Shown here in pieces: positions 1 through 64,000 of a stretch of DNA of 64,000 bases. The notes under the pieces are model-generated. The model saw nothing but the letters and a program-made list of their open reading frames with translations, had not been told where the DNA came from and did no database searches. The stretch is taken from NCBI RefSeq assembly GCF_015767675.1, contig NZ_CP065218.1, positions 62,001 to 126,000 on the forward strand, given 5' to 3'. Every line of letters begins with the position of its first letter. Position 1 is the stretch's first letter. The DNA comes from Vibrio navarrensis. GTDB taxonomy: Bacteria; Pseudomonadota; Gammaproteobacteria; Enterobacterales; Vibrionaceae. Made by a program: the position numbers and the translations under genes.

Positions 1-437
1 CGCTGTGATTGCGCCTCGGTGATGTGAGCACGAGCGCGAATACTTGGCGCAGCGACGCCCGATTTTGCTTTGAGCTGGATGTAAACAAACCAGATCTCAC
101 CCGGTAGCGTCACCAGCTCACCTTGGCGAACGCCCATTTTGGTACGCATCAGCAGATCACAGAACGCAATCATGTAGCGTCCCGGTTCAACGTACTTCTT
201 ACGGTGTTCGCGCAAATCAATGATGTCTTGACCAGAGAGAGACACGATCTCTTTGCCGTTGTGAGTGATGCGTACACGTTCAATATCTGCCGGGTCGGTA
301 ATGTTCGTCACCAACTCAACATTTTGATAAGTCGGGCCGGAGACAAGGCGTAATGTCGCCTGATTTCCCCATGCAACACCTTCAACCGGATCCAATTCTT
401 TTGGACGAGGGTTAAACAAGGTTTCTAGTAATTCCAT
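1..437 (-). CDS. PM2-like major capsid protein, N-terminal part
   Basis: The first 145 residues of a leftward gene are present and the rest lies beyond the window. The ATG at 437 follows a strong ribosome site (AAGGGGGATAC). The fragment is rich in beta-strand sequence and contains a stretch (VRITHNGKEI, then SLSGQDIIDLREHRKKY) that matches, from memory, the pattern near the start of the PM2 P2 capsid protein, where a DNA- and membrane-apposed jelly roll begins. Its position just after a packaging ATPase and a small membrane peptide supports a capsid role. Such proteins form double jelly-roll trimers in membrane-containing icosahedral phages. It could instead be another double jelly-roll lineage such as an autolykivirus. 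The family call is inference from pattern and context. Confidence 0.55.
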   Translation of the reverse strand, partial: MELLETLFNPRPKELDPVEGVAWGNQATLRLVSGPTYQNVELVTNITDPADIERVRITHNGKEIVSLSGQDIIDLREHRKKYVEPGRYMIAFCDLLMRTKMGVRQGELVTLPGEIWFVYIQLKAKSGVAAPSIRARAHITEAQSQ

Positions 438-446
438 GTATCCCCC

Positions 447-575
447 TTAGAACCAGCCTGAATTGCCGTTAAGCTGCTTTTTCAGCGGCTCAAGCGGTGC
501 GACGTTGTTGATAATGGCGATAATCACCAACGCAACAACCACCGTAAACAGCATGGTTTTGTGTTCTTTCTTCAT
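447..575 (-). CDS. 42-residue single-span membrane peptide of the phage late operon
   Basis: This is a small gene between the ATPase and the capsid gene. The peptide begins MKKEHKTMLFTVVVALVIIA: a charged N-terminus, one transmembrane helix at about residues 8-23, then a short polar tail ending in GWF. Its stop lies 9 bases before the capsid ATG, so the two are probably co-transcribed. Virions of PM2-like phages carry several such short inner-membrane proteins. A structural role in the internal membrane is therefore likely but inferred. No strong ribosome site is seen upstream (AAAGGCTAACT is the best match). Confidence 0.55.
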   Translation of the reverse strand: MKKEHKTMLFTVVVALVIIAIINNVAPLEPLKKQLNGNSGWF

Positions 576-657
576 AGTTAGCCTTTCAATGTGTGGAACA
601 AATAATCAAATTGCCCGGTTATCAAAAGCCAAAAAAAGCGGGGAGGGAATGGGATAG

Positions 658-689
658 AACCTATAGGTTAAGCGCGTAACCTATAGGTT
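658..689. repeat. two tandem 12-bp perfect palindromes
   Basis: AACCTATAGGTT occurs at 658-669 and again at 678-689. Each copy is a perfect palindrome, and the repeat distance is exactly 20 bp, about two helical turns. They sit between the ATPase stop (715) and the 42-residue gene (start 575). The spacing suggests a dimeric regulator site upstream of the capsid genes. A processing or attenuation hairpin is the alternative. Confidence 0.6.
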
Positions 690-714
690 GAATTGTGAAC
701 AAAATCACAGTTAA

Positions 715-1485
715 TTAGCGGTAGGAAAGCGCGACTTTCTGGCCGTTCGCACAGTTAAACGCTTGCTTGGAGACATTGCCGATACCATCTTTCACCAGTA
801 GATATTCGGCAATCGGTTTATTGATACGCTCTTTGTTCACTTTGGCTGAAATCAACGTTTCTATCTCTCTGACGTTCAAGCCTTTTTTATCAGCGAGGTA
901 TCGAGCATCGGCGACCGAGTTCACCGCGCCAATCCACCATGTAGACGATTGATCAGTGACGGTTTTCGGCACCTCTTGGCCTTTTTGAAACACGCTATGA
1001 CAGACAAGCCCAAACTGACGGCCACCGCGCCACAGTTCGCCCGCTTTGCCGAGTAATTTACCGGAGCTTTCGACACAGCTTGCGAGTTCTTCAATGACCA
1101 CATGCAACTTAGGCGCATGGCCGTTACCCATCGACCAAACGACCGAGGAAAAAAACTCTAACTCATCGGCACACGCACCAAACTCAGGCACATAAGCAAG
1201 TTTGAACGATTGGCCGCGCTTACGAGCCATCAAAAGCGACTTGAGAAACGCCAGCCGTGAGCTTGTACCGTGGCACTGTTGCCCCTGAAACTTTTGCCCG
1301 GCGTAATTACGGTAGGGGTCAAAGAACACCGCTTGCGACGCTTTCGGGACAAAACTCAAATGTTTAACGGCGGAGGTTTTCCCTCCGCCAGTACCCGCCA
1401 CATAAATAATATGCTCCGCATCGAGCGACGGATTCGAGTTAACCGGATTAGGCAGCTTTAGCGGCGGCTTGGTCTTTTTCACCAT
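715..1485 (-). CDS. FtsK/HerA-type genome-packaging ATPase (PM2 P9-like)
   Basis: This 256-residue P-loop ATPase has Walker A VAGTGGGKTSAVK at about residues 29-41 and a hydrophobic strand followed by acidic residues, LHVVIEELA, at about 125-133 as Walker B. Arginine-rich LWRGGRQFG follows, as in the HerA/FtsK packaging ATPases of membrane-containing tailless phages. The PM2 enzyme P9 is of similar length. Such enzymes drive DNA into the preformed capsid. The ATG at 1485 has an AGGAGG site and overlaps the upstream gene by 38 bp. A Zot-like protein of a filamentous phage was considered, but there is no C-terminal transmembrane toxin domain and the next large gene looks like a capsid protein. 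Confidence 0.7.
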   Translation of the reverse strand: MVKKTKPPLKLPNPVNSNPSLDAEHIIYVAGTGGGKTSAVKHLSFVPKASQAVFFDPYRNYAGQKFQGQQCHGTSSRLAFLKSLLMARKRGQSFKLAYVPEFGACADELEFFSSVVWSMGNGHAPKLHVVIEELASCVESSGKLLGKAGELWRGGRQFGLVCHSVFQKGQEVPKTVTDQSSTWWIGAVNSVADARYLADKKGLNVREIETLISAKVNKERINKPIAEYLLVKDGIGNVSKQAFNCANGQKVALSYR

Positions 1486-1927
1486 TGACGGCCTCCTGTT
1501 GTGCTCTTAACAGTTTCAGTTGTGCCACGTGCCGCTTTGAGGTGTAGATAAGCGCGAGAACGGCAAGCAGTAGCGTTGCTTCCTCGATGTAGTTACCAAA
1601 CATCCCTAATATCGAGCTACCGTGTTTGTTGATCACCGGAATTGCCGCCTTAATTACTTCCGATTTGCCTTTTTCATCAAAGGCGAAATCAATCCCGGAA
1701 ATGATCGAGGTTGCTTGTTCGGTAACGGTAAACACAACACTAAGCAGCCCCTCAAACGCTTCAGGGCTCACGCTTTCGGTTGCTTCAACGGTTGCCGAGG
1801 CTATCGCGTCGGCTTCGCTTTTCTCATGGCTCTCTAACTGAGAAATAACTGTGCTGAAATCGCCCCAATCATCGTTAGCCGCCGCGCCGGGGAAGTTCAT
1901 CTCTTGTTCGCCTTCAAACATTTGCAT
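1448..1927 (-). CDS. phage late protein with C-terminal membrane segment
   Basis: This is a 159-residue protein. A longer in-frame extension exists, but the ATG at 1927 is preferred because GGAGGCGCAACCGA precedes it and the extension would overlap the previous gene heavily. The N-terminal half is acidic and low in complexity (rich in E, A, S and D). A hydrophobic helix (about residues 115-132, EATLLLAVLALIYTS) follows, then a basic, lysine-rich tail. This is the layout of a membrane-associated virion protein. No family is recognised. The next gene, the ATPase, overlaps it, which suggests tight co-expression. Confidence 0.55.
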   Translation of the reverse strand: MQMFEGEQEMNFPGAAANDDWGDFSTVISQLESHEKSEADAIASATVEATESVSPEAFEGLLSVVFTVTEQATSIISGIDFAFDEKGKSEVIKAAIPVINKHGSSILGMFGNYIEEATLLLAVLALIYTSKRHVAQLKLLRAQQEAVNGEKDQAAAKAA

Positions 1928-2465
1928 TCGGTTGCGCCTCCGGTTGTTTTTTTGGAACGAGTTTCCCAAGCATCCAGACCACGAAAACCAACACACCAAG
2001 CACCGTGAGAACACGCTTAACCGTGAACAGTGGCAACGGTTCAACGGGGGCATTAACCGAGCTTTCAACCGTTGCAATCGCGTTGGAAACCGCATCATTG
2101 CTGTTGTCGTCACCTTCATCAGCTAACAGCAGTTCAACCGAATCAGCGTTGATTGCCTCCGGTTGAGCGTTGTTTTCTAGCGGTGTAAGGGCGTCGGTTA
2201 CTTCGGGTGAGACAGCGGTTAAAAGGGCGTTAAGCTGACTTTCATCGCTCACCATGTTTGCAACAATGTAGCTATCAATGGTTTTGCTCATGGCGCTATT
2301 GCCACAGTTCGGACAACGATAGTAATGCAAGCCGAGGTTGCGCCCGTTCTTTGTCGGTTCACCTTCGGCAATCAGTTTGCCTTCGCCTACACGATGAACG
2401 GTTGAAGGGGTAGCGCAAACCGGGCAGCGAACATGGCCTCTGACCGGGTTAGGGTGCTTACTCAT
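1914..2465 (-). CDS. zinc-ribbon protein with C-terminal transmembrane anchor
   Basis: The protein has 183 residues from the ATG at 2465; GTG at 2471 is an alternative. At the N-terminus a CPVC...CPNCG pair, about 30 residues apart, forms a zinc ribbon whose surroundings (VRCPVCATPSTVHR, then YYRCPNC) resemble the Ogr/Delta late-transcription activators of P2-like phages. A long acidic linker follows, then one transmembrane helix near the C-terminus (VLTVLGVLVFVVWMLGKLV) and a short basic tail. A membrane-tethered zinc ribbon is unusual. It may be a virion membrane protein or a regulator. PM2 itself has a zinc-finger late activator (P14), but homology is not claimed. Confidence 0.6.
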   Translation of the reverse strand: MSKHPNPVRGHVRCPVCATPSTVHRVGEGKLIAEGEPTKNGRNLGLHYYRCPNCGNSAMSKTIDSYIVANMVSDESQLNALLTAVSPEVTDALTPLENNAQPEAINADSVELLLADEGDDNSNDAVSNAIATVESSVNAPVEPLPLFTVKRVLTVLGVLVFVVWMLGKLVPKKQPEAQPNANV

Positions 2466-2778
2466 GCTCACCCCCGTTGACGTCTTGCACTTGGCTCAAT
2501 TCAGCAAGGTTTGTTTGGATGTGTTCGCGGTATTTGCTTCGCGCTACGTTGTTGAGCTTGGCGAGTTGTTCCAGTTGAGCGAAGAAATTCGACGGCAAGC
2601 CCAACGCCTCGGGCGAAAGGTTGCCACTGAACAGCGCTTTAGTGGCTTTGGACATCACGTCTTTCATATCCATCGCTTTGAAGCGTTCTATTTCAGCGCT
2701 AACGCTGTCTGTGAGTTGATCAGCTGCATCGAGCGCCGCCAATGCGCGCTGACATTCAGTGATAGAGAGTTTATTCAT
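2458..2778 (-). CDS. unrecognised phage late-operon protein, helical
   Basis: This is a 106-residue, largely alpha-helical, soluble protein with no cysteine and no signal. Its ATG at 2778 is preceded by GGGAGGCAGGAAAC. Its 3' end overlaps the zinc-ribbon gene by 8 bp, so it belongs to the late operon. No motif or family is recognised. Confidence 0.5.
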   Translation of the reverse strand: MNKLSITECQRALAALDAADQLTDSVSAEIERFKAMDMKDVMSKATKALFSGNLSPEALGLPSNFFAQLEQLAKLNNVARSKYREHIQTNLAELSQVQDVNGGEHE

Positions 2779-2802
2779 GTTTCCTGCCTCCCGGCGGTAA
2801 GG

Positions 2803-3033
2803 TTATTGAGTAAGTAGCTCGGTATATACGGCATCGTTTGCCGCTTCGAGTTGGGTTAAATGGGTAAGAATGGAGGTATTCAACGCGGTTTGTTCAGCGC
2901 ATAGCTGACCGCCAATGCGAACAAAGCTGAATATTTCGCTACAGGGTAACAAATTGAAAGGATGGGGCGGAGGCAAAGCCTGACGGTAGAGCGCCAGCTT
3001 TGCCATTTGTTGCGAGTAATTTTGTAAAGCCAT
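2803..3033 (-). CDS. unrecognised small phage protein, first of the late operon
   Basis: This is a 76-residue protein with a proline-rich patch (LPPPHPF) and a helical C-terminal half. AGGG sits 8 bases before the ATG. It is the most upstream gene of the leftward cluster that ends in the packaging ATPase and capsid gene, and the gap of about 100 bp before it could hold the late promoter. Function unknown. Confidence 0.45.
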   Translation of the reverse strand: MALQNYSQQMAKLALYRQALPPPHPFNLLPCSEIFSFVRIGGQLCAEQTALNTSILTHLTQLEAANDAVYTELLTQ

Positions 3034-3136
3034 GCTTATTTCCCTAACTGACGTTTAAGAAACAAGCCGTGAAGTGGTTACGAATCTATCAAGCTGATGT
3101 TAGTTCGCGTAAACATTTGTGTAAATAGGAATTGCT

Positions 3137-4609
3137 TCATTCATCTTTATTTTTATACTGAGATAACATTTTCATAAGCATAGAATGGCTTTCCGTCGAA
3201 ACTACATCTGGCTTCCGATTAAAAACCCCCATAACTAGTTCTATTTTTGTATTCTTTTGGAAATTACGTATTTCATCCTCATTCATTCCATCCTTAGGAA
3301 GTGAACCAGTAATTTGTTCAGCCAAAATGGCAGCCTTTAACATATTCATTTTGTTTTCGCTAACTAAAACAATATTTCGTATAAGATAGAATAAAGCAGC
3401 AGAAGTTGTACCTATTATTAGAGTTGTTATTGTCACTAAAGGAAGCCGACTTAGAATTAGATTCCAAGCACTAGTATTAGGGTGCTTGTCAATAAATTCA
3501 GAGAAGTCCATTGCATTACTATATATTAGAAAGAAAATCACTGAAAGTAAGAAAATCAGTGAGAGCGTTAGTTTAAAATACAATCCTAACTGAGTTCTGC
3601 TTTCTAAAGAAAAACCCTGCATATCCAATGTTGTTATATTGATGTCTGATTTTATTTCAGTTAGTTGTTTCTGCAACGTGGACAATTCTAACATTGCAAT
3701 CTCATTACTTCCTTTTGTTTGCATTAGAATCTTCTCATGTTCTTCACGCTCATGCTTGATGTTTTTTACACGTTCGGTAAGATCATTAGACTGCTTTTCC
3801 AGATTTTTCTTTTCGGCGATTGCCTCCTTTAGATCCTTAGAACTAGCCTCAATGTCATTTCTAATACGAGATAATATTTCACGTTCTGAAGCAATAGATT
3901 GGTCGATTCTTTCCTTTTCCTTGTGCAACGATTCTATTTGTTGTTCAGTCGAAATAGACTCAGCTTGTTTGCTAGACAGGTAAGACTCTAAATTCTTTTT
4001 CTCATTATCTATTAAATTAATGAACTGGTTTGCTGTCCTAGATACATCATTTACATATTGAGTTAGAGACGAAATTTTATTTTTGTTTGTAAAGAAATCT
4101 AATAAGTTGGTAGCCTTGCAGAAGGAGAACTCATAGTCTTTAGGAAGAATAAATCCCCATATGGTTTCATTTACATAATAAGATAGTTTTATATTATTAT
4201 CTGGCGAAGCCCTTGAAATCATAGTTTTTGAGTGGCTCAAAATAGTTTTATTGTTATACTTATATCCTAAAATCTTTAATTTACCAAAAAATAAAGCCTT
4301 CCTCTGGCGAGATGATGTTAGTTGAATTTCTGAGACTAATAGTGGCTTATTAAATAAGCACACGGTATTTCCTTGTAGATGTGATATTTCATAATTTGTG
4401 GCGGAAATCCTATTCCGAACATCTAACGTTAAGCTCTCTTGATTAATTTCGTCTAAGAAAGATATATGTTCTGAATTAATGTCAATACTTTCAAACTGAG
4501 CCTCAATATTTGTTCTTAACTTATCTAAAGCATCACTAAATTCTGCAGAGTTATCCTTGATTAAGGCTGGCATTGGATCTTTATGTTGTTCTTTGGCCCT
4601 AGTGCTCAT
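3137..4609 (-). CDS. coiled-coil protein with two transmembrane helices, AT-rich cargo gene
   Basis: This is a 490-residue protein. Residues 1-200 form a globular, polar region with no recognised motif. About 200-335 is a long heptad-patterned coiled coil (many E, K, L, I). Two transmembrane helices follow at about 343-365 (LGLYFKLTLSLIFLLSVIFF) and 389-414 (LPLVTITTLIIGTTSAALFY), then a cytoplasmic tail of about 75 residues. The gene is clearly more AT-rich than the flanking phage genes, which suggests separate acquisition. It lies between the structural and replication modules, where phages often carry morons. Membrane-anchored coiled-coil sensors occur in several defence systems, but no enzymatic domain is visible here and no function is assigned. 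Confidence 0.6.
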   Translation of the reverse strand: MSTRAKEQHKDPMPALIKDNSAEFSDALDKLRTNIEAQFESIDINSEHISFLDEINQESLTLDVRNRISATNYEISHLQGNTVCLFNKPLLVSEIQLTSSRQRKALFFGKLKILGYKYNNKTILSHSKTMISRASPDNNIKLSYYVNETIWGFILPKDYEFSFCKATNLLDFFTNKNKISSLTQYVNDVSRTANQFINLIDNEKKNLESYLSSKQAESISTEQQIESLHKEKERIDQSIASEREILSRIRNDIEASSKDLKEAIAEKKNLEKQSNDLTERVKNIKHEREEHEKILMQTKGSNEIAMLELSTLQKQLTEIKSDINITTLDMQGFSLESRTQLGLYFKLTLSLIFLLSVIFFLIYSNAMDFSEFIDKHPNTSAWNLILSRLPLVTITTLIIGTTSAALFYLIRNIVLVSENKMNMLKAAILAEQITGSLPKDGMNEDEIRNFQKNTKIELVMGVFNRKPDVVSTESHSMLMKMLSQYKNKDE

Positions 4610-4831
4610 AGATTAAACCCATCTTATTAACAAATCATTATAACATTACCATAAGATCTTATGCCATATCACACTTATGCACTTACTTGTGATATGAAAT
4701 AACATTTTTTGACACTATGCCGTGGCTAGGAATCAGATAGTCAGAGAATTCCACGAATTGAGTCGCAAAGCTAACAGCTAACACAAGCTCAACCTTAGCA
4801 TTTTCCGCCATAATATGCGCCGTCTTTCAGA

Positions 4832-4843
4832 CATTACGTAATG
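4832..4843. promoter_or_regulatory. perfect palindrome in the lipoprotein promoter region
   Basis: CATTACGTAATG is a 12-bp perfect palindrome 20 bases before the lipoprotein ATG. A TAATAT box lies just upstream at 4811-4816. The placement fits an operator or a structured 5' leader. No regulator is identified. Confidence 0.35.
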
Positions 4844-4862
4844 AAAACAAAAGGAATTTCCC

Positions 4863-5558
4863 ATGAAAAAAGCGTTATTGGCGTTGGCAACTTCGGCGGC
4901 TCTTGTGGGCTGTGGCGGCGGTGGTAGTGGCTCCGGTGCATCGAGCCAAGACACCACCTACAAAAAAGACGGTATCTACGTTAACAACACGGATTTAGTT
5001 GTGATGTTGGTTGATAGCGATTTGCCATTAGGTTCGGTGCTCATCGGTGACTATGTTAACAACGAATTCTTAGTGAATGACACGCACAGCATCAGCGGCA
5101 ACACATTGACCACCAAAGGCTTAAGTTTTGTTTCCCCAGCATTGACCACGTATAGCGCAGATGTTGAAGCCAAGATTACATTTAGTGAGGTGGGCGCAAC
5201 GGCCAATGGTGTACTCAACGGAACAAACCTGATTTACTCATTTGACCGCGCCCCGGATAGCGTTGCGCTGACCGATATGCTCGGAACGCACACCAACCCG
5301 GTTGACGGCTCAACATGGACGATAGAGCAAGACGGAACCTTTACTATCAACGGCATTTGCACAATTAGCGGCAAACTTACCCGTGTGGATAGCTATTACA
5401 GCGCTACCAATGTGAGCGCATCAAACTGTACAGATGCAGGCTTTAACGGTAACGGTTATGGTGCAAGGCTTCTGACTGTTACAAAAGGAGGAACGACCTA
5501 CATTCTTGGGATAATGGCAAACAATGACCACTTTATCTGGGGAAGCGCGCCACTTTAA
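4863..5558 (+). CDS. cargo lipoprotein, unknown function
   Basis: This is a 231-residue predicted lipoprotein. MKKALLALATSAALVGCGGG is a signal peptide with lipobox LVGC, followed by a glycine/serine linker. The mature part is beta-rich, with a likely disulphide between the cysteines of GICTISG and ASNCTDAG. It has its own promoter region and a strong terminator, runs opposite to its neighbours, and sits inside the mobile element. Phage-borne lipoproteins often block superinfection at the envelope; that role is inferred only from context. AAAGGAATTTCCC precedes the ATG. Confidence 0.7.
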   Translation: MKKALLALATSAALVGCGGGGSGSGASSQDTTYKKDGIYVNNTDLVVMLVDSDLPLGSVLIGDYVNNEFLVNDTHSISGNTLTTKGLSFVSPALTTYSADVEAKITFSEVGATANGVLNGTNLIYSFDRAPDSVALTDMLGTHTNPVDGSTWTIEQDGTFTINGICTISGKLTRVDSYYSATNVSASNCTDAGFNGNGYGARLLTVTKGGTTYILGIMANNDHFIWGSAPL

Positions 5559-5577
5559 CCCGTAACAGCCGATTAAG

Positions 5578-5600
5578 ACCACCTTCGGGTGGTTTTTTTT
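5578..5600 (+). terminator. intrinsic terminator of the lipoprotein gene
   Basis: A six-pair stem ACCACC/GGTGGT with a TTCG tetraloop is followed by eight T residues, 20 bases after the lipoprotein stop. Confidence 0.85.
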
Positions 5601-5699
5601 GCTACCACAGAAAAACGGCATATGCCGTTTTCAATGACGTTTTCGATGACATTTTTTTAAATACCGCCAACACGCTCAAATTTGCCTCCTTACCTTGCT

Positions 5700-5960
5700 A
5701 GGCCATCGCGAAGCGATATAAACGGCCAATACATCAAAAGCGATCGCTGAAGCCTTTCGACGTCAGTTGCAGTGGTGCAGCCCCTAAGTGCGCATGTCGC
5801 TTGCGACATAGAAGCACGCTTCATTTATCCCTCTTATCGCCGATTTTGAGGTGATAACTTATTATATTTCTACTTACTATTTCTTAATTGATAAGAAAGG
5901 TTATGCGCTATTTTTCCCGTGATATGCGCTAAAACCTCAATCCCTGTATGCACTAAAAAA
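5700..5960. other. putative replication origin with iteron-like repeats
   Basis: The gene-free stretch from 5601 to 6117 is dense in structure. A hairpin ATCGC-gaa-GCGAT lies at 5705-5717 and the palindrome GCGATCGC at 5740-5747. A hairpin ATGTCGC-tt-GCGACAT lies at 5794-5809, flanked by GTGC/GCAC. An AT-rich tract spans about 5850-5900. Three direct repeats follow: TATGCGCTA at 5902 and 5923, and TATGCACTA at 5947, 21 and 24 bp apart. Iterons next to an AT-rich block, downstream of a rep-like gene, match the layout of a theta-type plasmid origin. The origin assignment is inference. Confidence 0.45.
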
Positions 5961-6117
5961 GCAAACATTGGCATTGGTGCGGCTGCCTCTATGGCGAATT
6001 TTGAATAATGGGAAAGTATCAGTGAGAAAGTCGGTCTTAAACGGCGTAAATCAGCGTCAGAAAGGGCTAGAAATTAGGAAAGGGATCGCGTTAGGCTCCG
6101 GAATCAACCGGATAGCG

Positions 6118-6930
6118 TTAAGCTGAGAAGCCGCAAGAGCGTAGCCTTGCATTGATTATGCGGTCTAGTTCGAACTCATTGAGTAGAAGATCTTCACCGC
6201 GCTTTTTCATGCGCTCGAAAATGATTTGAACGGCTCTTGAACGGTCGGTTATTTTAGCAATCGTACGCTTGAGACAACCCGTTGTAATATTCTTGGTGCG
6301 GCGCTCTATTGTCCCTTCCCACAGCGTATTTCTCACCGTGAGCAATCGTTCGTGAAGCTGCCAGCCCGTTTTGAGGAATGCCTTTTGATCTGCATTTTTG
6401 AAGGCCATTTCAAGCTTTAACCCGGCAACAGAGCCAGCTAGATAGCCGAAATCATCAAGAACAACATAAACGTTATTGAAAGGTATCCCGTTTTTATCAA
6501 AAACCGTTCCAGCGCCTTTTGCGGTTTGGCCATGTTTGCCATGAAAAGCTGGCGCAATGACGCGCATTTTGATCATCAGTTCTAGAAGTCGGGAAACGGT
6601 CGATTGATCGACCTCGATTGCCTCTGCAATTTGGCCCTGAGTACCATTGCTTGAGAAAGTTCTGGTTTCCAAGCAAACATTTGCAGCAATCCAGAGACAT
6701 AACTTAGTAAAATTGTCGCGACGGTTTTGACGCTTAAACGTGTCAATACCATGTTCTTTTGAAATGCGGTTGATAATCGCAGGGTGGGAGAGCGCACCAT
6801 GTTTCATGAATACGCGGAAAACGTCGGACTTACCTTTGTGTAGATAAACTTGTCTACCTTCGGCCACTGCTTTTGCAGCAGCCTTGTTATACTTGGTAAC
6901 CAGTTCAAGATAAGACGGTTTGGTGAGCAT
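6118..6930 (-). CDS. plasmid-like winged-helix replication initiator
   Basis: This is a 270-residue basic protein. A helix-turn-helix segment lies at about residues 100-125 (GQIAEAIEVDQSTVSRLLELM) and is followed by a beta-wing-like stretch, as in winged-helix plasmid Rep proteins of the IncFII RepA type. The C-terminal third is helical and rich in arginine and lysine. No HUH or two-tyrosine rolling-circle motifs are present, unlike PM2 P12. The gene follows a small partner gene by 6 bp, and iteron-like repeats lie at its 3' side. A transcriptional regulator is the alternative reading. Confidence 0.5.
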   Translation of the reverse strand: MLTKPSYLELVTKYNKAAAKAVAEGRQVYLHKGKSDVFRVFMKHGALSHPAIINRISKEHGIDTFKRQNRRDNFTKLCLWIAANVCLETRTFSSNGTQGQIAEAIEVDQSTVSRLLELMIKMRVIAPAFHGKHGQTAKGAGTVFDKNGIPFNNVYVVLDDFGYLAGSVAGLKLEMAFKNADQKAFLKTGWQLHERLLTVRNTLWEGTIERRTKNITTGCLKRTIAKITDRSRAVQIIFERMKKRGEDLLLNEFELDRIINARLRSCGFSA

Positions 6931-6936
6931 GGTGTA

Positions 6937-7251
6937 TTATGCCGCCTTCAATTCAACTTCGAGTAAATCAAGGGCGATATTTGCATCAAGAAACCATTTG
7001 TTTAGCTGTTCTATAGTCATCCAGCTATGAGCAAACGATAAATCTGAATTTGGGGTTTGAGGTTCAGCAAAGCAGTCACCATTCACAAACCAACGGATAC
7101 CTAGTTGAACGTGCTCACGGTGGCCTGTTTCTGATTTTCTAAGATTGAATTCAATTGAATGAGGCGTCTTGATGTTTAGCTCAGTGATTCGCTGAATTAG
7201 CCTCGCAGTATGAGCTTGGAAGGTAATCAGTTGTTCGGGTGTGGTATGCAT
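6937..7251 (-). CDS. unrecognised small protein upstream of rep
   Basis: This is a 104-residue soluble protein with mixed helix and strand; no cofactor or DNA-binding motif is evident. AAGGA lies 8 bases before the ATG at 7251. It is the first gene of the leftward early operon and ends 6 bp before the rep-like gene starts. It may be a replication accessory or copy-control protein, by position only. Confidence 0.5.
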   Translation of the reverse strand: MHTTPEQLITFQAHTARLIQRITELNIKTPHSIEFNLRKSETGHREHVQLGIRWFVNGDCFAEPQTPNSDLSFAHSWMTIEQLNKWFLDANIALDLLEVELKAA

Positions 7252-7299
7252 GGTTAATGTCCTTGTTTATCTAATCAAAATCCCCGTCCAAATCTGCCG

Positions 7300-7380
7300 C
7301 ATCTATCAAGTGTTGGGGTGCCCTTAGTACCGTCAACGTGTTCGACTCACTCAGATAGCTAAGGGCAATTTTGATAGATG
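7300..7380. repeat. nested inverted repeat in the early control region
   Basis: The outer arms are CATCTATCAA (7300-7309) and TTGATAGATG (7371-7380). The inner arms are TGCCCTTAG (7319-7327) and CTAAGGGCA (7359-7367). All pairs are perfect, and the loop is 31 nt. It lies between the divergent early operon and regulator gene. It could form a leader RNA hairpin, an antisense RNA or a protein-binding site. Confidence 0.65.
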
Positions 7381-7441
7381 TCGGAACCATCACGGCTTGG
7401 ACGATCACATTTAAGATCATTTCTAAATGGGTGTCGACTGG

Positions 7442-7472
7442 TTGCTATACAGTGTACAGGCTGTTCTATACT
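7442..7472 (+). promoter_or_regulatory. promoter and operator dyad of the phage regulator
   Basis: TTGCTA (7442-7447) and TATACT (7467-7472) are candidate -35 and -10 boxes with 19 bp spacing. A 15-bp dyad, CTATACA-G-TGTACAG at 7445-7459 (one mismatch), lies between them, as expected for an operator used for autoregulation by the downstream HTH protein. Confidence 0.45.
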
Positions 7473-7491
7473 AGGATTTGGAGGGAAATTT

Positions 7492-7764
7492 ATGATAACA
7501 ACGCTTGATTTACTCAACCGATTACGCATTGAAAAACAATTACTTAGTGATAGGCACGTTGCCAGATTCCTAGAGATTAACCATTCTACAGTTAACAAAT
7601 GGAGAAATGGCGGCACAATGAGTGATGAAATGGCTTGCGAAATCGCTGAAATGCTTGATTTAGATGTAGATTTGGTTTTGTTGGCAATCATCGCTGAACG
7701 CTCCAAGAATCAGCGTGCAATTGGCGCATTTGAGAGGCTAACAGAGAACCAAAAAATAGCATGA
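7492..7764 (+). CDS. phage Cro/CI-like HTH regulator (DUF3693-like)
   Basis: This is a 90-residue protein. A helix-turn-helix spans about residues 18-40 (DRHVARFLEINHSTVNKWR). The following MSDEMACEIAEMLDLDVDLVLLAIIAERSKN is the pattern of small DUF3693-type regulators found in Vibrio filamentous phages and related elements. The ATG at 7492 follows GGAGGG. It is divergent from the replication operon, which suggests that it controls the genetic switch. It is the last gene before the dif-like site. Confidence 0.7.
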   Translation: MITTLDLLNRLRIEKQLLSDRHVARFLEINHSTVNKWRNGGTMSDEMACEIAEMLDLDVDLVLLAIIAERSKNQRAIGAFERLTENQKIA

Positions 7765-7781
7765 AATGGCAGGCAAAAAGT

Positions 7782-7827
7782 AAAGGTAACGTATTGATTT
7801 AATTGCATTAGTTACCTTTCTTTTTTG
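7782..7827 (+). terminator. terminator of the phage regulator
   Basis: The arms AAAGGTAAC (7782-7790) and GTTACCTTT (7811-7819) are perfect, with a 20-nt AT-rich loop, followed by CTTTTTT. It ends about 10 bp before the dif-like site. Confidence 0.6.
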
Positions 7828-7835
7828 TCTATCTT

Positions 7836-7863
7836 GGTGCGTATTATATATGTTATGTTAAAT
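7836..7863 (+). other. dif: dif-like XerC/XerD recombination site, element boundary
   Basis: This is a 28-bp site. The XerC half is GGTGCGTATTA (7836-7846), the centre TATATG, and the XerD half TTATGTTAAAT (7853-7863). The XerD half is identical to that of known Vibrio and E. coli dif sites; from memory the whole differs from V. cholerae dif1 at three positions. It separates phage-like genes on the left from housekeeping genes on the right. It is therefore either the attachment junction of the element or the chromosome dif itself. A partner site is expected left of the window. Confidence 0.85.
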
Positions 7864-8150
7864 ATCCCAGTTTACTTCCTAGGTTCATGAGCAACAATAA
7901 ATCAATAAGTTACCTTCTCTCACTTTCACTTCACAAAAATCTGTTTTACGTTTACGCTGAGTTCATGAGCTTATGTTCTAGGTTTATTGTTAGGTTCATA
8001 AGTCTATTTAACAGTATTCGGATTTACCATAAAATCCATAATATAGAACAAAACAATCTGCGTTTGTTTTGTTCTATATTAAGTTCAAGCGTTTCTGCTA
8101 AAGTTCAACGTAGTGGAATGTTTGGATAATATTTTGTTCTGACAAAGAAA
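7864..8150. other. gene-free stretch beside dif
   Basis: This is AT-rich sequence without a convincing gene; the longest rightward open frame has no family features. It contains a recurrent AGGTTCAT(A/G)AG-type motif (7881, 7959 with one change, 7992) and the 18-bp inverted repeat listed separately. It may be terminus-region spacer or remnants of earlier Xer-mediated insertions. Confidence 0.4.
8039..8081. repeat. 18-bp perfect inverted repeat
   Basis: The arms TAATATAGAACAAAACAA (8039-8056) and TTGTTTTGTTCTATATTA (8064-8081) are perfectly complementary around a 7-nt loop. It lies about 180 bp from the dif-like site. It is not followed by a T-run, so it is not a simple terminator. Confidence 0.75.
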
Positions 8151-8171
8151 AAGGAGCGTTCTGCTCCTTGC
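8149..8171 (-). terminator. terminator of the yciH unit
   Basis: Stem AAGGAGC/GCTCCTT (8151-8157, 8163-8169). On the leftward strand it is followed by TTTTTC, 30 bases past the yciH stop. Confidence 0.75.
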
Positions 8172-8200
8172 GTTTGATTGCTTGTCGAGATAGAAACGTG

Positions 8201-8512
8201 CTATCCGCCTGCTAGTTTAACTTTCATGCCTTTTTTCTCTAGGTATGCTTTGATTTTCTCTCGAACATCACCCTGCATTTCAATGTTTCCGTCTTTGACT
8301 GAGCCGCCACAACCGCAGGTTTTCTTCAACTCTGCAGCAAGTAGCTTAAGAGGCGCATCATCAAGATCGAGTCCTGTAACTACACATACACCTTTGCCTT
8401 TCCGGCCTTTGGTTTCACGCTGAATGCGTACAATGCCATCACCTTTGGGGCGTTGTGCTTTAGGCTCATCTTGCTTAATTCGGCCTGTCTCTGTGGAATA
8501 TACAAGAGTCAT
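8201..8512 (-). CDS. yciH: YciH/SUI1-family translation factor
   Basis: This 103-residue protein has the SUI1/eIF1 fold: VRIQRETKGRKGKGVCVVTGLDLDD, then LKKTCGCGGSVKDGNIEMQGD, the family signature with its CGCGG loop. In E. coli, YciH tunes initiation fidelity and represses many mRNAs under stress. It lies 3 bp from the preceding same-strand gene, so the two are likely co-transcribed, and it ends at a clear terminator. Confidence 0.9.
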   Translation of the reverse strand: MTLVYSTETGRIKQDEPKAQRPKGDGIVRIQRETKGRKGKGVCVVTGLDLDDAPLKLLAAELKKTCGCGGSVKDGNIEMQGDVREKIKAYLEKKGMKVKLAGG

Positions 8513-8514
8513 AA

Positions 8515-8889
8515 CTATTTCTTCTGTTGCTGTTCTGCTTTCTGTTTTGCAATCAAATAGGCTTCAATGTGGCGTTGAATAGCCGCTTTTGAACCCTTAA
8601 TGAGTTTACCATTAAAAAAACAATACCAAGCGTTTGGTTCGCCAGTGTCATTTTTAATGGAAAAACCATTAAAATTTTCTGCTTGAGGTGTTCCGGATTC
8701 TAGCTTCCTATCTAAAGATGCAAACTCTCGAGGGTCAATGATGGATGCAGTGTCACACCACCAATCAATGCTCTTCTTGACGGCGATCAAGCTCCCCTGA
8801 AGAACATGATTCTTTATTCTTACCTGCCAGACACTGGTGTCATTACCAGCAGACTTTAAGTTAAAACCACGGTAATTTGATATAGCCAT
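8515..8889 (-). CDS. DUF3319-like protein
   Basis: This is a 124-residue soluble protein with two copies of a similar unit: NYRGFNLKSAGNDTSVWQV near the start and NFNGFSIKNDTGEPNAWYCF in the second half. Each is followed by a helix rich in lysine. The pattern suggests an internal duplication of a small alpha/beta domain. I associate it with DUF3319, an uncharacterised mainly Vibrio family, from memory. It is co-directional with yciH, with a 2-bp gap. Confidence 0.55.
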   Translation of the reverse strand: MAISNYRGFNLKSAGNDTSVWQVRIKNHVLQGSLIAVKKSIDWWCDTASIIDPREFASLDRKLESGTPQAENFNGFSIKNDTGEPNAWYCFFNGKLIKGSKAAIQRHIEAYLIAKQKAEQQQKK

Positions 8890-8991
8890 GTAACTGAATC
8901 ATCTATTAATTAAGTCTTAGATTAATGATAATTGTAATCAGGCGCTTAGCAAGTATAAAATGCTTATATTAACGTGTTATAGTGCACTAAA

Positions 8992-9948
8992 ATGAAAAAA
9001 AACCTTTATGCATATACAGATACCACTGAAGTCAAAGGGCTTATCGAACGATTGAGCCAAAGGCCCGATCTGGAGTTTTTCAATGAGTTTACCCAATTCA
9101 AGTATGCCAAAAATTCGTTACTCGCTATACAAAATGATTGGAGTCGGTACCTAGATTTTTGCAACCAAGCAAAAATAACCATACTACCCTGCTCTATCAT
9201 TGCCATGCGGCGCTTTATTGAAACACAAGCAAGGGAGAGAAAATATTCATCCATTCGGCGCTCATGTGTTCATATCGGCCTAGTTCACCAATTGCTCTCA
9301 TTGGCCAACCCAACCTCACATCGCACAATTCAACTATCACTGAATGAATTGCGCTTAGCGAAAGGTTCAAACCCAAGTCAGGCTAGTGCGTTTACCAAAG
9401 AGCATCTTGCTCAATTGCATTCCACTTTATTGAAAAGCAAGAACAACAAAGACATCCGCGATTGTGCAATCTACTCAATTATGTTTGAGTGCGCAGCAAA
9501 ACGCTCAGAGTTAAAAGCACTACGCATGGAGTCTGTACGAAAAATTGGCGACACAGCTTCTATTACGATTGGTGATACAGCTTACCAGTTGAGCGAGTTA
9601 AGTAGTCTAGCTTGTAAGCGTTGGCTAGAACGCTTACCTGTGGATGCTCATTACCTTTTTGCCGCGATTGACAAACACGGTAACCTGTCATCAAGCCAAC
9701 TTGATGATTCTTCGATATTTAGAATCATGCAAAATGCAGGGAAACGATTGGGATTGGATAAGACTTTTTCAGGCCAGTCTGCGCGTATTGGTGCGGTAGA
9801 GCAACTACGTACTCAAGGAATGAAAATTAGAGAAATACAAGACTTTGGTCGCTGGCTTAGCCCTGCCATGCCTTATCAGTACGCAGGACGTCAAGGCATG
9901 GCACAGCAAGAAATGTTGCAGTTTAAAATAATCAGACCGTGGGATTAA
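8992..9948 (+). CDS. stand-alone tyrosine recombinase, altered active site
   Basis: This is a 318-residue tyrosine recombinase. Residues 30-110 form a SAM-like core-binding domain and 130-315 the catalytic domain. Visible catalytic positions are R171 in KRSEL, R265 in SGQSARIGA, W288 in GRWLS and the nucleophile region AMPYQYA (Y295/Y297). The first histidine of the usual HxxR box (GHSAR) is Q262, which may lower or change activity. It is about 1.1 kb from the dif-like site. Its stop overlaps the convergent ddl stop. It could be a domesticated integrase; no attachment duplication was seen around it. Confidence 0.7.
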   Translation: MKKNLYAYTDTTEVKGLIERLSQRPDLEFFNEFTQFKYAKNSLLAIQNDWSRYLDFCNQAKITILPCSIIAMRRFIETQARERKYSSIRRSCVHIGLVHQLLSLANPTSHRTIQLSLNELRLAKGSNPSQASAFTKEHLAQLHSTLLKSKNNKDIRDCAIYSIMFECAAKRSELKALRMESVRKIGDTASITIGDTAYQLSELSSLACKRWLERLPVDAHYLFAAIDKHGNLSSSQLDDSSIFRIMQNAGKRLGLDKTFSGQSARIGAVEQLRTQGMKIREIQDFGRWLSPAMPYQYAGRQGMAQQEMLQFKIIRPWD

Positions 9949-10976
9949 GCTGTGATTGAACGCTCAATGCAGTCGGCAAGATAGTCGTGGAATCGATGGC
10001 CGTTGTGCTGCAGCATCTTGGGGAACATCGAGATAGGAGTCATACCAGGGAATGTATTCACTTCATTAAGGTAGATCTCTCCCTCTTCTGTTAAAAAGAA
10101 GTCAATCCGAGACAGGTGGCGCAGGTTCATTTGTCTAAATACTTTCTCACTGCATTCACGAATGGTATCGAGTTGTTTTTGAGTTAAATTTGTTGCTTCT
10201 ACTTCGGTCAAAGAATGGCTGCTAGCACTGTATTTCTCATCGTAGCTATAAAATGAACCTGCAGGTGCGATGATTTCACCTGGTTTTGAAATATGCAGTT
10301 CACCGTTCATTTCGTAAGCTGCGACCTCAAGCTCACGTGGTTTAACCGCTTTTTCAACGAGAACTTGATGAGAGAAATTAAACGCTTTGTCGATCGCCTC
10401 GTCGAGTTCTTCCTGTTTAGTCACGCTGTAACATCCCACAGAAGAGCCCTGTCTCGCCGCTTTAACAAACACCGTTCCCCACTTTGCAAAAGCTTCAGCA
10501 CTTTTAAAATGGGCAGTCTGATCATTTTTAGTCAAAAAGAGGTACGGAGTATTGGGAATGCCGATGGCATCATACCAAAGCTTTGACGTGATTTTATTAA
10601 AGCTATTGCTACTCGCTTCTGGACCACAACCGAAATAAGGAATATTGGCAAGTTCAAACAGAGATTGGATGTCTCCTGTTTCACCAGGATAACCATGGAT
10701 ACAAGGCACGATGAAGTCAATCTTGATGACATCGCTAGCATAGTCACTTTTAATGCTATTGGTGTGGATATCTAGGTAAACAAGATTACCTTGCTGATCA
10801 AACCAACCTTCATTTTTAATTTCAACTTTGCAAACGTTCACGCCTTCAATGAGGTTCAATTGCTGCTCAAGAAAGCCGGCTGAAAGCAGCGAAATCTCAT
10901 GCTCTGATGAGCCTCCGCCACACAGAAGTAGGATGTTTCTCTTCATTTGAATAATCTGATCCGTGATAAAGGACAT
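9945..10976 (-). CDS. ddlA: D-alanine--D-alanine ligase
   Basis: An ATP-grasp ligase that makes the D-Ala-D-Ala dipeptide for peptidoglycan in the cytoplasm. NILLLCGGGSSEHEISLLSA is the N-terminal signature; IPYFGCGPEASSNSFNK, VEKAVKPRELEVAAY and the Mg-binding YLNEVNTFPGMTPISMFPKM near the C-terminus are all typical. The length is about 333-343 residues. The upstream ATG (10976) has GAG at a fair distance; an internal ATG at 10946 begins MKRNILLLCGGG, as in many homologues, so the start is uncertain. Vibrio may carry a second ddl elsewhere. Confidence 0.9.
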   Translation of the reverse strand: MSFITDQIIQMKRNILLLCGGGSSEHEISLLSAGFLEQQLNLIEGVNVCKVEIKNEGWFDQQGNLVYLDIHTNSIKSDYASDVIKIDFIVPCIHGYPGETGDIQSLFELANIPYFGCGPEASSNSFNKITSKLWYDAIGIPNTPYLFLTKNDQTAHFKSAEAFAKWGTVFVKAARQGSSVGCYSVTKQEELDEAIDKAFNFSHQVLVEKAVKPRELEVAAYEMNGELHISKPGEIIAPAGSFYSYDEKYSASSHSLTEVEATNLTQKQLDTIRECSEKVFRQMNLRHLSRIDFFLTEEGEIYLNEVNTFPGMTPISMFPKMLQHNGHRFHDYLADCIERSITA

Positions 10977-11101
10977 GCTTACTCAATGATAGCGATATAA
11001 CGTGAGAGGTACAGTTATTTATCGGCAATAGTTAATGAGACAAGCTTAAGTGCGTATTTGTTAGGCAAAGGAGCCATGTTATGGCTCCTTGAACTCTGAC
11101 A

Positions 11102-11677
11102 TTAGTTTAATTTATTCAGCGTTGGGTAATCCGAGTTTTTGATCGAGTCGATGCTCTTCACGAAAGGTTTTAGGTCTTTAAACTCTTGAGGAAGATTGGC
11201 AATGGCTTTTTTAGCCTCAGTACTGTTGGCGAAATCGCCGTACAAAATAGTAAACCATTTAGTCCCATTGACGACCTTGTAGTTTTCCCAAATCGGTTGT
11301 TCATTTTTGGGCAGACGTGAGGCAAAGTAGTCCACCTTCGATTGCGTGCCAACAGCCATCACCTGAATGGTGTAGCCGAAACGTTGTAACTGATCACGCT
11401 GTTTTTGGCTCGGCGGAACAATTTTTACCGCTTTGGGGCGTTCGGTTGGCGGGCTGAGTTTGACAACGGCTTTTTCTTCAACCGGAGTTTCAACTTTCAC
11501 CATTGGCTGCGGCAGATTTGTCTCTTGAACCACATCCTGTTGGGCCATCAAAGGCTCAGGGATGGTATCCATTTTAAACTCTTCACGGTGGCTTTCTGAG
11601 GTCACATTGGTGACGTAATCACCGGATGAACAAGCAGAAAGCAACACAGACAAGGTAACGATTGCAACTTTTTTCAT
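11102..11677 (-). CDS. SPOR-domain lipoprotein
   Basis: This is a 191-residue lipoprotein. MKKVAIVTLSVLLSACSSG has lipobox LSAC. A proline- and valine-rich linker (about 40-95) leads to a C-terminal SPOR domain (about 105-185: GYTIQVMAVGTQSKVDYFASRL, then WFTILYGDFANSTEAKKAI). SPOR domains bind denuded glycan strands at septa, which suggests a cell-division or envelope role. A hairpin of 10-bp arms lies just past the stop (11068-11090). It is monocistronic, with GC content like its neighbours. Confidence 0.8.
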   Translation of the reverse strand: MKKVAIVTLSVLLSACSSGDYVTNVTSESHREEFKMDTIPEPLMAQQDVVQETNLPQPMVKVETPVEEKAVVKLSPPTERPKAVKIVPPSQKQRDQLQRFGYTIQVMAVGTQSKVDYFASRLPKNEQPIWENYKVVNGTKWFTILYGDFANSTEAKKAIANLPQEFKDLKPFVKSIDSIKNSDYPTLNKLN

Positions 11678-11902
11678 GGAATGGCTCAGCTCTATACAAA
11701 TTTACTGTAAATCATGCCGATAGCGTAGATGAGAATCAAGCGTCTATCTGCATAAACTGGTTGTAACATGTGATTTGCAACACAAAGTGTCTACCGCTTG
11801 CCGATTTAGTAAGCATAGTTGTACTTGGGTAAGTTTCACTCAGGTTATTTTTGTTTATCATGCTATTGATCTGGCTTCTTAAGCTTTTTAGGAGAGATTT
11901 GG

Positions 11903-14581
11903 GTGAACAAGCTACAAAAGTTATTTAAACCAACGTCGATTGCAGTTATTGGGGCGTCACAACGTAACTTAAGCGCAGGCAACATCGTCATGAAGAATCT
12001 GCTACAAAGTGGCTTCGAAGGTGCAATTATACCAGTGACGCCCAAGTATCGCTCGGTGGCGGGCGTGTTGGCCTACTCTTCAGTGGCTTCGCTGCCATTT
12101 GCGGCCGATGTCGCGATTCTCTGTACCCGCTCTGAACGGAACGTGGAAATTTTTAAGCAGTTAGCCGAAGCAGGGACCGAGTTTGTCATTGTCCTCGCTT
12201 CAGATACGGATTACCCGCATCATGAAGAGGCATCGGTCGCCGACGCGTGCTTAGCCATCGCCAGAGCACATCAGATGAGAATTCTCGGCCCCAATAGTCT
12301 TGGGCTTATCTTACCTTGGCAAAAATTCAACGCGTCTTTTTCTCCATCGACAGCAAAGCCAGGCAAAATTGCCTTTGTTTCTCAATCTGCTGCGGTATGC
12401 ACGACCGTTCTTGACTGGGCAAATGATAAAGAGATCGGCTTTTCTGCGTTTGTCTCTGTCGGCAATGGATTGGATATCGATTTTGACGAGCTGCTTGATT
12501 ACTTTAGTACCGACAGTAAAACAGATGCCATTCTGCTCTATTTGGATTCAATCACTGACGCAAGACGCTTTATGTCTGCCGCGCGAGCCGCTTCGCGCAA
12601 CCGACGCATCCTTGTGCTCAAAGGGGGGCGCTCACCGCATGGCAGACGTGCATTGAATAAACCCAGTGCTGATACGTTAGATATTGTTTACGATTCCGCC
12701 ATAAGGCGCAGTGGGATGTTGCGCGTACACAATACACATGAACTTTTTGCTGCCGTTGAAACCTTAACGCATTCTGTTCCTTTACGCGGCGAGCGTCTTG
12801 CTATCATCACCAACGGCGCTGGTCCTGCTTTGATGGCGGTGGATACGCTGCTTGATCGAGGTGGTCAGTTGGCGACTTTACCTGAAGATATCAATAACTT
12901 ACTTTCATCCATTCTTCCAACTAGCTGGTCTCATTCCAACCCTATCGATGTGGTGGGCGACGCGGACAAGGTGCGTTATGTCAAAACGATCAATGCCATT
13001 TTAGATAGCGACTGCGCTGATGCGCTACTGATCATGCACAGCCCTTCTGCGGTCTCAGATTCCGTCGAGGCAGCCGAAGCGATTATTGCTGCGATCAAAG
13101 CACACCCTCGACACAAGCGCTTTAATATTCTAACTAATTGGTCAGGCGAACAGACAGCCAAACCGGCTAGATTACTTTTTACTAAGGCAGGCATCCCAAC
13201 TTATAGAACGCCAGAAAGTGCCGTGGTCGCATTCATGCACCTCGTCGAATATCGCAGAAACCAGAAGCAACTGATGGAAACGCCTACCACTGCGGAGCCT
13301 TTACACATTGCAGACGTAAATACTGCCAAAGAGTGGGTTGAACAACAGCTAAGTGAAAAAACGCAGGTCAGTTTAGACACGCATCAACTCGGAACGCTGC
13401 TAAAGCTGTTTAATTTCGACGTACTGCCGACTTGGATTGCAGGAGACAACAGTGAAGCCGTACATATTGCCGAGCAAATTGGTTACCCTGTAGCGGTTAA
13501 ACTACGCTCTCCTGATATTGCCCATAAATCGGATGTGCAAGGCGTCATGCTCAATCTGCGTAATAGCAAAGAAGTAGCTTCCGCGGCAGACGCCATTTTA
13601 GACCGTACCAAGCTCTCCTACCCCGCGGCGAGAATCCACGGTCTGTTGGTGCAAGGCATGGCAAAACTGGCTGGCGGAGAAGAAATTCGCGTCAAAGTGA
13701 TCACAGATAAAGTCTTTGGCCCGGTTATTTTGCTTGGCCAAGGCGGTTCTGAATGGAGCGAATCGCGTGATGCCTCCGCCGCGCTTCCACCGTTGAACAT
13801 GAGCTTGGCAAGATACTTGATCGTTCGGGCAATTAAAGAAGGCCATATTCGCTTGCAGAAACTGCCAGAGCCCATGGATGTACTAGGACTGGCGAAATTC
13901 TTAGTTAGGATCTCTCAAATGGTGGTTGAACTGCCACAAATAAAAGAGTTGGATATCCATCCCGTTTTGGCAAATGGTGAACACTTTACTATCTTAGACG
14001 CCGATTTGACCCTAGAACATCATGCTGGCAATGGGCAGGAACGTCTAGCAATTCGCCCTTTTCCTGCCGAGTTCGTTGAGACGGTGACGCTTAAAGATGG
14101 CGAGGTGATTTTACTGCGCCCTATCTTGCCGGAAGATGAACCGCAACATGCGGACTTTATCAGTAAAGTCTCCAAAGAAGACCTTTATAAACGTTTTTTT
14201 AGCGATGTCGGAGAGTTCAATCATGAAGCGCTGGCTAACTTAACCCAAATCGACTATGACCGGGAAATGGCCTTTGTCGCTATCTCCTTTAGTGAGGGCG
14301 AAGCGAGGATCATTGGCGTATCACGTGCGTTGATCAATCCTGAAAATACCGAAGCGGAATTTGCCATTTTGATCCGCTCGGATCTAAAGGGTAAAGGGCT
14401 CGGCAATGTATTGATGACGAAGATCATCGACTATTGCCGTGCGAAAGGCACTCAGCGTATGACAGGCATCACTATGCCAACCAACCGAGGTATGTTGATG
14501 CTGGCACAGAAAATGGGCTTTGCGCTTGATGTCCATTTTGAAGATGGCACTGCTGACATGGTGTTGCCACTTAATCCTTAA
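11903..14581 (+). CDS. patZ: protein lysine acetyltransferase PatZ (acyl-CoA synthetase-like plus GNAT)
   Basis: This is an 892-residue protein. A CoA-binding domain (1-130, LFKPTSIAVIGASQRNLSAG) is followed by a succinyl-CoA ligase-like region (150-460), an ATP-grasp domain (490-700, GYPVAVKLRSPDIAHKSDV) and a C-terminal GNAT domain (730-890, SDLKGKGLGNVLMTKIIDYC as acetyl-CoA loop). This is the architecture of Pat/PatZ, which acetylates acetyl-CoA synthetase and other proteins. Length matches the family. GTG start at 11903 with AGGAGA before it. It is monocistronic. Confidence 0.9.
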   Translation: MNKLQKLFKPTSIAVIGASQRNLSAGNIVMKNLLQSGFEGAIIPVTPKYRSVAGVLAYSSVASLPFAADVAILCTRSERNVEIFKQLAEAGTEFVIVLASDTDYPHHEEASVADACLAIARAHQMRILGPNSLGLILPWQKFNASFSPSTAKPGKIAFVSQSAAVCTTVLDWANDKEIGFSAFVSVGNGLDIDFDELLDYFSTDSKTDAILLYLDSITDARRFMSAARAASRNRRILVLKGGRSPHGRRALNKPSADTLDIVYDSAIRRSGMLRVHNTHELFAAVETLTHSVPLRGERLAIITNGAGPALMAVDTLLDRGGQLATLPEDINNLLSSILPTSWSHSNPIDVVGDADKVRYVKTINAILDSDCADALLIMHSPSAVSDSVEAAEAIIAAIKAHPRHKRFNILTNWSGEQTAKPARLLFTKAGIPTYRTPESAVVAFMHLVEYRRNQKQLMETPTTAEPLHIADVNTAKEWVEQQLSEKTQVSLDTHQLGTLLKLFNFDVLPTWIAGDNSEAVHIAEQIGYPVAVKLRSPDIAHKSDVQGVMLNLRNSKEVASAADAILDRTKLSYPAARIHGLLVQGMAKLAGGEEIRVKVITDKVFGPVILLGQGGSEWSESRDASAALPPLNMSLARYLIVRAIKEGHIRLQKLPEPMDVLGLAKFLVRISQMVVELPQIKELDIHPVLANGEHFTILDADLTLEHHAGNGQERLAIRPFPAEFVETVTLKDGEVILLRPILPEDEPQHADFISKVSKEDLYKRFFSDVGEFNHEALANLTQIDYDREMAFVAISFSEGEARIIGVSRALINPENTEAEFAILIRSDLKGKGLGNVLMTKIIDYCRAKGTQRMTGITMPTNRGMLMLAQKMGFALDVHFEDGTADMVLPLNP

Positions 14582-14632
14582 AAAAACCTTATCACTTAAA
14601 GCTTTAGACGGGAGAAAATTTACCTCTCTCGC

Positions 14633-15526
14633 CTATTTCAACTTCCAGTGCTTTTTCAAATGCTGAATACACCACGACTTAGCTTCCCCCATCTGATTGC
14701 GTTTCCAACCTAACACAATATTCATCGTCATTGTTTCACTGCCGGAGATCGCTTTCAGTAAACCTTGTTCAATTAAGGGTATCGCCATGCTGCTGGGTAA
14801 AGTTCCAATGCCTAACCCTGCAATCAAGGCATCGATTTTTGCTTGCAGATTGGTTACGGTTAAACGTGGTTGCTTTTGGATCACGTTGACGCTTAGCGCT
14901 GGCTGCTCACGGGCCGTATCGGCAATGGCAATGATGCGGTGTTTTTCTCTCACGGTGTCATCAAACTGCCCACTTCGATTGTGAATATAGTGGTTTGCCG
15001 CGGCTACCCAAATCATCGACATCTTGCCAATCAATTCGGTTTTTACATCGTGAGGAACCACGTCCAGTGCGGGACAGACTAACAAGTCGGCTCGTCCAGA
15101 TTGCAAGGCTTCCCAACACCCCGCTAAGATTTCTTCTTGTAACCTGACTCTCGTTTTGCTCACGTTGCCCAACGCTTCGACTAAAGGGAAAAAGTGGTTT
15201 ACTGAGATAATGCCATCGTAAGCAATCGTGATGTCCAACTCCCATCCGTTCGCCAGTAACGTGGCGTCATTGACTAACTTTTCAGTCGCACCAAGGATCG
15301 TTCGCCCTCGCTCCAAGATCAAACGCCCCGCCTCGGTAAAGTTTGCCTTATGACCGGATCGATCAAAGATCATGATGTCCAGCTCTTGCTCCAACTTCTG
15401 GATCTGATAGCTGAGCGAGGATGGCGCCCTATCAAGCTCATTGGCCGCGGCGGCAAAACTTCCGCGCCTTTCTATGGCATCAAGGATATGTAGCGCTTCT
15501 AACGTTATCGGACTTTGCACAAACAC
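14633..15526 (-). CDS. hupR: LysR-type regulator HupR
   Basis: This is a 297-residue LysR protein. The N-terminal winged HTH (ALHILDAIERRGSFAAAANELDRAPSSLSYQIQKLE) is followed by a type-2 periplasmic-binding-like effector domain (about 90-295). It is divergent from a HupA-like haem receptor gene. In V. vulnificus the same arrangement exists: HupR activates hupA in response to haem. The assignment rests on this arrangement and on the receptor match. A weak CRP-like site (TGTGA-N6-TCAAC, 15537-15552) lies just before its start. Confidence 0.75.
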   Translation of the reverse strand: MFVQSPITLEALHILDAIERRGSFAAAANELDRAPSSLSYQIQKLEQELDIMIFDRSGHKANFTEAGRLILERGRTILGATEKLVNDATLLANGWELDITIAYDGIISVNHFFPLVEALGNVSKTRVRLQEEILAGCWEALQSGRADLLVCPALDVVPHDVKTELIGKMSMIWVAAANHYIHNRSGQFDDTVREKHRIIAIADTAREQPALSVNVIQKQPRLTVTNLQAKIDALIAGLGIGTLPSSMAIPLIEQGLLKAISGSETMTMNIVLGWKRNQMGEAKSWCIQHLKKHWKLK

Positions 15527-15677
15527 CTCTTTTAAATGTGATCAAAATCAACTTTCTGAGTTTTATAGAATCACACATTAATTCATCTAAAGATCACTCT
15601 ATTTGTATGATTTAAAAAGAATATTTACCATTTCAGTACTCATTGTAGATAAATAGGCGCTATACTTTAATTATGAG

Positions 15678-15696
15678 AATGATAGCAATTATCATT
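15678..15696. promoter_or_regulatory. Fur box upstream of hupA
   Basis: AATGATA-GCAAT-TATCATT has perfect 7-bp arms around 5 bp. It closely matches the Fur consensus, 57 bp before the hupA ATG. Iron-replete Fur would repress hupA here. Confidence 0.85.
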
Positions 15697-15752
15697 AGCA
15701 TCCAATATTATTGCGCCGTTAAATCGCCTACGATGGATTTTAAGGTAGTAAA

Positions 15753-17891
15753 ATGTATAACAAAACGTTTCTTTCAGCCTCAATACTATTAGCTCTCTCT
15801 GCTTCAGTACAAGCAGAAAAATATGGATTATTCGATGAGATTGTTGTTTCTGCTACTAGGACAAATCAAACCATCGACTCAGTGGCGGCTTCTGTCGCCG
15901 TAGTAACAGAGGAACAGCTCGAAGAAAATATGGCAAAAAATGTCAGTGATGTCTTCGAGTATGTCCCAGGCGTTACAGTTAACTCATCTCAGCGTCAGGG
16001 TGTACAAAATATAAACATCCGCGGTATGGAAGGAAAACGAGTAAAAATTATAGTTGATGGTGCTTCTCAGCCGGGTGTGTTTTCAGGTGGACCATATGAG
16101 TTTATCAATTCAAGTGCTGTGACTGTTGAACCTGACATGCTAAAAAGTGTGGAGGTCGTGAAAGGAGCCGCATCAAGTCTTCACGGCAGTGACGCTATTG
16201 GTGGTGTCGTCGCATTTGAAACAAAAGATCCCAAAGATTTTTTAAAAGACGGAAAAGACCGTGGCGGCCAAGTCAAAGTAACCTACTCTACCGAAGATAA
16301 TTCTTTTAGCGAACACGTTGCTGTCGCTAAACGTTTCGAAAGCCTTGAAGCATTAGTGGCTTATACCCGAAGAGATGGCGAGGAACTTGATAACTTTGCC
16401 AAAGCGCCTTACACCGATTACGCAGTTGAATCTCAGAATTACGCAAACAATGACCTTCTCATTAAGCTGCAATCACAACTTAGTGATGCTAACCGTATTG
16501 AGTTCACTGGAGAAGTAATTTACAACCAAATCGACTCAGATATTGCCAATAAGTCTTACCAAAACTTTAATAGTGAAGATTCCACCAAGCAAAATCGGAT
16601 CGCTCTGAAGCATATTTGGTTCGCCGACAGTTCCGTGGCTGATACGGTAACGTCCCGCCTAACTTGGCTAAGTAAGAAAGAAAATGGCGTGACCAACCGA
16701 TTTAAAGCCGCCAGTGCTGGAGTGCCGCCATGGGTTCCACCAAATAACGATAACCAGCAAAAGAAAGATTACAACTATACGGAAGATAAACTTGAGTTTG
16801 AAAGTCAGTTAGACAAAGAACTGGGTAAACACTCTTTCGTTTATGGCTTGAGTGCAAAACAGAGCGACATAAGCAACATCAATCGTGAATATAACTCAGA
16901 TCCAAGCACGGATGATCAAATCTATGTTTATACACCAGATGCTAAAGAGCAAAGTATTGGTCTATTTTTTCAAGATGAAATTTCGTTGCTGAGCGAAAAA
17001 CTGATTGTTACTCCAGGAATCCGATATGACTATTTCTTAACCGATCCTTCAAGTACGTCAGTAGAGTTCTTCGAGAAATTTAGTGATTCTGCAATTACAG
17101 GGCGGGTTGGTGCTACCTATCGTTTAACGGCTCCTGGGACCATTTTTGCCCAAATTAGCCAAGGATTTAGAGCTCCTGCGTTTGACGAGCTCTATTATAC
17201 TTACGACAATCCAGCTCATGGTTACGTAAATAAACCGAACCCCAATTTGGGCTCTGAGAAGAGTTTATCTTACGAGTTAGGTTATAGACATAACACTACA
17301 TCTTCTGCGTCCGAAATCGCACTGTATTACAGCGATTATAAAGACTTCATTGAGCAGACATCGTCAGATGTTGGTGGATTGACAGAATATACCAACATAA
17401 ACATTGATGAAGCACAGATTAAAGGTATTGAAGTCAGTAATACACTTGATTGGTATCAGATCGCGGGGCTTCCTTCTGGGATCTCGACCAAAGTTATAGC
17501 GGCCTATACGAAAGGTGAAGATGGAAAAGGCAATCCATTAAATAGTGTTAATCCTTGGAACGCTGTTGCTGCATTCAATTACGATTCTCCTACTTCTGGT
17601 TGGGGAACGAGTCTAAAGGTTAACTATACTGCGAGCAAATCACAGAAAGACATCAACTCAAACAGCGCTGAAGGTGGAATTAGTGGACAAGTATCCATTC
17701 CAAGCGCAACTGTTGTTGATCTAACCGCTTACTTTAAACCTATGAATGATTTGACACTTCGCGCAGGAGTAATGAATCTGACTAACGAGGAATATTATTC
17801 ATGGAACGACATTCGTGGGAAAAAGTCATTAACCAAAGATTACACTCAGGCGGAACGCAATTTTAGCCTCAGCGTAAAATACGAGTTTTGA
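15753..17891 (+). CDS. hupA: TonB-dependent haem/haemoglobin receptor HupA
   Basis: This is a 712-residue outer-membrane receptor, the length of V. vulnificus HupA. The signal peptide ends at VQAEKYG. The TonB box is DEIVVSATRT, and the plug domain spans about 30-165 (NINIRGMEGKRVKIIVDGA, SLHGSDAIGGVVAFETKDP). The 22-strand barrel contains the haem-receptor FRAPAFDELYY and NPNL signatures and ends in aromatic F. It imports haem across the outer membrane with TonB-ExbBD energy. It has a Fur box upstream and hupR divergent. GGTAGTAAA precedes the ATG. A strong terminator follows. Confidence 0.9.
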   Translation: MYNKTFLSASILLALSASVQAEKYGLFDEIVVSATRTNQTIDSVAASVAVVTEEQLEENMAKNVSDVFEYVPGVTVNSSQRQGVQNINIRGMEGKRVKIIVDGASQPGVFSGGPYEFINSSAVTVEPDMLKSVEVVKGAASSLHGSDAIGGVVAFETKDPKDFLKDGKDRGGQVKVTYSTEDNSFSEHVAVAKRFESLEALVAYTRRDGEELDNFAKAPYTDYAVESQNYANNDLLIKLQSQLSDANRIEFTGEVIYNQIDSDIANKSYQNFNSEDSTKQNRIALKHIWFADSSVADTVTSRLTWLSKKENGVTNRFKAASAGVPPWVPPNNDNQQKKDYNYTEDKLEFESQLDKELGKHSFVYGLSAKQSDISNINREYNSDPSTDDQIYVYTPDAKEQSIGLFFQDEISLLSEKLIVTPGIRYDYFLTDPSSTSVEFFEKFSDSAITGRVGATYRLTAPGTIFAQISQGFRAPAFDELYYTYDNPAHGYVNKPNPNLGSEKSLSYELGYRHNTTSSASEIALYYSDYKDFIEQTSSDVGGLTEYTNINIDEAQIKGIEVSNTLDWYQIAGLPSGISTKVIAAYTKGEDGKGNPLNSVNPWNAVAAFNYDSPTSGWGTSLKVNYTASKSQKDINSNSAEGGISGQVSIPSATVVDLTAYFKPMNDLTLRAGVMNLTNEEYYSWNDIRGKKSLTKDYTQAERNFSLSVKYEF

Positions 17892-17901
17892 TTCACCAGA
17901 T

Positions 17902-17930
17902 AAAAAAAGCCAGCAATCGCTGGCTTTTTT
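17902..17930 (+). terminator. hupA terminator
   Basis: Stem GCCAGC-aatc-GCTGGC at 17909-17924, flanked by an A-run and a T-run; probably bidirectional. Confidence 0.9.
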
Positions 17931-17976
17931 ACACTCTATTTTTAAAAGAAAGAAAAAAGTTAGGAAAAATAAAGCG

Positions 17977-18051
17977 TTACTGTTTTGCCATCTCTTTTTT
18001 AACCATTACAGCTGATGCAACGATAAAAGCAATGATAAGCGCAAGTTCCAT
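17977..18051 (-). CDS. 24-residue membrane peptide (putative)
   Basis: The sequence MELALIIAFIVASAVMVKKE, then MAKQ, is one transmembrane helix with a basic cytoplasmic tail. GAGGATTTC directly before the ATG gives a well-placed ribosome site, and leftward transcription would end in the bidirectional terminator at 17902-17930. It lies between hupA and the diguanylate cyclase gene. No family is recognised; short size keeps the confidence modest. Confidence 0.45.
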   Translation of the reverse strand: MELALIIAFIVASAVMVKKEMAKQ

Positions 18052-18195
18052 GAAATCCTCAGAGTTGAAATAGTTGAGCAAAAAACAATCCGCCTAAGTC
18101 TATCACTCGTCACTCAATAAGCTAGCAATTTGAGCCTCATCTGCGGTTTTTCCGATTGAGATCAAAGTTTATTCCGAAGTCTGAGGAAATGTACT

Positions 18196-20178
18196 TCACT
18201 CACTTGCCTCAGCGCCTATCACAATAGCCTGCCCTTTCCCGGCTTTTTTCGCTCGGTACATCGCGGTATCGGCACTTTTCAGGATGTTATCCATGTCTTT
18301 CTCATTTGAACCGATCAGTTTCACTCCGATACTACAGCCGACTTGCAGTGTTTGGTTTTTGTATTCAATCGGTCTACAGATACTTTGCAACAAACGCTCG
18401 GTTAACTGAGTAACTGATTGCTGACTGGCAGGTTTGATGAGTAAAACAAACTCATCACCGGACAATCGGGCAACCAGATCGCTACTGCGTACTTCTTGCT
18501 GCAAGCGAGTGGAAATAACGCGCAGTACTTCGTCGCCAGCATCATGACCGAAGGTATCATTAACCTGTTTAAAGCCGTCCAAGTCCAGATAAAGTAGCGC
18601 TAACTCTTTATTCGAGTATGCAGACGCGCGAAGTTCCTCTTCCAATATTCGATGTAGTTTAGAACGATTGGCAAGCCCCGTTAGTGCATCGTGATGTGCG
18701 AGGTACTCTAAACGCTCCATTTCTTTCGCATCAGAAAGATCTGACAAGATGATGACCATGTCATACACCTGTTCCTGATCCACTTTTTTCACTATATGGC
18801 TGACTTTGGCAAACATCGGCACTAAGGTGCCATTAAGGTGTTTCTCCCACACTTCCCCTTGCCATTGTCCGTAATGGGACAACGATTCTTGAATGGTTGG
18901 CATCAGCGATTGTAGCTGTTTCCAGTGGAACACTTGCAGAAAAGAGCGGCCAACTAAAGTATCACTGCTGTAACCAAGCATCTGCGTGAGCGCTGGGTTA
19001 CACATAGTAATCACGCCATTGTGATCAAGAACAATCAGGCCATCTTGGCTGTGTTCAAACACCCCAGCGGCAATACGTTGGCGGTTCATCGCCGCCTCTA
19101 TCTCAGTAACATCTTGAATGGCAAAGAGCGTTGCACCTCGGTTACTTAGAGAACGTGAAGAAATTTGCAGCAGTTGAACACTTTGATCGACTTTTTTACA
19201 AGAGAGCAAATAGTCATCCAATACCTGCTTTTGCTCAATGGCCGCGATGAGCACCTCTTTCTCTTCCGTCTGAATCAAGTCGGTTAAAGTGTTGTTTTCC
19301 ACCGCCGCAAGAGAAATCGGGAAAATCTCTTTACTGGCCGCATTACTGTGCAAAATAACACCATCATGATTCACAACCAGCAACGCATGTTGAACCGTTT
19401 CAATCACTTCATTGGCAAAGGCTTTCTCTTTTTCTAAACGATCTAATGTGTAATGGATCTGGCTGTCTCGCTGCGCCAAGCGTTTCACCATGGTATTAAA
19501 TGCGTCAATGAGTGCGCCAATTTCATCATCCGCTTTGGGTTTGAGGTTGGGCCTTTTAAGGCGGTGTTCCACAAAAGCCTGCATCGAGTCGTGTAAAGAG
19601 TAGACCGGCTCCAAAATGAATTTCTGCACGATAAGGTAAAGCAGCGCGCCAGTGGGGAGCAGCATAAAAAAGAACACGATGCTGCTTTCGATCAACTTAT
19701 TGACGATCTGTTCAAAGGCTTGATTTGACACCGTAATTCTCAGTGAGGCAATTTTGCTTTCATCCATTTCGATCGGCACCAACAGATAGAGGTACTTGCC
19801 TGCAACAAGGTGACCTTTCTTCTGCAAAGCGTCTCTTTGCGCTTGATCGGGAATAGGAGCCTCATCAGCTTGCGCTTCATAAATCGAGAACAGTTGCTCA
19901 TTCAAATCAAATAACTTCACCCGCAAAATAGCCGGATCGGCGTTAAATGCTGATAACACTTCGCTGGCTGCCAATGAGTCATCAAATAGCACTGCTGCTT
20001 GCAGGTTAAACGCCACCCCTTTTGCCAAAATGGAGACGCGATCGATTAGGTTCTTCTGTTCATTTTGATAATTGACAAAAAAATGAAAACCCTGAGCGAA
20101 GATAAAAATAAAGGTGACAAAAATTAAGATAGGCACCAGCAACTTATGACGAATAGAGAGGTTTTTTAGTGAAGGCAT
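18196..20178 (-). CDS. YfiN-like membrane diguanylate cyclase with PAS domains
   Basis: This is a 660-residue protein. A first transmembrane helix (14-34), a periplasmic CHASE8-like sensor (35-160) and a second helix (165-187) lead to HAMP (190-245), two PAS domains (about 255-360 and 375-490) and GGDEF (500-655). The active loop reads SGDEF instead of GGDEF; an RSSD inhibitory site sits five residues upstream. SGDEF enzymes can be active. The gene overlaps the end of a yfiR-like gene by 13 bp. In Pseudomonas, YfiR holds YfiN inactive from the periplasm; the same logic is inferred here. Confidence 0.85.
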   Translation of the reverse strand: MPSLKNLSIRHKLLVPILIFVTFIFIFAQGFHFFVNYQNEQKNLIDRVSILAKGVAFNLQAAVLFDDSLAASEVLSAFNADPAILRVKLFDLNEQLFSIYEAQADEAPIPDQAQRDALQKKGHLVAGKYLYLLVPIEMDESKIASLRITVSNQAFEQIVNKLIESSIVFFFMLLPTGALLYLIVQKFILEPVYSLHDSMQAFVEHRLKRPNLKPKADDEIGALIDAFNTMVKRLAQRDSQIHYTLDRLEKEKAFANEVIETVQHALLVVNHDGVILHSNAASKEIFPISLAAVENNTLTDLIQTEEKEVLIAAIEQKQVLDDYLLSCKKVDQSVQLLQISSRSLSNRGATLFAIQDVTEIEAAMNRQRIAAGVFEHSQDGLIVLDHNGVITMCNPALTQMLGYSSDTLVGRSFLQVFHWKQLQSLMPTIQESLSHYGQWQGEVWEKHLNGTLVPMFAKVSHIVKKVDQEQVYDMVIILSDLSDAKEMERLEYLAHHDALTGLANRSKLHRILEEELRASAYSNKELALLYLDLDGFKQVNDTFGHDAGDEVLRVISTRLQQEVRSSDLVARLSGDEFVLLIKPASQQSVTQLTERLLQSICRPIEYKNQTLQVGCSIGVKLIGSNEKDMDNILKSADTAMYRAKKAGKGQAIVIGAEASE

Positions 20179-20681
20179 AGTGTAGCCTCCTTGACGCTGG
20201 CAAGTCGCAGTAGATTTGCCCCTAGGGTGTAACGCTCACTCACCAAATTCTGCGAACAGATCAGCGGTTTTATCCTGCCCTCGTTCTCTTGCAATGCTAT
20301 GATCCCTCCATCTCGTAGAAAGTGGCTTTGCGAACTAATTGTGACCGCGTAACCACCAACACTACGCACCCGCTCGCTTGTGAGTGGCTTACCATAATAG
20401 ACAATGTCACACGGTTTATCCGTTGCGTTTACTAAGACAAGGGCCAAGTCGCGGATAGTTTTTCCTTCAATCACTTTTGCTAAGGTTTGTTTTACTTTGT
20501 CATCATCTTGTACACAGAAGTAAATGTGCGTTTTACTCGGTTCTTCATTCCAAAAAACGAAATTGCTGATCTGATAGATATACACCGCCACCACTTCATG
20601 TGGTTGAAATTTGTTTGCTTGAGCCAAAAACGGGCAAAGCGATGCTATCAACCCGCAAAGCAGGCGGATTTTAAAATTCAT
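20166..20681 (-). CDS. YfiR-family periplasmic regulator of the cyclase
   Basis: This is a 171-residue protein with a signal peptide (MNFKIRLLCGLIASLCPFLAQA). The mature domain has the YfiR/DUF4154 pattern: KFQPHEVVAVYIYQISNFVFWNEE, IYFCVQDDDKV, DIVYYGKPL, GIIALQENEGRIKPLI and NLVSERYTLGANLL. Such proteins sit in the periplasm and repress the partner cyclase, and their cysteines respond to redox state. It is translationally coupled to the cyclase gene by overlap. Confidence 0.85.
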   Translation of the reverse strand: MNFKIRLLCGLIASLCPFLAQANKFQPHEVVAVYIYQISNFVFWNEEPSKTHIYFCVQDDDKVKQTLAKVIEGKTIRDLALVLVNATDKPCDIVYYGKPLTSERVRSVGGYAVTISSQSHFLRDGGIIALQENEGRIKPLICSQNLVSERYTLGANLLRLASVKEATLCLH

Positions 20682-21061
20682 AGTTGAGCCTCAAATGTGT
20701 GCTTGTTCACATTGAAATCTCGAGACCATCAGTGTTGCCAACGTGACTAACATGTTGTACGACTACCTTTATACAAAGTGCAAACAATCCATTTTTTATC
20801 CATGAGGTGATTGAGAACATATGCTCAACCGAGGGCATTGGATGGGGGCGGCATCAGGCAGATTAGATTGATTAGTGTTGCAATATTTTTCATATCAAGC
20901 TCGCCTGAACCTATTATTTTTACTACTGATTATTGCCACAAATCCCAAGCTCTACCGCAGCTAGAAAACGTTTAATTGGCAAAGGATGATGTGGATCACT
21001 GTCATAACGGATTTTTTAAGACAACTTACACCAATTAACGGCAAGGACGGTTGAAATTATA
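20682..21061. other. 380-bp intergenic region between yfiR and pxpA
   Basis: Divergent promoters are expected here. TTAATTGG (20972-20979) and CCAATTAA (21031-21038) form a spaced 8-bp inverted repeat just before pxpA, a possible operator. No other structure or small gene was recognised. Confidence 0.3.
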
Positions 21062-21802
21062 GTGAATAAGCAAAGAGTTACTCTAAATTGCGACATGGGC
21101 GAAAGCTTTGGGATCTGGCCAATGGGTTCTGATGAATTGGTGATGCCGTGGGTTGACATGGCCAATATCGCTTGTGGATTTCATGCCTCAGACCCTCACG
21201 TCATGGCTAAAACGGTCGCCTTAGCAAAGCATTATCACGTCAAAGTCGGCGCACACCCGGGATATCAAGATCTTAGTGGTTTCGGTCGCAGAAGTATACC
21301 TCACACCGCCGCGCAAATTACAGAAATCGTCCTTTATCAGGTGGGGGCATTGAAGGCTTTCTGCCAATATCACGATGTGGCGCTCCATTATGTTAAACCA
21401 CATGGTGCACTCTACAACGACATGATGGCCGATGAAGAGGTGTTTCGCGCCATTGCTGAAGCCGTTTCTGTCTTTGCTCTACCACTGATGATTCTGGCAA
21501 CCACAGACAATCAGCGCTACCTAGACATTGCGGATGTTTTTGATGTGCCACTGCTGTTTGAAGCATTTGCTGATCGCAGTTATCAAGAAGACGGTCGACT
21601 TACCCCGAGATCACAAGCGAATGCGGTCTACCACAATGCCGATGACATCTATAATCAAGCGATGCAAATCGCCACCTATGGTTGCGTCACTACCGTTTCA
21701 GGAACAAGAGTGTCATTGGAAGCCGATACCATCTGTGTGCATGGTGATAATCCTGAGTCTATCGCCTTGGTACAAAGGCTAAGCCAAGCATTGGCCAAAT
21801 AA
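21062..21802 (+). CDS. pxpA: 5-oxoprolinase subunit A
   Basis: This is a 246-residue LamB/YcsF-family protein: LNCDMGESFGIWPMGSDELVMPWVDMANIACGFHASDP is the family N-terminus, followed by VGAHPGYQDLSGFGRR and HYVKPHGALYNDMM. With PxpB and PxpC it hydrolyses 5-oxoproline to glutamate using ATP, which removes a damage product of glutamine. GTG start at 21062. It leads the three-gene operon, 11 bp before pxpB. Confidence 0.9.
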   Translation: MNKQRVTLNCDMGESFGIWPMGSDELVMPWVDMANIACGFHASDPHVMAKTVALAKHYHVKVGAHPGYQDLSGFGRRSIPHTAAQITEIVLYQVGALKAFCQYHDVALHYVKPHGALYNDMMADEEVFRAIAEAVSVFALPLMILATTDNQRYLDIADVFDVPLLFEAFADRSYQEDGRLTPRSQANAVYHNADDIYNQAMQIATYGCVTTVSGTRVSLEADTICVHGDNPESIALVQRLSQALAK

Positions 21803-21813
21803 GAGGAAGAGAT

Positions 21814-22497
21814 TTGAAGAGCAATTGCTACCGAATTCAACCCGTTTCTGAATGCAGCTTGATGGTGTACTTTAACGAGAGTGTCAATGAGCAACAAGTG
21901 GGTGAGTTGGCGAATCTGATTCGACAGACTCTACCCAATGCGCTGATGAACGTGGTTCCTGCCTATCGTTCTATCTTGGTGGAATACTTGCCTTTTCGCT
22001 TGAGTGAATCACAGTTGTTGCTTCAGCTTGAGCAACTGTTGCAAAGTAGCCAAGTGACCACATCCATTCAGGCCGGATGCAACCATCGCATTCCCGTTTA
22101 TTATGCCAAGAAGACCGCGCTGGATCTGGAGACGTTTCTTCATCGTGGCTTGTCACTGGATGACGTTGTCGAGCTACACAGTGAAACGCCCTACACCGTT
22201 TCGGCGATTGGTTTCACACCAGGCTTTGCGTTTTTGTCTGATGTTGATGAACGCCTCGCCGTTCCTAGGCTGGCTTCGCCACGTGTTTCCGTCCCGGCAG
22301 GCAGTGTCGCGATCGCCGAAAGCAAGACGGCCATTTACCCATCCGCCACGCCAGGCGGCTGGAACATCATCGGCCGATGTCCAGTGTCTGTGTATAACCC
22401 GAACGAGGTTCCCGTGACCCCATTTACTATTGGTGACACAGTGACTTTTTACCCGATCAGTGAGCAAGAGTATCTCGAATTAGGAGGCGCATTGTGA
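21814..22497 (+). CDS. pxpB: 5-oxoprolinase subunit B
   Basis: This is a 227-residue KipI/PxpB-family protein. VYFNESVNEQQVGELANLIR, YRSILVEYLP, IGFTPGFAFLSDVDERLAVPRLASPRVSVPAGSVAIA and ATPGGWNIIGRCPV are the conserved cyclophilin-like core. It forms a complex with PxpC. TTG start at 21814, supported by AAGAGGAAGAGA upstream and the frame. It overlaps pxpC by 4 bp (translational coupling). Confidence 0.9.
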   Translation: MKSNCYRIQPVSECSLMVYFNESVNEQQVGELANLIRQTLPNALMNVVPAYRSILVEYLPFRLSESQLLLQLEQLLQSSQVTTSIQAGCNHRIPVYYAKKTALDLETFLHRGLSLDDVVELHSETPYTVSAIGFTPGFAFLSDVDERLAVPRLASPRVSVPAGSVAIAESKTAIYPSATPGGWNIIGRCPVSVYNPNEVPVTPFTIGDTVTFYPISEQEYLELGGAL

Positions 22498-23429
22498 CAA
22501 CCCACGCGCTAAAAGTCATCAAACCGGGGTCACTCAGCCTGATTCAGGACTTTGGCCGATTCGCCCTTGCCCATCAAGGCATCACGCAAGGCGGACCGGT
22601 GGACGACTACGCCTACAGTTGGTCGAACCATTTGCTGGGCAATCCCGTCAATTGCACCTCGTTGGAAATCACCTTAGGTCAAGCGGCAGTCGAAGTGCTC
22701 AGTTCGTGTCAACTGGCGATCTGTGGCGGCGATCTCGATGCGCGTCTCAACGGACACCCATTGCACAACTGGAGCGAATTTCGCGCGCACAAAGGTGATA
22801 TTCTCACTTTTGGCTTAGCAAAAAATGGCCTGCGAGCTTACCTCTCAGTGGTTGGCGGCTTTGACGTAAGTCCGCAGCTTGGCAGCACCAGTACTGTCGT
22901 GCGCGATCATCTCGGCGGCCTGAAACAAAACGGCATGCCACTGATTGCTGAACAATTATTACCTTTTACGCCACACCAACCTAGCTCAAATAAAGCCCGC
23001 TCGCTGACGTTCCGTTTCAAGCCTGATTACAACTTGCCGTTAAAATTGCGCGTGATTGAAGGTTGTCAAGCCGCGGATTTTGCTGCCGAGGAAATCGCGC
23101 TGTTTTATCAAACGCGATTTACCGTGGATCCCAACTCAAATCGCATGGGATACCGACTGGCCGGAGGGACAATTTCGCCTCCCTATCAGGGGATTTTGTC
23201 GGAAGGGATTACCTTGGGCGCCATTCAAGTGCCACCGAATGGTCAGCCAATCATTTTGCTAAATGACAGACAAACAATTGGCGGCTATCCCAAACTAGGC
23301 TGTGTTGCCCGTATCGACCTTCCAAGACTGGCACAAGCAAAACCGGGACAGGAGGTCCGTTTTGTTAGAGGCGACCGCGAAGGTTTGCAAGATGTTTGGT
23401 GCCAATGGGCACGTTTCTTTGGTTATTGA
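22494..23429 (+). CDS. pxpC: 5-oxoprolinase subunit C
   Basis: This is a 311-residue KipA/PxpC-family protein. KPGSLSLIQDFGRFALAHQGITQGGPVDDYAY is diagnostic; SNRMGYRLAG and DRQTIGGYPKLGCVARID follow. It is the partner subunit of PxpB. GTG start at 22494. It is the last gene of the operon, which ends at a strong hairpin terminator. Confidence 0.9.
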   Translation: MTTHALKVIKPGSLSLIQDFGRFALAHQGITQGGPVDDYAYSWSNHLLGNPVNCTSLEITLGQAAVEVLSSCQLAICGGDLDARLNGHPLHNWSEFRAHKGDILTFGLAKNGLRAYLSVVGGFDVSPQLGSTSTVVRDHLGGLKQNGMPLIAEQLLPFTPHQPSSNKARSLTFRFKPDYNLPLKLRVIEGCQAADFAAEEIALFYQTRFTVDPNSNRMGYRLAGGTISPPYQGILSEGITLGAIQVPPNGQPIILLNDRQTIGGYPKLGCVARIDLPRLAQAKPGQEVRFVRGDREGLQDVWCQWARFFGY

Positions 23430-23502
23430 TTGCTTTTGGTTACTGATTTCTTTTACTTACTGATTGCTATAGCTAAGAGCAAGCACACTGCTGTGAGAAG
23501 TG

Positions 23503-23534
23503 ACCAAGGCGACGTGGATGTCGCCTTGGTTTTT
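23503..23534. terminator. bidirectional terminator between pxpC and the oxidoreductase gene
   Basis: Stem CCAAGGCGAC/GTCGCCTTGG (23504-23513, 23520-23529) with a 6-nt loop, then a T-rich run on the plus strand. Confidence 0.8.
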
Positions 23535-23538
23535 ACGC

Positions 23539-24978
23539 TTATTGATACACCCCTTCACCCACCACTTGAGCTAACGATACTGGGTAACCGCGCTGTTTGG
23601 CTAATGTGGTGGCAACCGATTCGATCTCACTGGCGGCCAGTGAACACGTGACCGGGTGTTCTTGTTCGATGTGGGTGGAGATAGGCTTACCAAACCACTG
23701 CAAGGCGATTTTCTGCGCCGCCAACAAAGTCGACGAGCCTTTGACAATTTCGATGCAAGCATAATGGTTAGCAGAAAAGGAGACATCTGCCGCGCGCAGT
23801 GTTGCATCACGCCCGGGAATTTGCTGCGCGCCAAACAGCGCTTTGCCCGCTGGCTTGGCACTGATAAAGGCCGGCAGTAACTTGGCCGCGTGTTCAATCG
23901 CCTTTTGGGTACGCAACTGCAAAACCGATTCATCCCATCCCGAACGGATCTTTTTGACGTATTGCGCTGGCAACTGCGGCTGCGCAGAGCGAGGCGATGC
24001 TGCCACCAAACCATCTTCAAATAGCGTGATATCTTCCGTCATACCATGCAGTTGAAAATAACCGTCGGCGTATGGCGTGAGCTGCGCCATACCATCTGGC
24101 GTTCCACGTTCGCCATGAAAAATCACTTCTGGCCAAGCCTCATGGCATTCTTGCCACTGAGCGACGTACGCCGCTTTAAACTCGACCATACGTTGCGTGG
24201 CCACACCAACCACATCATCTAATTCGCCCGTTTCAAAGCCACAGGCGTTAATCAAATAATCAGCGCAAATAGGTTGAGACAAACCAGCAACATCCAACTG
24301 CCATTTGGACCCATCCCACTGCGCGTGTTGCAACTCTCGGTTACACATCACCGTCGAGGCCGGAAAGCGCTCAAGAGCAAGGGTGGCGATGGCAGAAAGA
24401 CGAAACACACTCCAGCCATATTCGGCCACGATGATCACCGGATATTTAAGCTGCTCGAGATCAGTATTTTTGGCAAATGGAATGCACCACTCGTCAAATG
24501 TTTTGGGCTGCTCAGGCTGGGTTAACCTCGCCAAGCGCGCGAGATCAGCTTTGGAATAGAGTTTGAAGTAGTCGTCCGGCTCGCCGAGCACTTGGTTGCG
24601 GGCGTCCTCTCGAACTAGGTCTCGATATGCTTCGCGAATGATCGCCAGTCTTGGGAGCAGCTCTTCAGCCTCTCCGGCATCACTGCGCGGTACCGCAATA
24701 ATGGTGGGGCGAATGTTGATACTGGCCGGAAAGAGTCTGACGCTGTCGATCGATTGTTTCAGCAGGTCAATGCATTGCTGCGTCGAGATCTCACGATAAA
24801 GGTTTCCCCCTGCGTGCAGATGACAGATCGGCGGACCATTGACTAAAGAAGGCCCTTTTTCTATCAAGGTTACCGCATAGCCTAATTCTGAAAAATGTAT
24901 CGCGGCCGTAGCGCCAGCAACACCACCCCCTACAACGGCGATGCGTGTGTTGCCGATGGACGAGTTCAAACCGTTCAT
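23539..24978 (-). CDS. FAD-dependent oxidoreductase
   Basis: This is a 479-residue protein from the ATG at 24978 (GTGGAACA precedes it); an upstream in-frame extension lacks homology features. The N-terminal dinucleotide fold, RIAVVGGGVAGATAAIHFSELGYAVTLIEKG, has GxGxxG and an acidic residue at the second strand's end. ADYLINACGFETGELDD is the second FAD-contact segment of DAO-type oxidases. The substrate is not recognisable. It is convergent with pxpC; a functional link is not implied. Confidence 0.75.
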   Translation of the reverse strand: MNGLNSSIGNTRIAVVGGGVAGATAAIHFSELGYAVTLIEKGPSLVNGPPICHLHAGGNLYREISTQQCIDLLKQSIDSVRLFPASINIRPTIIAVPRSDAGEAEELLPRLAIIREAYRDLVREDARNQVLGEPDDYFKLYSKADLARLARLTQPEQPKTFDEWCIPFAKNTDLEQLKYPVIIVAEYGWSVFRLSAIATLALERFPASTVMCNRELQHAQWDGSKWQLDVAGLSQPICADYLINACGFETGELDDVVGVATQRMVEFKAAYVAQWQECHEAWPEVIFHGERGTPDGMAQLTPYADGYFQLHGMTEDITLFEDGLVAASPRSAQPQLPAQYVKKIRSGWDESVLQLRTQKAIEHAAKLLPAFISAKPAGKALFGAQQIPGRDATLRAADVSFSANHYACIEIVKGSSTLLAAQKIALQWFGKPISTHIEQEHPVTCSLAASEIESVATTLAKQRGYPVSLAQVVGEGVYQ

Positions 24979-25297
24979 TGTTCCACTATGTCTATGAATT
25001 CTGGGATTGAATTCTACTCGTGATTGAACGTGAATAAAATCACAAATTCGCTGTGGATTTCTCGGTACAACAGGCGCAAAGCATAAAAATTTTCTACGTA
25101 AAGATGGCAATAAAATTATCAAAAAAATACTTGACTGATTTGTCTCGATTTCAGGTTTTCGGCCAAATGTGAATAACCCACTCTGCGCAAGTCCGACACG
25201 GCAAAGACTTCGCTCACTTTGCCTTCTTTTTGAGCTTCACTTATCCCAAAAGTTATCCACTGATTTTGTGGATAACTGGGATAAGCCTAGGCGGTGA
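24979..25297. other. intergenic region with paired DnaA boxes and a hairpin
   Basis: TTATCCACT (25253-25261) and TGTGGATAA (25267-25275, a perfect DnaA consensus on the other strand) face each other. They lie inside a larger inverted repeat whose outer arms are CTTATCCC (25240-25247) and GGGATAAG (25278-25285). A second hairpin, GGCAAAG/CTTTGCC (25200-25223), is followed by TTCTTTTT. The first could also serve as terminator for the permease gene. Confidence 0.5.
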
Positions 25298-27739
25298 TTA
25301 GCCATACGAGTTATTCATAGGTGTCAATAACTGTTTGATTAAACTTGATACAACTAGGAACAATGTCGCCAACGCCAAGGTGGGCAATAGCAGCCACAAA
25401 TGCGGATGAAGCGTGGCGGATAAGTCAAATCCGAAACGCATCACCGCTGCCACCGTTGCTTCCGCACCGAGAGCAGAAATCGCACTGGCAATCAGCGCCA
25501 TGATGCCAAATTCCGCCCAAATGGTACGCGTGACCCGTTTTTTCGACGCGCCCAACGTGCGGTACAAGCGGATCTCTTGCTGACGCTGCGCTAAACTCAG
25601 GCGCAACAAGGTAAAGATCAACATCACTCCCGCCATCACCCCCATGAGTGCCAAAATCGAAATCGACCACACTATCTGTTCAACCAGATCTTGGATTTTG
25701 GTGGCCATGGTGCGAATGTCGAGCACACTGACGGTCGGGTATTGCCGCGACAACTGATTCAGCAAGGATGTTTGGTGCTCTTCAATACGAAAACTGACCA
25801 AATAGGATGCAGGAATAGACGCCATAACATCCGGTGTAAAGATGAAATAGAAATTAGGCTTCATATCACGCCACTCGACGTGACGAATGGTGTTCACCGT
25901 CGCGTTGAAGGTTTGACTGTTCACCACAAAGGTGAGTGTGTCACCAATCTCGATTCCCATTTCTTCAGCCACTTCAGCTTCAACCGACACGCCTTGCGTT
26001 GGCGTCCAACTGCCCGCCGTCACCTGATTATAATCGGGTAAGCTCGCTCCCCATGTGAGGTTTAACTCTCGGCTCACTGCGTCGCTACGCTCTTGGCCAT
26101 CTGGCTGGTTTTCACTCGCGACATTTTTACCGTTGATGGCAGTAAATCGGCCGCGAATGATCGGATAAGCTGGGGAACGATTCACTTGGTTCTGATCTAA
26201 AAACGCCAAATAAGGGTCAAGTTCGAAGTCACTGATATTGAGCGCAAAAACATTGGCGGCATCGGCTGGAAGCGTCCGCTGCCAATCTTTGAGTAGATCG
26301 GTGCGCACCAGCCAAATGATCGCCAATAGCATGAGCGACAGCGACAGCGCCCCCAGTTGTAAACCACTACTGAGTGCCGAGCGGTTGATGCGGCTCAGCG
26401 CGAGTTTAACGGAGGTAGAAAATGGTAAGCGTGCCAACAGTTTGCTTAGTGCTAAGCCAACAAAGGCAAGCACAATGAATAGCAGCATGATTGCCCCGAG
26501 CACAATCCACACCATAACGTTATTGTGGTAAATCGCCAGCATGGGCACTAGTGGCACCCCAATCAGCAACCAGGTTTTCGATGGAATGGTTTTCTGTTGG
26601 TTGTCTGTTTGCATCACATTGATCGCTGACGTATGCAACAAAGCCGACAGCGGAATGCCCAAAGCGGGAATCGCAATCAGTAACGCGGTAAACAAAGAGA
26701 CTAAGTACGGCGTGATGCCATACGAAGGAAGCGGATCCGGCAGCAGATCTTTCAATGGAATGCGCAGCAACTGCTCCAGACCCATGCCAATCAGTACGCC
26801 TATCACGGCAGCGCATACAAATAGCAGAGCTAGCTGAATCGCCAACCAACGCGCTATCCACGCTCGGCTTGCACCAATACTTTTTAACATCGCGATGGTT
26901 TGCTTTCGCGTGACAACGTAATTTTGGCAAGTCAGCACTAATGTCGTCGCCGCCATAATGATGACAATCGCGACGGTCAGTGACAGATATTGATTGGTGC
27001 GCTCAAACACTTCGCTACTGCGACTGGCACTCTCTTGGTCGCGCCAGCGATCACTCGGCGTCAGCTCAACGCTCTCTTTGACCTTCGCAATCACTTGATC
27101 ACTGCCGACGATAAACAGACGATACTGCACACGGCTACCAACTTGAATCGCGCCAGTACGCGCCACATCCGTGTCGTGAATATACGCCGCTGGCATCTGT
27201 TGAAACGGGTTGAAGCTTAATCCGGGTTCGCTCTCAATCACGCCAGAAACAATAAAATCTGCGTCGCCAATCGTGACATTGTCACCTTGCGTAACCTCCA
27301 TCCTCTCCATAATCCGGCTATCTAACCACAGTTCCCCCGGGTTCACATGCTGAGCGCGTGTTGTGTCGCTACGTAGGCTCAGTTCACCAAGCAACGGATA
27401 GCTCGATTGCACCGCTTTGACGGTGACTAACTGCATCCCCGTGTCACTAAAGGCCATGGTGGCAAAACGGGTCATTTTTGAGGTGGTAAGCGCTTCACTC
27501 TTGGCCGCATCGAGCAAGGTTTGTGGCAGAGGATTGGCAGAAATGAAGAGCGTATCGGCGGTGAGTGCATCTTTGCCCTGCTTGACAATCACCTGTTCCA
27601 TACGCGTAGCCAGCGCCGATAGAGCAAACACGGCAGAGATGATCAGCACCAGCGCGACACTGATTGGCCAGAGGTTGCCATGGCGTATCTCTTCCAGACT
27701 CCAGGCAGTAAGCCTGCGATTTAATCCATTTGACGCCAT
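25298..27739 (-). CDS. ybbP: YbbP-like ABC transporter permease
   Basis: This is an 813-residue FtsX/MacB-type permease. One N-terminal helix (about 25-45), a large periplasmic domain, FtsX core helices (about 255-400), a second set of helices and a second periplasmic domain, then a C-terminal FtsX repeat with three helices (about 690-800). ATG at 27739, with GGAGG 9 bases upstream; a longer frame overlaps the ATPase gene and is rejected. It follows its ATPase gene by 1 bp. Family members couple cytoplasmic ATP hydrolysis to movements of periplasmic domains on lipids or lipoproteins; the substrate is unknown. Confidence 0.8.
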   Translation of the reverse strand: MASNGLNRRLTAWSLEEIRHGNLWPISVALVLIISAVFALSALATRMEQVIVKQGKDALTADTLFISANPLPQTLLDAAKSEALTTSKMTRFATMAFSDTGMQLVTVKAVQSSYPLLGELSLRSDTTRAQHVNPGELWLDSRIMERMEVTQGDNVTIGDADFIVSGVIESEPGLSFNPFQQMPAAYIHDTDVARTGAIQVGSRVQYRLFIVGSDQVIAKVKESVELTPSDRWRDQESASRSSEVFERTNQYLSLTVAIVIIMAATTLVLTCQNYVVTRKQTIAMLKSIGASRAWIARWLAIQLALLFVCAAVIGVLIGMGLEQLLRIPLKDLLPDPLPSYGITPYLVSLFTALLIAIPALGIPLSALLHTSAINVMQTDNQQKTIPSKTWLLIGVPLVPMLAIYHNNVMVWIVLGAIMLLFIVLAFVGLALSKLLARLPFSTSVKLALSRINRSALSSGLQLGALSLSLMLLAIIWLVRTDLLKDWQRTLPADAANVFALNISDFELDPYLAFLDQNQVNRSPAYPIIRGRFTAINGKNVASENQPDGQERSDAVSRELNLTWGASLPDYNQVTAGSWTPTQGVSVEAEVAEEMGIEIGDTLTFVVNSQTFNATVNTIRHVEWRDMKPNFYFIFTPDVMASIPASYLVSFRIEEHQTSLLNQLSRQYPTVSVLDIRTMATKIQDLVEQIVWSISILALMGVMAGVMLIFTLLRLSLAQRQQEIRLYRTLGASKKRVTRTIWAEFGIMALIASAISALGAEATVAAVMRFGFDLSATLHPHLWLLLPTLALATLFLVVSSLIKQLLTPMNNSYG

Positions 27740-27740
27740 A

Positions 27741-28418
27741 CTAACTTGCCTCCGACAATTGACCTGCATCCATGCTAAACACGCGTTGGCAGCGCTGAGC
27801 AAGCTTCATATCGTGCGTCACCAGCACTAACGTCGTGCCATGGTGTTGATTGAGTTCAAACAGCAGCTCGATGATTTTTTCTGCCGTGTGTTGATCGAGA
27901 TTGCCGGTCGGTTCATCGGCAAACAAAATCTTCGGCTGCGTCATAAACGCGCGTGCCAAGGCCACCCGTTGCTGCTCGCCACCCGACAATTGGCTCGGGA
28001 GGTGATCCACTCGCGAGGCCAAACCCACCGAGGCAAGCAGCGCTTTACCTCGCTCGTTATCCTCCTCTTCCCCTTTGAGCAGACACGGTAAAGTGACATT
28101 TTGCAGTGCGGTCAGGCTTGGAATGAGCAAAAAACTTTGGAAAACAAAGCCAATCGATTCACTGCGTAATGCGGCACGCGCTTCATCGTCCAAACGAGAC
28201 AAAGGTTGATCGAGCAGATAAACTTCGCCGGATGAGGCGACATCAAGGCCAGCTAAGAGTGTCATCAGGGTTGACTTTCCTGCACCGGAGGTGCCTACAA
28301 TAGCCACACTTTCTCCCTCTGCGACTTCAAGATTGACATCGCTTAGGATAATTAACTTCTCATTGCTTGTAGACACTTGTTTACTAACGGATTTTGCTTT
28401 AATTACTGGAGATTGCAT
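27741..28418 (-). CDS. ybbA: YbbA-like ABC transporter ATP-binding protein
   Basis: This is a 225-residue LolD/MacB-type ATPase. Walker [11 protein letters not shown]-loop QSFLLIPSL, signature [14 protein letters not shown], Walker [13 protein letters not shown] and switch VTHD are all present. The start chosen is the ATG at 28418, which matches the family start but shares its bases with the divergent tesA start; a clean ribosome site is lacking (AAGGA is 14 bases away). It forms the ybbAP transporter with the next gene. Confidence 0.85.
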
Positions 28419-29019
28419 GGTCAGATTGTTTTCCTTAATGCTGATGTTAATCCTGTCAGGGGCGGCAACGGCGGCTGAAAAAATTCTCATACTTGGCGAT
28501 AGTTTAAGTGCAGGATACAACATGCCAGCGCAGCAGGCATGGCCAAGTTTGTTACCAGACGTACTAAAAACCTACGGGAAAGACGTGCAAGTGATCAACG
28601 CCAGTATTTCAGGCGACACCACAGGCAACGGTTTGGCGCGCCTGCCAGACCTGTTAACCACCCACTCCCCCGATTGGGTGTTAATTGAACTGGGTGCCAA
28701 CGATGGCCTCAGAGGTTTTCCGCCCAAAACCATCGCCGCCAATCTGTCACGGATGATCCAAATGACAAAAGCGTCGGGCGCGAAACCTGCTTTAATGCAA
28801 ATACGCGTTCCACCTAATTACGGCAAGCGTTACTCGCAAGCGTTTTTCGATCTTTACCCTACTTTGGCGGAGCATCAACAAGTGCCATTGTTGCCGTTCT
28901 TCCTTGAGCAGGTGATCACTAAGCCAGAATGGATGATGCAAGATGGCCTGCATCCCACCGCCGACGCGCAACCTTGGATCGCTGAATTTGTTGCCGAAAT
29001 GTTTAGCAAACATCTCTGA
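28417..29019 (+). CDS. tesA: multifunctional acyl-CoA thioesterase I / lysophospholipase
   Basis: This is a 200-residue periplasmic SGNH hydrolase. Signal peptide 1-20 (VRLFSLMLMLILSGAATAA); block I GDSLSAGYN with the nucleophile serine; block III GANDGLRG; block V DGLHPTADAQPWIAEF with catalytic Asp and His. It cleaves acyl thioesters and lysophospholipids. GGAG lies 6 bases before the ATG. It is divergent from ybbA with overlapping start codons, as its E. coli counterpart is also next to ybbA. Confidence 0.9.
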   Translation: MVRLFSLMLMLILSGAATAAEKILILGDSLSAGYNMPAQQAWPSLLPDVLKTYGKDVQVINASISGDTTGNGLARLPDLLTTHSPDWVLIELGANDGLRGFPPKTIAANLSRMIQMTKASGAKPALMQIRVPPNYGKRYSQAFFDLYPTLAEHQQVPLLPFFLEQVITKPEWMMQDGLHPTADAQPWIAEFVAEMFSKHL

Positions 29020-29100
29020 TTTTAATGCCCTAGCTCAAATCATTATACGTTTCTTTACGTTAGCCTAAATGCCTCTTTGTCCCCCAATCAGGAAAATGGC

Positions 29101-30303
29101 ATGCGCATAGAACCACAAATTGATGGCGTTGTTGCCCGCTCAGCTCATCCTTATGGCTGTGAAGCTGCAATTAAACAACAAATAGAGTACGTAAAACGTG
29201 CGCGCCAGATCACTCAAGGCCCAAAACGGGTACTGATCCTTGGCGCTTCTTCTGGATTTGGTCTTGCTGCTCGCATCGCACTGACGTTTGGCGGAGCCAA
29301 AGCAGACACCATCGGCGTCTCGTTCGAACGTGGTCCAAGCGAAAAAGGCACTGGCAGTGCGGGTTGGTACAACAACATTTTTTTTAAAGCACAGGCTCAA
29401 AAAGAAGGCCGTACCGCGATCAACATCGTCGGAGACGCCTTTGCCAAAGAGACGCGCGAGCAAGTGATTGAAGCGATAGAGACCTATTTCGATGGCGAAG
29501 TTGACCTAATTATCTATAGTCTGGCGACTGGCATACGGCCCGTTCCGGGCAAACCCGGTGAGTTTTGGCGTAGCGTGATCAAACCCTATGGTCGGCCTGT
29601 CACGGGCGCCTCCATCGATTTACAGCATGACCGTTGGATTGAAACCACGCTTGAGCCTGCCAGTGATGAGGAAGCTGAGCACACTATCAAAGTGATGGGC
29701 GGTGAAGATTGGCAAAGTTGGGTGGATGCGCTTATCAACACCGAATCCATCGCTGAAGGTTGTAAAACCGTCGCCTTTTCTTACATCGGGCCGGAAGTCA
29801 CTCACCCGATTTATCTTGACGGCACGCTAGGCCGGGCGAAAATCGATCTGCACCAAACCAGCCATGCGCTCAATTTGGAAATGGCCAATTTCAATGGCAG
29901 CGCCTACGCCACCGTCTGTAAAGCCTTGGTGACCAAAGCGAGCGTGTTTATTCCCGCGTTGTCTCCCTATCTGCTTGCCTTGTATAAAGTGATGAAAGCC
30001 GAGCAATGCCATGAAACCTGCATTGAACAGATGCAACGTTTATTCAGCACTAAACTGTATGGCCAAGCGAAAGTCGACGTTGACGGTGAACGGCTGATCC
30101 GGATTGATGAGTTGGAACTGGCTCCGCATATTCAGCAAGAAGTTCAAGACCTTTTGTCTGAGATGAACGGTAATAACTTTAAGCAACTTGGCGATTACGA
30201 AGGGTATAAAGACGAATTCTTGAAATTAAACGGCTTTGGTTTTGAGTCAGTTGACTACACTCAAGAGATTGATCTCGCGGCTTTGAAAAAATTGCGCCCC
30301 TAA
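29101..30303 (+). CDS. fabV: trans-2-enoyl-ACP/CoA reductase FabV
   Basis: This is a 400-residue protein from the ATG at 29101 (AGGA at 8 bases). MRIEPQIDGVVARSAHPYGC and RVLILGASSGFGLAARI form the NADH-binding start; the catalytic Y-X8-K motif reads YLDGTLGRAK. FabV performs the last reduction of fatty acid elongation and is triclosan-resistant, first described in V. cholerae. Length agrees with the family. A terminator follows. Confidence 0.95.
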   Translation: MRIEPQIDGVVARSAHPYGCEAAIKQQIEYVKRARQITQGPKRVLILGASSGFGLAARIALTFGGAKADTIGVSFERGPSEKGTGSAGWYNNIFFKAQAQKEGRTAINIVGDAFAKETREQVIEAIETYFDGEVDLIIYSLATGIRPVPGKPGEFWRSVIKPYGRPVTGASIDLQHDRWIETTLEPASDEEAEHTIKVMGGEDWQSWVDALINTESIAEGCKTVAFSYIGPEVTHPIYLDGTLGRAKIDLHQTSHALNLEMANFNGSAYATVCKALVTKASVFIPALSPYLLALYKVMKAEQCHETCIEQMQRLFSTKLYGQAKVDVDGERLIRIDELELAPHIQQEVQDLLSEMNGNNFKQLGDYEGYKDEFLKLNGFGFESVDYTQEIDLAALKKLRP

Positions 30304-30351
30304 GTCGCCTTAGTGAACGTCTTAAACCTGAGAATCCGCTTTCGACTGATG

Positions 30352-30384
30352 AAGTCCTGACCACATTTCGGGACTTTTTTTCAT
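30352..30384 (+). terminator. fabV terminator
   Basis: Stem AAGTCCTGA/TCGGGACTT (30352-30360, 30368-30376; one G-T pair) followed by seven T residues. Confidence 0.75.
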
Positions 30385-30493
30385 CTTGCCCTGCTGAACT
30401 CCTATACTTAGACCCAAGCGCCCTCACTTTGCACCAAAGGCGTATCATGTGATCACAGGATGTAATCACAACGAGGATAAGGACTGCCAAGTC

Positions 30494-32407
30494 ATGACGA
30501 AATTCAAAACGCTTGATTATCAAATTCCTGAACCAATGCAGCACGGTTGGCAACGGATCGTCAATTTACTTGCCGATATCGTCGGCGTGCCCGCCGCGTT
30601 GGTGATGCGTATTCATCCGCAGCACATCGAGGTGTGCCGCACCAGCGAGACACCGTTAAACCCATACAAATTAGGCGATTCGGAAACGTTAGGTCACGGC
30701 TTGTATTGCGAAAGTGTCATTAATTCGAATGCAGAGCTGATGATTCCCAACGCCCTGAGCGACCCGCTATGGGACAAAAATCCAGACATAAAATTGGGCA
30801 TGATCTCCTATTGCGGTCTGCCGCTTCTGTGGCCAAATGGCGAGGCGTTTGGCACCATCTGTCTATTGGACGAAAGAGAAAATCATTTCAGCGACACTTA
30901 TCGAGAATTACTGCGCTGTTTTCGCAGCTCCATCGAAGCGCAATTAGCGGTTGTCTATCAACACGAAAAACTGCTGAGGCTGAACAAAGAGCTGCAACAT
31001 CGCGTCGAAAGCCGAACCAGTAACTTGGCTCAGTTGAGCTTTTCACTGAGTCAGGAAAGAGACAAACGTCTTGCTGCCGAGCAAGATGCCGATTATCAGC
31101 GACAACATGATCATGGCACTGGCTTTTTGAATCTGAGCGCGCTGGAAAACCAGTTGCAGAGACAGTTAGAACAATCCAATCCCACCAACCTCGCCGTGAT
31201 CCATATCGGCTTTACCAATGCGCGCACCATTCAAGCCAAGTATGGTTTCGCCCTGTTTGAGGAGCTCTTGGTAGCGTATCGCCACCAAATTAGCATACCA
31301 GACGCGATGTTCACGTTAACCGGCCGCCCGGCTTCTCATGATTTGGTCATCGTCATCCAATCAGAGAGAATCGGCCAAATTCTAGAAGCCTTGCTCTATC
31401 GGATTGTTGGTGTGGGTCAAAGCACCTTCAACATTGATAACAATGAGGTCCATCTGCACGCGTTTATCGGTGTCGCACTCTCTGATACGCAGACAAACAG
31501 CGCTGAAGAACTGCTCAGCCACGCCAATCAAGCCATGGTGGTCAGCAAAGAATCAGGGCAGCGCTACACCTACTTCTCCTCAGCGCACGCCGACGCGTTG
31601 TTGTATCACAACCAGATTGAAAGTTATCTATTGCAAGCGGTACGCAATGACGACCTCACGCTCTATTTTCAGCCTAAAGTGTGCCCCAACACCCACAAAT
31701 GGATTGGTGCTGAAGCGCTGCTGCGCTGGAGCCATCCGGTATTGGGGGATGTATCCAACGAAGCGCTGATCCATATGGCAGAGCAGAATGGGCTGATTTT
31801 TGAGGTCGGTGCGTTTGTGCTGCGCGTGGCAATCGAAAAAGCCAAACAGTGGTCCGAAGTGGTTGAAAATTTCCGCGTAGCGGTCAATATCAGTGGTATT
31901 CAGTTGAAAAATCCACTGTTTGCGGAACAAGTGCAGGATCTGTTGGAAGCTTACCAACTCCCTTCTCATTATCTAGAACTAGAGGTGACAGAAAGCGGTT
32001 TAATCTCCGATGAACTGATGGCAAAAGCGACATTGAGCCGCTTACATGAACTCGGCGTGACATTGTCACTCGATGACTTTGGCACAGGATACTCTTCCTT
32101 CAGCTATCTGAAGAAATTCCCGTTTGACGCGATCAAAATCGACAAAAGTTTTGTCCAGCAAATTGAGCACTCAGAGCAAGACGAAGAGATCATTCGCTCT
32201 ATCATTCATGTGGCAAAAAAACTCGATCTCGAAGTGGTGATGGAAGGTATCGAGACGGATTCGCAAGAAGCGTTTTTGATCCGTGAAGGCTGCGACATCG
32301 GCCAGGGCTTCTTATATGGCAAACCGATGCCGAGTAACGAGTTCGAGCAAGGTTTGTTCAACCAGAATTTCCTCGGAACCGCTTCTTTTGCCTACCATAC
32401 GTCATGA
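30494..32407 (+). CDS. GAF-GGDEF-EAL cyclic-di-GMP phosphodiesterase
   Basis: This is a 637-residue cytoplasmic protein from the ATG at 30494 (AAGGA about 10 bases before). A GAF domain (15-160) is followed by a coiled coil (165-195), a GGDEF domain without its catalytic signature (200-365) and an EAL domain (375-635). The EAL residues are intact: EALLRW, ELEVTES, LDDFGTGYSS, IKIDKSFV, VMEGIET and GQGFLYGKP. It probably degrades c-di-GMP, with the GAF and dead GGDEF as sensors. It has no membrane segment. Confidence 0.85.
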   Translation: MTKFKTLDYQIPEPMQHGWQRIVNLLADIVGVPAALVMRIHPQHIEVCRTSETPLNPYKLGDSETLGHGLYCESVINSNAELMIPNALSDPLWDKNPDIKLGMISYCGLPLLWPNGEAFGTICLLDERENHFSDTYRELLRCFRSSIEAQLAVVYQHEKLLRLNKELQHRVESRTSNLAQLSFSLSQERDKRLAAEQDADYQRQHDHGTGFLNLSALENQLQRQLEQSNPTNLAVIHIGFTNARTIQAKYGFALFEELLVAYRHQISIPDAMFTLTGRPASHDLVIVIQSERIGQILEALLYRIVGVGQSTFNIDNNEVHLHAFIGVALSDTQTNSAEELLSHANQAMVVSKESGQRYTYFSSAHADALLYHNQIESYLLQAVRNDDLTLYFQPKVCPNTHKWIGAEALLRWSHPVLGDVSNEALIHMAEQNGLIFEVGAFVLRVAIEKAKQWSEVVENFRVAVNISGIQLKNPLFAEQVQDLLEAYQLPSHYLELEVTESGLISDELMAKATLSRLHELGVTLSLDDFGTGYSSFSYLKKFPFDAIKIDKSFVQQIEHSEQDEEIIRSIIHVAKKLDLEVVMEGIETDSQEAFLIREGCDIGQGFLYGKPMPSNEFEQGLFNQNFLGTASFAYHTS

Positions 32408-32493
32408 TGTCGGGCAAAGACCCGAATTGGCTTTACTCTTCCTCTGGCGATTCCTATAATCGCCGCTTTTGTGTTTCTAAAAGGCTGATTGTT

Positions 32494-34149
32494 ATGGACC
32501 TGTTGACTGCAAAACTCAAAAAGCTCGAAAAGCAAAACTATCGTGCTTACCAGCAGATAAAAGGACAATACAACTTTGGCGATTTCGACCTTTACATCGA
32601 TTATGTTCAGTCGGATCCCTTTGCTTCTGCGTCCCGATTCCGCGCTTTCCGTGCTTGGTCTTTAACTGGCCTTTCTTGGCTGCGTGATGAGTCGCCCGCC
32701 TATCAACTCGCTGCGCGTGATTTCATCGCCCGTAGCTTTGCTGAGTTTGCTAAGCAAGAATCCAGCGTTTCTATTGCTCTTCATGGTCAAACCGTCCTTG
32801 ATAGCACTGCCGTTCTGTTTACAGAAGACGGCATTGAACTGCGCTTTAGAGTCAATCTTCCGGCGGAAGGGCGCGATATTCTGGCGAAGAAGGCGCTGAA
32901 TATTCTCACCTTCCACCTGCCCAAATTTATCCGCCGCGCGACCATCGAGCGAGAGCTCGACAAACAGGCGCTGATCAAACATTGTCAAACCGTCGAAGAC
33001 CAAGAGTCGCTGCGCGAACAGTTAGCCAGTCACGGCTTGGTTGCTTTCGTCGCCAATGGAAGCCGTTTGCCACGCGTAGCGGGTAACTGTGATTTGCCAA
33101 TGAAAGAGGCGGTGGAGTTTCAAGCGCCAGCCTCATTGCAAGTAACACTGCATACGCCGAATCGCGGTTTTGTCAGCGGTTTAGGCATTCCCAAAGGCAT
33201 TACCTTGATTGTCGGTGGTGGTTTCCATGGAAAGTCGACGCTGCTGAGCGCCATTGAACGCTCCATTTACAACCACATCCCGGGTGATGGTCGTGAGTAC
33301 AGTGTGACAGACATCAATGCGATGAAGATACGAGCGGAAGATGGTCGCTGCGTGCATCACCTAAATCTGTCGAACTACATCAACCATTTACCAATGGGAA
33401 AAGAGACGGCCGATTTTACCACTCAGGATGCCTCTGGCTCGACATCACAAGCGGCTTGGTTACAGGAGTCGGTTGAAAGTGGCGTGAGCACTTTGCTGAT
33501 TGATGAAGACACCTCAGCCACCAACTTTATGATCCGTGATGAGCGTATGCAGGCATTGGTTGCCAAAGGCGACGAACCTATCACACCATTGGTTGACCGA
33601 ATTGGCCAATTGCGTGACGAGTTGGACATCTCTACCATTATTGTCATGGGTGGCTCAGGCGATTATCTGGACGTCGCCGATACTGTGATTCAAATGCACG
33701 ATTACCAAGCGGTTGATGTGACAGAAAAAGCCAAACAAGTGATTGCACTGCACCCGACCCAGCGCCACAACGAATCTGAATCACCTTTGGTCACATTTCC
33801 GCCTCGCGCGTTAAACTGTCAGGCGCTGATGAACATTCTCACCGATGGCAAGTTCCGCGTTTCCGCCAAAGGAAAAGAGTCGCTGCGCTTTGGTAAAGAG
33901 TTTGCGGATATCTCGGCGTTAGAGCAGTTGGAATCATCTGACGAGGTGAATGCCATTGGTTGGGTTTGGTATCAGTTGGCACAAATGCCCGGTTGGTGTA
34001 ACAACCCGGCCAAAGCCATTACCGAACTACTGCAAGGCGCATGGTTTGAGAAGATGCCCCAGCAGGGCGACCTCGCCAAGCCTCGCCCACTCGATGTGAT
34101 GGCCGCGCTTAACCGCATGCGTAAGTCCCAGTTTCGCAATAACAACTAA
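32494..34149 (+). CDS. predicted ATPase of the ABC class
   Basis: This is a 551-residue protein from the ATG at 32494 (AAGG 9 bases before); an upstream in-frame extension overlaps the EAL gene and is rejected. P-loop GGGFHGKSTLLSAIE at about 252-266; TLLIDEDTSATNFMIRD is Walker B with the following conserved asparagine; IVMGGSGDYLDVADTVIQM resembles the switch region. It matches PF09818-type predicted ABC-class ATPases, whose role is unknown. It has no membrane part. Confidence 0.75.
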   Translation: MDLLTAKLKKLEKQNYRAYQQIKGQYNFGDFDLYIDYVQSDPFASASRFRAFRAWSLTGLSWLRDESPAYQLAARDFIARSFAEFAKQESSVSIALHGQTVLDSTAVLFTEDGIELRFRVNLPAEGRDILAKKALNILTFHLPKFIRRATIERELDKQALIKHCQTVEDQESLREQLASHGLVAFVANGSRLPRVAGNCDLPMKEAVEFQAPASLQVTLHTPNRGFVSGLGIPKGITLIVGGGFHGKSTLLSAIERSIYNHIPGDGREYSVTDINAMKIRAEDGRCVHHLNLSNYINHLPMGKETADFTTQDASGSTSQAAWLQESVESGVSTLLIDEDTSATNFMIRDERMQALVAKGDEPITPLVDRIGQLRDELDISTIIVMGGSGDYLDVADTVIQMHDYQAVDVTEKAKQVIALHPTQRHNESESPLVTFPPRALNCQALMNILTDGKFRVSAKGKESLRFGKEFADISALEQLESSDEVNAIGWVWYQLAQMPGWCNNPAKAITELLQGAWFEKMPQQGDLAKPRPLDVMAALNRMRKSQFRNNN

Positions 34150-34164
34150 TTTTTCTGCTTGATG

Positions 34165-34197
34165 AAAAACGCCCTGCACAATGCAGGGCGTTTTTTT
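34165..34197 (+). terminator. terminator of the ABC-class ATPase gene
   Basis: Stem GCCCTGCA/TGCAGGGC (34171-34178, 34182-34189), A-run before and seven T after; may serve both directions. Confidence 0.85.
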
Positions 34198-34240
34198 ACT
34201 TGGTAGACTTAATCGATGGTGAACTTCATAGATGGTGAGC

Positions 34241-34858
34241 TTAGTGACGCAAAACGTTCCATGCTTCGCAAAGAATACGAAAGCGCTCTGCATTGCCATT
34301 GTCGCGATCGGGGTGCCAACGTAGTGCTAATCGACGCCAACGTTTGCGAATGTCAGCGGCGCTGGCGTGTTGATCCAGTTCAAAAAGCTGCAACGCCTTA
34401 TTTCTATCGATATCATCACCTTCGTGGTGCCCCACAAAACGGCGGTAACGGGTCCAGAACTCATTCAGCAGCCGTTTCACTTCCCCTTCATTGGCTTCGT
34501 AGTTTTGCCACTGCACATAATACTCACGCAGCGGATCATCAACATCAATGGTATGGCCAGCGCAGGCGTGGCTTGACATCAGCACGATATCCATCGCTTC
34601 CACTTGCAACCAATTGTCTGGATAAAGCGTTTCTTGCAACTGATAGAGCGCGTTCATGATGAGAAAGTTGCGTTTGAATAAATCTTTTTCTGGCAGAGGG
34701 TCAAGCGCATAAATAAAGCCCTGCTCACCTAAATGAGCGGCTAAAGTATGTACTTTCCATCCACTGGGCTGCTTACGAAGAACCTCCAATATTGGCCACA
34801 ACAGCGGGTTTTCCATGTACGTCTGAAACGTACTCGCCAGATTGGTCTGCTCCTGCAT
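34241..34858 (-). CDS. DnaJ-related co-chaperone-like protein
   Basis: This is a 205-residue protein with an N-terminal DNAJ_related domain (15-130: NPLLWPILEVLRKQPSGWKVHTLA, FLIMNALYQLQ) and a C-terminal J domain (150-205) with the HPD motif in RLALRWHPDRDNGN. J domains stimulate Hsp70 ATPase. The J domain is C-terminal and there is no zinc or G/F region, so it is a specialised partner, not DnaJ. Confidence 0.8.
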   Translation of the reverse strand: MQEQTNLASTFQTYMENPLLWPILEVLRKQPSGWKVHTLAAHLGEQGFIYALDPLPEKDLFKRNFLIMNALYQLQETLYPDNWLQVEAMDIVLMSSHACAGHTIDVDDPLREYYVQWQNYEANEGEVKRLLNEFWTRYRRFVGHHEGDDIDRNKALQLFELDQHASAADIRKRWRRLALRWHPDRDNGNAERFRILCEAWNVLRH

Positions 34859-35002
34859 TGTCTTACGCCTTTAATACTATTTGCTCAGATAAAGTTAAGT
34901 ATGAACGGTAGGTTTACCTTGTTTCCTTTTTTCATTCAAAGCCAACCCCGTCAATTTGTCGAGCAAGATTTCGTTTTGAATGTCAGTTCGTGAAGCAATG
35001 TA

Positions 35003-35032
35003 CAAAAAAAGAGACAGCCGCTTGGCTGTCTC
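35003..35032 (-). terminator. terminator of the oxygenase gene
   Basis: Stem GAGACAGCC/GGCTGTCTC (35011-35019, 35024-35032); on the leftward strand a T-run of seven follows. Confidence 0.85.
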
Positions 35033-35057
35033 GTTCAGATTTACGCAAAAGATGGGC

Positions 35058-35897
35058 TTAAATCACACCAAGCTCACGCAGACGCTCCATCAAGTAACTG
35101 TGCGCTGTGTAACGCTGTGAAAGCACTACCTCCGGTTTTGGATGAAGGAAAAGCGGCAGGGAAATGCGAGATTGTTCCTGACGCTCACCCGTTGGGTTGA
35201 TCACGCGGTGGGTGGTGGATGGAAAATAACCGCCGGAAGCTTCCTGCAACATATCACCAATGTTGATGATGAGGTTGCCAAAATCACAAGGCACATTGAT
35301 CCAAGAGCCATCTTTGGCTTTCACCTGTAAACCCGGCTCGTTTGAGGCAGGTAAAACCGTCAAGAGGTTGATATCTTCGTGGGCCGCGGCGCGAATTGCT
35401 CCCGGCTCTTCATCCCCTTTCATTGGTGGGTAATGCAGCACACGCAGCAACGTTTTTTCGCTACCGTTGATCATCTCAGACAGCGCGATTGAGAACTTCT
35501 CTTGCACCTCTTTTGGCGCGTGCTCTTCAACCCAGCCCAACAGCTCAGACGCGAACGCATTAGCGCGCTGGTAATAGTCTAGAATCTCTTCTTTCAGCTG
35601 AGCAGGAATTTGCCCCCAAGGGTAAACGTGAAAGTACTCTTTAATGTCTTTGACGCTGTGACCTTTAGCCACTTCAGAGACCGATGGGGGAAAGTAACCA
35701 TCTTGGGTTTCAACGTTAAAGTGGAAATCGTGTTTCTCTTCAGTGCAAAAGAATTCGTACCAATTTTTATAAATCGATTCGACCAACTCTTTCGGGATAG
35801 GATGATTTTTTAAAACGCCAAAGCCTGTTTCGCGCAGGGACTTAACAAATTGCTCAGCGGCATCTTCAGCGAGATAATCGACGGTTTCCAGTTTCAT
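35058..35897 (-). CDS. isopenicillin-N-synthase-like 2OG-Fe(II) oxygenase
   Basis: This is a 279-residue non-haem iron oxygenase. The iron ligands are HED in AAHEDINLLTVLPAS and the distal His in STTHRVINP; RISLPLFLHP contains the arginine that binds 2-oxoglutarate. The N-terminal FGVLKNHPIP is also typical of the isopenicillin N synthase/DIOX family. The substrate is unknown. It is monocistronic with its own terminator. Confidence 0.85.
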   Translation of the reverse strand: MKLETVDYLAEDAAEQFVKSLRETGFGVLKNHPIPKELVESIYKNWYEFFCTEEKHDFHFNVETQDGYFPPSVSEVAKGHSVKDIKEYFHVYPWGQIPAQLKEEILDYYQRANAFASELLGWVEEHAPKEVQEKFSIALSEMINGSEKTLLRVLHYPPMKGDEEPGAIRAAAHEDINLLTVLPASNEPGLQVKAKDGSWINVPCDFGNLIINIGDMLQEASGGYFPSTTHRVINPTGERQEQSRISLPLFLHPKPEVVLSQRYTAHSYLMERLRELGVI

Positions 35898-36120
35898 GAC
35901 TTTACTTCTGATTGTTGTTATTCAATTTGAGAGACGGATTTTATCGCTCGAATCAAATGTAAATCAAACTTTAATGAAGTGTTTTAATGCAAACGATCAA
36001 ATGTTGCACGAGCTACCTCACATTCAACACCTTTTGTAAGCGTCTCTCCAACGACAGAGCAATTGAGCAATGTTCATTATACTGTCATCATTCGCGTGAA
36101 TATTAACAAGGAACTGCTGG

Positions 36121-36351
36121 ATGAAATTGAACCGCACGCTGCTGCTTTTTGCCATTGCTTACCCGTCCATTTTTCTTTTTTCTGCTATTGCGCCGAGTTC
36201 ACGCGCGGTTTGGATTGCAGAAATCATTCCCGCAGTGGCGATTTTCACTGCGATCTTGTGGCTTAGTCGTTCATTTCAATTTAGCCAAACGGCCTATCTA
36301 CTGATGTTTTATTGCAACTCCAGCGTATTGGCCGTAATCCAGCTTAAGTAG
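36121..36351 (+). pseudogene. truncated YjdF-like (DUF2238) membrane protein
   Basis: A 76-residue frame whose first 63 residues have two transmembrane helices and the YjdF/DUF2238 N-terminal pattern: APSSRAVWIAEIIPAVAIF, then LSRSFQFSQTAYLLMFY. Full proteins have about 200 residues and continue with HALILMVGGHYTYA-like sequence. Here the last 14 residues or so are simply the complement of the cutA 3' end (from 36309), so the gene appears cut by a deletion that abuts cutA. The family match is from memory. Confidence 0.55.
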
Positions 36352-36644
36352 GGATTAAAGCCATCTTGGATCTCCAGTTGCACAATTTGCGGCACTTCGT
36401 AATTGTGTAACTGGCTGATTTGGTCTTCAACTTGTGGATATAACTCTTTGCGCGTTTTGATCACCAGCAAGGTTTCCACGTCCTGACACACCTCACCCTG
36501 CCAAACGTAATGGCTGTTTATCGCCATTTCTTGGATACAGGCCGCCAGTTTTTGCATCAATAATGCTTTGATTATCTGATTTTTGTTGGCTTCGTTATTG
36601 GTTGTCGTCAACACGACACAGAAGGCTTGCTTGTTATCGACCAT
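36309..36644 (-). CDS. cutA: divalent-cation tolerance protein CutA
   Basis: This is a 111-residue protein with the CutA1 fold: FCVVLTTTNNEANKNQIIKALLMQKLAACIQE, VWQGEVCQDVETLLVIKT, and HNYEVPQIVQLEIQDGFNPYLSWI. It forms trimers linked to copper tolerance. The start overlaps the end of the upstream LysR gene by 11 bp, so the two are co-transcribed. The 3' end abuts the truncated yjdF-like gene. Confidence 0.9.
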   Translation of the reverse strand: MVDNKQAFCVVLTTTNNEANKNQIIKALLMQKLAACIQEMAINSHYVWQGEVCQDVETLLVIKTRKELYPQVEDQISQLHNYEVPQIVQLEIQDGFNPYLSWITANTLELQ

Positions 36645-37551
36645 GGCTTTCCCTTAGTAACTGAACGAAATGGTGCGTTTTTTCATCATCCACACCTTTT
36701 TTAGTATAGACACCGATATTGCCGCGTTGCTCTTGATTCACCACCAGCGTTTCGATTTGATGCTCAGCCATCCACAGGCACATTTTGTCGGTGTATGGCA
36801 TCACGGCATCGCTGGCTTTGAGCAGATCAAGGCTGGCCGAGAGCGAGTCCACATCGTAAATCGCCCGTCCTTGAAAACGCTGGTTGGCTAAATCAAACGG
36901 TGAGCTCATGTGCTCAGCCAACACCGAGCGATGCCTTGCATGATCAGGCGTAACACGCAGGAGCGCAAAGTCGTTTTGCGCTATCAAACGCTTACTGGTG
37001 TCGGTTTTGTATTTCTGCAGCAAAGGATGTCCGCGGCGAACAAACAGCGCCTCGTAATCACGAAACAGAGGTATAAAGTTCACTTGGCAGCGTTCATGCA
37101 GCCCATGCACTTCATGGCCAATAAAGAGATCAATCTCCCCCTGTACCAAGTGGTGCATCAACGAGAGGTTGTTCCCAAACTCGAGATGCAGTGAGCAATT
37201 GGGCACTTGTCGCTGGTATCGGGCGATCGCTTCACGCACAAACAGCTCCCACCACGCCTCTCCTGTCCCCACTTTCAGCTTGCCAGAATGGCGCTGTTGC
37301 ATGTCCATCATCTGGTGGATTAGCTGAGAGTGTTTTTCTTGCTGCTCTTCGACGTAGTTTCTAAACAGACGACCATATTCGGTCAGCTCCACCCCTTTAG
37401 AGCGGCGATGAAACAGCGCGACGCCCATATCGCTTTCGAGTTTTTTAATCGCTGTGGTGAGCGAAGGCTGGCTGATATTGAGCTTTTCAGCGGCTTGTTT
37501 GATGTTGGATTCGCGTGCCACCATCAGAAAATATCGATAGGTTCTATTCAT
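36634..37551 (-). CDS. LysR-type regulator
   Basis: This is a 305-residue LysR protein from the ATG at 37551 (MNRTYRYFLMVARESNIKQAAEKLNISQPSLTTAIKKLE as winged HTH); an upstream ATG at 37587 is in frame. The effector domain spans about 90-300. It is divergent from the GH13 glucosidase gene (178 bp away), which is a possible target, and co-transcribed with cutA. The ligand is unknown. Confidence 0.8.
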   Translation of the reverse strand: MNRTYRYFLMVARESNIKQAAEKLNISQPSLTTAIKKLESDMGVALFHRRSKGVELTEYGRLFRNYVEEQQEKHSQLIHQMMDMQQRHSGKLKVGTGEAWWELFVREAIARYQRQVPNCSLHLEFGNNLSLMHHLVQGEIDLFIGHEVHGLHERCQVNFIPLFRDYEALFVRRGHPLLQKYKTDTSKRLIAQNDFALLRVTPDHARHRSVLAEHMSSPFDLANQRFQGRAIYDVDSLSASLDLLKASDAVMPYTDKMCLWMAEHQIETLVVNQEQRGNIGVYTKKGVDDEKTHHFVQLLRESHGR

Positions 37552-37728
37552 AGCATTCAGATAAAAGTCACATTTTCCACGCTGCATTCCTGTTCAATTT
37601 CACGCAGCAGGCTGAGTATACGCAATGATATAGCCATTATCTATATCAAGAGGCATGCATTCTATTTTATCTGCCGCCCACTTCTCACTATAGTTAGGCA
37701 TAAAATGTGAGTTTAGAAGGCAGAACAA

Positions 37729-39363
37729 ATGGAAACAAAATGGTGGCATGACGCGGTGGTTTATCAGATTTACCCGCGCAGTTTTTGTGACTCAAATAAC
37801 GATGGCATTGGCGATATCAATGGCATCATTAGTAAGCTTGATTATCTCCACCAGCTTGGTGTTAACGTGCTGTGGCTCTCTCCGGTGTATAAGTCACCGA
37901 TGGACGACAACGGTTACGACATCTCCGATTACCAAGATATCGCGGCTGAATTTGGCACCATGGATGAGATGAAAACGCTGCTGGCCAAAGCCAAACAGCG
38001 TGATATCAAGATCGTGATGGATTTGGTGGTTAACCACACTTCCGATGAACATCCTTGGTTTATTGAAGCGAAAAAGTCCAAAGACAATCCCTATCGCGAT
38101 TACTATATCTGGCGAGATGCCAAACCCGATGGCGGTGCGCCAGATGATCAGGGCTCGATTTTCGGTGGCAGTGCTTGGCAGTGGGATGAAAACACACAGC
38201 AGTACTATTTCCACCTCTTTTCCAAACGCCAACCGGATCTGAACTGGGAAAATCCTAAAGTTCAACAAGAAGTACACCAAATGATGAACTGGTGGATTGA
38301 GCAAGGTATCGGCGGTTTTCGTTTGGATGTGATCGATTTGATTGGTAAAGAGATCGACAAAGGCATCACGGGTAATGGACCAAGGTTACACCCGCTGCTG
38401 CAAGAGATGAATCGTGCCACCTTTGGCGACAAAGATCTGCTCACTGTGGGCGAAACTTGGGGTGCAACACCGGAGATCGCCAAACTCTACAGCGATCCAG
38501 AGCGCCACGAGCTTTCTATGGTGTTCCAGTTTGAACACATTGCGCTCACTTGGCAACATGGCGATAAGTGGAACCCGATTCCGTTGGATCTAAAACAGTT
38601 CAAACAAGTGCTGACTAAATGGCAAACCGAACTGGCTGATCAGGGCTGGAATTCACTGTTCTGGAACAATCACGATTTACCACGTGTGGTGTCCAAATAC
38701 GGCAATGATAGAGAATTGCGGGTAGAGTCCGCCAAAATGCTCGCAACGGCGCTCCATTTCCTCAAAGGTACGCCTTACATCTACCAAGGGGAAGAGATTG
38801 GGATGACCAATGTCGCCTTTGATTCATTGCAGCAGTACAAAGACATTGAAACGCTCAATTTCTACCAAGTAAAAACGCAGTCTGGCGTCTCACACGAGCA
38901 TATGATGCAAGCGATCCATGAAAACAGCCGAGACAACGCCCGTACCCCGATGCAGTGGTCAAATGCACCTCATGCTGGTTTTAGCCAAGTGGAACCGTGG
39001 ATTGAAACCAATCCAAATTATGGGGCGATTAACGTTGAGCAAGCGTTAGCCGACCAGAATTCCATTTTCTATCACTACCAGAAGTTGATTCAGTTGCGTA
39101 AAGCTCACCCAGCGATTGTGTATGGTGATTTCACCCCGCTGTTTGAAGACCACGACTGCGTGTTTGCTTACTTGCGCAGACATCAGGATGAAACTTTGCT
39201 GGTGATTAACAACTTTAGCGAGACGGCGCTGAGTGTTGATCTGCCCGAAGCATTAAGAAACCAGTCGGTGGAATGTTTGATTTGCAACTATGAAGCGAAG
39301 CAGCATCTTGACGTGACATTGTCACTCAAACCATATGAATCTTTAGCGTTTAAACTCAATTAA
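37729..39363 (+). CDS. GH13 alpha-glucosidase (oligo-1,6-glucosidase type)
   Basis: This is a 544-residue cytoplasmic TIM-barrel hydrolase. WWHDAVVYQIYPRSFCDSNNDGIGDI is the family start; conserved regions DLVVNHTSDEHPWF, GGFRLDVIDLIGK (nucleophile Asp), VGETWGATPE (acid/base Glu) and WNNHDLPR (Asp) are intact. The MalL/TreC/dextran-glucosidase group cleaves alpha-1,6 or trehalose-phosphate substrates; the exact one is not clear. It is convergent with an SgrR-like regulator gene. Confidence 0.85.
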   Translation: METKWWHDAVVYQIYPRSFCDSNNDGIGDINGIISKLDYLHQLGVNVLWLSPVYKSPMDDNGYDISDYQDIAAEFGTMDEMKTLLAKAKQRDIKIVMDLVVNHTSDEHPWFIEAKKSKDNPYRDYYIWRDAKPDGGAPDDQGSIFGGSAWQWDENTQQYYFHLFSKRQPDLNWENPKVQQEVHQMMNWWIEQGIGGFRLDVIDLIGKEIDKGITGNGPRLHPLLQEMNRATFGDKDLLTVGETWGATPEIAKLYSDPERHELSMVFQFEHIALTWQHGDKWNPIPLDLKQFKQVLTKWQTELADQGWNSLFWNNHDLPRVVSKYGNDRELRVESAKMLATALHFLKGTPYIYQGEEIGMTNVAFDSLQQYKDIETLNFYQVKTQSGVSHEHMMQAIHENSRDNARTPMQWSNAPHAGFSQVEPWIETNPNYGAINVEQALADQNSIFYHYQKLIQLRKAHPAIVYGDFTPLFEDHDCVFAYLRRHQDETLLVINNFSETALSVDLPEALRNQSVECLICNYEAKQHLDVTLSLKPYESLAFKLN

Positions 39364-39378
39364 ACCATTCGAATACGC

Positions 39379-39404
39379 AGAGGCCCGATATTGGGCCTCT
39401 TTTC
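39379..39404. terminator. terminator between glucosidase and sgrR-like genes
   Basis: Stem AGAGGCCC/GGGCCTCT (39379-39386, 39393-39400) followed by TTTC. Confidence 0.75.
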
Positions 39405-39418
39405 TAACTCGCATATCT

Positions 39419-41122
39419 TCAATTTTCGTTTTCAAGCTGCAGATCCGGCTTAACCCAGACTTGGCTAAAATCAAACCAGCCTAGCGCATTGCATTTGGCG
39501 TTTTGCAGCGCACCACTGTGATCTTTGTTGACGCCGAGCCAGCAGTGGAACATTGGGATCACCTGGAAGCTTTTCACCAACTGCTTACCAATCTCTCTGG
39601 CAGGAAAATCGTTTAGCACGCCACTGCGCCAACTCTCCACCAGCGCAAGCCAACGCTGGAAATCGTAGTCTGTGCTCATGGATTCAATATTGCTGTAATC
39701 AAGCAGCCACCCTGCCAACGCATCTTCCCGGTTGGTGGCAATGCCCATTGCTTTGAGCCAAATGTCGACCTTTTCAGGTGTTTCTAAAGCGCAATCGTAT
39801 TTGACAAAATCAACCTCGATTCGATAGCGCTTTAAGATGGTTTTGATGGTTTTGGCTATCACGGGAAACATCGGGTGCTTGGCTTGATAAGCGACCGAAA
39901 TGCGTTCCAACTCGCCCGGCGGCTGGGCGTTTGGATTGGGATAAAGATCAATCCAACCCGGTTTGATGCCGTACGCTTGCAGCAAGCCAAGCTCAATCAC
40001 TTTGTCTTGCGGCACATGGTTAAACAGTTGATAACCATTGAGCACTGCAGAGAAAAACTCCGCCCAGCGCGGATCTTTCGCCACACCGCTGCGCTTATTG
40101 AGCAGTAAAAAGGTACAACCGGGGTCGAGTTCAACCTCATCAGAGCGCGACGAAGCGTTCATCATCGGTTTACTTAAACTTGGATAGACCATTGAGGAGT
40201 ACGATTCATCGATCACCCACACCTCAACTTGGTCGAGCAGTGGACGAAATCCGAAGTAGCCATCGAACGCTCTTAAAATCAGTCGCTTATCGTCATTCGA
40301 TTGCACCATGTATGGGCCCGTACCCACTGGGCGAATATGATAGTCTTCACTGCGCAGTCGCAGGGGCAAGAGAATTTTCGCCTGCGATTCACTTAGGGCC
40401 AGCGGCAAGTAGAGATCGTCTTTAAACAGCCGAATATCCACTACCCAAGGACTGGGCGAGCTCACCGATTGCACATGGGCAAAAAGGTTGAGGTGATGTA
40501 ACTCTCGCAGGCTTTCAATCACCATTTCGGTGGTCAACAGCTCACCATTGTGAAAGCGCACTCCCGGACGAAGATAGAATCGCCAATGCGCTTTTGAGAG
40601 CATTTCCCACGTATGGGCCAGATCTGGCTGCAGCATATCGTTGTCGTCTAGCTTGGTTAAACCACTAAAAATTTGCCGAGCGATATGAATTTCGGTGCGG
40701 CGCATTTGCAGATGCGGGTTGAGCATCGACAGCGGACGATAATAAGGCAGACGCACCACCTGCTCGCCTTCGCGATGTGAGACACCAAGATAGCCTTGGA
40801 TCACTTGCGTCAGCTTCGCCGCGTCACTGTCGAGCACTTCGAGCGCCTGACCAATTTTCCCTTCTTCGAGATACCGTCTGGCGAGATTTTCACTGACGTC
40901 GGCTTTGCTGCGCTTAAAGATCAGCGTCGAGAGCTTACCCCGCCCTGCCGCCGGATGCCATTCGATCCAACCTTCTTCTTCCAGCTTGTTAAGGACAATG
41001 CGGGCATTTCGGCGGGTACAGAAGAGAATGTCGGTGATCTCTTCCAGTTGCACTCCGCTGTTTTTGCCATCGAAGTGCTGAAAAAGGGTTTCGAATTGAA
41101 CTCTAAGACGCGGGCTACTCAT
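39419..41122 (-). CDS. sgrR: SgrR-like transcriptional regulator
   Basis: This is a 567-residue protein. The N-terminal SgrR_N winged helix (1-115: LQVEEI-type DILFCTRRNARIVLNKLEEEGWIEW) is fused to a solute-binding-protein domain (160-560: YYRPLSMLNPHLQMRRTEIHIARQIFSGLTKL, HWRFYLRPGVRFHNGE, NALGWFDFSQVWV). It closely follows the E. coli SgrR layout. SgrR senses phosphosugar stress and activates the sRNA SgrS. No SgrS-like space exists upstream here (next gene 76 bp away). ATG at 41122 chosen by homology. Confidence 0.8.
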   Translation of the reverse strand: MSSPRLRVQFETLFQHFDGKNSGVQLEEITDILFCTRRNARIVLNKLEEEGWIEWHPAAGRGKLSTLIFKRSKADVSENLARRYLEEGKIGQALEVLDSDAAKLTQVIQGYLGVSHREGEQVVRLPYYRPLSMLNPHLQMRRTEIHIARQIFSGLTKLDDNDMLQPDLAHTWEMLSKAHWRFYLRPGVRFHNGELLTTEMVIESLRELHHLNLFAHVQSVSSPSPWVVDIRLFKDDLYLPLALSESQAKILLPLRLRSEDYHIRPVGTGPYMVQSNDDKRLILRAFDGYFGFRPLLDQVEVWVIDESYSSMVYPSLSKPMMNASSRSDEVELDPGCTFLLLNKRSGVAKDPRWAEFFSAVLNGYQLFNHVPQDKVIELGLLQAYGIKPGWIDLYPNPNAQPPGELERISVAYQAKHPMFPVIAKTIKTILKRYRIEVDFVKYDCALETPEKVDIWLKAMGIATNREDALAGWLLDYSNIESMSTDYDFQRWLALVESWRSGVLNDFPAREIGKQLVKSFQVIPMFHCWLGVNKDHSGALQNAKCNALGWFDFSQVWVKPDLQLENEN

Positions 41123-41198
41123 AAAAAGGGAAATCAAGTCATCAATTTTCGTGACTACCAGTTTCCCTATTTTTCAAAGTGAGTGCAAACGATTTTCT

Positions 41199-41432
41199 CT
41201 ATTCGATAGCGATGCCAATTTGCGCTGAAATTTCAGCGAGTTGGCTTTCATCATCCAGTTTTACCGACCATTTACATTCCGCACCATTGGCAACGATAAC
41301 ATTCGCACCACGGCCAATTAACTGCAACGCGTCTACCTGAGCTTGTAGAGTGATACCGGAGTGGCAAGCCAATTTGATCACCACTTCGTGCAGCGTTGCA
41401 ATAATCTTCCCTTGGCTAAATTCGACCACCAT
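41199..41432 (-). CDS. small protein, DUF3389-like
   Basis: This is a 77-residue soluble beta-rich protein (VVEFSQGKIIATLHEVVIKLACHSG, then WSVKLDDESQLAEISAQIG). I link it to DUF3389, an uncharacterised short family of Vibrio and relatives, from memory. It starts 2 bp after the thioesterase stop, so they form an operon. Confidence 0.55.
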   Translation of the reverse strand: MVVEFSQGKIIATLHEVVIKLACHSGITLQAQVDALQLIGRGANVIVANGAECKWSVKLDDESQLAEISAQIGIAIE

Positions 41433-41434
41433 CG

Positions 41435-41869
41435 CTATACGCCCCGCTCTTTATGCTGTTTGACCGCAATCGTTAAACGGCTGGTGCACACCAATCTTTC
41501 CCGTTCATCGCTGATGTTAATTTGCCAAACTTGAGTCGAAACGCCTAAGTGCAACGGTGAAGCGGTACCGATCACCAAACCACTGCGCATCGGCCTTATG
41601 TGGTTGGCGTTAATATCTAGGCCGACACAGTAGTGCCCCGGACCAACACTGAAATTGGCCGCCAGTGATCCTAAGGTTTCGGCCAACACCACCGACGCAC
41701 CGCCATGCAGCATGCCAAGTGGCTGATGAGTGAAACTGCATACGGGCATCGTCGCCGTGAGTGTTTGATCGGAAAAATCGGTATATCGAATTTGCAAGTG
41801 CTCGATCAAGGTGTTCTTAGAGGTCGCGTTTAAGGTTTCAAGATCAATCGGTTTTTTCCAGATACTCAT
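41435..41869 (-). CDS. menI: hotdog-fold thioesterase (MenI/YbdB type)
   Basis: This is a 144-residue hotdog enzyme: FTHQPLGMLHGGASVVLAETLGSLAAN contains the catalytic HGG...E pattern, and GLDINANHIRPMRSG is the family block. MenI-type enzymes cleave DHNA-CoA in menaquinone synthesis; the paralogue YbdB/EntH acts on other acyl thioesters, so the substrate is not certain. It is first in a two-gene operon. Confidence 0.8.
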   Translation of the reverse strand: MSIWKKPIDLETLNATSKNTLIEHLQIRYTDFSDQTLTATMPVCSFTHQPLGMLHGGASVVLAETLGSLAANFSVGPGHYCVGLDINANHIRPMRSGLVIGTASPLHLGVSTQVWQINISDERERLVCTSRLTIAVKQHKERGV

Positions 41870-41937
41870 CGTTTTACCTGATTTTGGTTATAATCGGCGC
41901 TAGTATATACCCAAAGTTCGATGATATGGAGATGGTG

Positions 41938-42729
41938 ATGTCGACACGATTAAAAGCTGCCGCCCTGCTTGCTGTCGCTGGCCTTACAGCTTGCAGCTCT
42001 TCCCCGACCGGCCGTAATCAACTACTGATGTTTTCTGATGCGGAAATGTCTAACCTCGGGGCAAACTCTTTTGAGCAGATGAAAAAAGAGACGCCGATTA
42101 GCCAAGACAAAGCCCTCAACCAATATGTCCAGTGCGTGGCAAAAGCGATCACCAATACGATTCCGCCTCAGCCCAGTTTCAAAGAGTGGGAAGTGGTGGT
42201 GTTTGACAGTGAGCAAGTGAACGCGTTTGCTCTGCCCGGCGGGAAAATCGGTGTTTATACCGGGCTGCTCAATGTCGCGGTCAATCAAGATCAATTAGCC
42301 ACTGTGATTGGTCATGAAGTCGCCCACGTGTTGGCAGAGCACAGTAATGAACGTCTCTCACAAAGCCAGATAGCGAATGCTGGCTTGCAACTGGCGAACG
42401 TTGCCATCGGCGCATCGGAATACAAAGAATATCAGAAGGTGACGATGGCCGCGCTCGGCGTAGGTGTGCAGTACGGCGTGATTCTGCCTTATGGCCGCAC
42501 CCAAGAATCGGAAGCGGATTTGGTCGGTTTGGAGTACATGTCCAAAGCGGGATTTGATCCAAACCAGAGCATTGAACTTTGGAAAAACATGGCCAAAGCG
42601 TCTGGGGGTAAACAGCCACCAGAACTGCTTTCTACTCACCCTTCACACAACACGCGGATAAAAGATCTGCAAACCAAGATAAGCCAGCTCCCCAAAAGCA
42701 GCGTGGCTGCACCAAAATGCAAAGTGTAA
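41938..42729 (+). CDS. M48-family zinc metallopeptidase lipoprotein
   Basis: This is a 263-residue lipoprotein from the ATG at 41938 (GGAG 6 bases before). Lipobox LTAC; LMFSDAEMSNLGANSF is the LoiP/YcaL start; zinc motif HEVAHVLAEH with third ligand in ESEADLVGLEYMSKAG. The length matches LoiP-like outer-membrane-associated proteases that handle misfolded envelope proteins. Confidence 0.85.
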   Translation: MSTRLKAAALLAVAGLTACSSSPTGRNQLLMFSDAEMSNLGANSFEQMKKETPISQDKALNQYVQCVAKAITNTIPPQPSFKEWEVVVFDSEQVNAFALPGGKIGVYTGLLNVAVNQDQLATVIGHEVAHVLAEHSNERLSQSQIANAGLQLANVAIGASEYKEYQKVTMAALGVGVQYGVILPYGRTQESEADLVGLEYMSKAGFDPNQSIELWKNMAKASGGKQPPELLSTHPSHNTRIKDLQTKISQLPKSSVAAPKCKV

Positions 42730-42751
42730 GCTAATCGCAGCGCAGATAGAC

Positions 42752-42782
42752 AAAGAGCTCCAAACTCGGAGCTCTTTGTTTT
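42752..42782 (+). terminator. terminator of the M48 peptidase gene
   Basis: Stem AAAGAGCTCC/GGAGCTCTTT (42752-42761, 42768-42777) then GTTTTTG. Confidence 0.8.
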
Positions 42783-42826
42783 TGCATGCAATGTTTTTTG
42801 CAAGCCATGTTTTTTGCAGACATTGT

Positions 42827-43936
42827 TTAACTGCCGAGAATCAGCAGTGGCAGGCGCATCAACTCATCCCCAGTAGACGCAAAATGCCAAATGATGGCGA
42901 CAAAACTCATTACCGACACAACATACCAAGTAAAAGCTATCGTCTGACCATAGCGCGTTAAGGGTAAAAGATGACTGTTATGCCGGCCTCGCCACTCAAG
43001 CACGATCTCCAACATCCCCATAACCAACAAAAAACCAAACAGGGTTAAGCCGAAAGTGTACGAAAGATAAACGCCAGCCGCCGCCGTCAGTACGCCCCCC
43101 GCCAAGCCGACCCAACTGTTCATCGAAAAAGTGATGCTCTTGAGCACATGTCCTCCATCCAAGGGTAAAATTGGCAGCAAGTTGAACAGGTTTAGCAAGG
43201 CGTTAAACATGGCTAAAGCGGCAAAAAACATCTCTCCGGTCAACCAATAGATCAACGTCAGCAGCACACTCAATATTAAGCCAAAGAACGGCCCCATGAT
43301 GGAGATAACGACATCCTGCCAGCGAGTGTTAATTTTCTCATCACTGAGCGCCATGCCACCAAAAAATGGGATCAAATAAAACCCTTTGGTTTTCATGCCG
43401 AAATATTTCATCGCTCGCACGTGACCGTACTCATGGATCACCAAACAGGCAATCAATGCTAAGGCAAACTGAAAAGAGAACAGCCAAGAGTACGCCGCCA
43501 AACTCATCGACGCTAACGCCACTTTAATCAGCTTGGCACTCTTTAGCGCTTTCATTCCCAGCGAAACCAAGCCGATCAGGCTGAACTTACGCGGCTCTTG
43601 CCTTGGGGTAAGGGGCGTTTGCTGCTCGATGTCCTTTTCTGTCCGAATACCTTGAGCGCTTGTCTCGCCATTGACCAAGCAATGATAGTGAAACTCAAAT
43701 GGCTGCCAATGTAACTCTCCCTTCACTTCACAACGCAGCTCCGCTTCACCCGCCATTAACACGAACTGGTGATGGAAAGCGGCATCTTGCCCTTGCGTCG
43801 CATCGATTTGAGACACTAATGCGTTATCCCAAAAAAGTTGCTGCCACCCAGCCATTGACCCTTCTAAACGTAAAGGACGGCCAAGAAATTCAATATGTAG
43901 TAGTTCCAAAATTAGACCTGAGATAAGCGAAGTCAA
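42827..43936 (-). CDS. M50-type site-2-protease-like membrane metalloprotease
   Basis: This is a 369-residue protein. Residues 1-120 are a soluble domain; about six transmembrane helices follow. Zinc motif HEYGH in CLVIHEYGHVRAMKYFG and the distal LPLDGGH give the S2P pair of active-site segments; no PDZ domain is present. TTG at 43936 is assumed; a second TTG about 30 bases downstream (LELLHIEF) is possible. The substrate is unknown. Confidence 0.75.
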   Translation of the reverse strand: MTSLISGLILELLHIEFLGRPLRLEGSMAGWQQLFWDNALVSQIDATQGQDAAFHHQFVLMAGEAELRCEVKGELHWQPFEFHYHCLVNGETSAQGIRTEKDIEQQTPLTPRQEPRKFSLIGLVSLGMKALKSAKLIKVALASMSLAAYSWLFSFQFALALIACLVIHEYGHVRAMKYFGMKTKGFYLIPFFGGMALSDEKINTRWQDVVISIMGPFFGLILSVLLTLIYWLTGEMFFAALAMFNALLNLFNLLPILPLDGGHVLKSITFSMNSWVGLAGGVLTAAAGVYLSYTFGLTLFGFLLVMGMLEIVLEWRGRHNSHLLPLTRYGQTIAFTWYVVSVMSFVAIIWHFASTGDELMRLPLLILGS

Positions 43937-44276
43937 TGGCTGGCATTATGCCTTTGTGCAGCAGAGGTGAAAAGAGATGAAATTGGCATAAACGCCTCTC
44001 TGTCTGATGATTCTTATAAAAAAGCGCTAAACAATTCTGGTCGTACCATTCCTAGAAAAAAAATCTACATAATACAGCCCCTTATAAAATGTCATTTGAC
44101 CTATGCATCAAATCTAATGCTTAAAAGAGCAGCAAACTTTGACAAGTTTATAAACATTCACTTAACATTACATTTACATTGCAGGTGCATAGACGCACTC
44201 TTTGTATCTGCACTATACAACAAACAACAATTACAAGGACTTCGGTCCACGATTATGAACCCTAGGAGGGTCAAGG
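43937..44276. promoter_or_regulatory. fadL-volA upstream region
   Basis: 340 bp without a gene. The AT-rich part (44090-44220) should hold the promoter. Just before the start there is a GGAC-TTCG-GTCC tetraloop hairpin (44237-44248), followed by CCCTAGGAGGG (44260-44270), in which the ribosome site AGGAGG can pair with upstream C residues. This could modulate translation. No FadR-type operator was identified. Confidence 0.35.
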
Positions 44277-45524
44277 ATGAACAAGAAGCACTGCTCTCTG
44301 CTTGCAATCTCCGTATTGTTTGCGTGTCATGCTAATTCCGCCGGCTTCCAAGTTGCGGAGCATTCAGCATCAGGCCTTGGCAGAGCATTTTCCGGTGAAG
44401 GCGCCGTTGCCGACAATGCCTCTGTACTCGCTCGCAACCCAGCAGCGATGACTCTTTTCGACGTAGCGCAGTTTTCTGGCGCTATCTCTATCGTTGACCC
44501 TGAAGTCAACGTCTATGACAAAACCAGCAAAGAGCAGTCTGACGACGTGGCTCCGCTACAGGTTGTACCAGCGGCGTACTACATCAGCCCAATAAACGAG
44601 AAATGGGCATGGGGTATTGGCCTGTTTACTAACTATGGCGTGGCAACCGACTACCCAGACGATATTTCAGCAGGAGATATGGCGGGTGACACGGCACTGG
44701 TTTCTGTTGGTCTCAATCCCAATATCGCCTATCGCGTCAACGAAGCATTGAGCGTCGGTGCTGGTGTTAACTTCGTTTATGCCCACGCGGAGCTGACACG
44801 CCATAAAGGTTCACTTGCTCCTCTATTTGGTTCTAATGATAAATCTGAAAACTTGATTGGTATGACTGGCACAACTTTTGGCTATGGCTGGAACGTTGGC
44901 GCGCTGTATGAACTCGGCGAAAGTACTCGTTTTGGTTTCGGTTACCGTTCTAAAGTCGATCTTGATTTCGATGATGGTGAATTTAGCAGCTACGATTCTG
45001 GCATTGCCACTTCCGCTAAAGTCGATGGGCGTTTGCAAATCAGTCTGCCAGCGATTATGGAACTCTCCGCTTATCATCAGCTAAACGATCAGTGGGCGAT
45101 GCATTTAGGCTGGCAGCAAACCGATTGGAGCACGTTTACCGAGCTCAAAGCGACCTCACCAGACTGTAATGATGGTACACCTGGTCAATGCTTCTACAAG
45201 CCGGAAAAATACGAAGATAACAACCGTTACTCTATCGGCACTACCTATGTGATGAATGAAACTTGGACCTTCCGAGTGGGTTTTGCCTTTGACGAACAAG
45301 CGGGTAAAGCCACCTTGAGTATTCCTGATAGTGACCGTACATGGTACAGCGCAGGCCTGACTTACAACATGAGCAAAAACATGACGCTGGATGCGGGTTT
45401 TGCGTTAGTGAAAAGTAAATCAGGCCCATTTGAAGAGACCAACGCGGCGGATAGAAAATTTGAGTTCGACGCAGAAGGCACCGCGTACATCAGCGCGATT
45501 CAAATGAACTACACCTTTAACTAA
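44277..45524 (+). CDS. fadL: FadL-family outer-membrane fatty acid transporter
   Basis: This is a 415-residue porin. The signal peptide ends HANSAG; the mature start AGFQVAEHSASGLGRAFSGEGAVADNASVLARNPAAMTLF is the conserved FadL hatch with its NPA motif; a 14-strand barrel ends in YTFN. It takes long-chain fatty acids across the outer membrane. It is followed after 22 bp by volA, and V. cholerae has the same pair. Confidence 0.9.
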   Translation: MNKKHCSLLAISVLFACHANSAGFQVAEHSASGLGRAFSGEGAVADNASVLARNPAAMTLFDVAQFSGAISIVDPEVNVYDKTSKEQSDDVAPLQVVPAAYYISPINEKWAWGIGLFTNYGVATDYPDDISAGDMAGDTALVSVGLNPNIAYRVNEALSVGAGVNFVYAHAELTRHKGSLAPLFGSNDKSENLIGMTGTTFGYGWNVGALYELGESTRFGFGYRSKVDLDFDDGEFSSYDSGIATSAKVDGRLQISLPAIMELSAYHQLNDQWAMHLGWQQTDWSTFTELKATSPDCNDGTPGQCFYKPEKYEDNNRYSIGTTYVMNETWTFRVGFAFDEQAGKATLSIPDSDRTWYSAGLTYNMSKNMTLDAGFALVKSKSGPFEETNAADRKFEFDAEGTAYISAIQMNYTFN

Positions 45525-45546
45525 TCAGGATTGACGGAGTAACACA

Positions 45547-48021
45547 ATGAAACACACATTTAAGCTATCACTGCTATGTTCGGCAATCCTGCTCGCTGGT
45601 TGTGGTGATAACACTGAAAGCTCAGGAACTACAGGAAAGGTTACTTTTGAACCAAACGTACAAACACTTCTGGGGCGTGACGCTTCAGTCAAATTCGTTC
45701 TAAAGGGTTCTTCAGCAGATGTGCCTTTGCCTTCCTTTTTACTTTTTGACACTAATGATCACACTTTGAACATACCTATAAGTGCTGGCAAATCTAGCAG
45801 CTTAGATAACCCCGAAGTCGCGATGGGTGAATCGGATGGTTGGAGTACCATCATGCCATTCAGCATCAACTTCAACTTCGCTGATGGTGTGACGTTACTG
45901 AACGATACCGTTGTGATCAATGGCTCGCCATTTAGCCAAAATCTCAATGCGGGAATTCGAGTTGCAAAGGTTGATGTTGACCTAGCGACTGGAGCAATGA
46001 CTAACTTTACTGCACTAACTCCTGGTGTTGATTTTCTTGCCGTCACTACCGATTTGAAGAGCATTAAAGTCCTTCCTCTCAAAGGTCTAGATCCTGCATC
46101 AAACTACATCTATGCACTTACAGATTCGATCAAAGATAGCAACAACAACCCGTTGGGTACATCCAGTTCATATGCAAGCTTGAAAACTTCAACAGCTCAA
46201 TCTGGATTATTGGCGGCACCACAAAAAATTATCTGGAACATTGAAAAAACCTTCGAAGATAACGATCAAGTCACCAGCAAAGATGAAATTGTTTACTCTT
46301 CTTGGTTTACGACTGCATCAGCAGGCAATGTAATGCAAGGAACAAAAGCAGCGATTGCCGCCTCAGTGAATCCTGCTGTTAAGCCTTCTGGTGTTTGGAA
46401 AGGAAGCGCGAACCCAAACAACCTCTCAGTTGACGAGCTCAACTCGCTTTACAGCATTGACGCAGACGATGCTGGTGCCGATTTCGGCGCAGCAGTCACC
46501 AATGATCCACTTTTCAAAGCGGCATTTGGTGATGACAAGGCCAACGCACTAAAAAACAGTTACGATGCGTTAGCAGCTGCCGCACCGACACTAGATTCCA
46601 TTCAAGTTTTTCGTGGTACGGTCAAACTGCCCTACTTCTTGAGTGATCAAGTCAATGGTAAAGAGTGGAAAACACAACCTTGGCGCAGTGGTATGCCAAG
46701 TGTGTTTAAGATCCTAAAGACCTTGAGTTCAGGCTCTAACGCTGATAAAGCAGCGATTAGCCAGCAGTTAATCGATTTAGGTTTTACGGATCTGCCAGCT
46801 CAGCTCTACTCTGTTCAGCATCAAGCACTTCTTGTTGGTGCGAAACTGACATTGGCCGATGGCACTCAACTGGATACTGATCGAATTATGACCAGATACA
46901 GCGCGGTTCCACAAATTCGTGCAGTGAAAGAGGTTCCTTTCATCATGTTTGTTCCCAAGGGAACGGGTGCAGATAACGTACCACTACTGCAATATCAGCA
47001 CGGAATCACCAACCTAAAGGAAAGCGCTTATGCATTAGCACTGAGCCACATCAGTACCGCTATTCAAACGGGCAAAACACCTTATGCGTTAATTGCTATT
47101 GATCAACCATTGCATGGACAACGTGCCTTGTCTGATGGCACCGTAACAACGCCAAGTACGCCTACAGTCTTTATGAATCTTGAATACTTGCCAGTGGCAA
47201 GAGACAACATTCGCCAAGGTGCTATTGACGGATTAGGGCTACGTTACGCATTAAACTACGTAGATCCAACGGAATTGGCTTTCCAAACGGTAAACCAAGC
47301 CAATGTTTCTCTTATTGGCCACTCTATCGGCGGCATTACTGGTATTAGTAGCTATGCTGTTGCTAATACATCAGTTAATCCAGCGATTGATTCAATGTTT
47401 AGTTACCAGACAGCAACATTAGCCAATCCGGGTGGCGGTATTGCACCGTTCTTGCTTGAATCAGGGTCATTCTCGCCAATCATCAAGCACAGTATCACGG
47501 CTACGGCAGTACCAAGTTACTTAAATTACTACGCGAATACATGTCCGACCAAAGATGACCCAGGCGCTTGTTTCAACAGCTTCTATAGCGATGCGGATGC
47601 CGAAACGAAAAGTGACATCGATAGTATATTGACCTCATTTACTTACGCGGCACAGACCGTGTTAGACAACGTTGACCCATTCAATATCGCTTCTCAAGTG
47701 AGCGGGTCCCTGTTGGGTATTCAATCCAATGGTGATGCGACTATTCCCAATAAGGTGTCGAACATTCCTACAGCGGGTACAGAGCCACTCTTTAAGAAAC
47801 TAGGATTAGTGAATACGGCTACTGATGCCACTGGTACACGTGTCGCTTCGTACTTTGATGAGTCATCCAATGCAACCCACTCTACGGTAGTTGCTCCAGG
47901 ATCGGGGGAAGAACTCGCTCATGGTGAAATGAGCTCTCAGATTGTTCAGTTCACACGCACCGAAGGAAACGGTGACGGTTCGTTAACTGTTAACGCAGGT
48001 TTGCTAGACGCGAGCAAGTAA
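45547..48021 (+). CDS. volA: outer-membrane lysophospholipase A (VolA)
   Basis: This is an 824-residue lipoprotein. Lipobox LLAGC at about 15-19; an N-terminal Lipase_bact_N region (VFEPNVQTLL to SVKFVLKG-type); an alpha/beta hydrolase core with GHSIGG (about residues 591-596) as nucleophile elbow and upstream LLQYQHGITNLKES. VolA releases fatty acids from lysophosphatidylcholine, which FadL then imports; this functional pair is known in V. cholerae. Length matches VolA. A strong terminator follows. Confidence 0.85.
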   Translation: MKHTFKLSLLCSAILLAGCGDNTESSGTTGKVTFEPNVQTLLGRDASVKFVLKGSSADVPLPSFLLFDTNDHTLNIPISAGKSSSLDNPEVAMGESDGWSTIMPFSINFNFADGVTLLNDTVVINGSPFSQNLNAGIRVAKVDVDLATGAMTNFTALTPGVDFLAVTTDLKSIKVLPLKGLDPASNYIYALTDSIKDSNNNPLGTSSSYASLKTSTAQSGLLAAPQKIIWNIEKTFEDNDQVTSKDEIVYSSWFTTASAGNVMQGTKAAIAASVNPAVKPSGVWKGSANPNNLSVDELNSLYSIDADDAGADFGAAVTNDPLFKAAFGDDKANALKNSYDALAAAAPTLDSIQVFRGTVKLPYFLSDQVNGKEWKTQPWRSGMPSVFKILKTLSSGSNADKAAISQQLIDLGFTDLPAQLYSVQHQALLVGAKLTLADGTQLDTDRIMTRYSAVPQIRAVKEVPFIMFVPKGTGADNVPLLQYQHGITNLKESAYALALSHISTAIQTGKTPYALIAIDQPLHGQRALSDGTVTTPSTPTVFMNLEYLPVARDNIRQGAIDGLGLRYALNYVDPTELAFQTVNQANVSLIGHSIGGITGISSYAVANTSVNPAIDSMFSYQTATLANPGGGIAPFLLESGSFSPIIKHSITATAVPSYLNYYANTCPTKDDPGACFNSFYSDADAETKSDIDSILTSFTYAAQTVLDNVDPFNIASQVSGSLLGIQSNGDATIPNKVSNIPTAGTEPLFKKLGLVNTATDATGTRVASYFDESSNATHSTVVAPGSGEELAHGEMSSQIVQFTRTEGNGDGSLTVNAGLLDASK

Positions 48022-48045
48022 TCCAAAGATTACCGTGTTGAGTCA

Positions 48046-48080
48046 ATGCCCAGTGTTCTCTATGACACTGGGCATTTTAT
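48046..48080 (+). terminator. volA terminator
   Basis: Stem ATGCCCAGTGT/ACACTGGGCAT (48046-48056, 48065-48075) followed by TTTAT. Confidence 0.8.
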
Positions 48081-48236
48081 TGGAGGATATATAAGTTGAG
48101 CATTTGTTACTTAACCCAATCCTCTTTTTAGATTGGAAAATCTGTAAAATACTCACTTTAATTTTCTAAACCCTTTTAATTCTCAGGATAAAGTGGATAA
48201 TACCGCCTCAAATTAATACTACTAAGGTGAGTTCTC

Positions 48237-48794
48237 ATGTCTATCGAAGCAACTCTGCTGGATCGTTGCCAGTCTAAATGTGAATTGTGTTGTTCTGATT
48301 CTTCGCTATCGGCCTACCCTGTACCACCGCACACTCACGTGACTGTGGATACTGCGATTATGGTCTGTGACAAGTGTTTGAGCGAAATCGATGAGCCAAA
48401 AGACATTAACCACTGGCGTTGCCTAAGCGACAGCATGTGGAGCCAAGTGCCAGCCGTTCAAGTGACAGCATGGCGCCAACTGACTCGCCTCAACACCGAA
48501 ACTTGGGCTCAAGATGCACTCGACATGATGTACATGGAAGAAGAGCAAAAAACTTGGGCGATGAAAGGAATGTCTGCAGACGACAAAACCGTTGACTGTA
48601 ATGGCGCTGAACTGAAAAAAGGCGACGATGTTACGGTTATCAAAGATCTGCCAATCAAAGGCACTAACCAAGTTATCAAACAAGGTACCGTTATCCGCGG
48701 CATTAGCCTAAGTGACGATCCTAAATTGGTTTCTGGTAAAGTGAATGGCGGTCAGTCAATGTACGTGATCGCAGAATACTGCCGTAAGAAATAA
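48237..48794 (+). CDS. PhnA-family zinc-ribbon protein
   Basis: This is a 185-residue protein. An N-terminal zinc ribbon (CELC ... CDKC, residues about 15-47) and a C-terminal PhnA beta-barrel (VDCNGAELKKGDDVTVIKDLPIKGTNQVIKQGTVIRGI). Despite the name, this family is not tied to phosphonate use in most bacteria. Monocistronic with terminator. Confidence 0.85.
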   Translation: MSIEATLLDRCQSKCELCCSDSSLSAYPVPPHTHVTVDTAIMVCDKCLSEIDEPKDINHWRCLSDSMWSQVPAVQVTAWRQLTRLNTETWAQDALDMMYMEEEQKTWAMKGMSADDKTVDCNGAELKKGDDVTVIKDLPIKGTNQVIKQGTVIRGISLSDDPKLVSGKVNGGQSMYVIAEYCRKK

Positions 48795-48815
48795 GCCTTG
48801 CTCGTTTCGAAAATC

Positions 48816-48843
48816 AGGCGTCTCAATGAGGCGCCTTTTTTTG
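48816..48843 (+). terminator. terminator of the phnA-like gene
   Basis: Stem AGGCGTCTC/GAGGCGCCT (48816-48824, 48828-48836; one G-T pair) then seven T. Confidence 0.8.
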
Positions 48844-48893
48844 TTTTTCGTTAGATGGCATAGCCCCAAATCGCCTCTTCGAGCAAGATCAGG

Positions 48894-49796
48894 TTACCGA
48901 GCACGTTGCCAAAAACCGCTCAATTTAGGCCCAAAAACATTAATTAGCGCACCGAACACAATCAATGCCCCGCCAAGAAAAGTCCAAAAAGAAGGGATTT
49001 CGTTAAATAGCCATACCCCCAGCAACGCAGAAAAGACAATTTGCACATAAGAGTAGGCAGACGCTTTCCCAGCGGTTTGCGTTTGCATTGCCTTAGTTAA
49101 ACCAAACTGGCCAATTTGAGTAAAAATACCGACCAAAACCAGGGCAAAAACTAACCAGAGATCCGGAAGAACAAAGTCATCACCAATTAAAAGCGACGCT
49201 GTCGGCAAGGCGACCAGAGGAAAGTAAAAGATGATCACCGAACTGTCTTCGGTGCGGCTTAACTTTCTCACTATCACATACGCTATTGAGCTACCGAACG
49301 CACCAAGCAAAGCGATAGCAACACTGAACATCGGTAACTCGCTTACCGCATGCTGACCAAGTGTTGGGTAGACCATGCAAAAAAGGCCGAGTAAGCACAG
49401 TCCAATGCAGGCAAGAGTGGATATCTGAACCCGCTCTTGTAAAAAGAGGACCGCCAAAAGCGCAGTAAACAACGGATGAACGTATTGCAAAATGGTGGCT
49501 TCAGCCAAGGGCAAGGTGGTCACTGAGTAGTAAACGCACATCAGTGCGACGGTACCGACCGTGCCACGGGCGAATAGCAGTCCTTTATTGTTGCCCCAAA
49601 TCGAGATGCGTTTTCTTTTGACATCCGCGTAACTGAGGATGAGAGATACCAACGCACGTGCGGCGACAATCTCAAACAACGGAATACCATGCACACTGAC
49701 GTATTTCACGCTGGCTGACATAAGCGCAAAGCCCAACGCAGACAAAAGCATATAACGCACACCAATGGGCAGCCAAGATTCGAGTTTTGTAGACAT
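48894..49796 (-). CDS. EamA/DMT-family inner-membrane exporter
   Basis: This is a 300-residue protein with ten transmembrane helices in two EamA repeats (about 15-140 and 155-290). LPLAEATILQYVHPLFTALLAVLFLQE and the corresponding AYSYVQIVFSALLGVWLFNE are the repeat signatures. Members export amino acids and other metabolites; the substrate cannot be read from sequence. Confidence 0.85.
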   Translation of the reverse strand: MSTKLESWLPIGVRYMLLSALGFALMSASVKYVSVHGIPLFEIVAARALVSLILSYADVKRKRISIWGNNKGLLFARGTVGTVALMCVYYSVTTLPLAEATILQYVHPLFTALLAVLFLQERVQISTLACIGLCLLGLFCMVYPTLGQHAVSELPMFSVAIALLGAFGSSIAYVIVRKLSRTEDSSVIIFYFPLVALPTASLLIGDDFVLPDLWLVFALVLVGIFTQIGQFGLTKAMQTQTAGKASAYSYVQIVFSALLGVWLFNEIPSFWTFLGGALIVFGALINVFGPKLSGFWQRAR

Positions 49797-49885
49797 AGGA
49801 GGAAGGAGTAAGAATAATTTGCATTACTGTATCACAGCGGGTTAGCCGCAAACTACGTATTTACCGCATCGGGAGCAGAAAAAAT

Positions 49886-49911
49886 AAAAGCCGACATTGG
49901 CGTCGGCTTTT
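49886..49911 (-). terminator. terminator of the small gene at 49929
   Basis: Stem AAAAGCCGAC/GTCGGCTTTT (49886-49895, 49902-49911); works in both directions. Confidence 0.8.
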
Positions 49912-49928
49912 GTTTTCTTTGCGCGAGA

Positions 49929-50120
49929 TTAGCGGTACATACCGATATCTCGTTGCAGATGTAGTGGCAACTCTTCTGTGTAATAACTGCGCTGAGCACT
50001 GTTATCGACGAGAAGAATATCCAATAGGTGAGCAATCAATCCTTTGAAGTTAACCGAATAGGTTCTCTTATCCATAGAGGTTGGTAAAGCTACATTGTTG
50101 ATGTGCATCGCTTGTGCCAT
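49929..50120 (-). CDS. 63-residue small protein
   Basis: A small soluble protein whose C-terminus (LPLHLQRDIGMYR) resembles the end of DUF1127/YjiS-like peptides (LRDIGL). AAGAGAGGCAATC before the ATG is an acceptable ribosome site, and a clear terminator follows 18 bp after the stop, which supports a real gene. Function unknown. Confidence 0.55.
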   Translation of the reverse strand: MAQAMHINNVALPTSMDKRTYSVNFKGLIAHLLDILLVDNSAQRSYYTEELPLHLQRDIGMYR

Positions 50121-50397
50121 GATTGCCTCTCTTAAAATCTTTCAACGTTCTCGTTTCGTTGGCTGAATAATAGGGCTTTTTTCCATGGTCAAAAAATGAC
50201 TATTTTTAACAATTCAGATTATTTTTTCTAATAAAACAAACCATTAACACACCCTAAGACTAACCAATACTCTTTTATGCATTAAAATTCACAAATTAGC
50301 CAAAATAGCTGCATAAACTCAAAATCAGCACCTAGTCAAACGGACGAATTTCACATATTTTTCACATTAAATATTTTTAACTTCACTTTCAACACCA

Positions 50398-51435
50398 TCA
50401 CTTCTCACTATTTTGATTAGTTATATTAAGGCTAATAAGCGCTTGCTTAGCCCTCTTTTGATTTACCTTGAGAGAAGCCACAATGGCTGATGTCATGACA
50501 AACAACAGAAAACTCAGCGACCACAATGTTGGGATCTCATACGCAGAACCGACAAGCAGCATTTTCACACCTATAAACACCATGATGATCGACAAAGCGG
50601 GTTTTAGGTAAACGAACTTATCCATCATGGCTTGCAGTACAAAATAGAGTGGGCGTAGCCCCAGCAGAGCAAACACATTCGCCGCAAGGACAAGAAACGG
50701 CTCTTGGGTGACAGCGAAAATAGCCGGAATAGAGTCCAAAGCGAACATCACATCCATCACGGCAATCACAGCGATGACAATCAGCATCGGCGTGGCAAAC
50801 CACTGCCCTGCGCGTTTCACGATCAGCGATTGACCATGAAAGGTGTCAGTGACTTTGAAATAGCGTCGGAGCAAACGTTCTGGCAACGGGTTGAGCGACG
50901 TTTGTTCATCTTTCTCCCGAGCAAGTTGAATGCCCGTCCAAATCAAAAATGCCGCAAACAGATACAAAATCCAATGGTACTGTGCAAGAAGTTGCGCGCC
51001 GACGGCAATCATGATGGCTCGCAGTATTAATGCGCCGATCACGCCCCAGAGCAAAGCACGTGGACGCAGCGACTCTGGCACTTGGTACTGTGTAAAAATA
51101 ATCGCAAAAACAAACAGATTATCGACACTTAACGATTTTTCCAGTAGGTAACCCGTTAAGAAAGCCATCGTCGCTTCTTGGTGACTATACGAACTGTTGG
51201 GAACGTAACTGTCCCAGCAAAGAAAAATGGTCGCGGCAAAGACAAACGCCAAGAGAAACCACATTAAGCTCCAGCCCAGTGCGCGGCGCATCGAAATAGA
51301 ACCGCCGCGAGTTTGCCAAATATCAAGAGAGACTAAAACAAGGGTGAGCAATGCAAAGCTGCCATACATAGCAGCACTGCTGGTAAAAAACGGCGTAGAT
51401 TCAGCCAATAGCGAAGTAGATACAATCGGGGACAT
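50398..51435 (-). CDS. alx: TerC-family membrane protein Alx
   Basis: This is a 345-residue protein from the ATG at 51435 (GGAGG 5 bases before). It has about nine transmembrane helices with the TerC acidic residues (EKSLSVDNLFVFAIIFTQY, AVMDVMFALDSIPAIFAVTQEPF). Alx is a Mn2+-export-related, alkali-induced protein. The leader carries a yybP-ykoY-like element, which supports manganese control. The upstream in-frame extension runs through that leader and is rejected. Confidence 0.85.
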   Translation of the reverse strand: MSPIVSTSLLAESTPFFTSSAAMYGSFALLTLVLVSLDIWQTRGGSISMRRALGWSLMWFLLAFVFAATIFLCWDSYVPNSSYSHQEATMAFLTGYLLEKSLSVDNLFVFAIIFTQYQVPESLRPRALLWGVIGALILRAIMIAVGAQLLAQYHWILYLFAAFLIWTGIQLAREKDEQTSLNPLPERLLRRYFKVTDTFHGQSLIVKRAGQWFATPMLIVIAVIAVMDVMFALDSIPAIFAVTQEPFLVLAANVFALLGLRPLYFVLQAMMDKFVYLKPALSIIMVFIGVKMLLVGSAYEIPTLWSLSFLLFVMTSAIVASLKVNQKRAKQALISLNITNQNSEK

Positions 51436-51514
51436 GGTTTCCTCCAAAGCAGAAGGAACCTCATCGTTCGGGACCTTCCGCAAACAACAAATCTCGCCAA
51501 AGCCTTGGGCTTTG

Positions 51515-51660
51515 ACACTCTGTGCATGCGTTGGTCTCGTTAAAGTGACTATCACAGTCGCAAGCCGATTGGCTCAACTGGATAAACACCTTTAATTGCC
51601 GGAAAGGCCTTAGCCTAACGGGATGACGACAAATAAACTTACGCTAACTACTCCCCAAAC
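51515..51660 (-). ncRNA. yybP-ykoY-type (Mn2+) riboswitch leader of alx
   Basis: On the leftward strand the leader has the hallmark GGGGAGTAG near 51656, followed by TTTGTCGTCATCCCG and, further down, ACGAGACCAACGCATGCAC. These match, from memory, the conserved first and last segments of the yybP-ykoY class found before alx and mntP. It ends about 80 bases before the alx start. A covariance search would settle it. Confidence 0.7.
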
Positions 51661-51732
51661 TCAGCTATTTTATTCCACTCTTGTTAGTGGATCCAGAATG
51701 AATCTCTAAATAATCTTCTTGGCCTAAAACAA

Positions 51733-51758
51733 AAGAGAGCCGAAGCTCTCTTGATCTG
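51733..51758 (-). terminator. terminator with TTCG loop
   Basis: On the leftward strand: AAGAGAGC-TTCG-GCTCTCTT then TTGTTTT. It follows the 31-residue gene and the phosphatase gene. Confidence 0.8.
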
Positions 51759-51764
51759 TTTTGG

Positions 51765-51860
51765 CTACATGCCGCCTAGCGGAACTAGGTATACCAGCGT
51801 TGACCATATTGCGACCCAACAGACGACCACGGCCGTGTCCATCCAATCTTTATTCCACAT
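51765..51860 (-). CDS. 31-residue membrane peptide (putative)
   Basis: It begins MWNKDWMDTAVVVCWVAIWS and continues to a C-terminal GGM; one hydrophobic helix with tryptophans at both interfaces. GGGGGA lies 7 bases before the ATG; an upstream ATG (51875) overlaps this site and is less likely. It lies 40 bp after the phosphatase stop and just before a terminator, so it is probably the last gene of that transcript. No family is recognised. Confidence 0.5.
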   Translation of the reverse strand: MWNKDWMDTAVVVCWVAIWSTLVYLVPLGGM

Positions 51861-51899
51861 ATCTGTTTCCCCCATTTTCCGCAGGAAACACAGCAAACT

Positions 51900-53639
51900 C
51901 TATACCAGTTTTAACCTGTTGGACGAAACACTCACTGACTCATTTAGCACATTCGGTACATCTTGTAGGTATTCAATAAAACAGTCCGCCATCGATAGCG
52001 TACTGACAAAACCATCGCCTTTCATCTTACCCAACGCTTCGTAGCCCTCTTTGCCTTTCATGGTGTAGGCTGACGATGTGCCGCGATACCACACATCCGC
52101 CTCGACATTCTGCCAATGACCCGAGTTCAAGATTTGTAGATTTTCAATCCGTTGTCCCATCGGGTTATGCGGCTGATAATCAAAGCGCAAGCCGTAAGTG
52201 TATGGATAGCTTCCAGACCCCGTACCTTCAACACCATTATTGATGGCGTTATTAATCGCGCCCTCAATAGCCGCGGCAATCGTCTTCCCCTGTACATCAT
52301 AAAAACCGACAGGAACGGCAAAAGGCAGCAGTTTTCCGGCCACATCGGCCACCGAGACTTCTCCGGGATTTAGCGAGTTTCTTACGCCACCGGCGTTATG
52401 TAGCGCAAACTGAACGTTATGACGTCGCTTATTCAGTGCATGGACAAAAGACGCGGCCACGAGTGGCGCTAAGGAGCTCGGACCTTCGTCATCAGGAATT
52501 CGTACGTGACGTAACTTTTGCTCTGCGTTGGCGATGATCGACTGCTGCAGCTTTCTCACTCGAGGAATGTATTTGTTGTGCATAATATCTTGGATTTGTT
52601 CATCCTTTTTGCACACCACCACATTGAGCTGCCCATCAATAAAATCAGCCGCTTGATTATACCAATCGCAAGTCCCTTGTTGGTTAAGGCCAGGATCGAG
52701 GAACATACGCCGACCAATCAGCAGCTCATTGCGCCCCTGGAAGTTACTCACTCGACCATCGGCTTCAAACTGGATTTCACAGTGGCCCATGGTCATCGAG
52801 TGGTAACCTGCTTGCACAATGAATGTCTCGTTAATTTTCAAACCATAGTCGTCATCTTTTCCGAGTCCGACTGCGCTAAAGTCACCCTGTAACCTGTGGC
52901 TGTGTCCACCGATAATAAGCGCGATGCCATCCACCTGACGTGCCAGTTCAATATCGCCTTCATAGCCAAGGTGACTAAGCAAGATGATTTTATTGATGCC
53001 ACGATGCTGCAACAGTTCAACCGTATTTCGCGCAGTATCTATTGAATTTTCAAACGGCGTATCCGGGTCGGGGTTGGCAATGTCGGCCATTTTATCCAGC
53101 GACAGGCCAAAAATGGCTACGGGTTCACCGTCGATCTCTTTGATGATGTAGTCTGCGGTGTGCGTTTCGCTTTGAAAACTCTTCACGTTGTCCGCATCAC
53201 GTAGTGTTAATGCTTTGTCTTGCCGTTCATGACTCAAATTCCAGTTACCAGCGAGCAGAGGAAACCGAACCCGACGGACAAACTCCGCGACCGGCTCATT
53301 GCCCATATCCAGCTCGTGATTTCCCAACGCCATCGCATCAATGGCCAAGGTATTGAGCAGATCCGCATTGGCTTTGCCTTTAAATAGGGAAAAATAGAGC
53401 GTGCCTTGGAAACAATCTCCAGCGTGCAAGAAAAGAAACCCTTTTTTCTGTCTCTCCGCTTCTTGTTTGATCTGTTGGGCGCGAGTCGCGATACGAGCAA
53501 AGCCGCCTGCACTTACGTAAGGTTCAATGAGGTTCTCGCCGATTTGAATCGCGAGCTGTAATGACGTTGGCTCAAAATAGGAATGAGTGTCATTGATGTG
53601 TGCCAGTTTCAGCGTGACTGGCTTATGCGTTTTTATCAT
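51900..53639 (-). CDS. UshA/5'-nucleotidase-like metallophosphatase
   Basis: This is a 579-residue protein from the ATG at 53639 (GAGAGAAAG upstream); upstream starts are possible. The metallophosphatase domain (1-330) has LAHINDTHSYFEP, FLHAGDCFQGT, MALGNHELDMG, LLSHLGYEGD and IIGGHSHR as metal ligands. The C-terminal 5'-nucleotidase domain (350-560) includes ALHNAGGVRNSLNPGEVSVADV. No signal peptide is seen, unlike UshA, so a cytoplasmic role or a non-classical route is possible. Confidence 0.85.
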   Translation of the reverse strand: MIKTHKPVTLKLAHINDTHSYFEPTSLQLAIQIGENLIEPYVSAGGFARIATRAQQIKQEAERQKKGFLFLHAGDCFQGTLYFSLFKGKANADLLNTLAIDAMALGNHELDMGNEPVAEFVRRVRFPLLAGNWNLSHERQDKALTLRDADNVKSFQSETHTADYIIKEIDGEPVAIFGLSLDKMADIANPDPDTPFENSIDTARNTVELLQHRGINKIILLSHLGYEGDIELARQVDGIALIIGGHSHRLQGDFSAVGLGKDDDYGLKINETFIVQAGYHSMTMGHCEIQFEADGRVSNFQGRNELLIGRRMFLDPGLNQQGTCDWYNQAADFIDGQLNVVVCKKDEQIQDIMHNKYIPRVRKLQQSIIANAEQKLRHVRIPDDEGPSSLAPLVAASFVHALNKRRHNVQFALHNAGGVRNSLNPGEVSVADVAGKLLPFAVPVGFYDVQGKTIAAAIEGAINNAINNGVEGTGSGSYPYTYGLRFDYQPHNPMGQRIENLQILNSGHWQNVEADVWYRGTSSAYTMKGKEGYEALGKMKGDGFVSTLSMADCFIEYLQDVPNVLNESVSVSSNRLKLV

Positions 53640-53906
53640 AGTCACTTTCTCTCTCTTCATTCCTTTATACTTAGAACAGAATGATGACAGAATCGTGAAT
53701 TTTATGAAACTCCAATGCAAAAAGAAAAAGTGACTGAGTCGGTTGTCACAGCCTGTTGGTCATGAATGTTTAATAAATCGCCAAGCGCACGCAATTTGTG
53801 ACTCCATAACAAACAAGCGCTTAGAAATTGACATATGCTTACTATCAGCACCTTTCACTTTACATTCAGATAATTAGTGGTGCAGCGATGTCTCAGGAGG
53901 ATGCCT

Positions 53907-55541
53907 ATGTTGTTAGAACGGATCGAAGTTGCTGGCTTTCGTGGTATCAAACGGTTATCCCTTGCGTTTGATGAATTAACCACTTTAATTGGCGAAAATA
54001 CCTGGGGTAAATCGTCTCTGTTGGATGCCTTGTCGGTGGTCCTGCCTCCTAATGGCGTGCCATACCAATTTCAGATGTCCGATTTTCATGTCGACTACTC
54101 CATTTCTCATCCACAAACGCAGCATCTACAAATTGTGCTCTGTTTTCGTTCTACCGACAGACACGAAAACAAAGCGGGCCGTTACCGACGATTGAAACCG
54201 GTTTGGTGCAGAGATGACAACGGCGATCACCGTATTTTTTACCGTATCAGCGCGTCGCGTAACGGCTACGACATTTCGACCAGTTACGCCTTTTTGAATC
54301 TTGATGGTTCGACCAAAAGCCTTCACCATTCGGAAAAAATTGCCCAAGAGCTAATGTCATTGCACCCGGTGATTCGCCTGCGTGACTCTCGCCAGTTTCC
54401 TGAACTACCAGGCTCAACAGCCAACGGTAAAAATGCACGGATTGAAAAACGTATCGACAATACCTGCCGCAGGCTGATGGCCATTCCTGGCCATGTGAAC
54501 AAGGGGGAAATGCGCAGCAGTTTAAAATCAATGCATTCTCTGATTGAACATTACTTCTCTTTCAAAAGTGTCAGTAAAAATGACCCGCGCAAACCACGCG
54601 ATGGCCTGTTCTACAATTCAACCTCTTCTGAAAAAAACCTTAGCCAATTTATTGAAGAGACGAACAACAAACAGACCAGACTCCTTTTGATGGGCTTGCT
54701 AAACGCCTATCTACAAGCTAAAGGTCCGGGCGATTTACGCCGTTGTGCAAGGCCGATTTTGATCATTGAAGATCCTGAAGGTCGTCTGCATCCCACACAT
54801 CTCGCTCGCGCTTGGAGCTTGCTGCAAATGTTGCCCATGCAGAAGATTCTCACCACCAACAGTGGCGCGCTGCTGGGTTCTGTGCCACTGGCCTCGCTTC
54901 GCCGCTTAATTCGTCAATCGGATCGCACCATCGCTAAATCGATTCAGTCGCACCGCTTTAGCGTCGATGAGTTGCGCAAGATTGGTTTTCACATTCGCTT
55001 TCACCGCTCTGGAGCGCTGTTTGCCCGTTGCTGGTTGTTGGTAGAAGGAGAAACCGAGGTATGGCTGTTTAACGAGCTGGCCAATCAATGCGGCTATAAT
55101 CTGGCCGCGGAGGGAGTACAGATCATCGAGTTCGCACAGTCTGGCTTACGTTCTTTGATCAAAGTGGCTAAAGCATTTGGCATCGATTGGCATGTTGTCA
55201 CCGATGGCGACGCCGCAGGGAAAAAATACGCAACAACCGTGCGTTCGATGCTCGGCCACGACCAAGCACGCCATCGCTTAACCGAATTACCCGATCACGA
55301 CATTGAGCATTTTCTATATAATCATGGCTTTGATAAGTTCTTTAGGGACCTTATCAAAATTCCTTATGAACATCCGATCCCGGCGAAAAAAGTCGTCACG
55401 CGTGTATTGAAGAAACACGCTAAGCCCGATTTGGCGCTGGCGATTGTTTCTCACTGTGAGCTCAATGGCGTGGAATGTATCCCGGTGTTGCTGCGTTGGA
55501 CACTGAAACGCGTGGTAACGATGGCCAATGGCAACACCTAG
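53907..55541 (+). CDS. ybjD: OLD-family ATP-dependent endonuclease (YbjD-like)
   Basis: This is a 544-residue protein from the ATG at 53907 (AGGAGG 7 bases before). The N-terminal ABC-type ATPase (LERIEVAGFRGIKRLSLAFDE, Walker A GENTWGKSSLL; Walker B ILIIEDPEGRLHP) is followed by a Toprim domain (LLVEGETEVWLFNELA and VTDGDAAGKK). The layout is that of DUF2813/YbjD class 2 OLD proteins. It has no partner UvrD-like gene, so it is not a Gabija pair; its physiological role is unclear. Confidence 0.85.
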   Translation: MLLERIEVAGFRGIKRLSLAFDELTTLIGENTWGKSSLLDALSVVLPPNGVPYQFQMSDFHVDYSISHPQTQHLQIVLCFRSTDRHENKAGRYRRLKPVWCRDDNGDHRIFYRISASRNGYDISTSYAFLNLDGSTKSLHHSEKIAQELMSLHPVIRLRDSRQFPELPGSTANGKNARIEKRIDNTCRRLMAIPGHVNKGEMRSSLKSMHSLIEHYFSFKSVSKNDPRKPRDGLFYNSTSSEKNLSQFIEETNNKQTRLLLMGLLNAYLQAKGPGDLRRCARPILIIEDPEGRLHPTHLARAWSLLQMLPMQKILTTNSGALLGSVPLASLRRLIRQSDRTIAKSIQSHRFSVDELRKIGFHIRFHRSGALFARCWLLVEGETEVWLFNELANQCGYNLAAEGVQIIEFAQSGLRSLIKVAKAFGIDWHVVTDGDAAGKKYATTVRSMLGHDQARHRLTELPDHDIEHFLYNHGFDKFFRDLIKIPYEHPIPAKKVVTRVLKKHAKPDLALAIVSHCELNGVECIPVLLRWTLKRVVTMANGNT

Positions 55542-55636
55542 TTGCATGAAGAGATACCAATACATTTCAAATAAACATCAATGCGAATGATGACACATAT
55601 CAACTTGGCTGCATCTCCCATCCAAAACACCGAAGA

Positions 55637-55666
55637 GAAAAAAAGCGCATCTGAAAAGATGCGCTT
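55637..55666 (-). terminator. terminator of the DUF1097 gene
   Basis: Stem AAGCGCATCT/AGATGCGCTT (55643-55652, 55657-55666); the leftward strand continues into a T-run. Confidence 0.75.
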
Positions 55667-55750
55667 GTATCAAGTATCATATTGACTGATAGAAAGTATA
55701 AAGCGGGATTAAACTCTACACAGGGATACAAATAGATCGGGGGGTCTACC

Positions 55751-56224
55751 TCACGCTTGCCTTGCAAGTGATGTAGTGACTGATTTCTGGTGAAGCCACA
55801 GGCCAGATGTTTTCATCAGGTAACCAAAGACGCCGCCCAACAACAGTGAAGGGACAACCAACTGCCAGTTACCATCCGCAGCAAATGTTGCACACGAACC
55901 GATGAACGTTCCGGGAATGTAAGCCAACCAAGTTTGTTTCGCTTGAATACACATAAGAAACGCCACTACAGCGGTTATCACATAGCCAAGAATCTCAAGG
56001 CCAGCGAATGTCGAACCGTAGATGATCACCATCGCCCAAAACACACCTGTCATATTGGTGAGCAAGCTTTCAATCAAGCCCTTAACACCAGCGTTAGGCG
56101 AGGCAAAATAGCTGGTGCATCCTAAGAAGCCAGCCCAAGATAAAAGCCCAAACGAGATGGCAATCCATCCCCAAATGCCAGACAGAATGCCTGTTGTCAG
56201 CGAAATAGCGACTAATGTACTCAT
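55751..56224 (-). CDS. DUF1097-family inner-membrane protein
   Basis: This is a 157-residue protein with four to five transmembrane helices. SWAGFLGCTSYFASPNAGVKGLIESLLTNMTGVFWA and IPGTFIGSCATFAADGNWQLVVPSLLLGGVFGYL match the DUF1097 (YcdZ) pattern. Function unknown. Its own terminator lies downstream. Confidence 0.75.
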   Translation of the reverse strand: MSTLVAISLTTGILSGIWGWIAISFGLLSWAGFLGCTSYFASPNAGVKGLIESLLTNMTGVFWAMVIIYGSTFAGLEILGYVITAVVAFLMCIQAKQTWLAYIPGTFIGSCATFAADGNWQLVVPSLLLGGVFGYLMKTSGLWLHQKSVTTSLARQA

Positions 56225-56437
56225 AGTATTCTCGACCCAAACCGGTGAGTAACTGCATCTGCATACTCACAACTCAATCAGGCAACAATACTAAGTGAAA
56301 CGCCTTCACCCTCTAGTGATAATGATCACAATAGGAAATAATAGTTTTCACTTATTGCATTGATAATTTGACGCAACCGATAAATCAACAGATTTAGGTA
56401 TGATTGTTTTGAGTCTAAAAACTGAACTGTACTCTGC

Positions 56438-57397
56438 TTACAACACCGTTGGACGCCCTTTCATCATACGTAGCCCCTCCCTCTTGATGCACTCAAGCAA
56501 AGGATTTTCTGCCATATCTGCGCGCCAGATGAAGGACAAGGTCCGTTCCATACTGAGCTCAGGCACATTCAGCGCAACCAGACGCCCCGCTTCGATGTGA
56601 CGCTCAACGTCTAAATACGGCAAGCACGTCAGATATGAGCCATTTTCCACCAAACTTCTCAGCACTGGGACGTGTTCATACTCACGCCACACATCCAAGT
56701 CTTCCACCAAATGATGAATGGAACTATCAAAAACTTTGCGAGTGCCCGAACCATGCTCACGCAATACCCAGCGGGCCTGTTCAAGCTGCGCTAAACTGAC
56801 CGTGTCACGTTTGGCAAAAGGATGGTTGGCCGAAGCAACCACCGTTAGGTGATCGCGGCACCAGACTTCCTGATTGAGCCGATTGTCATCACAGCGCCCT
56901 TCAATGATGCCGAGGTCATAGCGGTAATCCAGCACGCCCTCAATCACCCCTTTGGTACTTTTGACCCCAAGAGAAATGCGCATCTCTGGAAAGTCGTTAT
57001 CAATAATACTGATGAGATCGGGAACCAAGTGTTCCGCTGGGGTCTGACTCGCGCCAAGTCGGATTTCACCACTGAGCAAATGCTGCTCATAAAACCCCAT
57101 TTCGATTTGCTGCGCGTCTTGCAACAATCGTTTCGCTTTCGGCCGAAGCCACATTCCCCAATGTGTCAAAGCCATCTGCTTACCTTGGCGCTCAAACAGC
57201 GGGCGCCCAAGCATTTTCTCCAGTTGAGCTAACGACATACTCGTTGCCGATTGGGTGAGTGCCAATTTGTCCGCCGCCTGACTGACACTGCCAGAATCGG
57301 CAACGGCATCAAATACTGCCAACTGTTTTAACGAATAGCGCAAAATTTCCTCCCTAAATTCAAGCGTCTCATCAAATTGATGAGCAATGGGTTTCAT
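56438..57397 (-). CDS. LysR-type regulator divergent to the FocA-CBS gene
   Basis: This is a 319-residue LysR protein. Winged HTH about 20-85 (LRYSLKQLAVFDAVADSGSVSQAADKLALTQSATSMSLAQLEKMLG), then the effector domain. The first 18 residues are an unusual extension, so the true start may be downstream. It is divergent from the transporter gene by 208 bp, and control of that gene is inferred. Confidence 0.8.
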   Translation of the reverse strand: MKPIAHQFDETLEFREEILRYSLKQLAVFDAVADSGSVSQAADKLALTQSATSMSLAQLEKMLGRPLFERQGKQMALTHWGMWLRPKAKRLLQDAQQIEMGFYEQHLLSGEIRLGASQTPAEHLVPDLISIIDNDFPEMRISLGVKSTKGVIEGVLDYRYDLGIIEGRCDDNRLNQEVWCRDHLTVVASANHPFAKRDTVSLAQLEQARWVLREHGSGTRKVFDSSIHHLVEDLDVWREYEHVPVLRSLVENGSYLTCLPYLDVERHIEAGRLVALNVPELSMERTLSFIWRADMAENPLLECIKREGLRMMKGRPTVL

Positions 57398-57579
57398 TTT
57401 ACGCTTCTCTTTTTACATATCAAAGAATTTGATGAGCTTTCTAAAAATTATCAATTTTACCTCTAGATAACCGCCCCTTAATCTGATTGTGCGGTTCGGG
57501 AACACCGCACTCACTAACAACGTCAGGGCTTATAACTTAAGGCTTGGATTAACAAATATAAATGAGCTAAGGAGCAACA

Positions 57580-57624
57580 ATGAATTCAGAAAAAAGGAGT
57601 CGATATGTCAGTGGCTACCTCTGA
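57580..57624 (+). other. 14-codon upstream reading frame overlapping focA start
   Basis: The peptide MNSEKRSRYVSGYL begins with an ATG preceded by AAGGAG (5-base spacing), a better-placed ribosome site than average. It is out of frame with the transporter and overlaps its first 20 bases, with the transporter's own ribosome site inside it. It may act in translational coupling. Confidence 0.4.
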
Positions 57625-59056
57625 AAACACACAATACTTTTCACCAAAAGAGATGATGGCAGAAGCAGAGAAATTCGCACTCAGCAAGGCGAATAAAACC
57701 AGCGCCATGACACTTGGGCTCGCCATTATGGCTGGTGCATTTATCGGCTTGGCGTTTCTTTTCTATATCACAGTAACAACGGGGAGCAGCAGTGCGGGCT
57801 GGGGATTAAGCCGCCTGGCTGGCGGGCTCGCATTCAGCATGGGGCTTATTCTGATTGTCATCTGCGGCGGGGAGCTATTCACCAGTTCGGTTCTATCAAG
57901 CATCTCTTGGGCAAATCGACAGATCAGCTTTGGCAAAATGCTCTCTATTTGGGGAAAAGTGTATGTCGGCAACTTTATCGGCGCGATGTTCTTGCTGCTG
58001 CTGGTGACCTCTGCCGGGCTGTATCAAATGGATGGTGGTCAATGGGGATTGAATGCACTCAATATTGCCCAGCACAAACTGCACCACACCACGGTTGAAG
58101 CATTTTCGTTAGGTATCTTATGTAACCTGTTGGTCTGCTTGGCAATTTGGCTGACATTTAGCTCCGCTAACGCGATGACAAAAGCCACAATGACCATGTT
58201 ACCCGTGGCCATGTTTGTCAGCAGCGGCTTTGAGCACTGTGTGGCGAACATGTTTATGGTACCGCTTGGAATAGTCATCGCCAACTTTGCACCGGACGCG
58301 TTTTGGTCGCAAATCGGTGTATCGGCAAGCCACTATACCGATCTCAACATTGGCCACTTTATCACGGCGAATCTCATCCCGGTAACGCTTGGCAACATCG
58401 TCGGTGGCGCGGTACTGGTCGGGTTAGCAAACTGGTGCCTCTATCGCCGCCCATCACTGAAGGCGGCCAACATCAGCACAATTACACAAACAAAAAATAT
58501 TACGTCAGTTAAGGAATTTACTATGAAAAACGCTTATATCGTCAAGGACATCATGAATAACGCGCCCGTGGTACTAGGGGTTGAAATGCCGATTGCCACT
58601 GCACTCGACACCTTGTTAGACAATCAACTGGTCAGTGCTCCAGTGGTCGATATCGAAGGCCGTTTGGTCGGTTTCCTCTCCGCTCACGATGTGATGGTCG
58701 ACCTATGGTGTCAAGATTATATTCCCAATGCCGAGCAGAAGGTGGTGGATCTGATGAGCCGTGATGTGATTGCAATTGATATCAATGACCGCTTAGTCGA
58801 CGTGGTGGAGTTTCTTTGTATTGATAAGGAGCAGCTTTATCCGACCAGCAGTATGGGCATCGCCACCCGCATGACGTCTCTCTCTTTGGAAGAGCGCGCG
58901 AAAAGTATGAAAGTGAGCAAGCCACATGTCTTGCCCGTGCTGGAAAATGGCAAACTCGCTGGCGTGGTCTCGCGCAAAGAAGTACTTGCGGCGCTACGAC
59001 CAATCTACGGCGAGCGACTAAACCTGGTGATGTCTCGCGAATTAGAAAGAGCTTAA
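57605..59056 (+). CDS. FocA/NirC-type formate-nitrite transporter fused to CBS pair
   Basis: This is a 483-residue protein. Six helices of the formate/nitrite channel (30-285), with ICGGELFTSSVL and CNLLVCLAIWLTFSS loops and the conserved His region HCVANMFMVPLGI, are followed by a linker (286-306) and two CBS domains (310-475). CBS pairs bind adenine nucleotides, so a gated channel is likely. An in-frame internal ATG at 58523 (M307), with AAGGA 8 bases before, could also yield a separate 177-residue CBS protein. Confidence 0.8.
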   Translation: MSVATSENTQYFSPKEMMAEAEKFALSKANKTSAMTLGLAIMAGAFIGLAFLFYITVTTGSSSAGWGLSRLAGGLAFSMGLILIVICGGELFTSSVLSSISWANRQISFGKMLSIWGKVYVGNFIGAMFLLLLVTSAGLYQMDGGQWGLNALNIAQHKLHHTTVEAFSLGILCNLLVCLAIWLTFSSANAMTKATMTMLPVAMFVSSGFEHCVANMFMVPLGIVIANFAPDAFWSQIGVSASHYTDLNIGHFITANLIPVTLGNIVGGAVLVGLANWCLYRRPSLKAANISTITQTKNITSVKEFTMKNAYIVKDIMNNAPVVLGVEMPIATALDTLLDNQLVSAPVVDIEGRLVGFLSAHDVMVDLWCQDYIPNAEQKVVDLMSRDVIAIDINDRLVDVVEFLCIDKEQLYPTSSMGIATRMTSLSLEERAKSMKVSKPHVLPVLENGKLAGVVSRKEVLAALRPIYGERLNLVMSRELERA

Positions 59057-59071
59057 TACGCTCTCTAATAC

Positions 59072-59106
59072 AGCAAAGCCTCCGAGATGGAGGCTTTGCT
59101 TTTTGT
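59072..59106 (+). terminator. terminator of the FocA-CBS gene
   Basis: Stem AGCAAAGCCTCC/GGAGGCTTTGCT (59072-59083, 59089-59100) followed by TTTTTG. Confidence 0.85.
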
Positions 59107-59117
59107 TGAATCAAACC

Positions 59118-59687
59118 TTACTTTTTGATCCCTTCAACATGCAATTCCATGTCCACGTAGCTAGACGCGCCCATGACCGCGATATTGAAATCGGCCAATT
59201 CTAAGCGAGTTTCACCGGTAAAACCAACACGCTCACCGCCCCATGGATCTTTACCTGCACCCACAAACTCTGCGGCAATCGTGATAGGTTTAGTGACACC
59301 GTGTAGCGTCAAGTCACCCATAACATCCAGTTTACCATTGCCTTTGTCCACCACTTTGGTACTGGTGAACGTCGCTGAATCAAATTTACCCGCATCGATG
59401 AAATCGCTGCTGCGGATATGCTTGTCACGCTCTGCATGATTAGAATCTAGGCTGCGAGTGTCAACGACAACCTGCACTTTAGAAGCGGCGATATTGTTTT
59501 GATCGTAGCTCAACTCACCAGAAAACTTATTGAAACGCCCTTTGATAAAACTATAACCCAAATGGCTAACTTTGAAGTTAACTGACGCGTGTGCCCCTTT
59601 TGTATCAATCACATAATCCGCCGCGTTGGCAGTAAATGGCAGTGCCATCGCAAACGCAAGCCCTGTAGCAAGCAGTGATTTTTTCAT
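59118..59687 (-). CDS. YceI-family periplasmic protein
   Basis: This is a 189-residue protein from the ATG at 59687 (AGGAGC 7 bases before). The signal peptide ends ANAAD; YVIDTKGAHASVNFKVSHLGYSFIKGRFNKFSGEL and DLTLHGVTKPITI are the YceI lipocalin-like signature. Members bind isoprenoid lipids. It overlaps the cytochrome b561 gene by 4 bp; the same pair occurs in E. coli (yceJ-yceI). Confidence 0.9.
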   Translation of the reverse strand: MKKSLLATGLAFAMALPFTANAADYVIDTKGAHASVNFKVSHLGYSFIKGRFNKFSGELSYDQNNIAASKVQVVVDTRSLDSNHAERDKHIRSSDFIDAGKFDSATFTSTKVVDKGNGKLDVMGDLTLHGVTKPITIAAEFVGAGKDPWGGERVGFTGETRLELADFNIAVMGASSYVDMELHVEGIKK

Positions 59688-60226
59688 TTTGAAGCTCCTA
59701 TCATTTTTCTTAACGTATTGTCCTTGTTGACAAAGTGATGTTTTAAGGCAGCAAGCGCGTGAAGTGCCGCTAAACCGATCAGCAGCCAAGCTGCGTAGAA
59801 ATGGACCGTACCGGCGATGTCTGACTGGTTTGCAAACAACTCACCCAAACTCGGCACAGTAAACCAACCGAACACTTCAATCCCACGGCCATCAGAGGTG
59901 GAGATGAGATAACCTGATATGAAAATCACCATCATCAGAAGATAAATCGAATGATGGGCCGCTTTAGCTGCCGCAATTTCCAGCTTAGAACCTTCTATTT
60001 TTGGAGAAGCGGTAAGTGCTTTCCATAGCAGTCTAAACACAGTGACGAGCAACAGAAGAATGCCAACTGAACGATGCCAGTCTGGTGCAGTTTTGTACCA
60101 TTCACTGTAGTAAGAAAGATCGACCATCCATAAACCGACAGCAAACATGGCGACAATCACCACCGCCGAAAGCCAGTGTAAGATCCGAGCCACCGCATTG
60201 TATTGTGTTACCTGAGTTTCCTTCAT
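59684..60226 (-). CDS. cytochrome b561-family membrane protein
   Basis: This is a 180-residue protein with four transmembrane helices. Haem-ligand histidines are visible in NAVARILHWLSAVVIVAMF, APDWHRSVGILLLLVTVFRLLW, AHHSIYLLMMVIFISGYL and VHFYAAWLLIGLAALHALAAL. Start chosen at MKETQVTQYNAVARILHW. It is a YceJ-like electron carrier co-transcribed with YceI. Confidence 0.85.
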   Translation of the reverse strand: MKETQVTQYNAVARILHWLSAVVIVAMFAVGLWMVDLSYYSEWYKTAPDWHRSVGILLLLVTVFRLLWKALTASPKIEGSKLEIAAAKAAHHSIYLLMMVIFISGYLISTSDGRGIEVFGWFTVPSLGELFANQSDIAGTVHFYAAWLLIGLAALHALAALKHHFVNKDNTLRKMIGASK

Positions 60227-60637
60227 GTGTAGATCACCACCCATTGCGAAATAGTTAATAAGCATAAGTCTCGGACTTAATATAACTTTTTAAACAAACT
60301 AAACGAAATTATTTACCAACTTTTACCCATCAGCGACCTAGCCAGATGAATCAACTTGTTCGAAAATTTCGAAGGAACTTCAAACACCTGAGAATAGGTC
60401 ATTTTTATACAAGTACATTGTGAGATACATAGCTCTTTCCATTTGATTTATCGATAGTTTTTTCAATAGGGGCCAGATAACACAGTTGCATAGGATGACA
60501 GGTAAGAGGAGTTAACACTATGTTAAAAGGCGCAAAAATATGATGTTTTGATCAAGAACTTGTAAGCAAATGTTAGTTGGAGAAAATCAAACATGCTAAC
60601 CTCACCCGCCGTGAAACGTATTTGATAGGGAAATGAC
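60227..60637. other. 411-bp gene-free region
   Basis: This includes the cytochrome promoter side. A 15-bp perfect palindrome, TTCGAAA-A-TTTCGAA, lies at 60359-60373. A seven-codon frame MLKGAKI (about 60521) follows AGAGGAG. Nothing else was recognised. Confidence 0.35.
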
Positions 60638-61273
60638 TTGCTACTCGATTTGGTTATAAAAAGCGTCAATAACTTTCAGGATGATTGTTTGAAGCTTTGC
60701 GAGAAACACTATCCAGCAGTGCATAATCACGGGATGAATGAGCATCATCTCGCTTTGGCGTTTGCGCGTCGCATGCAAAACACCCTCCGACTGTTTAACC
60801 ATGAGAGTGTGATTGAAGCGTTGGAAACCGTTGAGCAGCCCGATCTCCCCCATCAGTACCGAATCTCGTCGGATATCGGCACAGTGTGGGTGCTGTCGCA
60901 TCACATGATCAGCGCGGGAAAAACATGTCGCGACAATCTATTGGCGTCCATCACCGAGTGGCAAAGTGAATATGGTTATGCTATCCAACCAAACGATCTG
61001 CTGTTTTTGGTAGGCGATCATTGGATAAGCCGCAGTAAAACCAGCCGTGAACTGCTCTATTGGTGGATGGGTTCATTGCCAGATCAAGTCACTGAGTACA
61101 GTGAACAAGGCATCTCTCTCTACACCTGTGATTCCCAGTTCACCCAAAGTCTAGAAGGGCGTTTTAACATTTCGCCCTGTTACCTTAAGTTTGGCCACCC
61201 GTTACGCCGTACAAAGAACCAACAAATGGTACGCAAATATATTCAGTTTTATGCGGTTTTACAGTGGCATTAA
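60638..61273 (+). CDS. uncharacterised 211-residue protein
   Basis: This is a soluble protein that starts with TTG at 60638 (GGGAAA upstream). It has mixed alpha/beta content; HNHGMNEHHLALAFARRMQNTLRLF contains a histidine cluster, and WWMGSLPDQVTEYSEQGISLYTCD follows. No enzyme motif or membrane segment is seen. It precedes the EAL gene by 262 bp on the same strand, but a separate promoter for the latter is likely. Confidence 0.6.
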   Translation: MLLDLVIKSVNNFQDDCLKLCEKHYPAVHNHGMNEHHLALAFARRMQNTLRLFNHESVIEALETVEQPDLPHQYRISSDIGTVWVLSHHMISAGKTCRDNLLASITEWQSEYGYAIQPNDLLFLVGDHWISRSKTSRELLYWWMGSLPDQVTEYSEQGISLYTCDSQFTQSLEGRFNISPCYLKFGHPLRRTKNQQMVRKYIQFYAVLQWH

Positions 61274-61535
61274 ACCATATAAAACTGAGAGCACATCCGT
61301 TACACAACCGAGGTAAAATAAAGAAACTGCACGAATATCAAGGACGACAACAAAGTTTGACCTGCTTCGATAATCCTTGAGTAAAACCACAAGGGGGCTT
61401 GCTAAGTCTAAAACCTGTGGGGTAGAAAGAACGAGGGCGCAAAACCCGCTAGCATATTTTACGTTGTATTTTTGACAACTTTATTAATTTTGGGTGAGCC
61501 AGTTTCACCATATTGAATTTTGAGCCTTAATTAGA

Positions 61536-62339
61536 ATGAATACGCTAACAGCAGAAAGACTGGATGAATACATTTACACCGCGTGTGATGGACAGTTCGT
61601 TGCTCACTACAAAGATATGACTTTGCGCAGTGTTTTTCAGCCGATCTACAAGAAAGACATGACTTTGGTCGGTTTGGAAGCCTTAGTACGAATAGACTGC
61701 GCTGACGGTAGTACAATCAGGCCTGATCTCTTCTTTCATTGCGATGATGTGTCGCCAACTGACAGGCTCAATGTCGAAAGACTGAGCCGCATTATTCATA
61801 TCCGCAACTTTGCCCTTTCCCGCTACAGAGATAAACATCTGTTTTTGAACGTGCTGCCGCATGCCATTGAACGACTGGCCAATGAAGAGCTCAGTTACAA
61901 CTTTCTACTAAGGACAATCCAAGAGGCAAACTTACGACCCAGTCAAATTGTCATGGAACTGATTGAAGTGCACGTTAACTGTGAGCAAGAGCTGCAATTT
62001 GCCACTCGGTCGCTCAGTCGTAATGGTTTTATGTGGGCAATTGATGACTTTGGCGTAGAAGCGTCGACGCATGAGCGAACTAGGAACATTCTGCCCAACA
62101 TCATCAAACTCGATCGCTCTTTACTACAAAGATACGAGCAAGGTGAGACGGCATTGCTTCTGGCAGCGCTTGAATTTGCTGATGAAATGAATTCGATGAC
62201 AGTGATCGAAGGGATTGAAACTGAGCATCAGCTCGCTTTGATGAAGTTGCTCAATTTGGACATGTACCAGGGTTACCTGCTTGCCATGCCCAAATCGTTA
62301 TCGGAAGAGCATCTGTTCAGCGCGGTTTGTTACGCTTAA
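61536..62339 (+). CDS. stand-alone EAL-domain c-di-GMP phosphodiesterase
   Basis: This is a 267-residue protein, a single EAL domain (25-260) of the PdeH (YhjH) type. The catalytic set is intact: EALVRID, FLNVLPHAI, ELIEV, AIDDFG, IKLDRSLL, VIEGIET and YQGYLLA. It should degrade c-di-GMP in the cytoplasm and favour motility. Its stop codon directly abuts the rhlE stop on the other strand. Confidence 0.85.
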   Translation: MNTLTAERLDEYIYTACDGQFVAHYKDMTLRSVFQPIYKKDMTLVGLEALVRIDCADGSTIRPDLFFHCDDVSPTDRLNVERLSRIIHIRNFALSRYRDKHLFLNVLPHAIERLANEELSYNFLLRTIQEANLRPSQIVMELIEVHVNCEQELQFATRSLSRNGFMWAIDDFGVEASTHERTRNILPNIIKLDRSLLQRYEQGETALLLAALEFADEMNSMTVIEGIETEHQLALMKLLNLDMYQGYLLAMPKSLSEEHLFSAVCYA

Positions 62340-63602
62340 TCAGTTTTTCTTTCCGCGCCCTTGGTGAATTTTCAGCTTTGCCTTCAGTTTACGCTTGTCG
62401 GCCGAACGGCTTTTACGTTGGCCTGTTGCATTGTTATCAATAAAAGTGCTGGCAGGACTTGGCTCAAAGCCGGCTAACCACTCTTGCGGCAGACGTTGAT
62501 CAAGTAAATTCTCAATCGCTGTCAGCAAATACTCTTCGTCGTGGGACATAAAAGAGACAGCTAAGCCACTTTGCCCTGCGCGTCCGGTACGGCCAATGCG
62601 GTGCACATAATCTTCCGCTTTGTATGGCAGGTCATAGTTAATAACTTGCTCAAGCTGAGCGATATCCAGCCCACGCGCGGCAACATCTGTAGCAATCAAG
62701 GCTCTCACTTTACCGCTTTTAAAATCATCCAACGCTTTCTGACGTGCGCCTTGCGCTTTATCCCCGTTTATCGAAGCTGCTTTAATGCCATCAAGTTTCA
62801 GTTCATTGACCAATTGATCACTGCCCTGCTTAGTTTTGGTAAACACCAATACCTGCTGCCAGTTGCGTGAACCGATCAAATACGCCAACAGTTCACTTTT
62901 GCGCTTTTTATCCACCGGATAAACCATCTGCCGCACTTTCTCAGCAGTGCTGTTTGCCGCCGCGACTTGGATCTCTACCGGCTCTTTCATCAAGCGATAG
63001 GCCAAGGCTTTAATTCGAGTGTCAAATGTTGCGGAAAACAGCAGGGTTTGTCTTGCTTCTGGCATACGCTTTAAAATTCGCTGAATATCCGGCAAGAAGC
63101 CCATGTCCAACATGCGATCGGCTTCATCGAGCACCAACAAGTGCGCGTTAACTAAAGTGGTTTTTCTGGTAAACAGGTGATCAAGCAGACGTCCTGGGGT
63201 CGCGATCAAGATGTCTACGCCATTGGCTAAGTTCTTCACTTGAACATTGATGCTGGTGCCACCGTAAACAGTAACGATTTTTAACGAGGTGTGCTTGGCG
63301 TATTGACTCAAATTGTCGAATACCTGCTGCGCCAATTCACGGGTAGGCACAACCACCAGCGCTCTTGGCGTTGCTCTTTCTTCTTTAGTATCCACATGAT
63401 TGGCTAACAACATTTGGATAAGCGGTAAACCATACGCGGCGGTTTTACCTGTCCCAGTTTGTGCCCCAGCCAACACATCTCTGCCAGCAAGGACAGGCGG
63501 AATCGCTTGCTGCTGCACGGGTGTCGGTGTTGAAAAACCAAGTTCAGATAAAGTGTCGCTCAACGCTGGTTCTAAACCGAGTTCAATAAATTTCGCTGTC
63601 AT
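62340..63602 (-). CDS. rhlE: DEAD-box RNA helicase RhlE
   Basis: This is a 420-residue helicase. Q motif FSTPTPVQQQAIPPVLAGRDVL, Walker A AQTGTGKT, motif DEAD in LVLDEADRMLDMGFLPD, SAT, and HRIGRTGRAG are all present. The C-terminus is lysine- and arginine-rich (RKSRSADKRKLKAKLK). The profile fits RhlE, which remodels ribosomal RNA and degradosome substrates. ATG at 63602. Confidence 0.9.
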   Translation of the reverse strand: MTAKFIELGLEPALSDTLSELGFSTPTPVQQQAIPPVLAGRDVLAGAQTGTGKTAAYGLPLIQMLLANHVDTKEERATPRALVVVPTRELAQQVFDNLSQYAKHTSLKIVTVYGGTSINVQVKNLANGVDILIATPGRLLDHLFTRKTTLVNAHLLVLDEADRMLDMGFLPDIQRILKRMPEARQTLLFSATFDTRIKALAYRLMKEPVEIQVAAANSTAEKVRQMVYPVDKKRKSELLAYLIGSRNWQQVLVFTKTKQGSDQLVNELKLDGIKAASINGDKAQGARQKALDDFKSGKVRALIATDVAARGLDIAQLEQVINYDLPYKAEDYVHRIGRTGRAGQSGLAVSFMSHDEEYLLTAIENLLDQRLPQEWLAGFEPSPASTFIDNNATGQRKSRSADKRKLKAKLKIHQGRGKKN

Positions 63603-63648
63603 GGGGCCCCCGTAAAAATGAGCGCGGATTTTATCAGAGCTAAGATGA

Positions 63649-64000
63649 TTAGACTATCGATGAGACCAATTCTTTCTGCTGATTGAGCGCATACGTCATC
63701 ACTTCAGGATACAAATACGCAAACTGCTCGGCGAAAAATGGATAGTGGCGAGCAAGCGTCGTACCACACTCACTTAATGGCGCCATACGTAGACTGCGCT
63801 GTGACATTCTTGACAAAGCAAATTCGATATTTTGCATCGACTGGTAGGACTGTAGCCAGCGTCCTGACCAAATTTTACCGTTAACCAAGACAAAACGATG
63901 CGGCAAGACCACTTGCGGAGCGTTATTGACCGCCCTTTGTGCTAGCTCGACAAAATCCTCCAGTGTTTGTGGGTGATAGTTCGACCAATGACGCGCTAGA
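63649..64000 (-). CDS. C-terminal part of an unrecognised protein
   Basis: The frame remains open to the right edge of the window (about 116 residues, HWSNYHPQTLEDFVELAQRA then QVVLPHRFVLVNGKIWSGRWL). It is largely helical, without motif or membrane segment. The N-terminus is outside the window. Function unknown. Confidence 0.6.
   Translation of the reverse strand, partial: LARHWSNYHPQTLEDFVELAQRAVNNAPQVVLPHRFVLVNGKIWSGRWLQSYQSMQNIEFALSRMSQRSLRMAPLSECGTTLARHYPFFAEQFAYLYPEVMTYALNQQKELVSSIV

Follow-up and report, generated by a model that had tools for sequence, protein, structure and literature searches.

Probable XerCD-mediated integration of a PM2-like tailless element at dif2 of a Vibrio navarrensis genome

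Introduction

Among the prophages of marine Vibrio, the majority are reported to be small phages, either tailless or filamentous. The tailless prophages of V. cyclitrophicus, placed in the order Vinavirales, lie at both dif1 and dif2; there they are reported to carry integrase genes regularly, and the mechanism of integration is called inconclusive (PMC11630473). Here, we ask how a tailless element came to lie against a dif site in a genome of Vibrio navarrensis. The window analysed, a stretch of 64,000 nucleotides of contig NZ_CP065218.1 (C2), opens with phage-like genes that end at a 28-bp Xer site. Our analysis indicates that these genes belong to a PM2-like tailless double-stranded DNA phage of ~14.9 kb, which was very probably integrated at dif2 by the host recombinases XerC and XerD in a manner resembling that of VGJphi.

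Results

A PM2-like tailless element ends at dif2

The features of the locus are listed in Table 1.

Table 1. Coordinates of the element, of its junctions and of the motifs beside dif2
Feature	Position	Strand	Remarks
Whole tailless element	C2:54953-69835		About 14.9 kb; part left of the window
Right part of the element	window 1-7835		
P2-like capsid gene	window 1-437	-	Extends left beyond the window
Packaging ATPase	window 715-1485	-	phrog_2666, 2.8e-55
Accessory gene, predicted coiled-coil and membrane-type protein	window 3137-4609	-	
Helix-turn-helix protein	window 6118-6930	-	Weak helix-turn-helix matches below cut-off
Repressor-like helix-turn-helix gene, dif end of the element	window 7492-7764	+	phrog_4441, 3e-24
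Terminator-like repeat, AAAGGTAAC ... GTTACCTTT then T run	window 7782-7827	+	By eye
dif2, right junction of the element, perfect 28-bp Xer site	window 7836-7863	+	Read from the sequence
dif2 XerC arm	window 7836-7846	+	
dif2 centre, TATATG	window 7847-7852	+	
dif2 XerD arm	window 7853-7863	+	
197-bp direct repeat, right copy	window 7670-7864	+	93.4% identity to the left copy
197-bp direct repeat, left copy	L002:12758-12953 (C2:54758-54953)		Outside the window; ends in the second Xer site
266 bp identical to the sequence right of dif1	window 7864-8129	+	C1:1661710-1661975, 100% identity
Inverted dif-like motif, XerD-like arm TTATGGTAAAT	window 8022-8036	-	158 bp beyond dif2
Palindrome replacing the outer XerC arm	window 8039-8081		18 paired bases per arm

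The capsid gene product shows 73% identity to a protein of PQ189334 annotated as the PM2-type major capsid P2, and the packaging ATPase, which matched no Pfam family, shows 61.7% identity over 92% to the same record; the five named contigs that carry close relatives of this ATPase all belong to Vibrio. The presence of a P2-type capsid gene beside a P9-type packaging ATPase, as judged by homology to the annotated record, places the element with the PM2-like (Vinavirales) phages. The element also contains small genes and an accessory region, in which the product of the gene at 3137-4609 gave weak matches to the JetC and LmuB defence models and to phrog families. The helix-turn-helix protein at 6118-6930 perhaps serves in replication or regulation, and the terminator-like repeat sits between the repressor-like gene and dif2. 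As a separate observation, an insertion-sequence DDE transposase (L002:14846-15997; PF01609, PF13808) lies inside the element and abuts a short gene. This gene may have been cut by the insertion sequence, so that the present copy of the element may be defective.

The right junction is most likely the dif site of chromosome 2

In the direction 5' to 3', the right junction reads GGTGCGTATTA TATATG TTATGTTAAAT. An earlier note on this DNA had described an exact XerD half and a near-consensus XerC half at the boundary between phage and chromosome, and the letters bear this out: the XerD arm is exact, the XerC arm agrees with TGCGYATTA, phage genes lie to the left, and the chromosomal genes yciH, DUF3319 and a tyrosine recombinase lie to the right. 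The 26-base core of the site has one match in the window with up to 3 mismatches and none in 100 dinucleotide shuffles, and the full 28-mer, again with up to 3 mismatches, has a single match across the 5.1-Mb genome. A looser Xer pattern, with up to one mismatch allowed, finds two sites in the genome, both with zero mismatches, at C1:1661684 (dif1) and C2:69838 (dif2). Each of the two large contigs thus holds one site, and dif2 is the only one on C2. In addition, the GC skew is +0.053 over the 52.8 kb left of the element and -0.033 over the 56.1 kb right of it, a change of sign at dif2 that matches the expectation for a terminus; KOPS counts near dif were too few for use.

The site therefore combines a length of 28 bp and a conserved XerD arm with a position near the GC-skew switch and uniqueness on its replicon. 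Because of the unique match, the single site per large contig and the GC-skew switch, it is most likely the host's own dif2, the dif of chromosome 2. The earlier note was thus right to place a dif-like site at the edge of the element, but the site is not merely a phage copy. The layout of dif2 is the same as that described for dif1 and dif2 of V. cholerae (PMC2731167). The 266 bp to its right look as if the flanks of dif1 and dif2 had recently been homogenised between the chromosomes.

A second Xer site bounds the element on the left

The earlier note had predicted a second dif-like site within about 15 kb to the left, and leftward extension of the sequence revealed one at 14,913 bp from dif2. 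This left site, GGTGCGCATTA TGTGCAGG TTATGTAAAAT, lies outside the window at L002:12923-12952 (C2:54923-54952). It is diverged and 30 bp long, and consists of a complete XerC arm, an 8-bp centre and a XerD-like arm, with one mismatch in the arm search. It was found by a gapped scan, in which the two arms were searched apart; an ungapped 28-mer scan over 124 kb returned no second site, because it was masked by the 8-bp centre. When the 20-kb left flank was mononucleotide-shuffled 20 times and scanned for sites whose centre was 6 or 8 bp long, none came out at 4 or fewer mismatches and one at 5.

A phage that was inserted by other means and merely neighbours dif2 would also fit the fact that the replicon has no other perfect dif and that this one lies at its terminus. 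However, a second Xer site lies at the other end of the element, and the same layout is repeated in 11 other genomes, which makes a chance neighbourhood scarcely credible.

No tyrosine integrase in the searched elements between two Xer sites

A search with PF00589 gave 19 matches genome-wide. The sole match on C2, at 71397-71885, lies right of dif, and the top two on C1 are putative XerD- and XerC-like genes. None lies in the element, so that in its whole length, and not only in the part seen by the earlier note, no tyrosine integrase is found by a search confined to the PF00589 family. As far as tyrosine integrases go, this equally answers the concern that the left end might hold an integrase with its own attachment sites. 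With two bounding Xer sites and no integrase of its own by PF00589, the element is a candidate IMEX (integrative mobile element exploiting Xer).

The tailless ATPase is present in 54 of the 196 genomes of the genus. Among its 77 places, at least 36 are in genomes with a dif place, and at least 15 of these are within 20 kb of dif, figures that represent a biased rate, the dif places of G038, G177, G190, G005, G140 and G119 having come from separate scans. In 12 elements of the genus, that is, in the present genome and the 11 others, the ATPase lies between two Xer sites. Ten of these, all but G006 and G119, were searched, and none had a tyrosine recombinase inside the site pair, whereas all four tailless elements away from dif carried one within 10 kb (Fisher p 0.001, a guide only, since the elements, of which those for comparison come from the same genomes, share history). 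The ATPase places of the G155 circle, G060 and G190, which have no integrase within 10 kb, were left out of the Fisher test. G060 and G190 had initially been counted among the tailless elements between site pairs; they were dropped, as their ATPases are near dif but outside the pair. In G101, where a tailless ATPase lies 6.9 kb from dif, no second Xer site was present in the 20 kb read.

Attachment layouts in the genus

The 12 elements fall into four layouts. In layout (a) (n = 7; G007, G011, G006, G130, G187, G038 and G177), the left site of 28 bp combines an XerC arm with a diverged XerD arm, and in all seven elements its centre has the same sequence as the centre of their own dif. In layout (b) (n = 3; G000, G106 and G005), the left site is 29-30 bp long, with a lengthened centre and a near-intact XerD arm. 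Layout (c), in G155, has an intact centre and XerD arm and a strongly diverged XerC arm, and is the mirror image of (a). Layout (d), in G119, consists of a pair of 28-bp sites; both have full XerD arms, and the agreement between their centres is confined to the XerC side. In all 10 elements of layouts (a) and (b), the ATPase is on the XerC side of the complete dif, so that the whole dif is left beside the host flank on the XerD side.

The dif1 locus of the present genome (L143, C1:1645001-1665000) also holds an element, which looks filamentous by its neighbour genes. It has layout (b): a further Xer site, whose centre is 7 bp long, lies at a distance of 10,687 bp, and a repeat of 122 bp shows 79.5% identity.

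For G155, an integrated and a circular form occur in the same assembly. The 11,916-bp contig C3 (L080) is a circle of the prophage at C1:188176-200125, with 99.97% identity over 11,951 aligned bases. On the chromosome, the left end of the prophage reads AGTACGTATTA TATATA TTATGTTAAAT and the right end AGACGTGACTG TATATA TTATGTTAAAT; in the circle, AGACGTGACTG TATATA TTATGTTAAAT is joined to the left end of the phage. These junction letters place the exchange within 17 bases of the Xer core. The co-occurrence of prophage and circle suggests that the phage is active, and an assembly artefact would be another explanation.

A model of integration and its alternatives

These results are consistent with the following course of events. 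The circular phage genome would carry an Xer attachment site, which host XerC and XerD would pair with dif2 and at whose core they would exchange strands. By analogy with VGJphi, XerC would exchange one pair of strands, and replication or repair would then complete integration. The left junction would thereby receive the complete XerC arm, the 8-bp centre of the phage and the XerD-like arm, and the right junction a perfect 28-bp dif joined to the host flank on the XerD side, so that dif2 would still be usable for dimer resolution. The enzymes, the order of strand exchange, taken from the VGJphi model, and direct integration are what we infer.

Some features speak against this model. Between the phage centre TGTGCAGG and the dif2 centre TATATG, the first base beside the XerC arm alone matches, which would be little for an XerC exchange. 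Such a poor match would be easier to accommodate if the present copy had entered by homologous recombination with an older element resident at dif2, Xer having acted at the ancestral insertion only. A remnant of an older, related tailless element does lie directly left of the present one (L002:12208-12952), with 85.7% (window 2272-2865) and 93.4% identity to parts of it. By sequence comparison, this remnant shows that the dif2 locus held a related element earlier, which forms a decayed tandem with the present one and could have allowed homologous recombination as the last step.

On the other hand, the closest relatives found, G098 and G141, whose FadL-like flanks are 93% and 92% identical, are without the element: their dif2 follows roughly 0.5 kb after the matched flank, and the search for the tailless ATPase in the genomes of the genus returned none in them. 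The older copy therefore need not have been large. Inspected by eye, the sequence next to their dif2 looks like the end of the filamentous-phage gene beside dif1 of the present genome. Moreover, most relatives with a site pair showed no such remnant in the scan of these loci, long flank repeats being seen only in G130 and shorter ones in G011, G006 and G177. We therefore consider this route unlikely.

Insertion at dif by another recombinase was also considered, either an unrecognised phage enzyme or the Cre-like tyrosine recombinase of the host at 8992-9948 of the window (PF00589 3.4e-9; Cre 7.6e-11). This Cre/Xer-like gene lies ~1.1 kb right of dif2; at E 1e-20, all 13 genera and 141 of the 150 Vibrionaceae genomes contain a relative. 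However, both junctions carry Xer arms, a left site of this kind is also present in the filamentous-looking element at dif1, and in the phage-free G098 and G141 the Cre-like gene stays on its own side of dif, as judged by flank alignment. We regard the involvement of another recombinase as highly improbable.

Host XerCD thus remains the preferred agent. The earlier proposal of a corticovirus-like element that uses host XerCD gains from the two Xer sites, the lack of a tyrosine integrase, the recurrence of the layout in relatives and the G155 circle, and the action of XerCD itself would follow from these.

An inverted dif-like motif with a palindrome lies beside dif

On the host side of dif2 lies an inverted dif-like motif, with a XerD arm that has one change, a 6-bp spacer and the inner XerC arm TAAT, followed by a palindrome that replaces the outer XerC arm. 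When Vibrio dif loci are aligned, the consensus on the XerD side is ATTTACCATAAAATA-nn-TAAT followed by the palindrome, and the whole lies 69-164 bp beyond dif on that side. Of 25 distinct loci selected solely on the dif pattern, 19 have the motif. For the full set of loci, many of which were picked by similarity to the dyad, the count is 54 of 64 raw and 53 of 63 on a fair basis; L114 (plus strand), where the dyad itself had been taken for dif, was excluded from the 54 of 64.

The pairing of the palindrome is conserved. In 32 sequences, 88.7% of the stem cells pair, compared with 31-46% after a shift by 1-3 columns, and covariation scores 0.530 as against 0.05-0.14; two of five measures (doubly changed pairs and further pair types) were not above shuffles in these sequences. 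In the column pairs, double-sided changes are far commoner than single-sided ones. The best dyads of 108 windows contain 1504 Watson-Crick pairs, 36 G-T pairs and 194 mismatches, and 33 of the 108 windows were not above 95% of shuffles. The rarity of G-T pairs points to a feature of DNA rather than RNA.

Three other readings of the palindrome were set aside. For an RNA, G-T pairs are too rare (36 against 1504) and double-sided changes too dominant. For a terminator of yciH, a better terminator-like repeat is seen by eye at 8151-8169. For a stem recognised by one sequence-specific protein, the stems of G130 differ between its chromosomes (L127, L132). In Rfam, the region 7400-9000 of the window gave 19 matches up to E 10, all far below the gathering scores, and hence no family for the palindrome.

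In Vibrionaceae, 74 of the 150 genomes, from 5 of the 13 genera, matched a covariance model of the motif; of these 74 genomes, 48 had two matches, 24 had one and 2 had three. The other 76 genomes had no match at E 0.001, a figure to be read with the fact that the model misses some: G131 and G187 carry the motif though unmatched. In an order-wide draw, whose stricter filters lose weak matches, the model matched 14 of 247 genomes and 2 of 87 genera, both of them Vibrionaceae. Among the places listed, 68 were read (the 48 best-scoring and 20 chosen from other genera), and in 65 of them a dif of the same strand lies upstream at a distance below 400 bp.

In several relatives, the Cre-like gene follows ~1 kb beyond the dyad, as here (listings compared, uncounted). 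In G009 and G172 (L212-L215), an island with large recombinase-like genes and its own copy of the dyad lies between dif and the dyad; its 554-aa recombinase-like gene matches NF041502 at 2.7e-25, and the gene order of the island resembles that of the intA-CDS2-intB-CDS4 elements described in the available text of PMC9345347.

From these patterns, it stands at about even chances that Vibrionaceae possess a second cis element paired with dif, a palindrome-armed inverted site that would serve dimer resolution or the handling of the terminus. On this reading, the companion site would often occur once per chromosome, at dif1 and dif2; a role as a XerD-loading or cruciform site is a guess.

Discussion

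The integration of tailless phages at dif is left open in the available text of PMC11630473. The contrast in integrases, the matching centres and the natural pair of prophage and circle, taken as genomic evidence, point to host XerCD. They further suggest that filamentous and tailless phages, although unrelated, share a small set of attachment layouts, to which a mirror-image one is added.

Of all the findings, the dyad most deserves further attention. The available text of PMC2731167 describes dif as being without an apparent specific genetic environment, a view that would change if, in one family, dif did have a conserved partner on both chromosomes. In addition, phages that leave the whole dif on the host side would, if the companion element is real, leave dif and companion together. 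The palindrome motif is undescribed in the literature searched and in the available text of PMC2731167, PMC5357621 and PMC4177673, subscription papers having been mostly outside reach.

Comparison with known systems, made here by the available text of the papers cited, places the element among several Xer-associated phages. Integration by XerCD has been proposed, from dif-like sites, for the NO16-like vibriophages (proposed family Asemoviridae; PMC9966536), which are likewise tailless Vibrio prophages and are compared by description; the present analysis adds both ends, the absence of an integrase, the relatives and the pair of prophage and circle. The tailless prophages of V. cyclitrophicus share the capsid and ATPase families and the dif locations of the present element. 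They are reported with integrases (PMC11630473), whereas the 10 elements searched here have none; PQ189334 and PQ189346 carry integrases, and PQ189349 is without a gene annotated as one. Among the PM2-like prophages described in PMC1950889, three have putative integrases.

For VGJphi, a 7.5-kb filamentous phage without an integrase, integration is reversible and depends on XerC only at a 29-bp site (PMC4246890, PMC5357621). The present element resembles it in a double-stranded attachment site, an intact XerC arm, a lengthened, non-matching centre and the lack of an integrase, and layout (b) as a whole resembles that of VGJphi (PMC4246890). It differs in being a 14.9-kb tailless element, and its 30-bp left site with an 8-bp centre falls outside the VGJphi class, defined by a 29-bp site with an intact XerC arm. 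Conversely, layout (a) is that of TLCphi and the gonococcal genetic island, with a dif-like XerC arm and centre and a diverged XerD arm. TLCphi is a filamentous satellite and the gonococcal island is 57 kb long, and their layout is unlike that of the element in the window (PMC5357621).

CTXphi shares with the present element the use of host XerCD at dif and the lack of an integrase, and integrates as folded single-stranded DNA with two inverted sites ~90 bp apart (PMC4246890, PMC5357621). No such inverted pair was found at the left end of the element by the gapped scan, and the inverted site at 8022 lies on the host side and is present in phage-free genomes. The CTXphi type of integration, to which the earlier note had likened that of the element, is the wrong analogue, its attP being folded single-stranded DNA, and the 30-bp left site is closer to that of VGJphi. 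The element is a fresh example of a known idea, with sharper evidence and some new attachment layouts.
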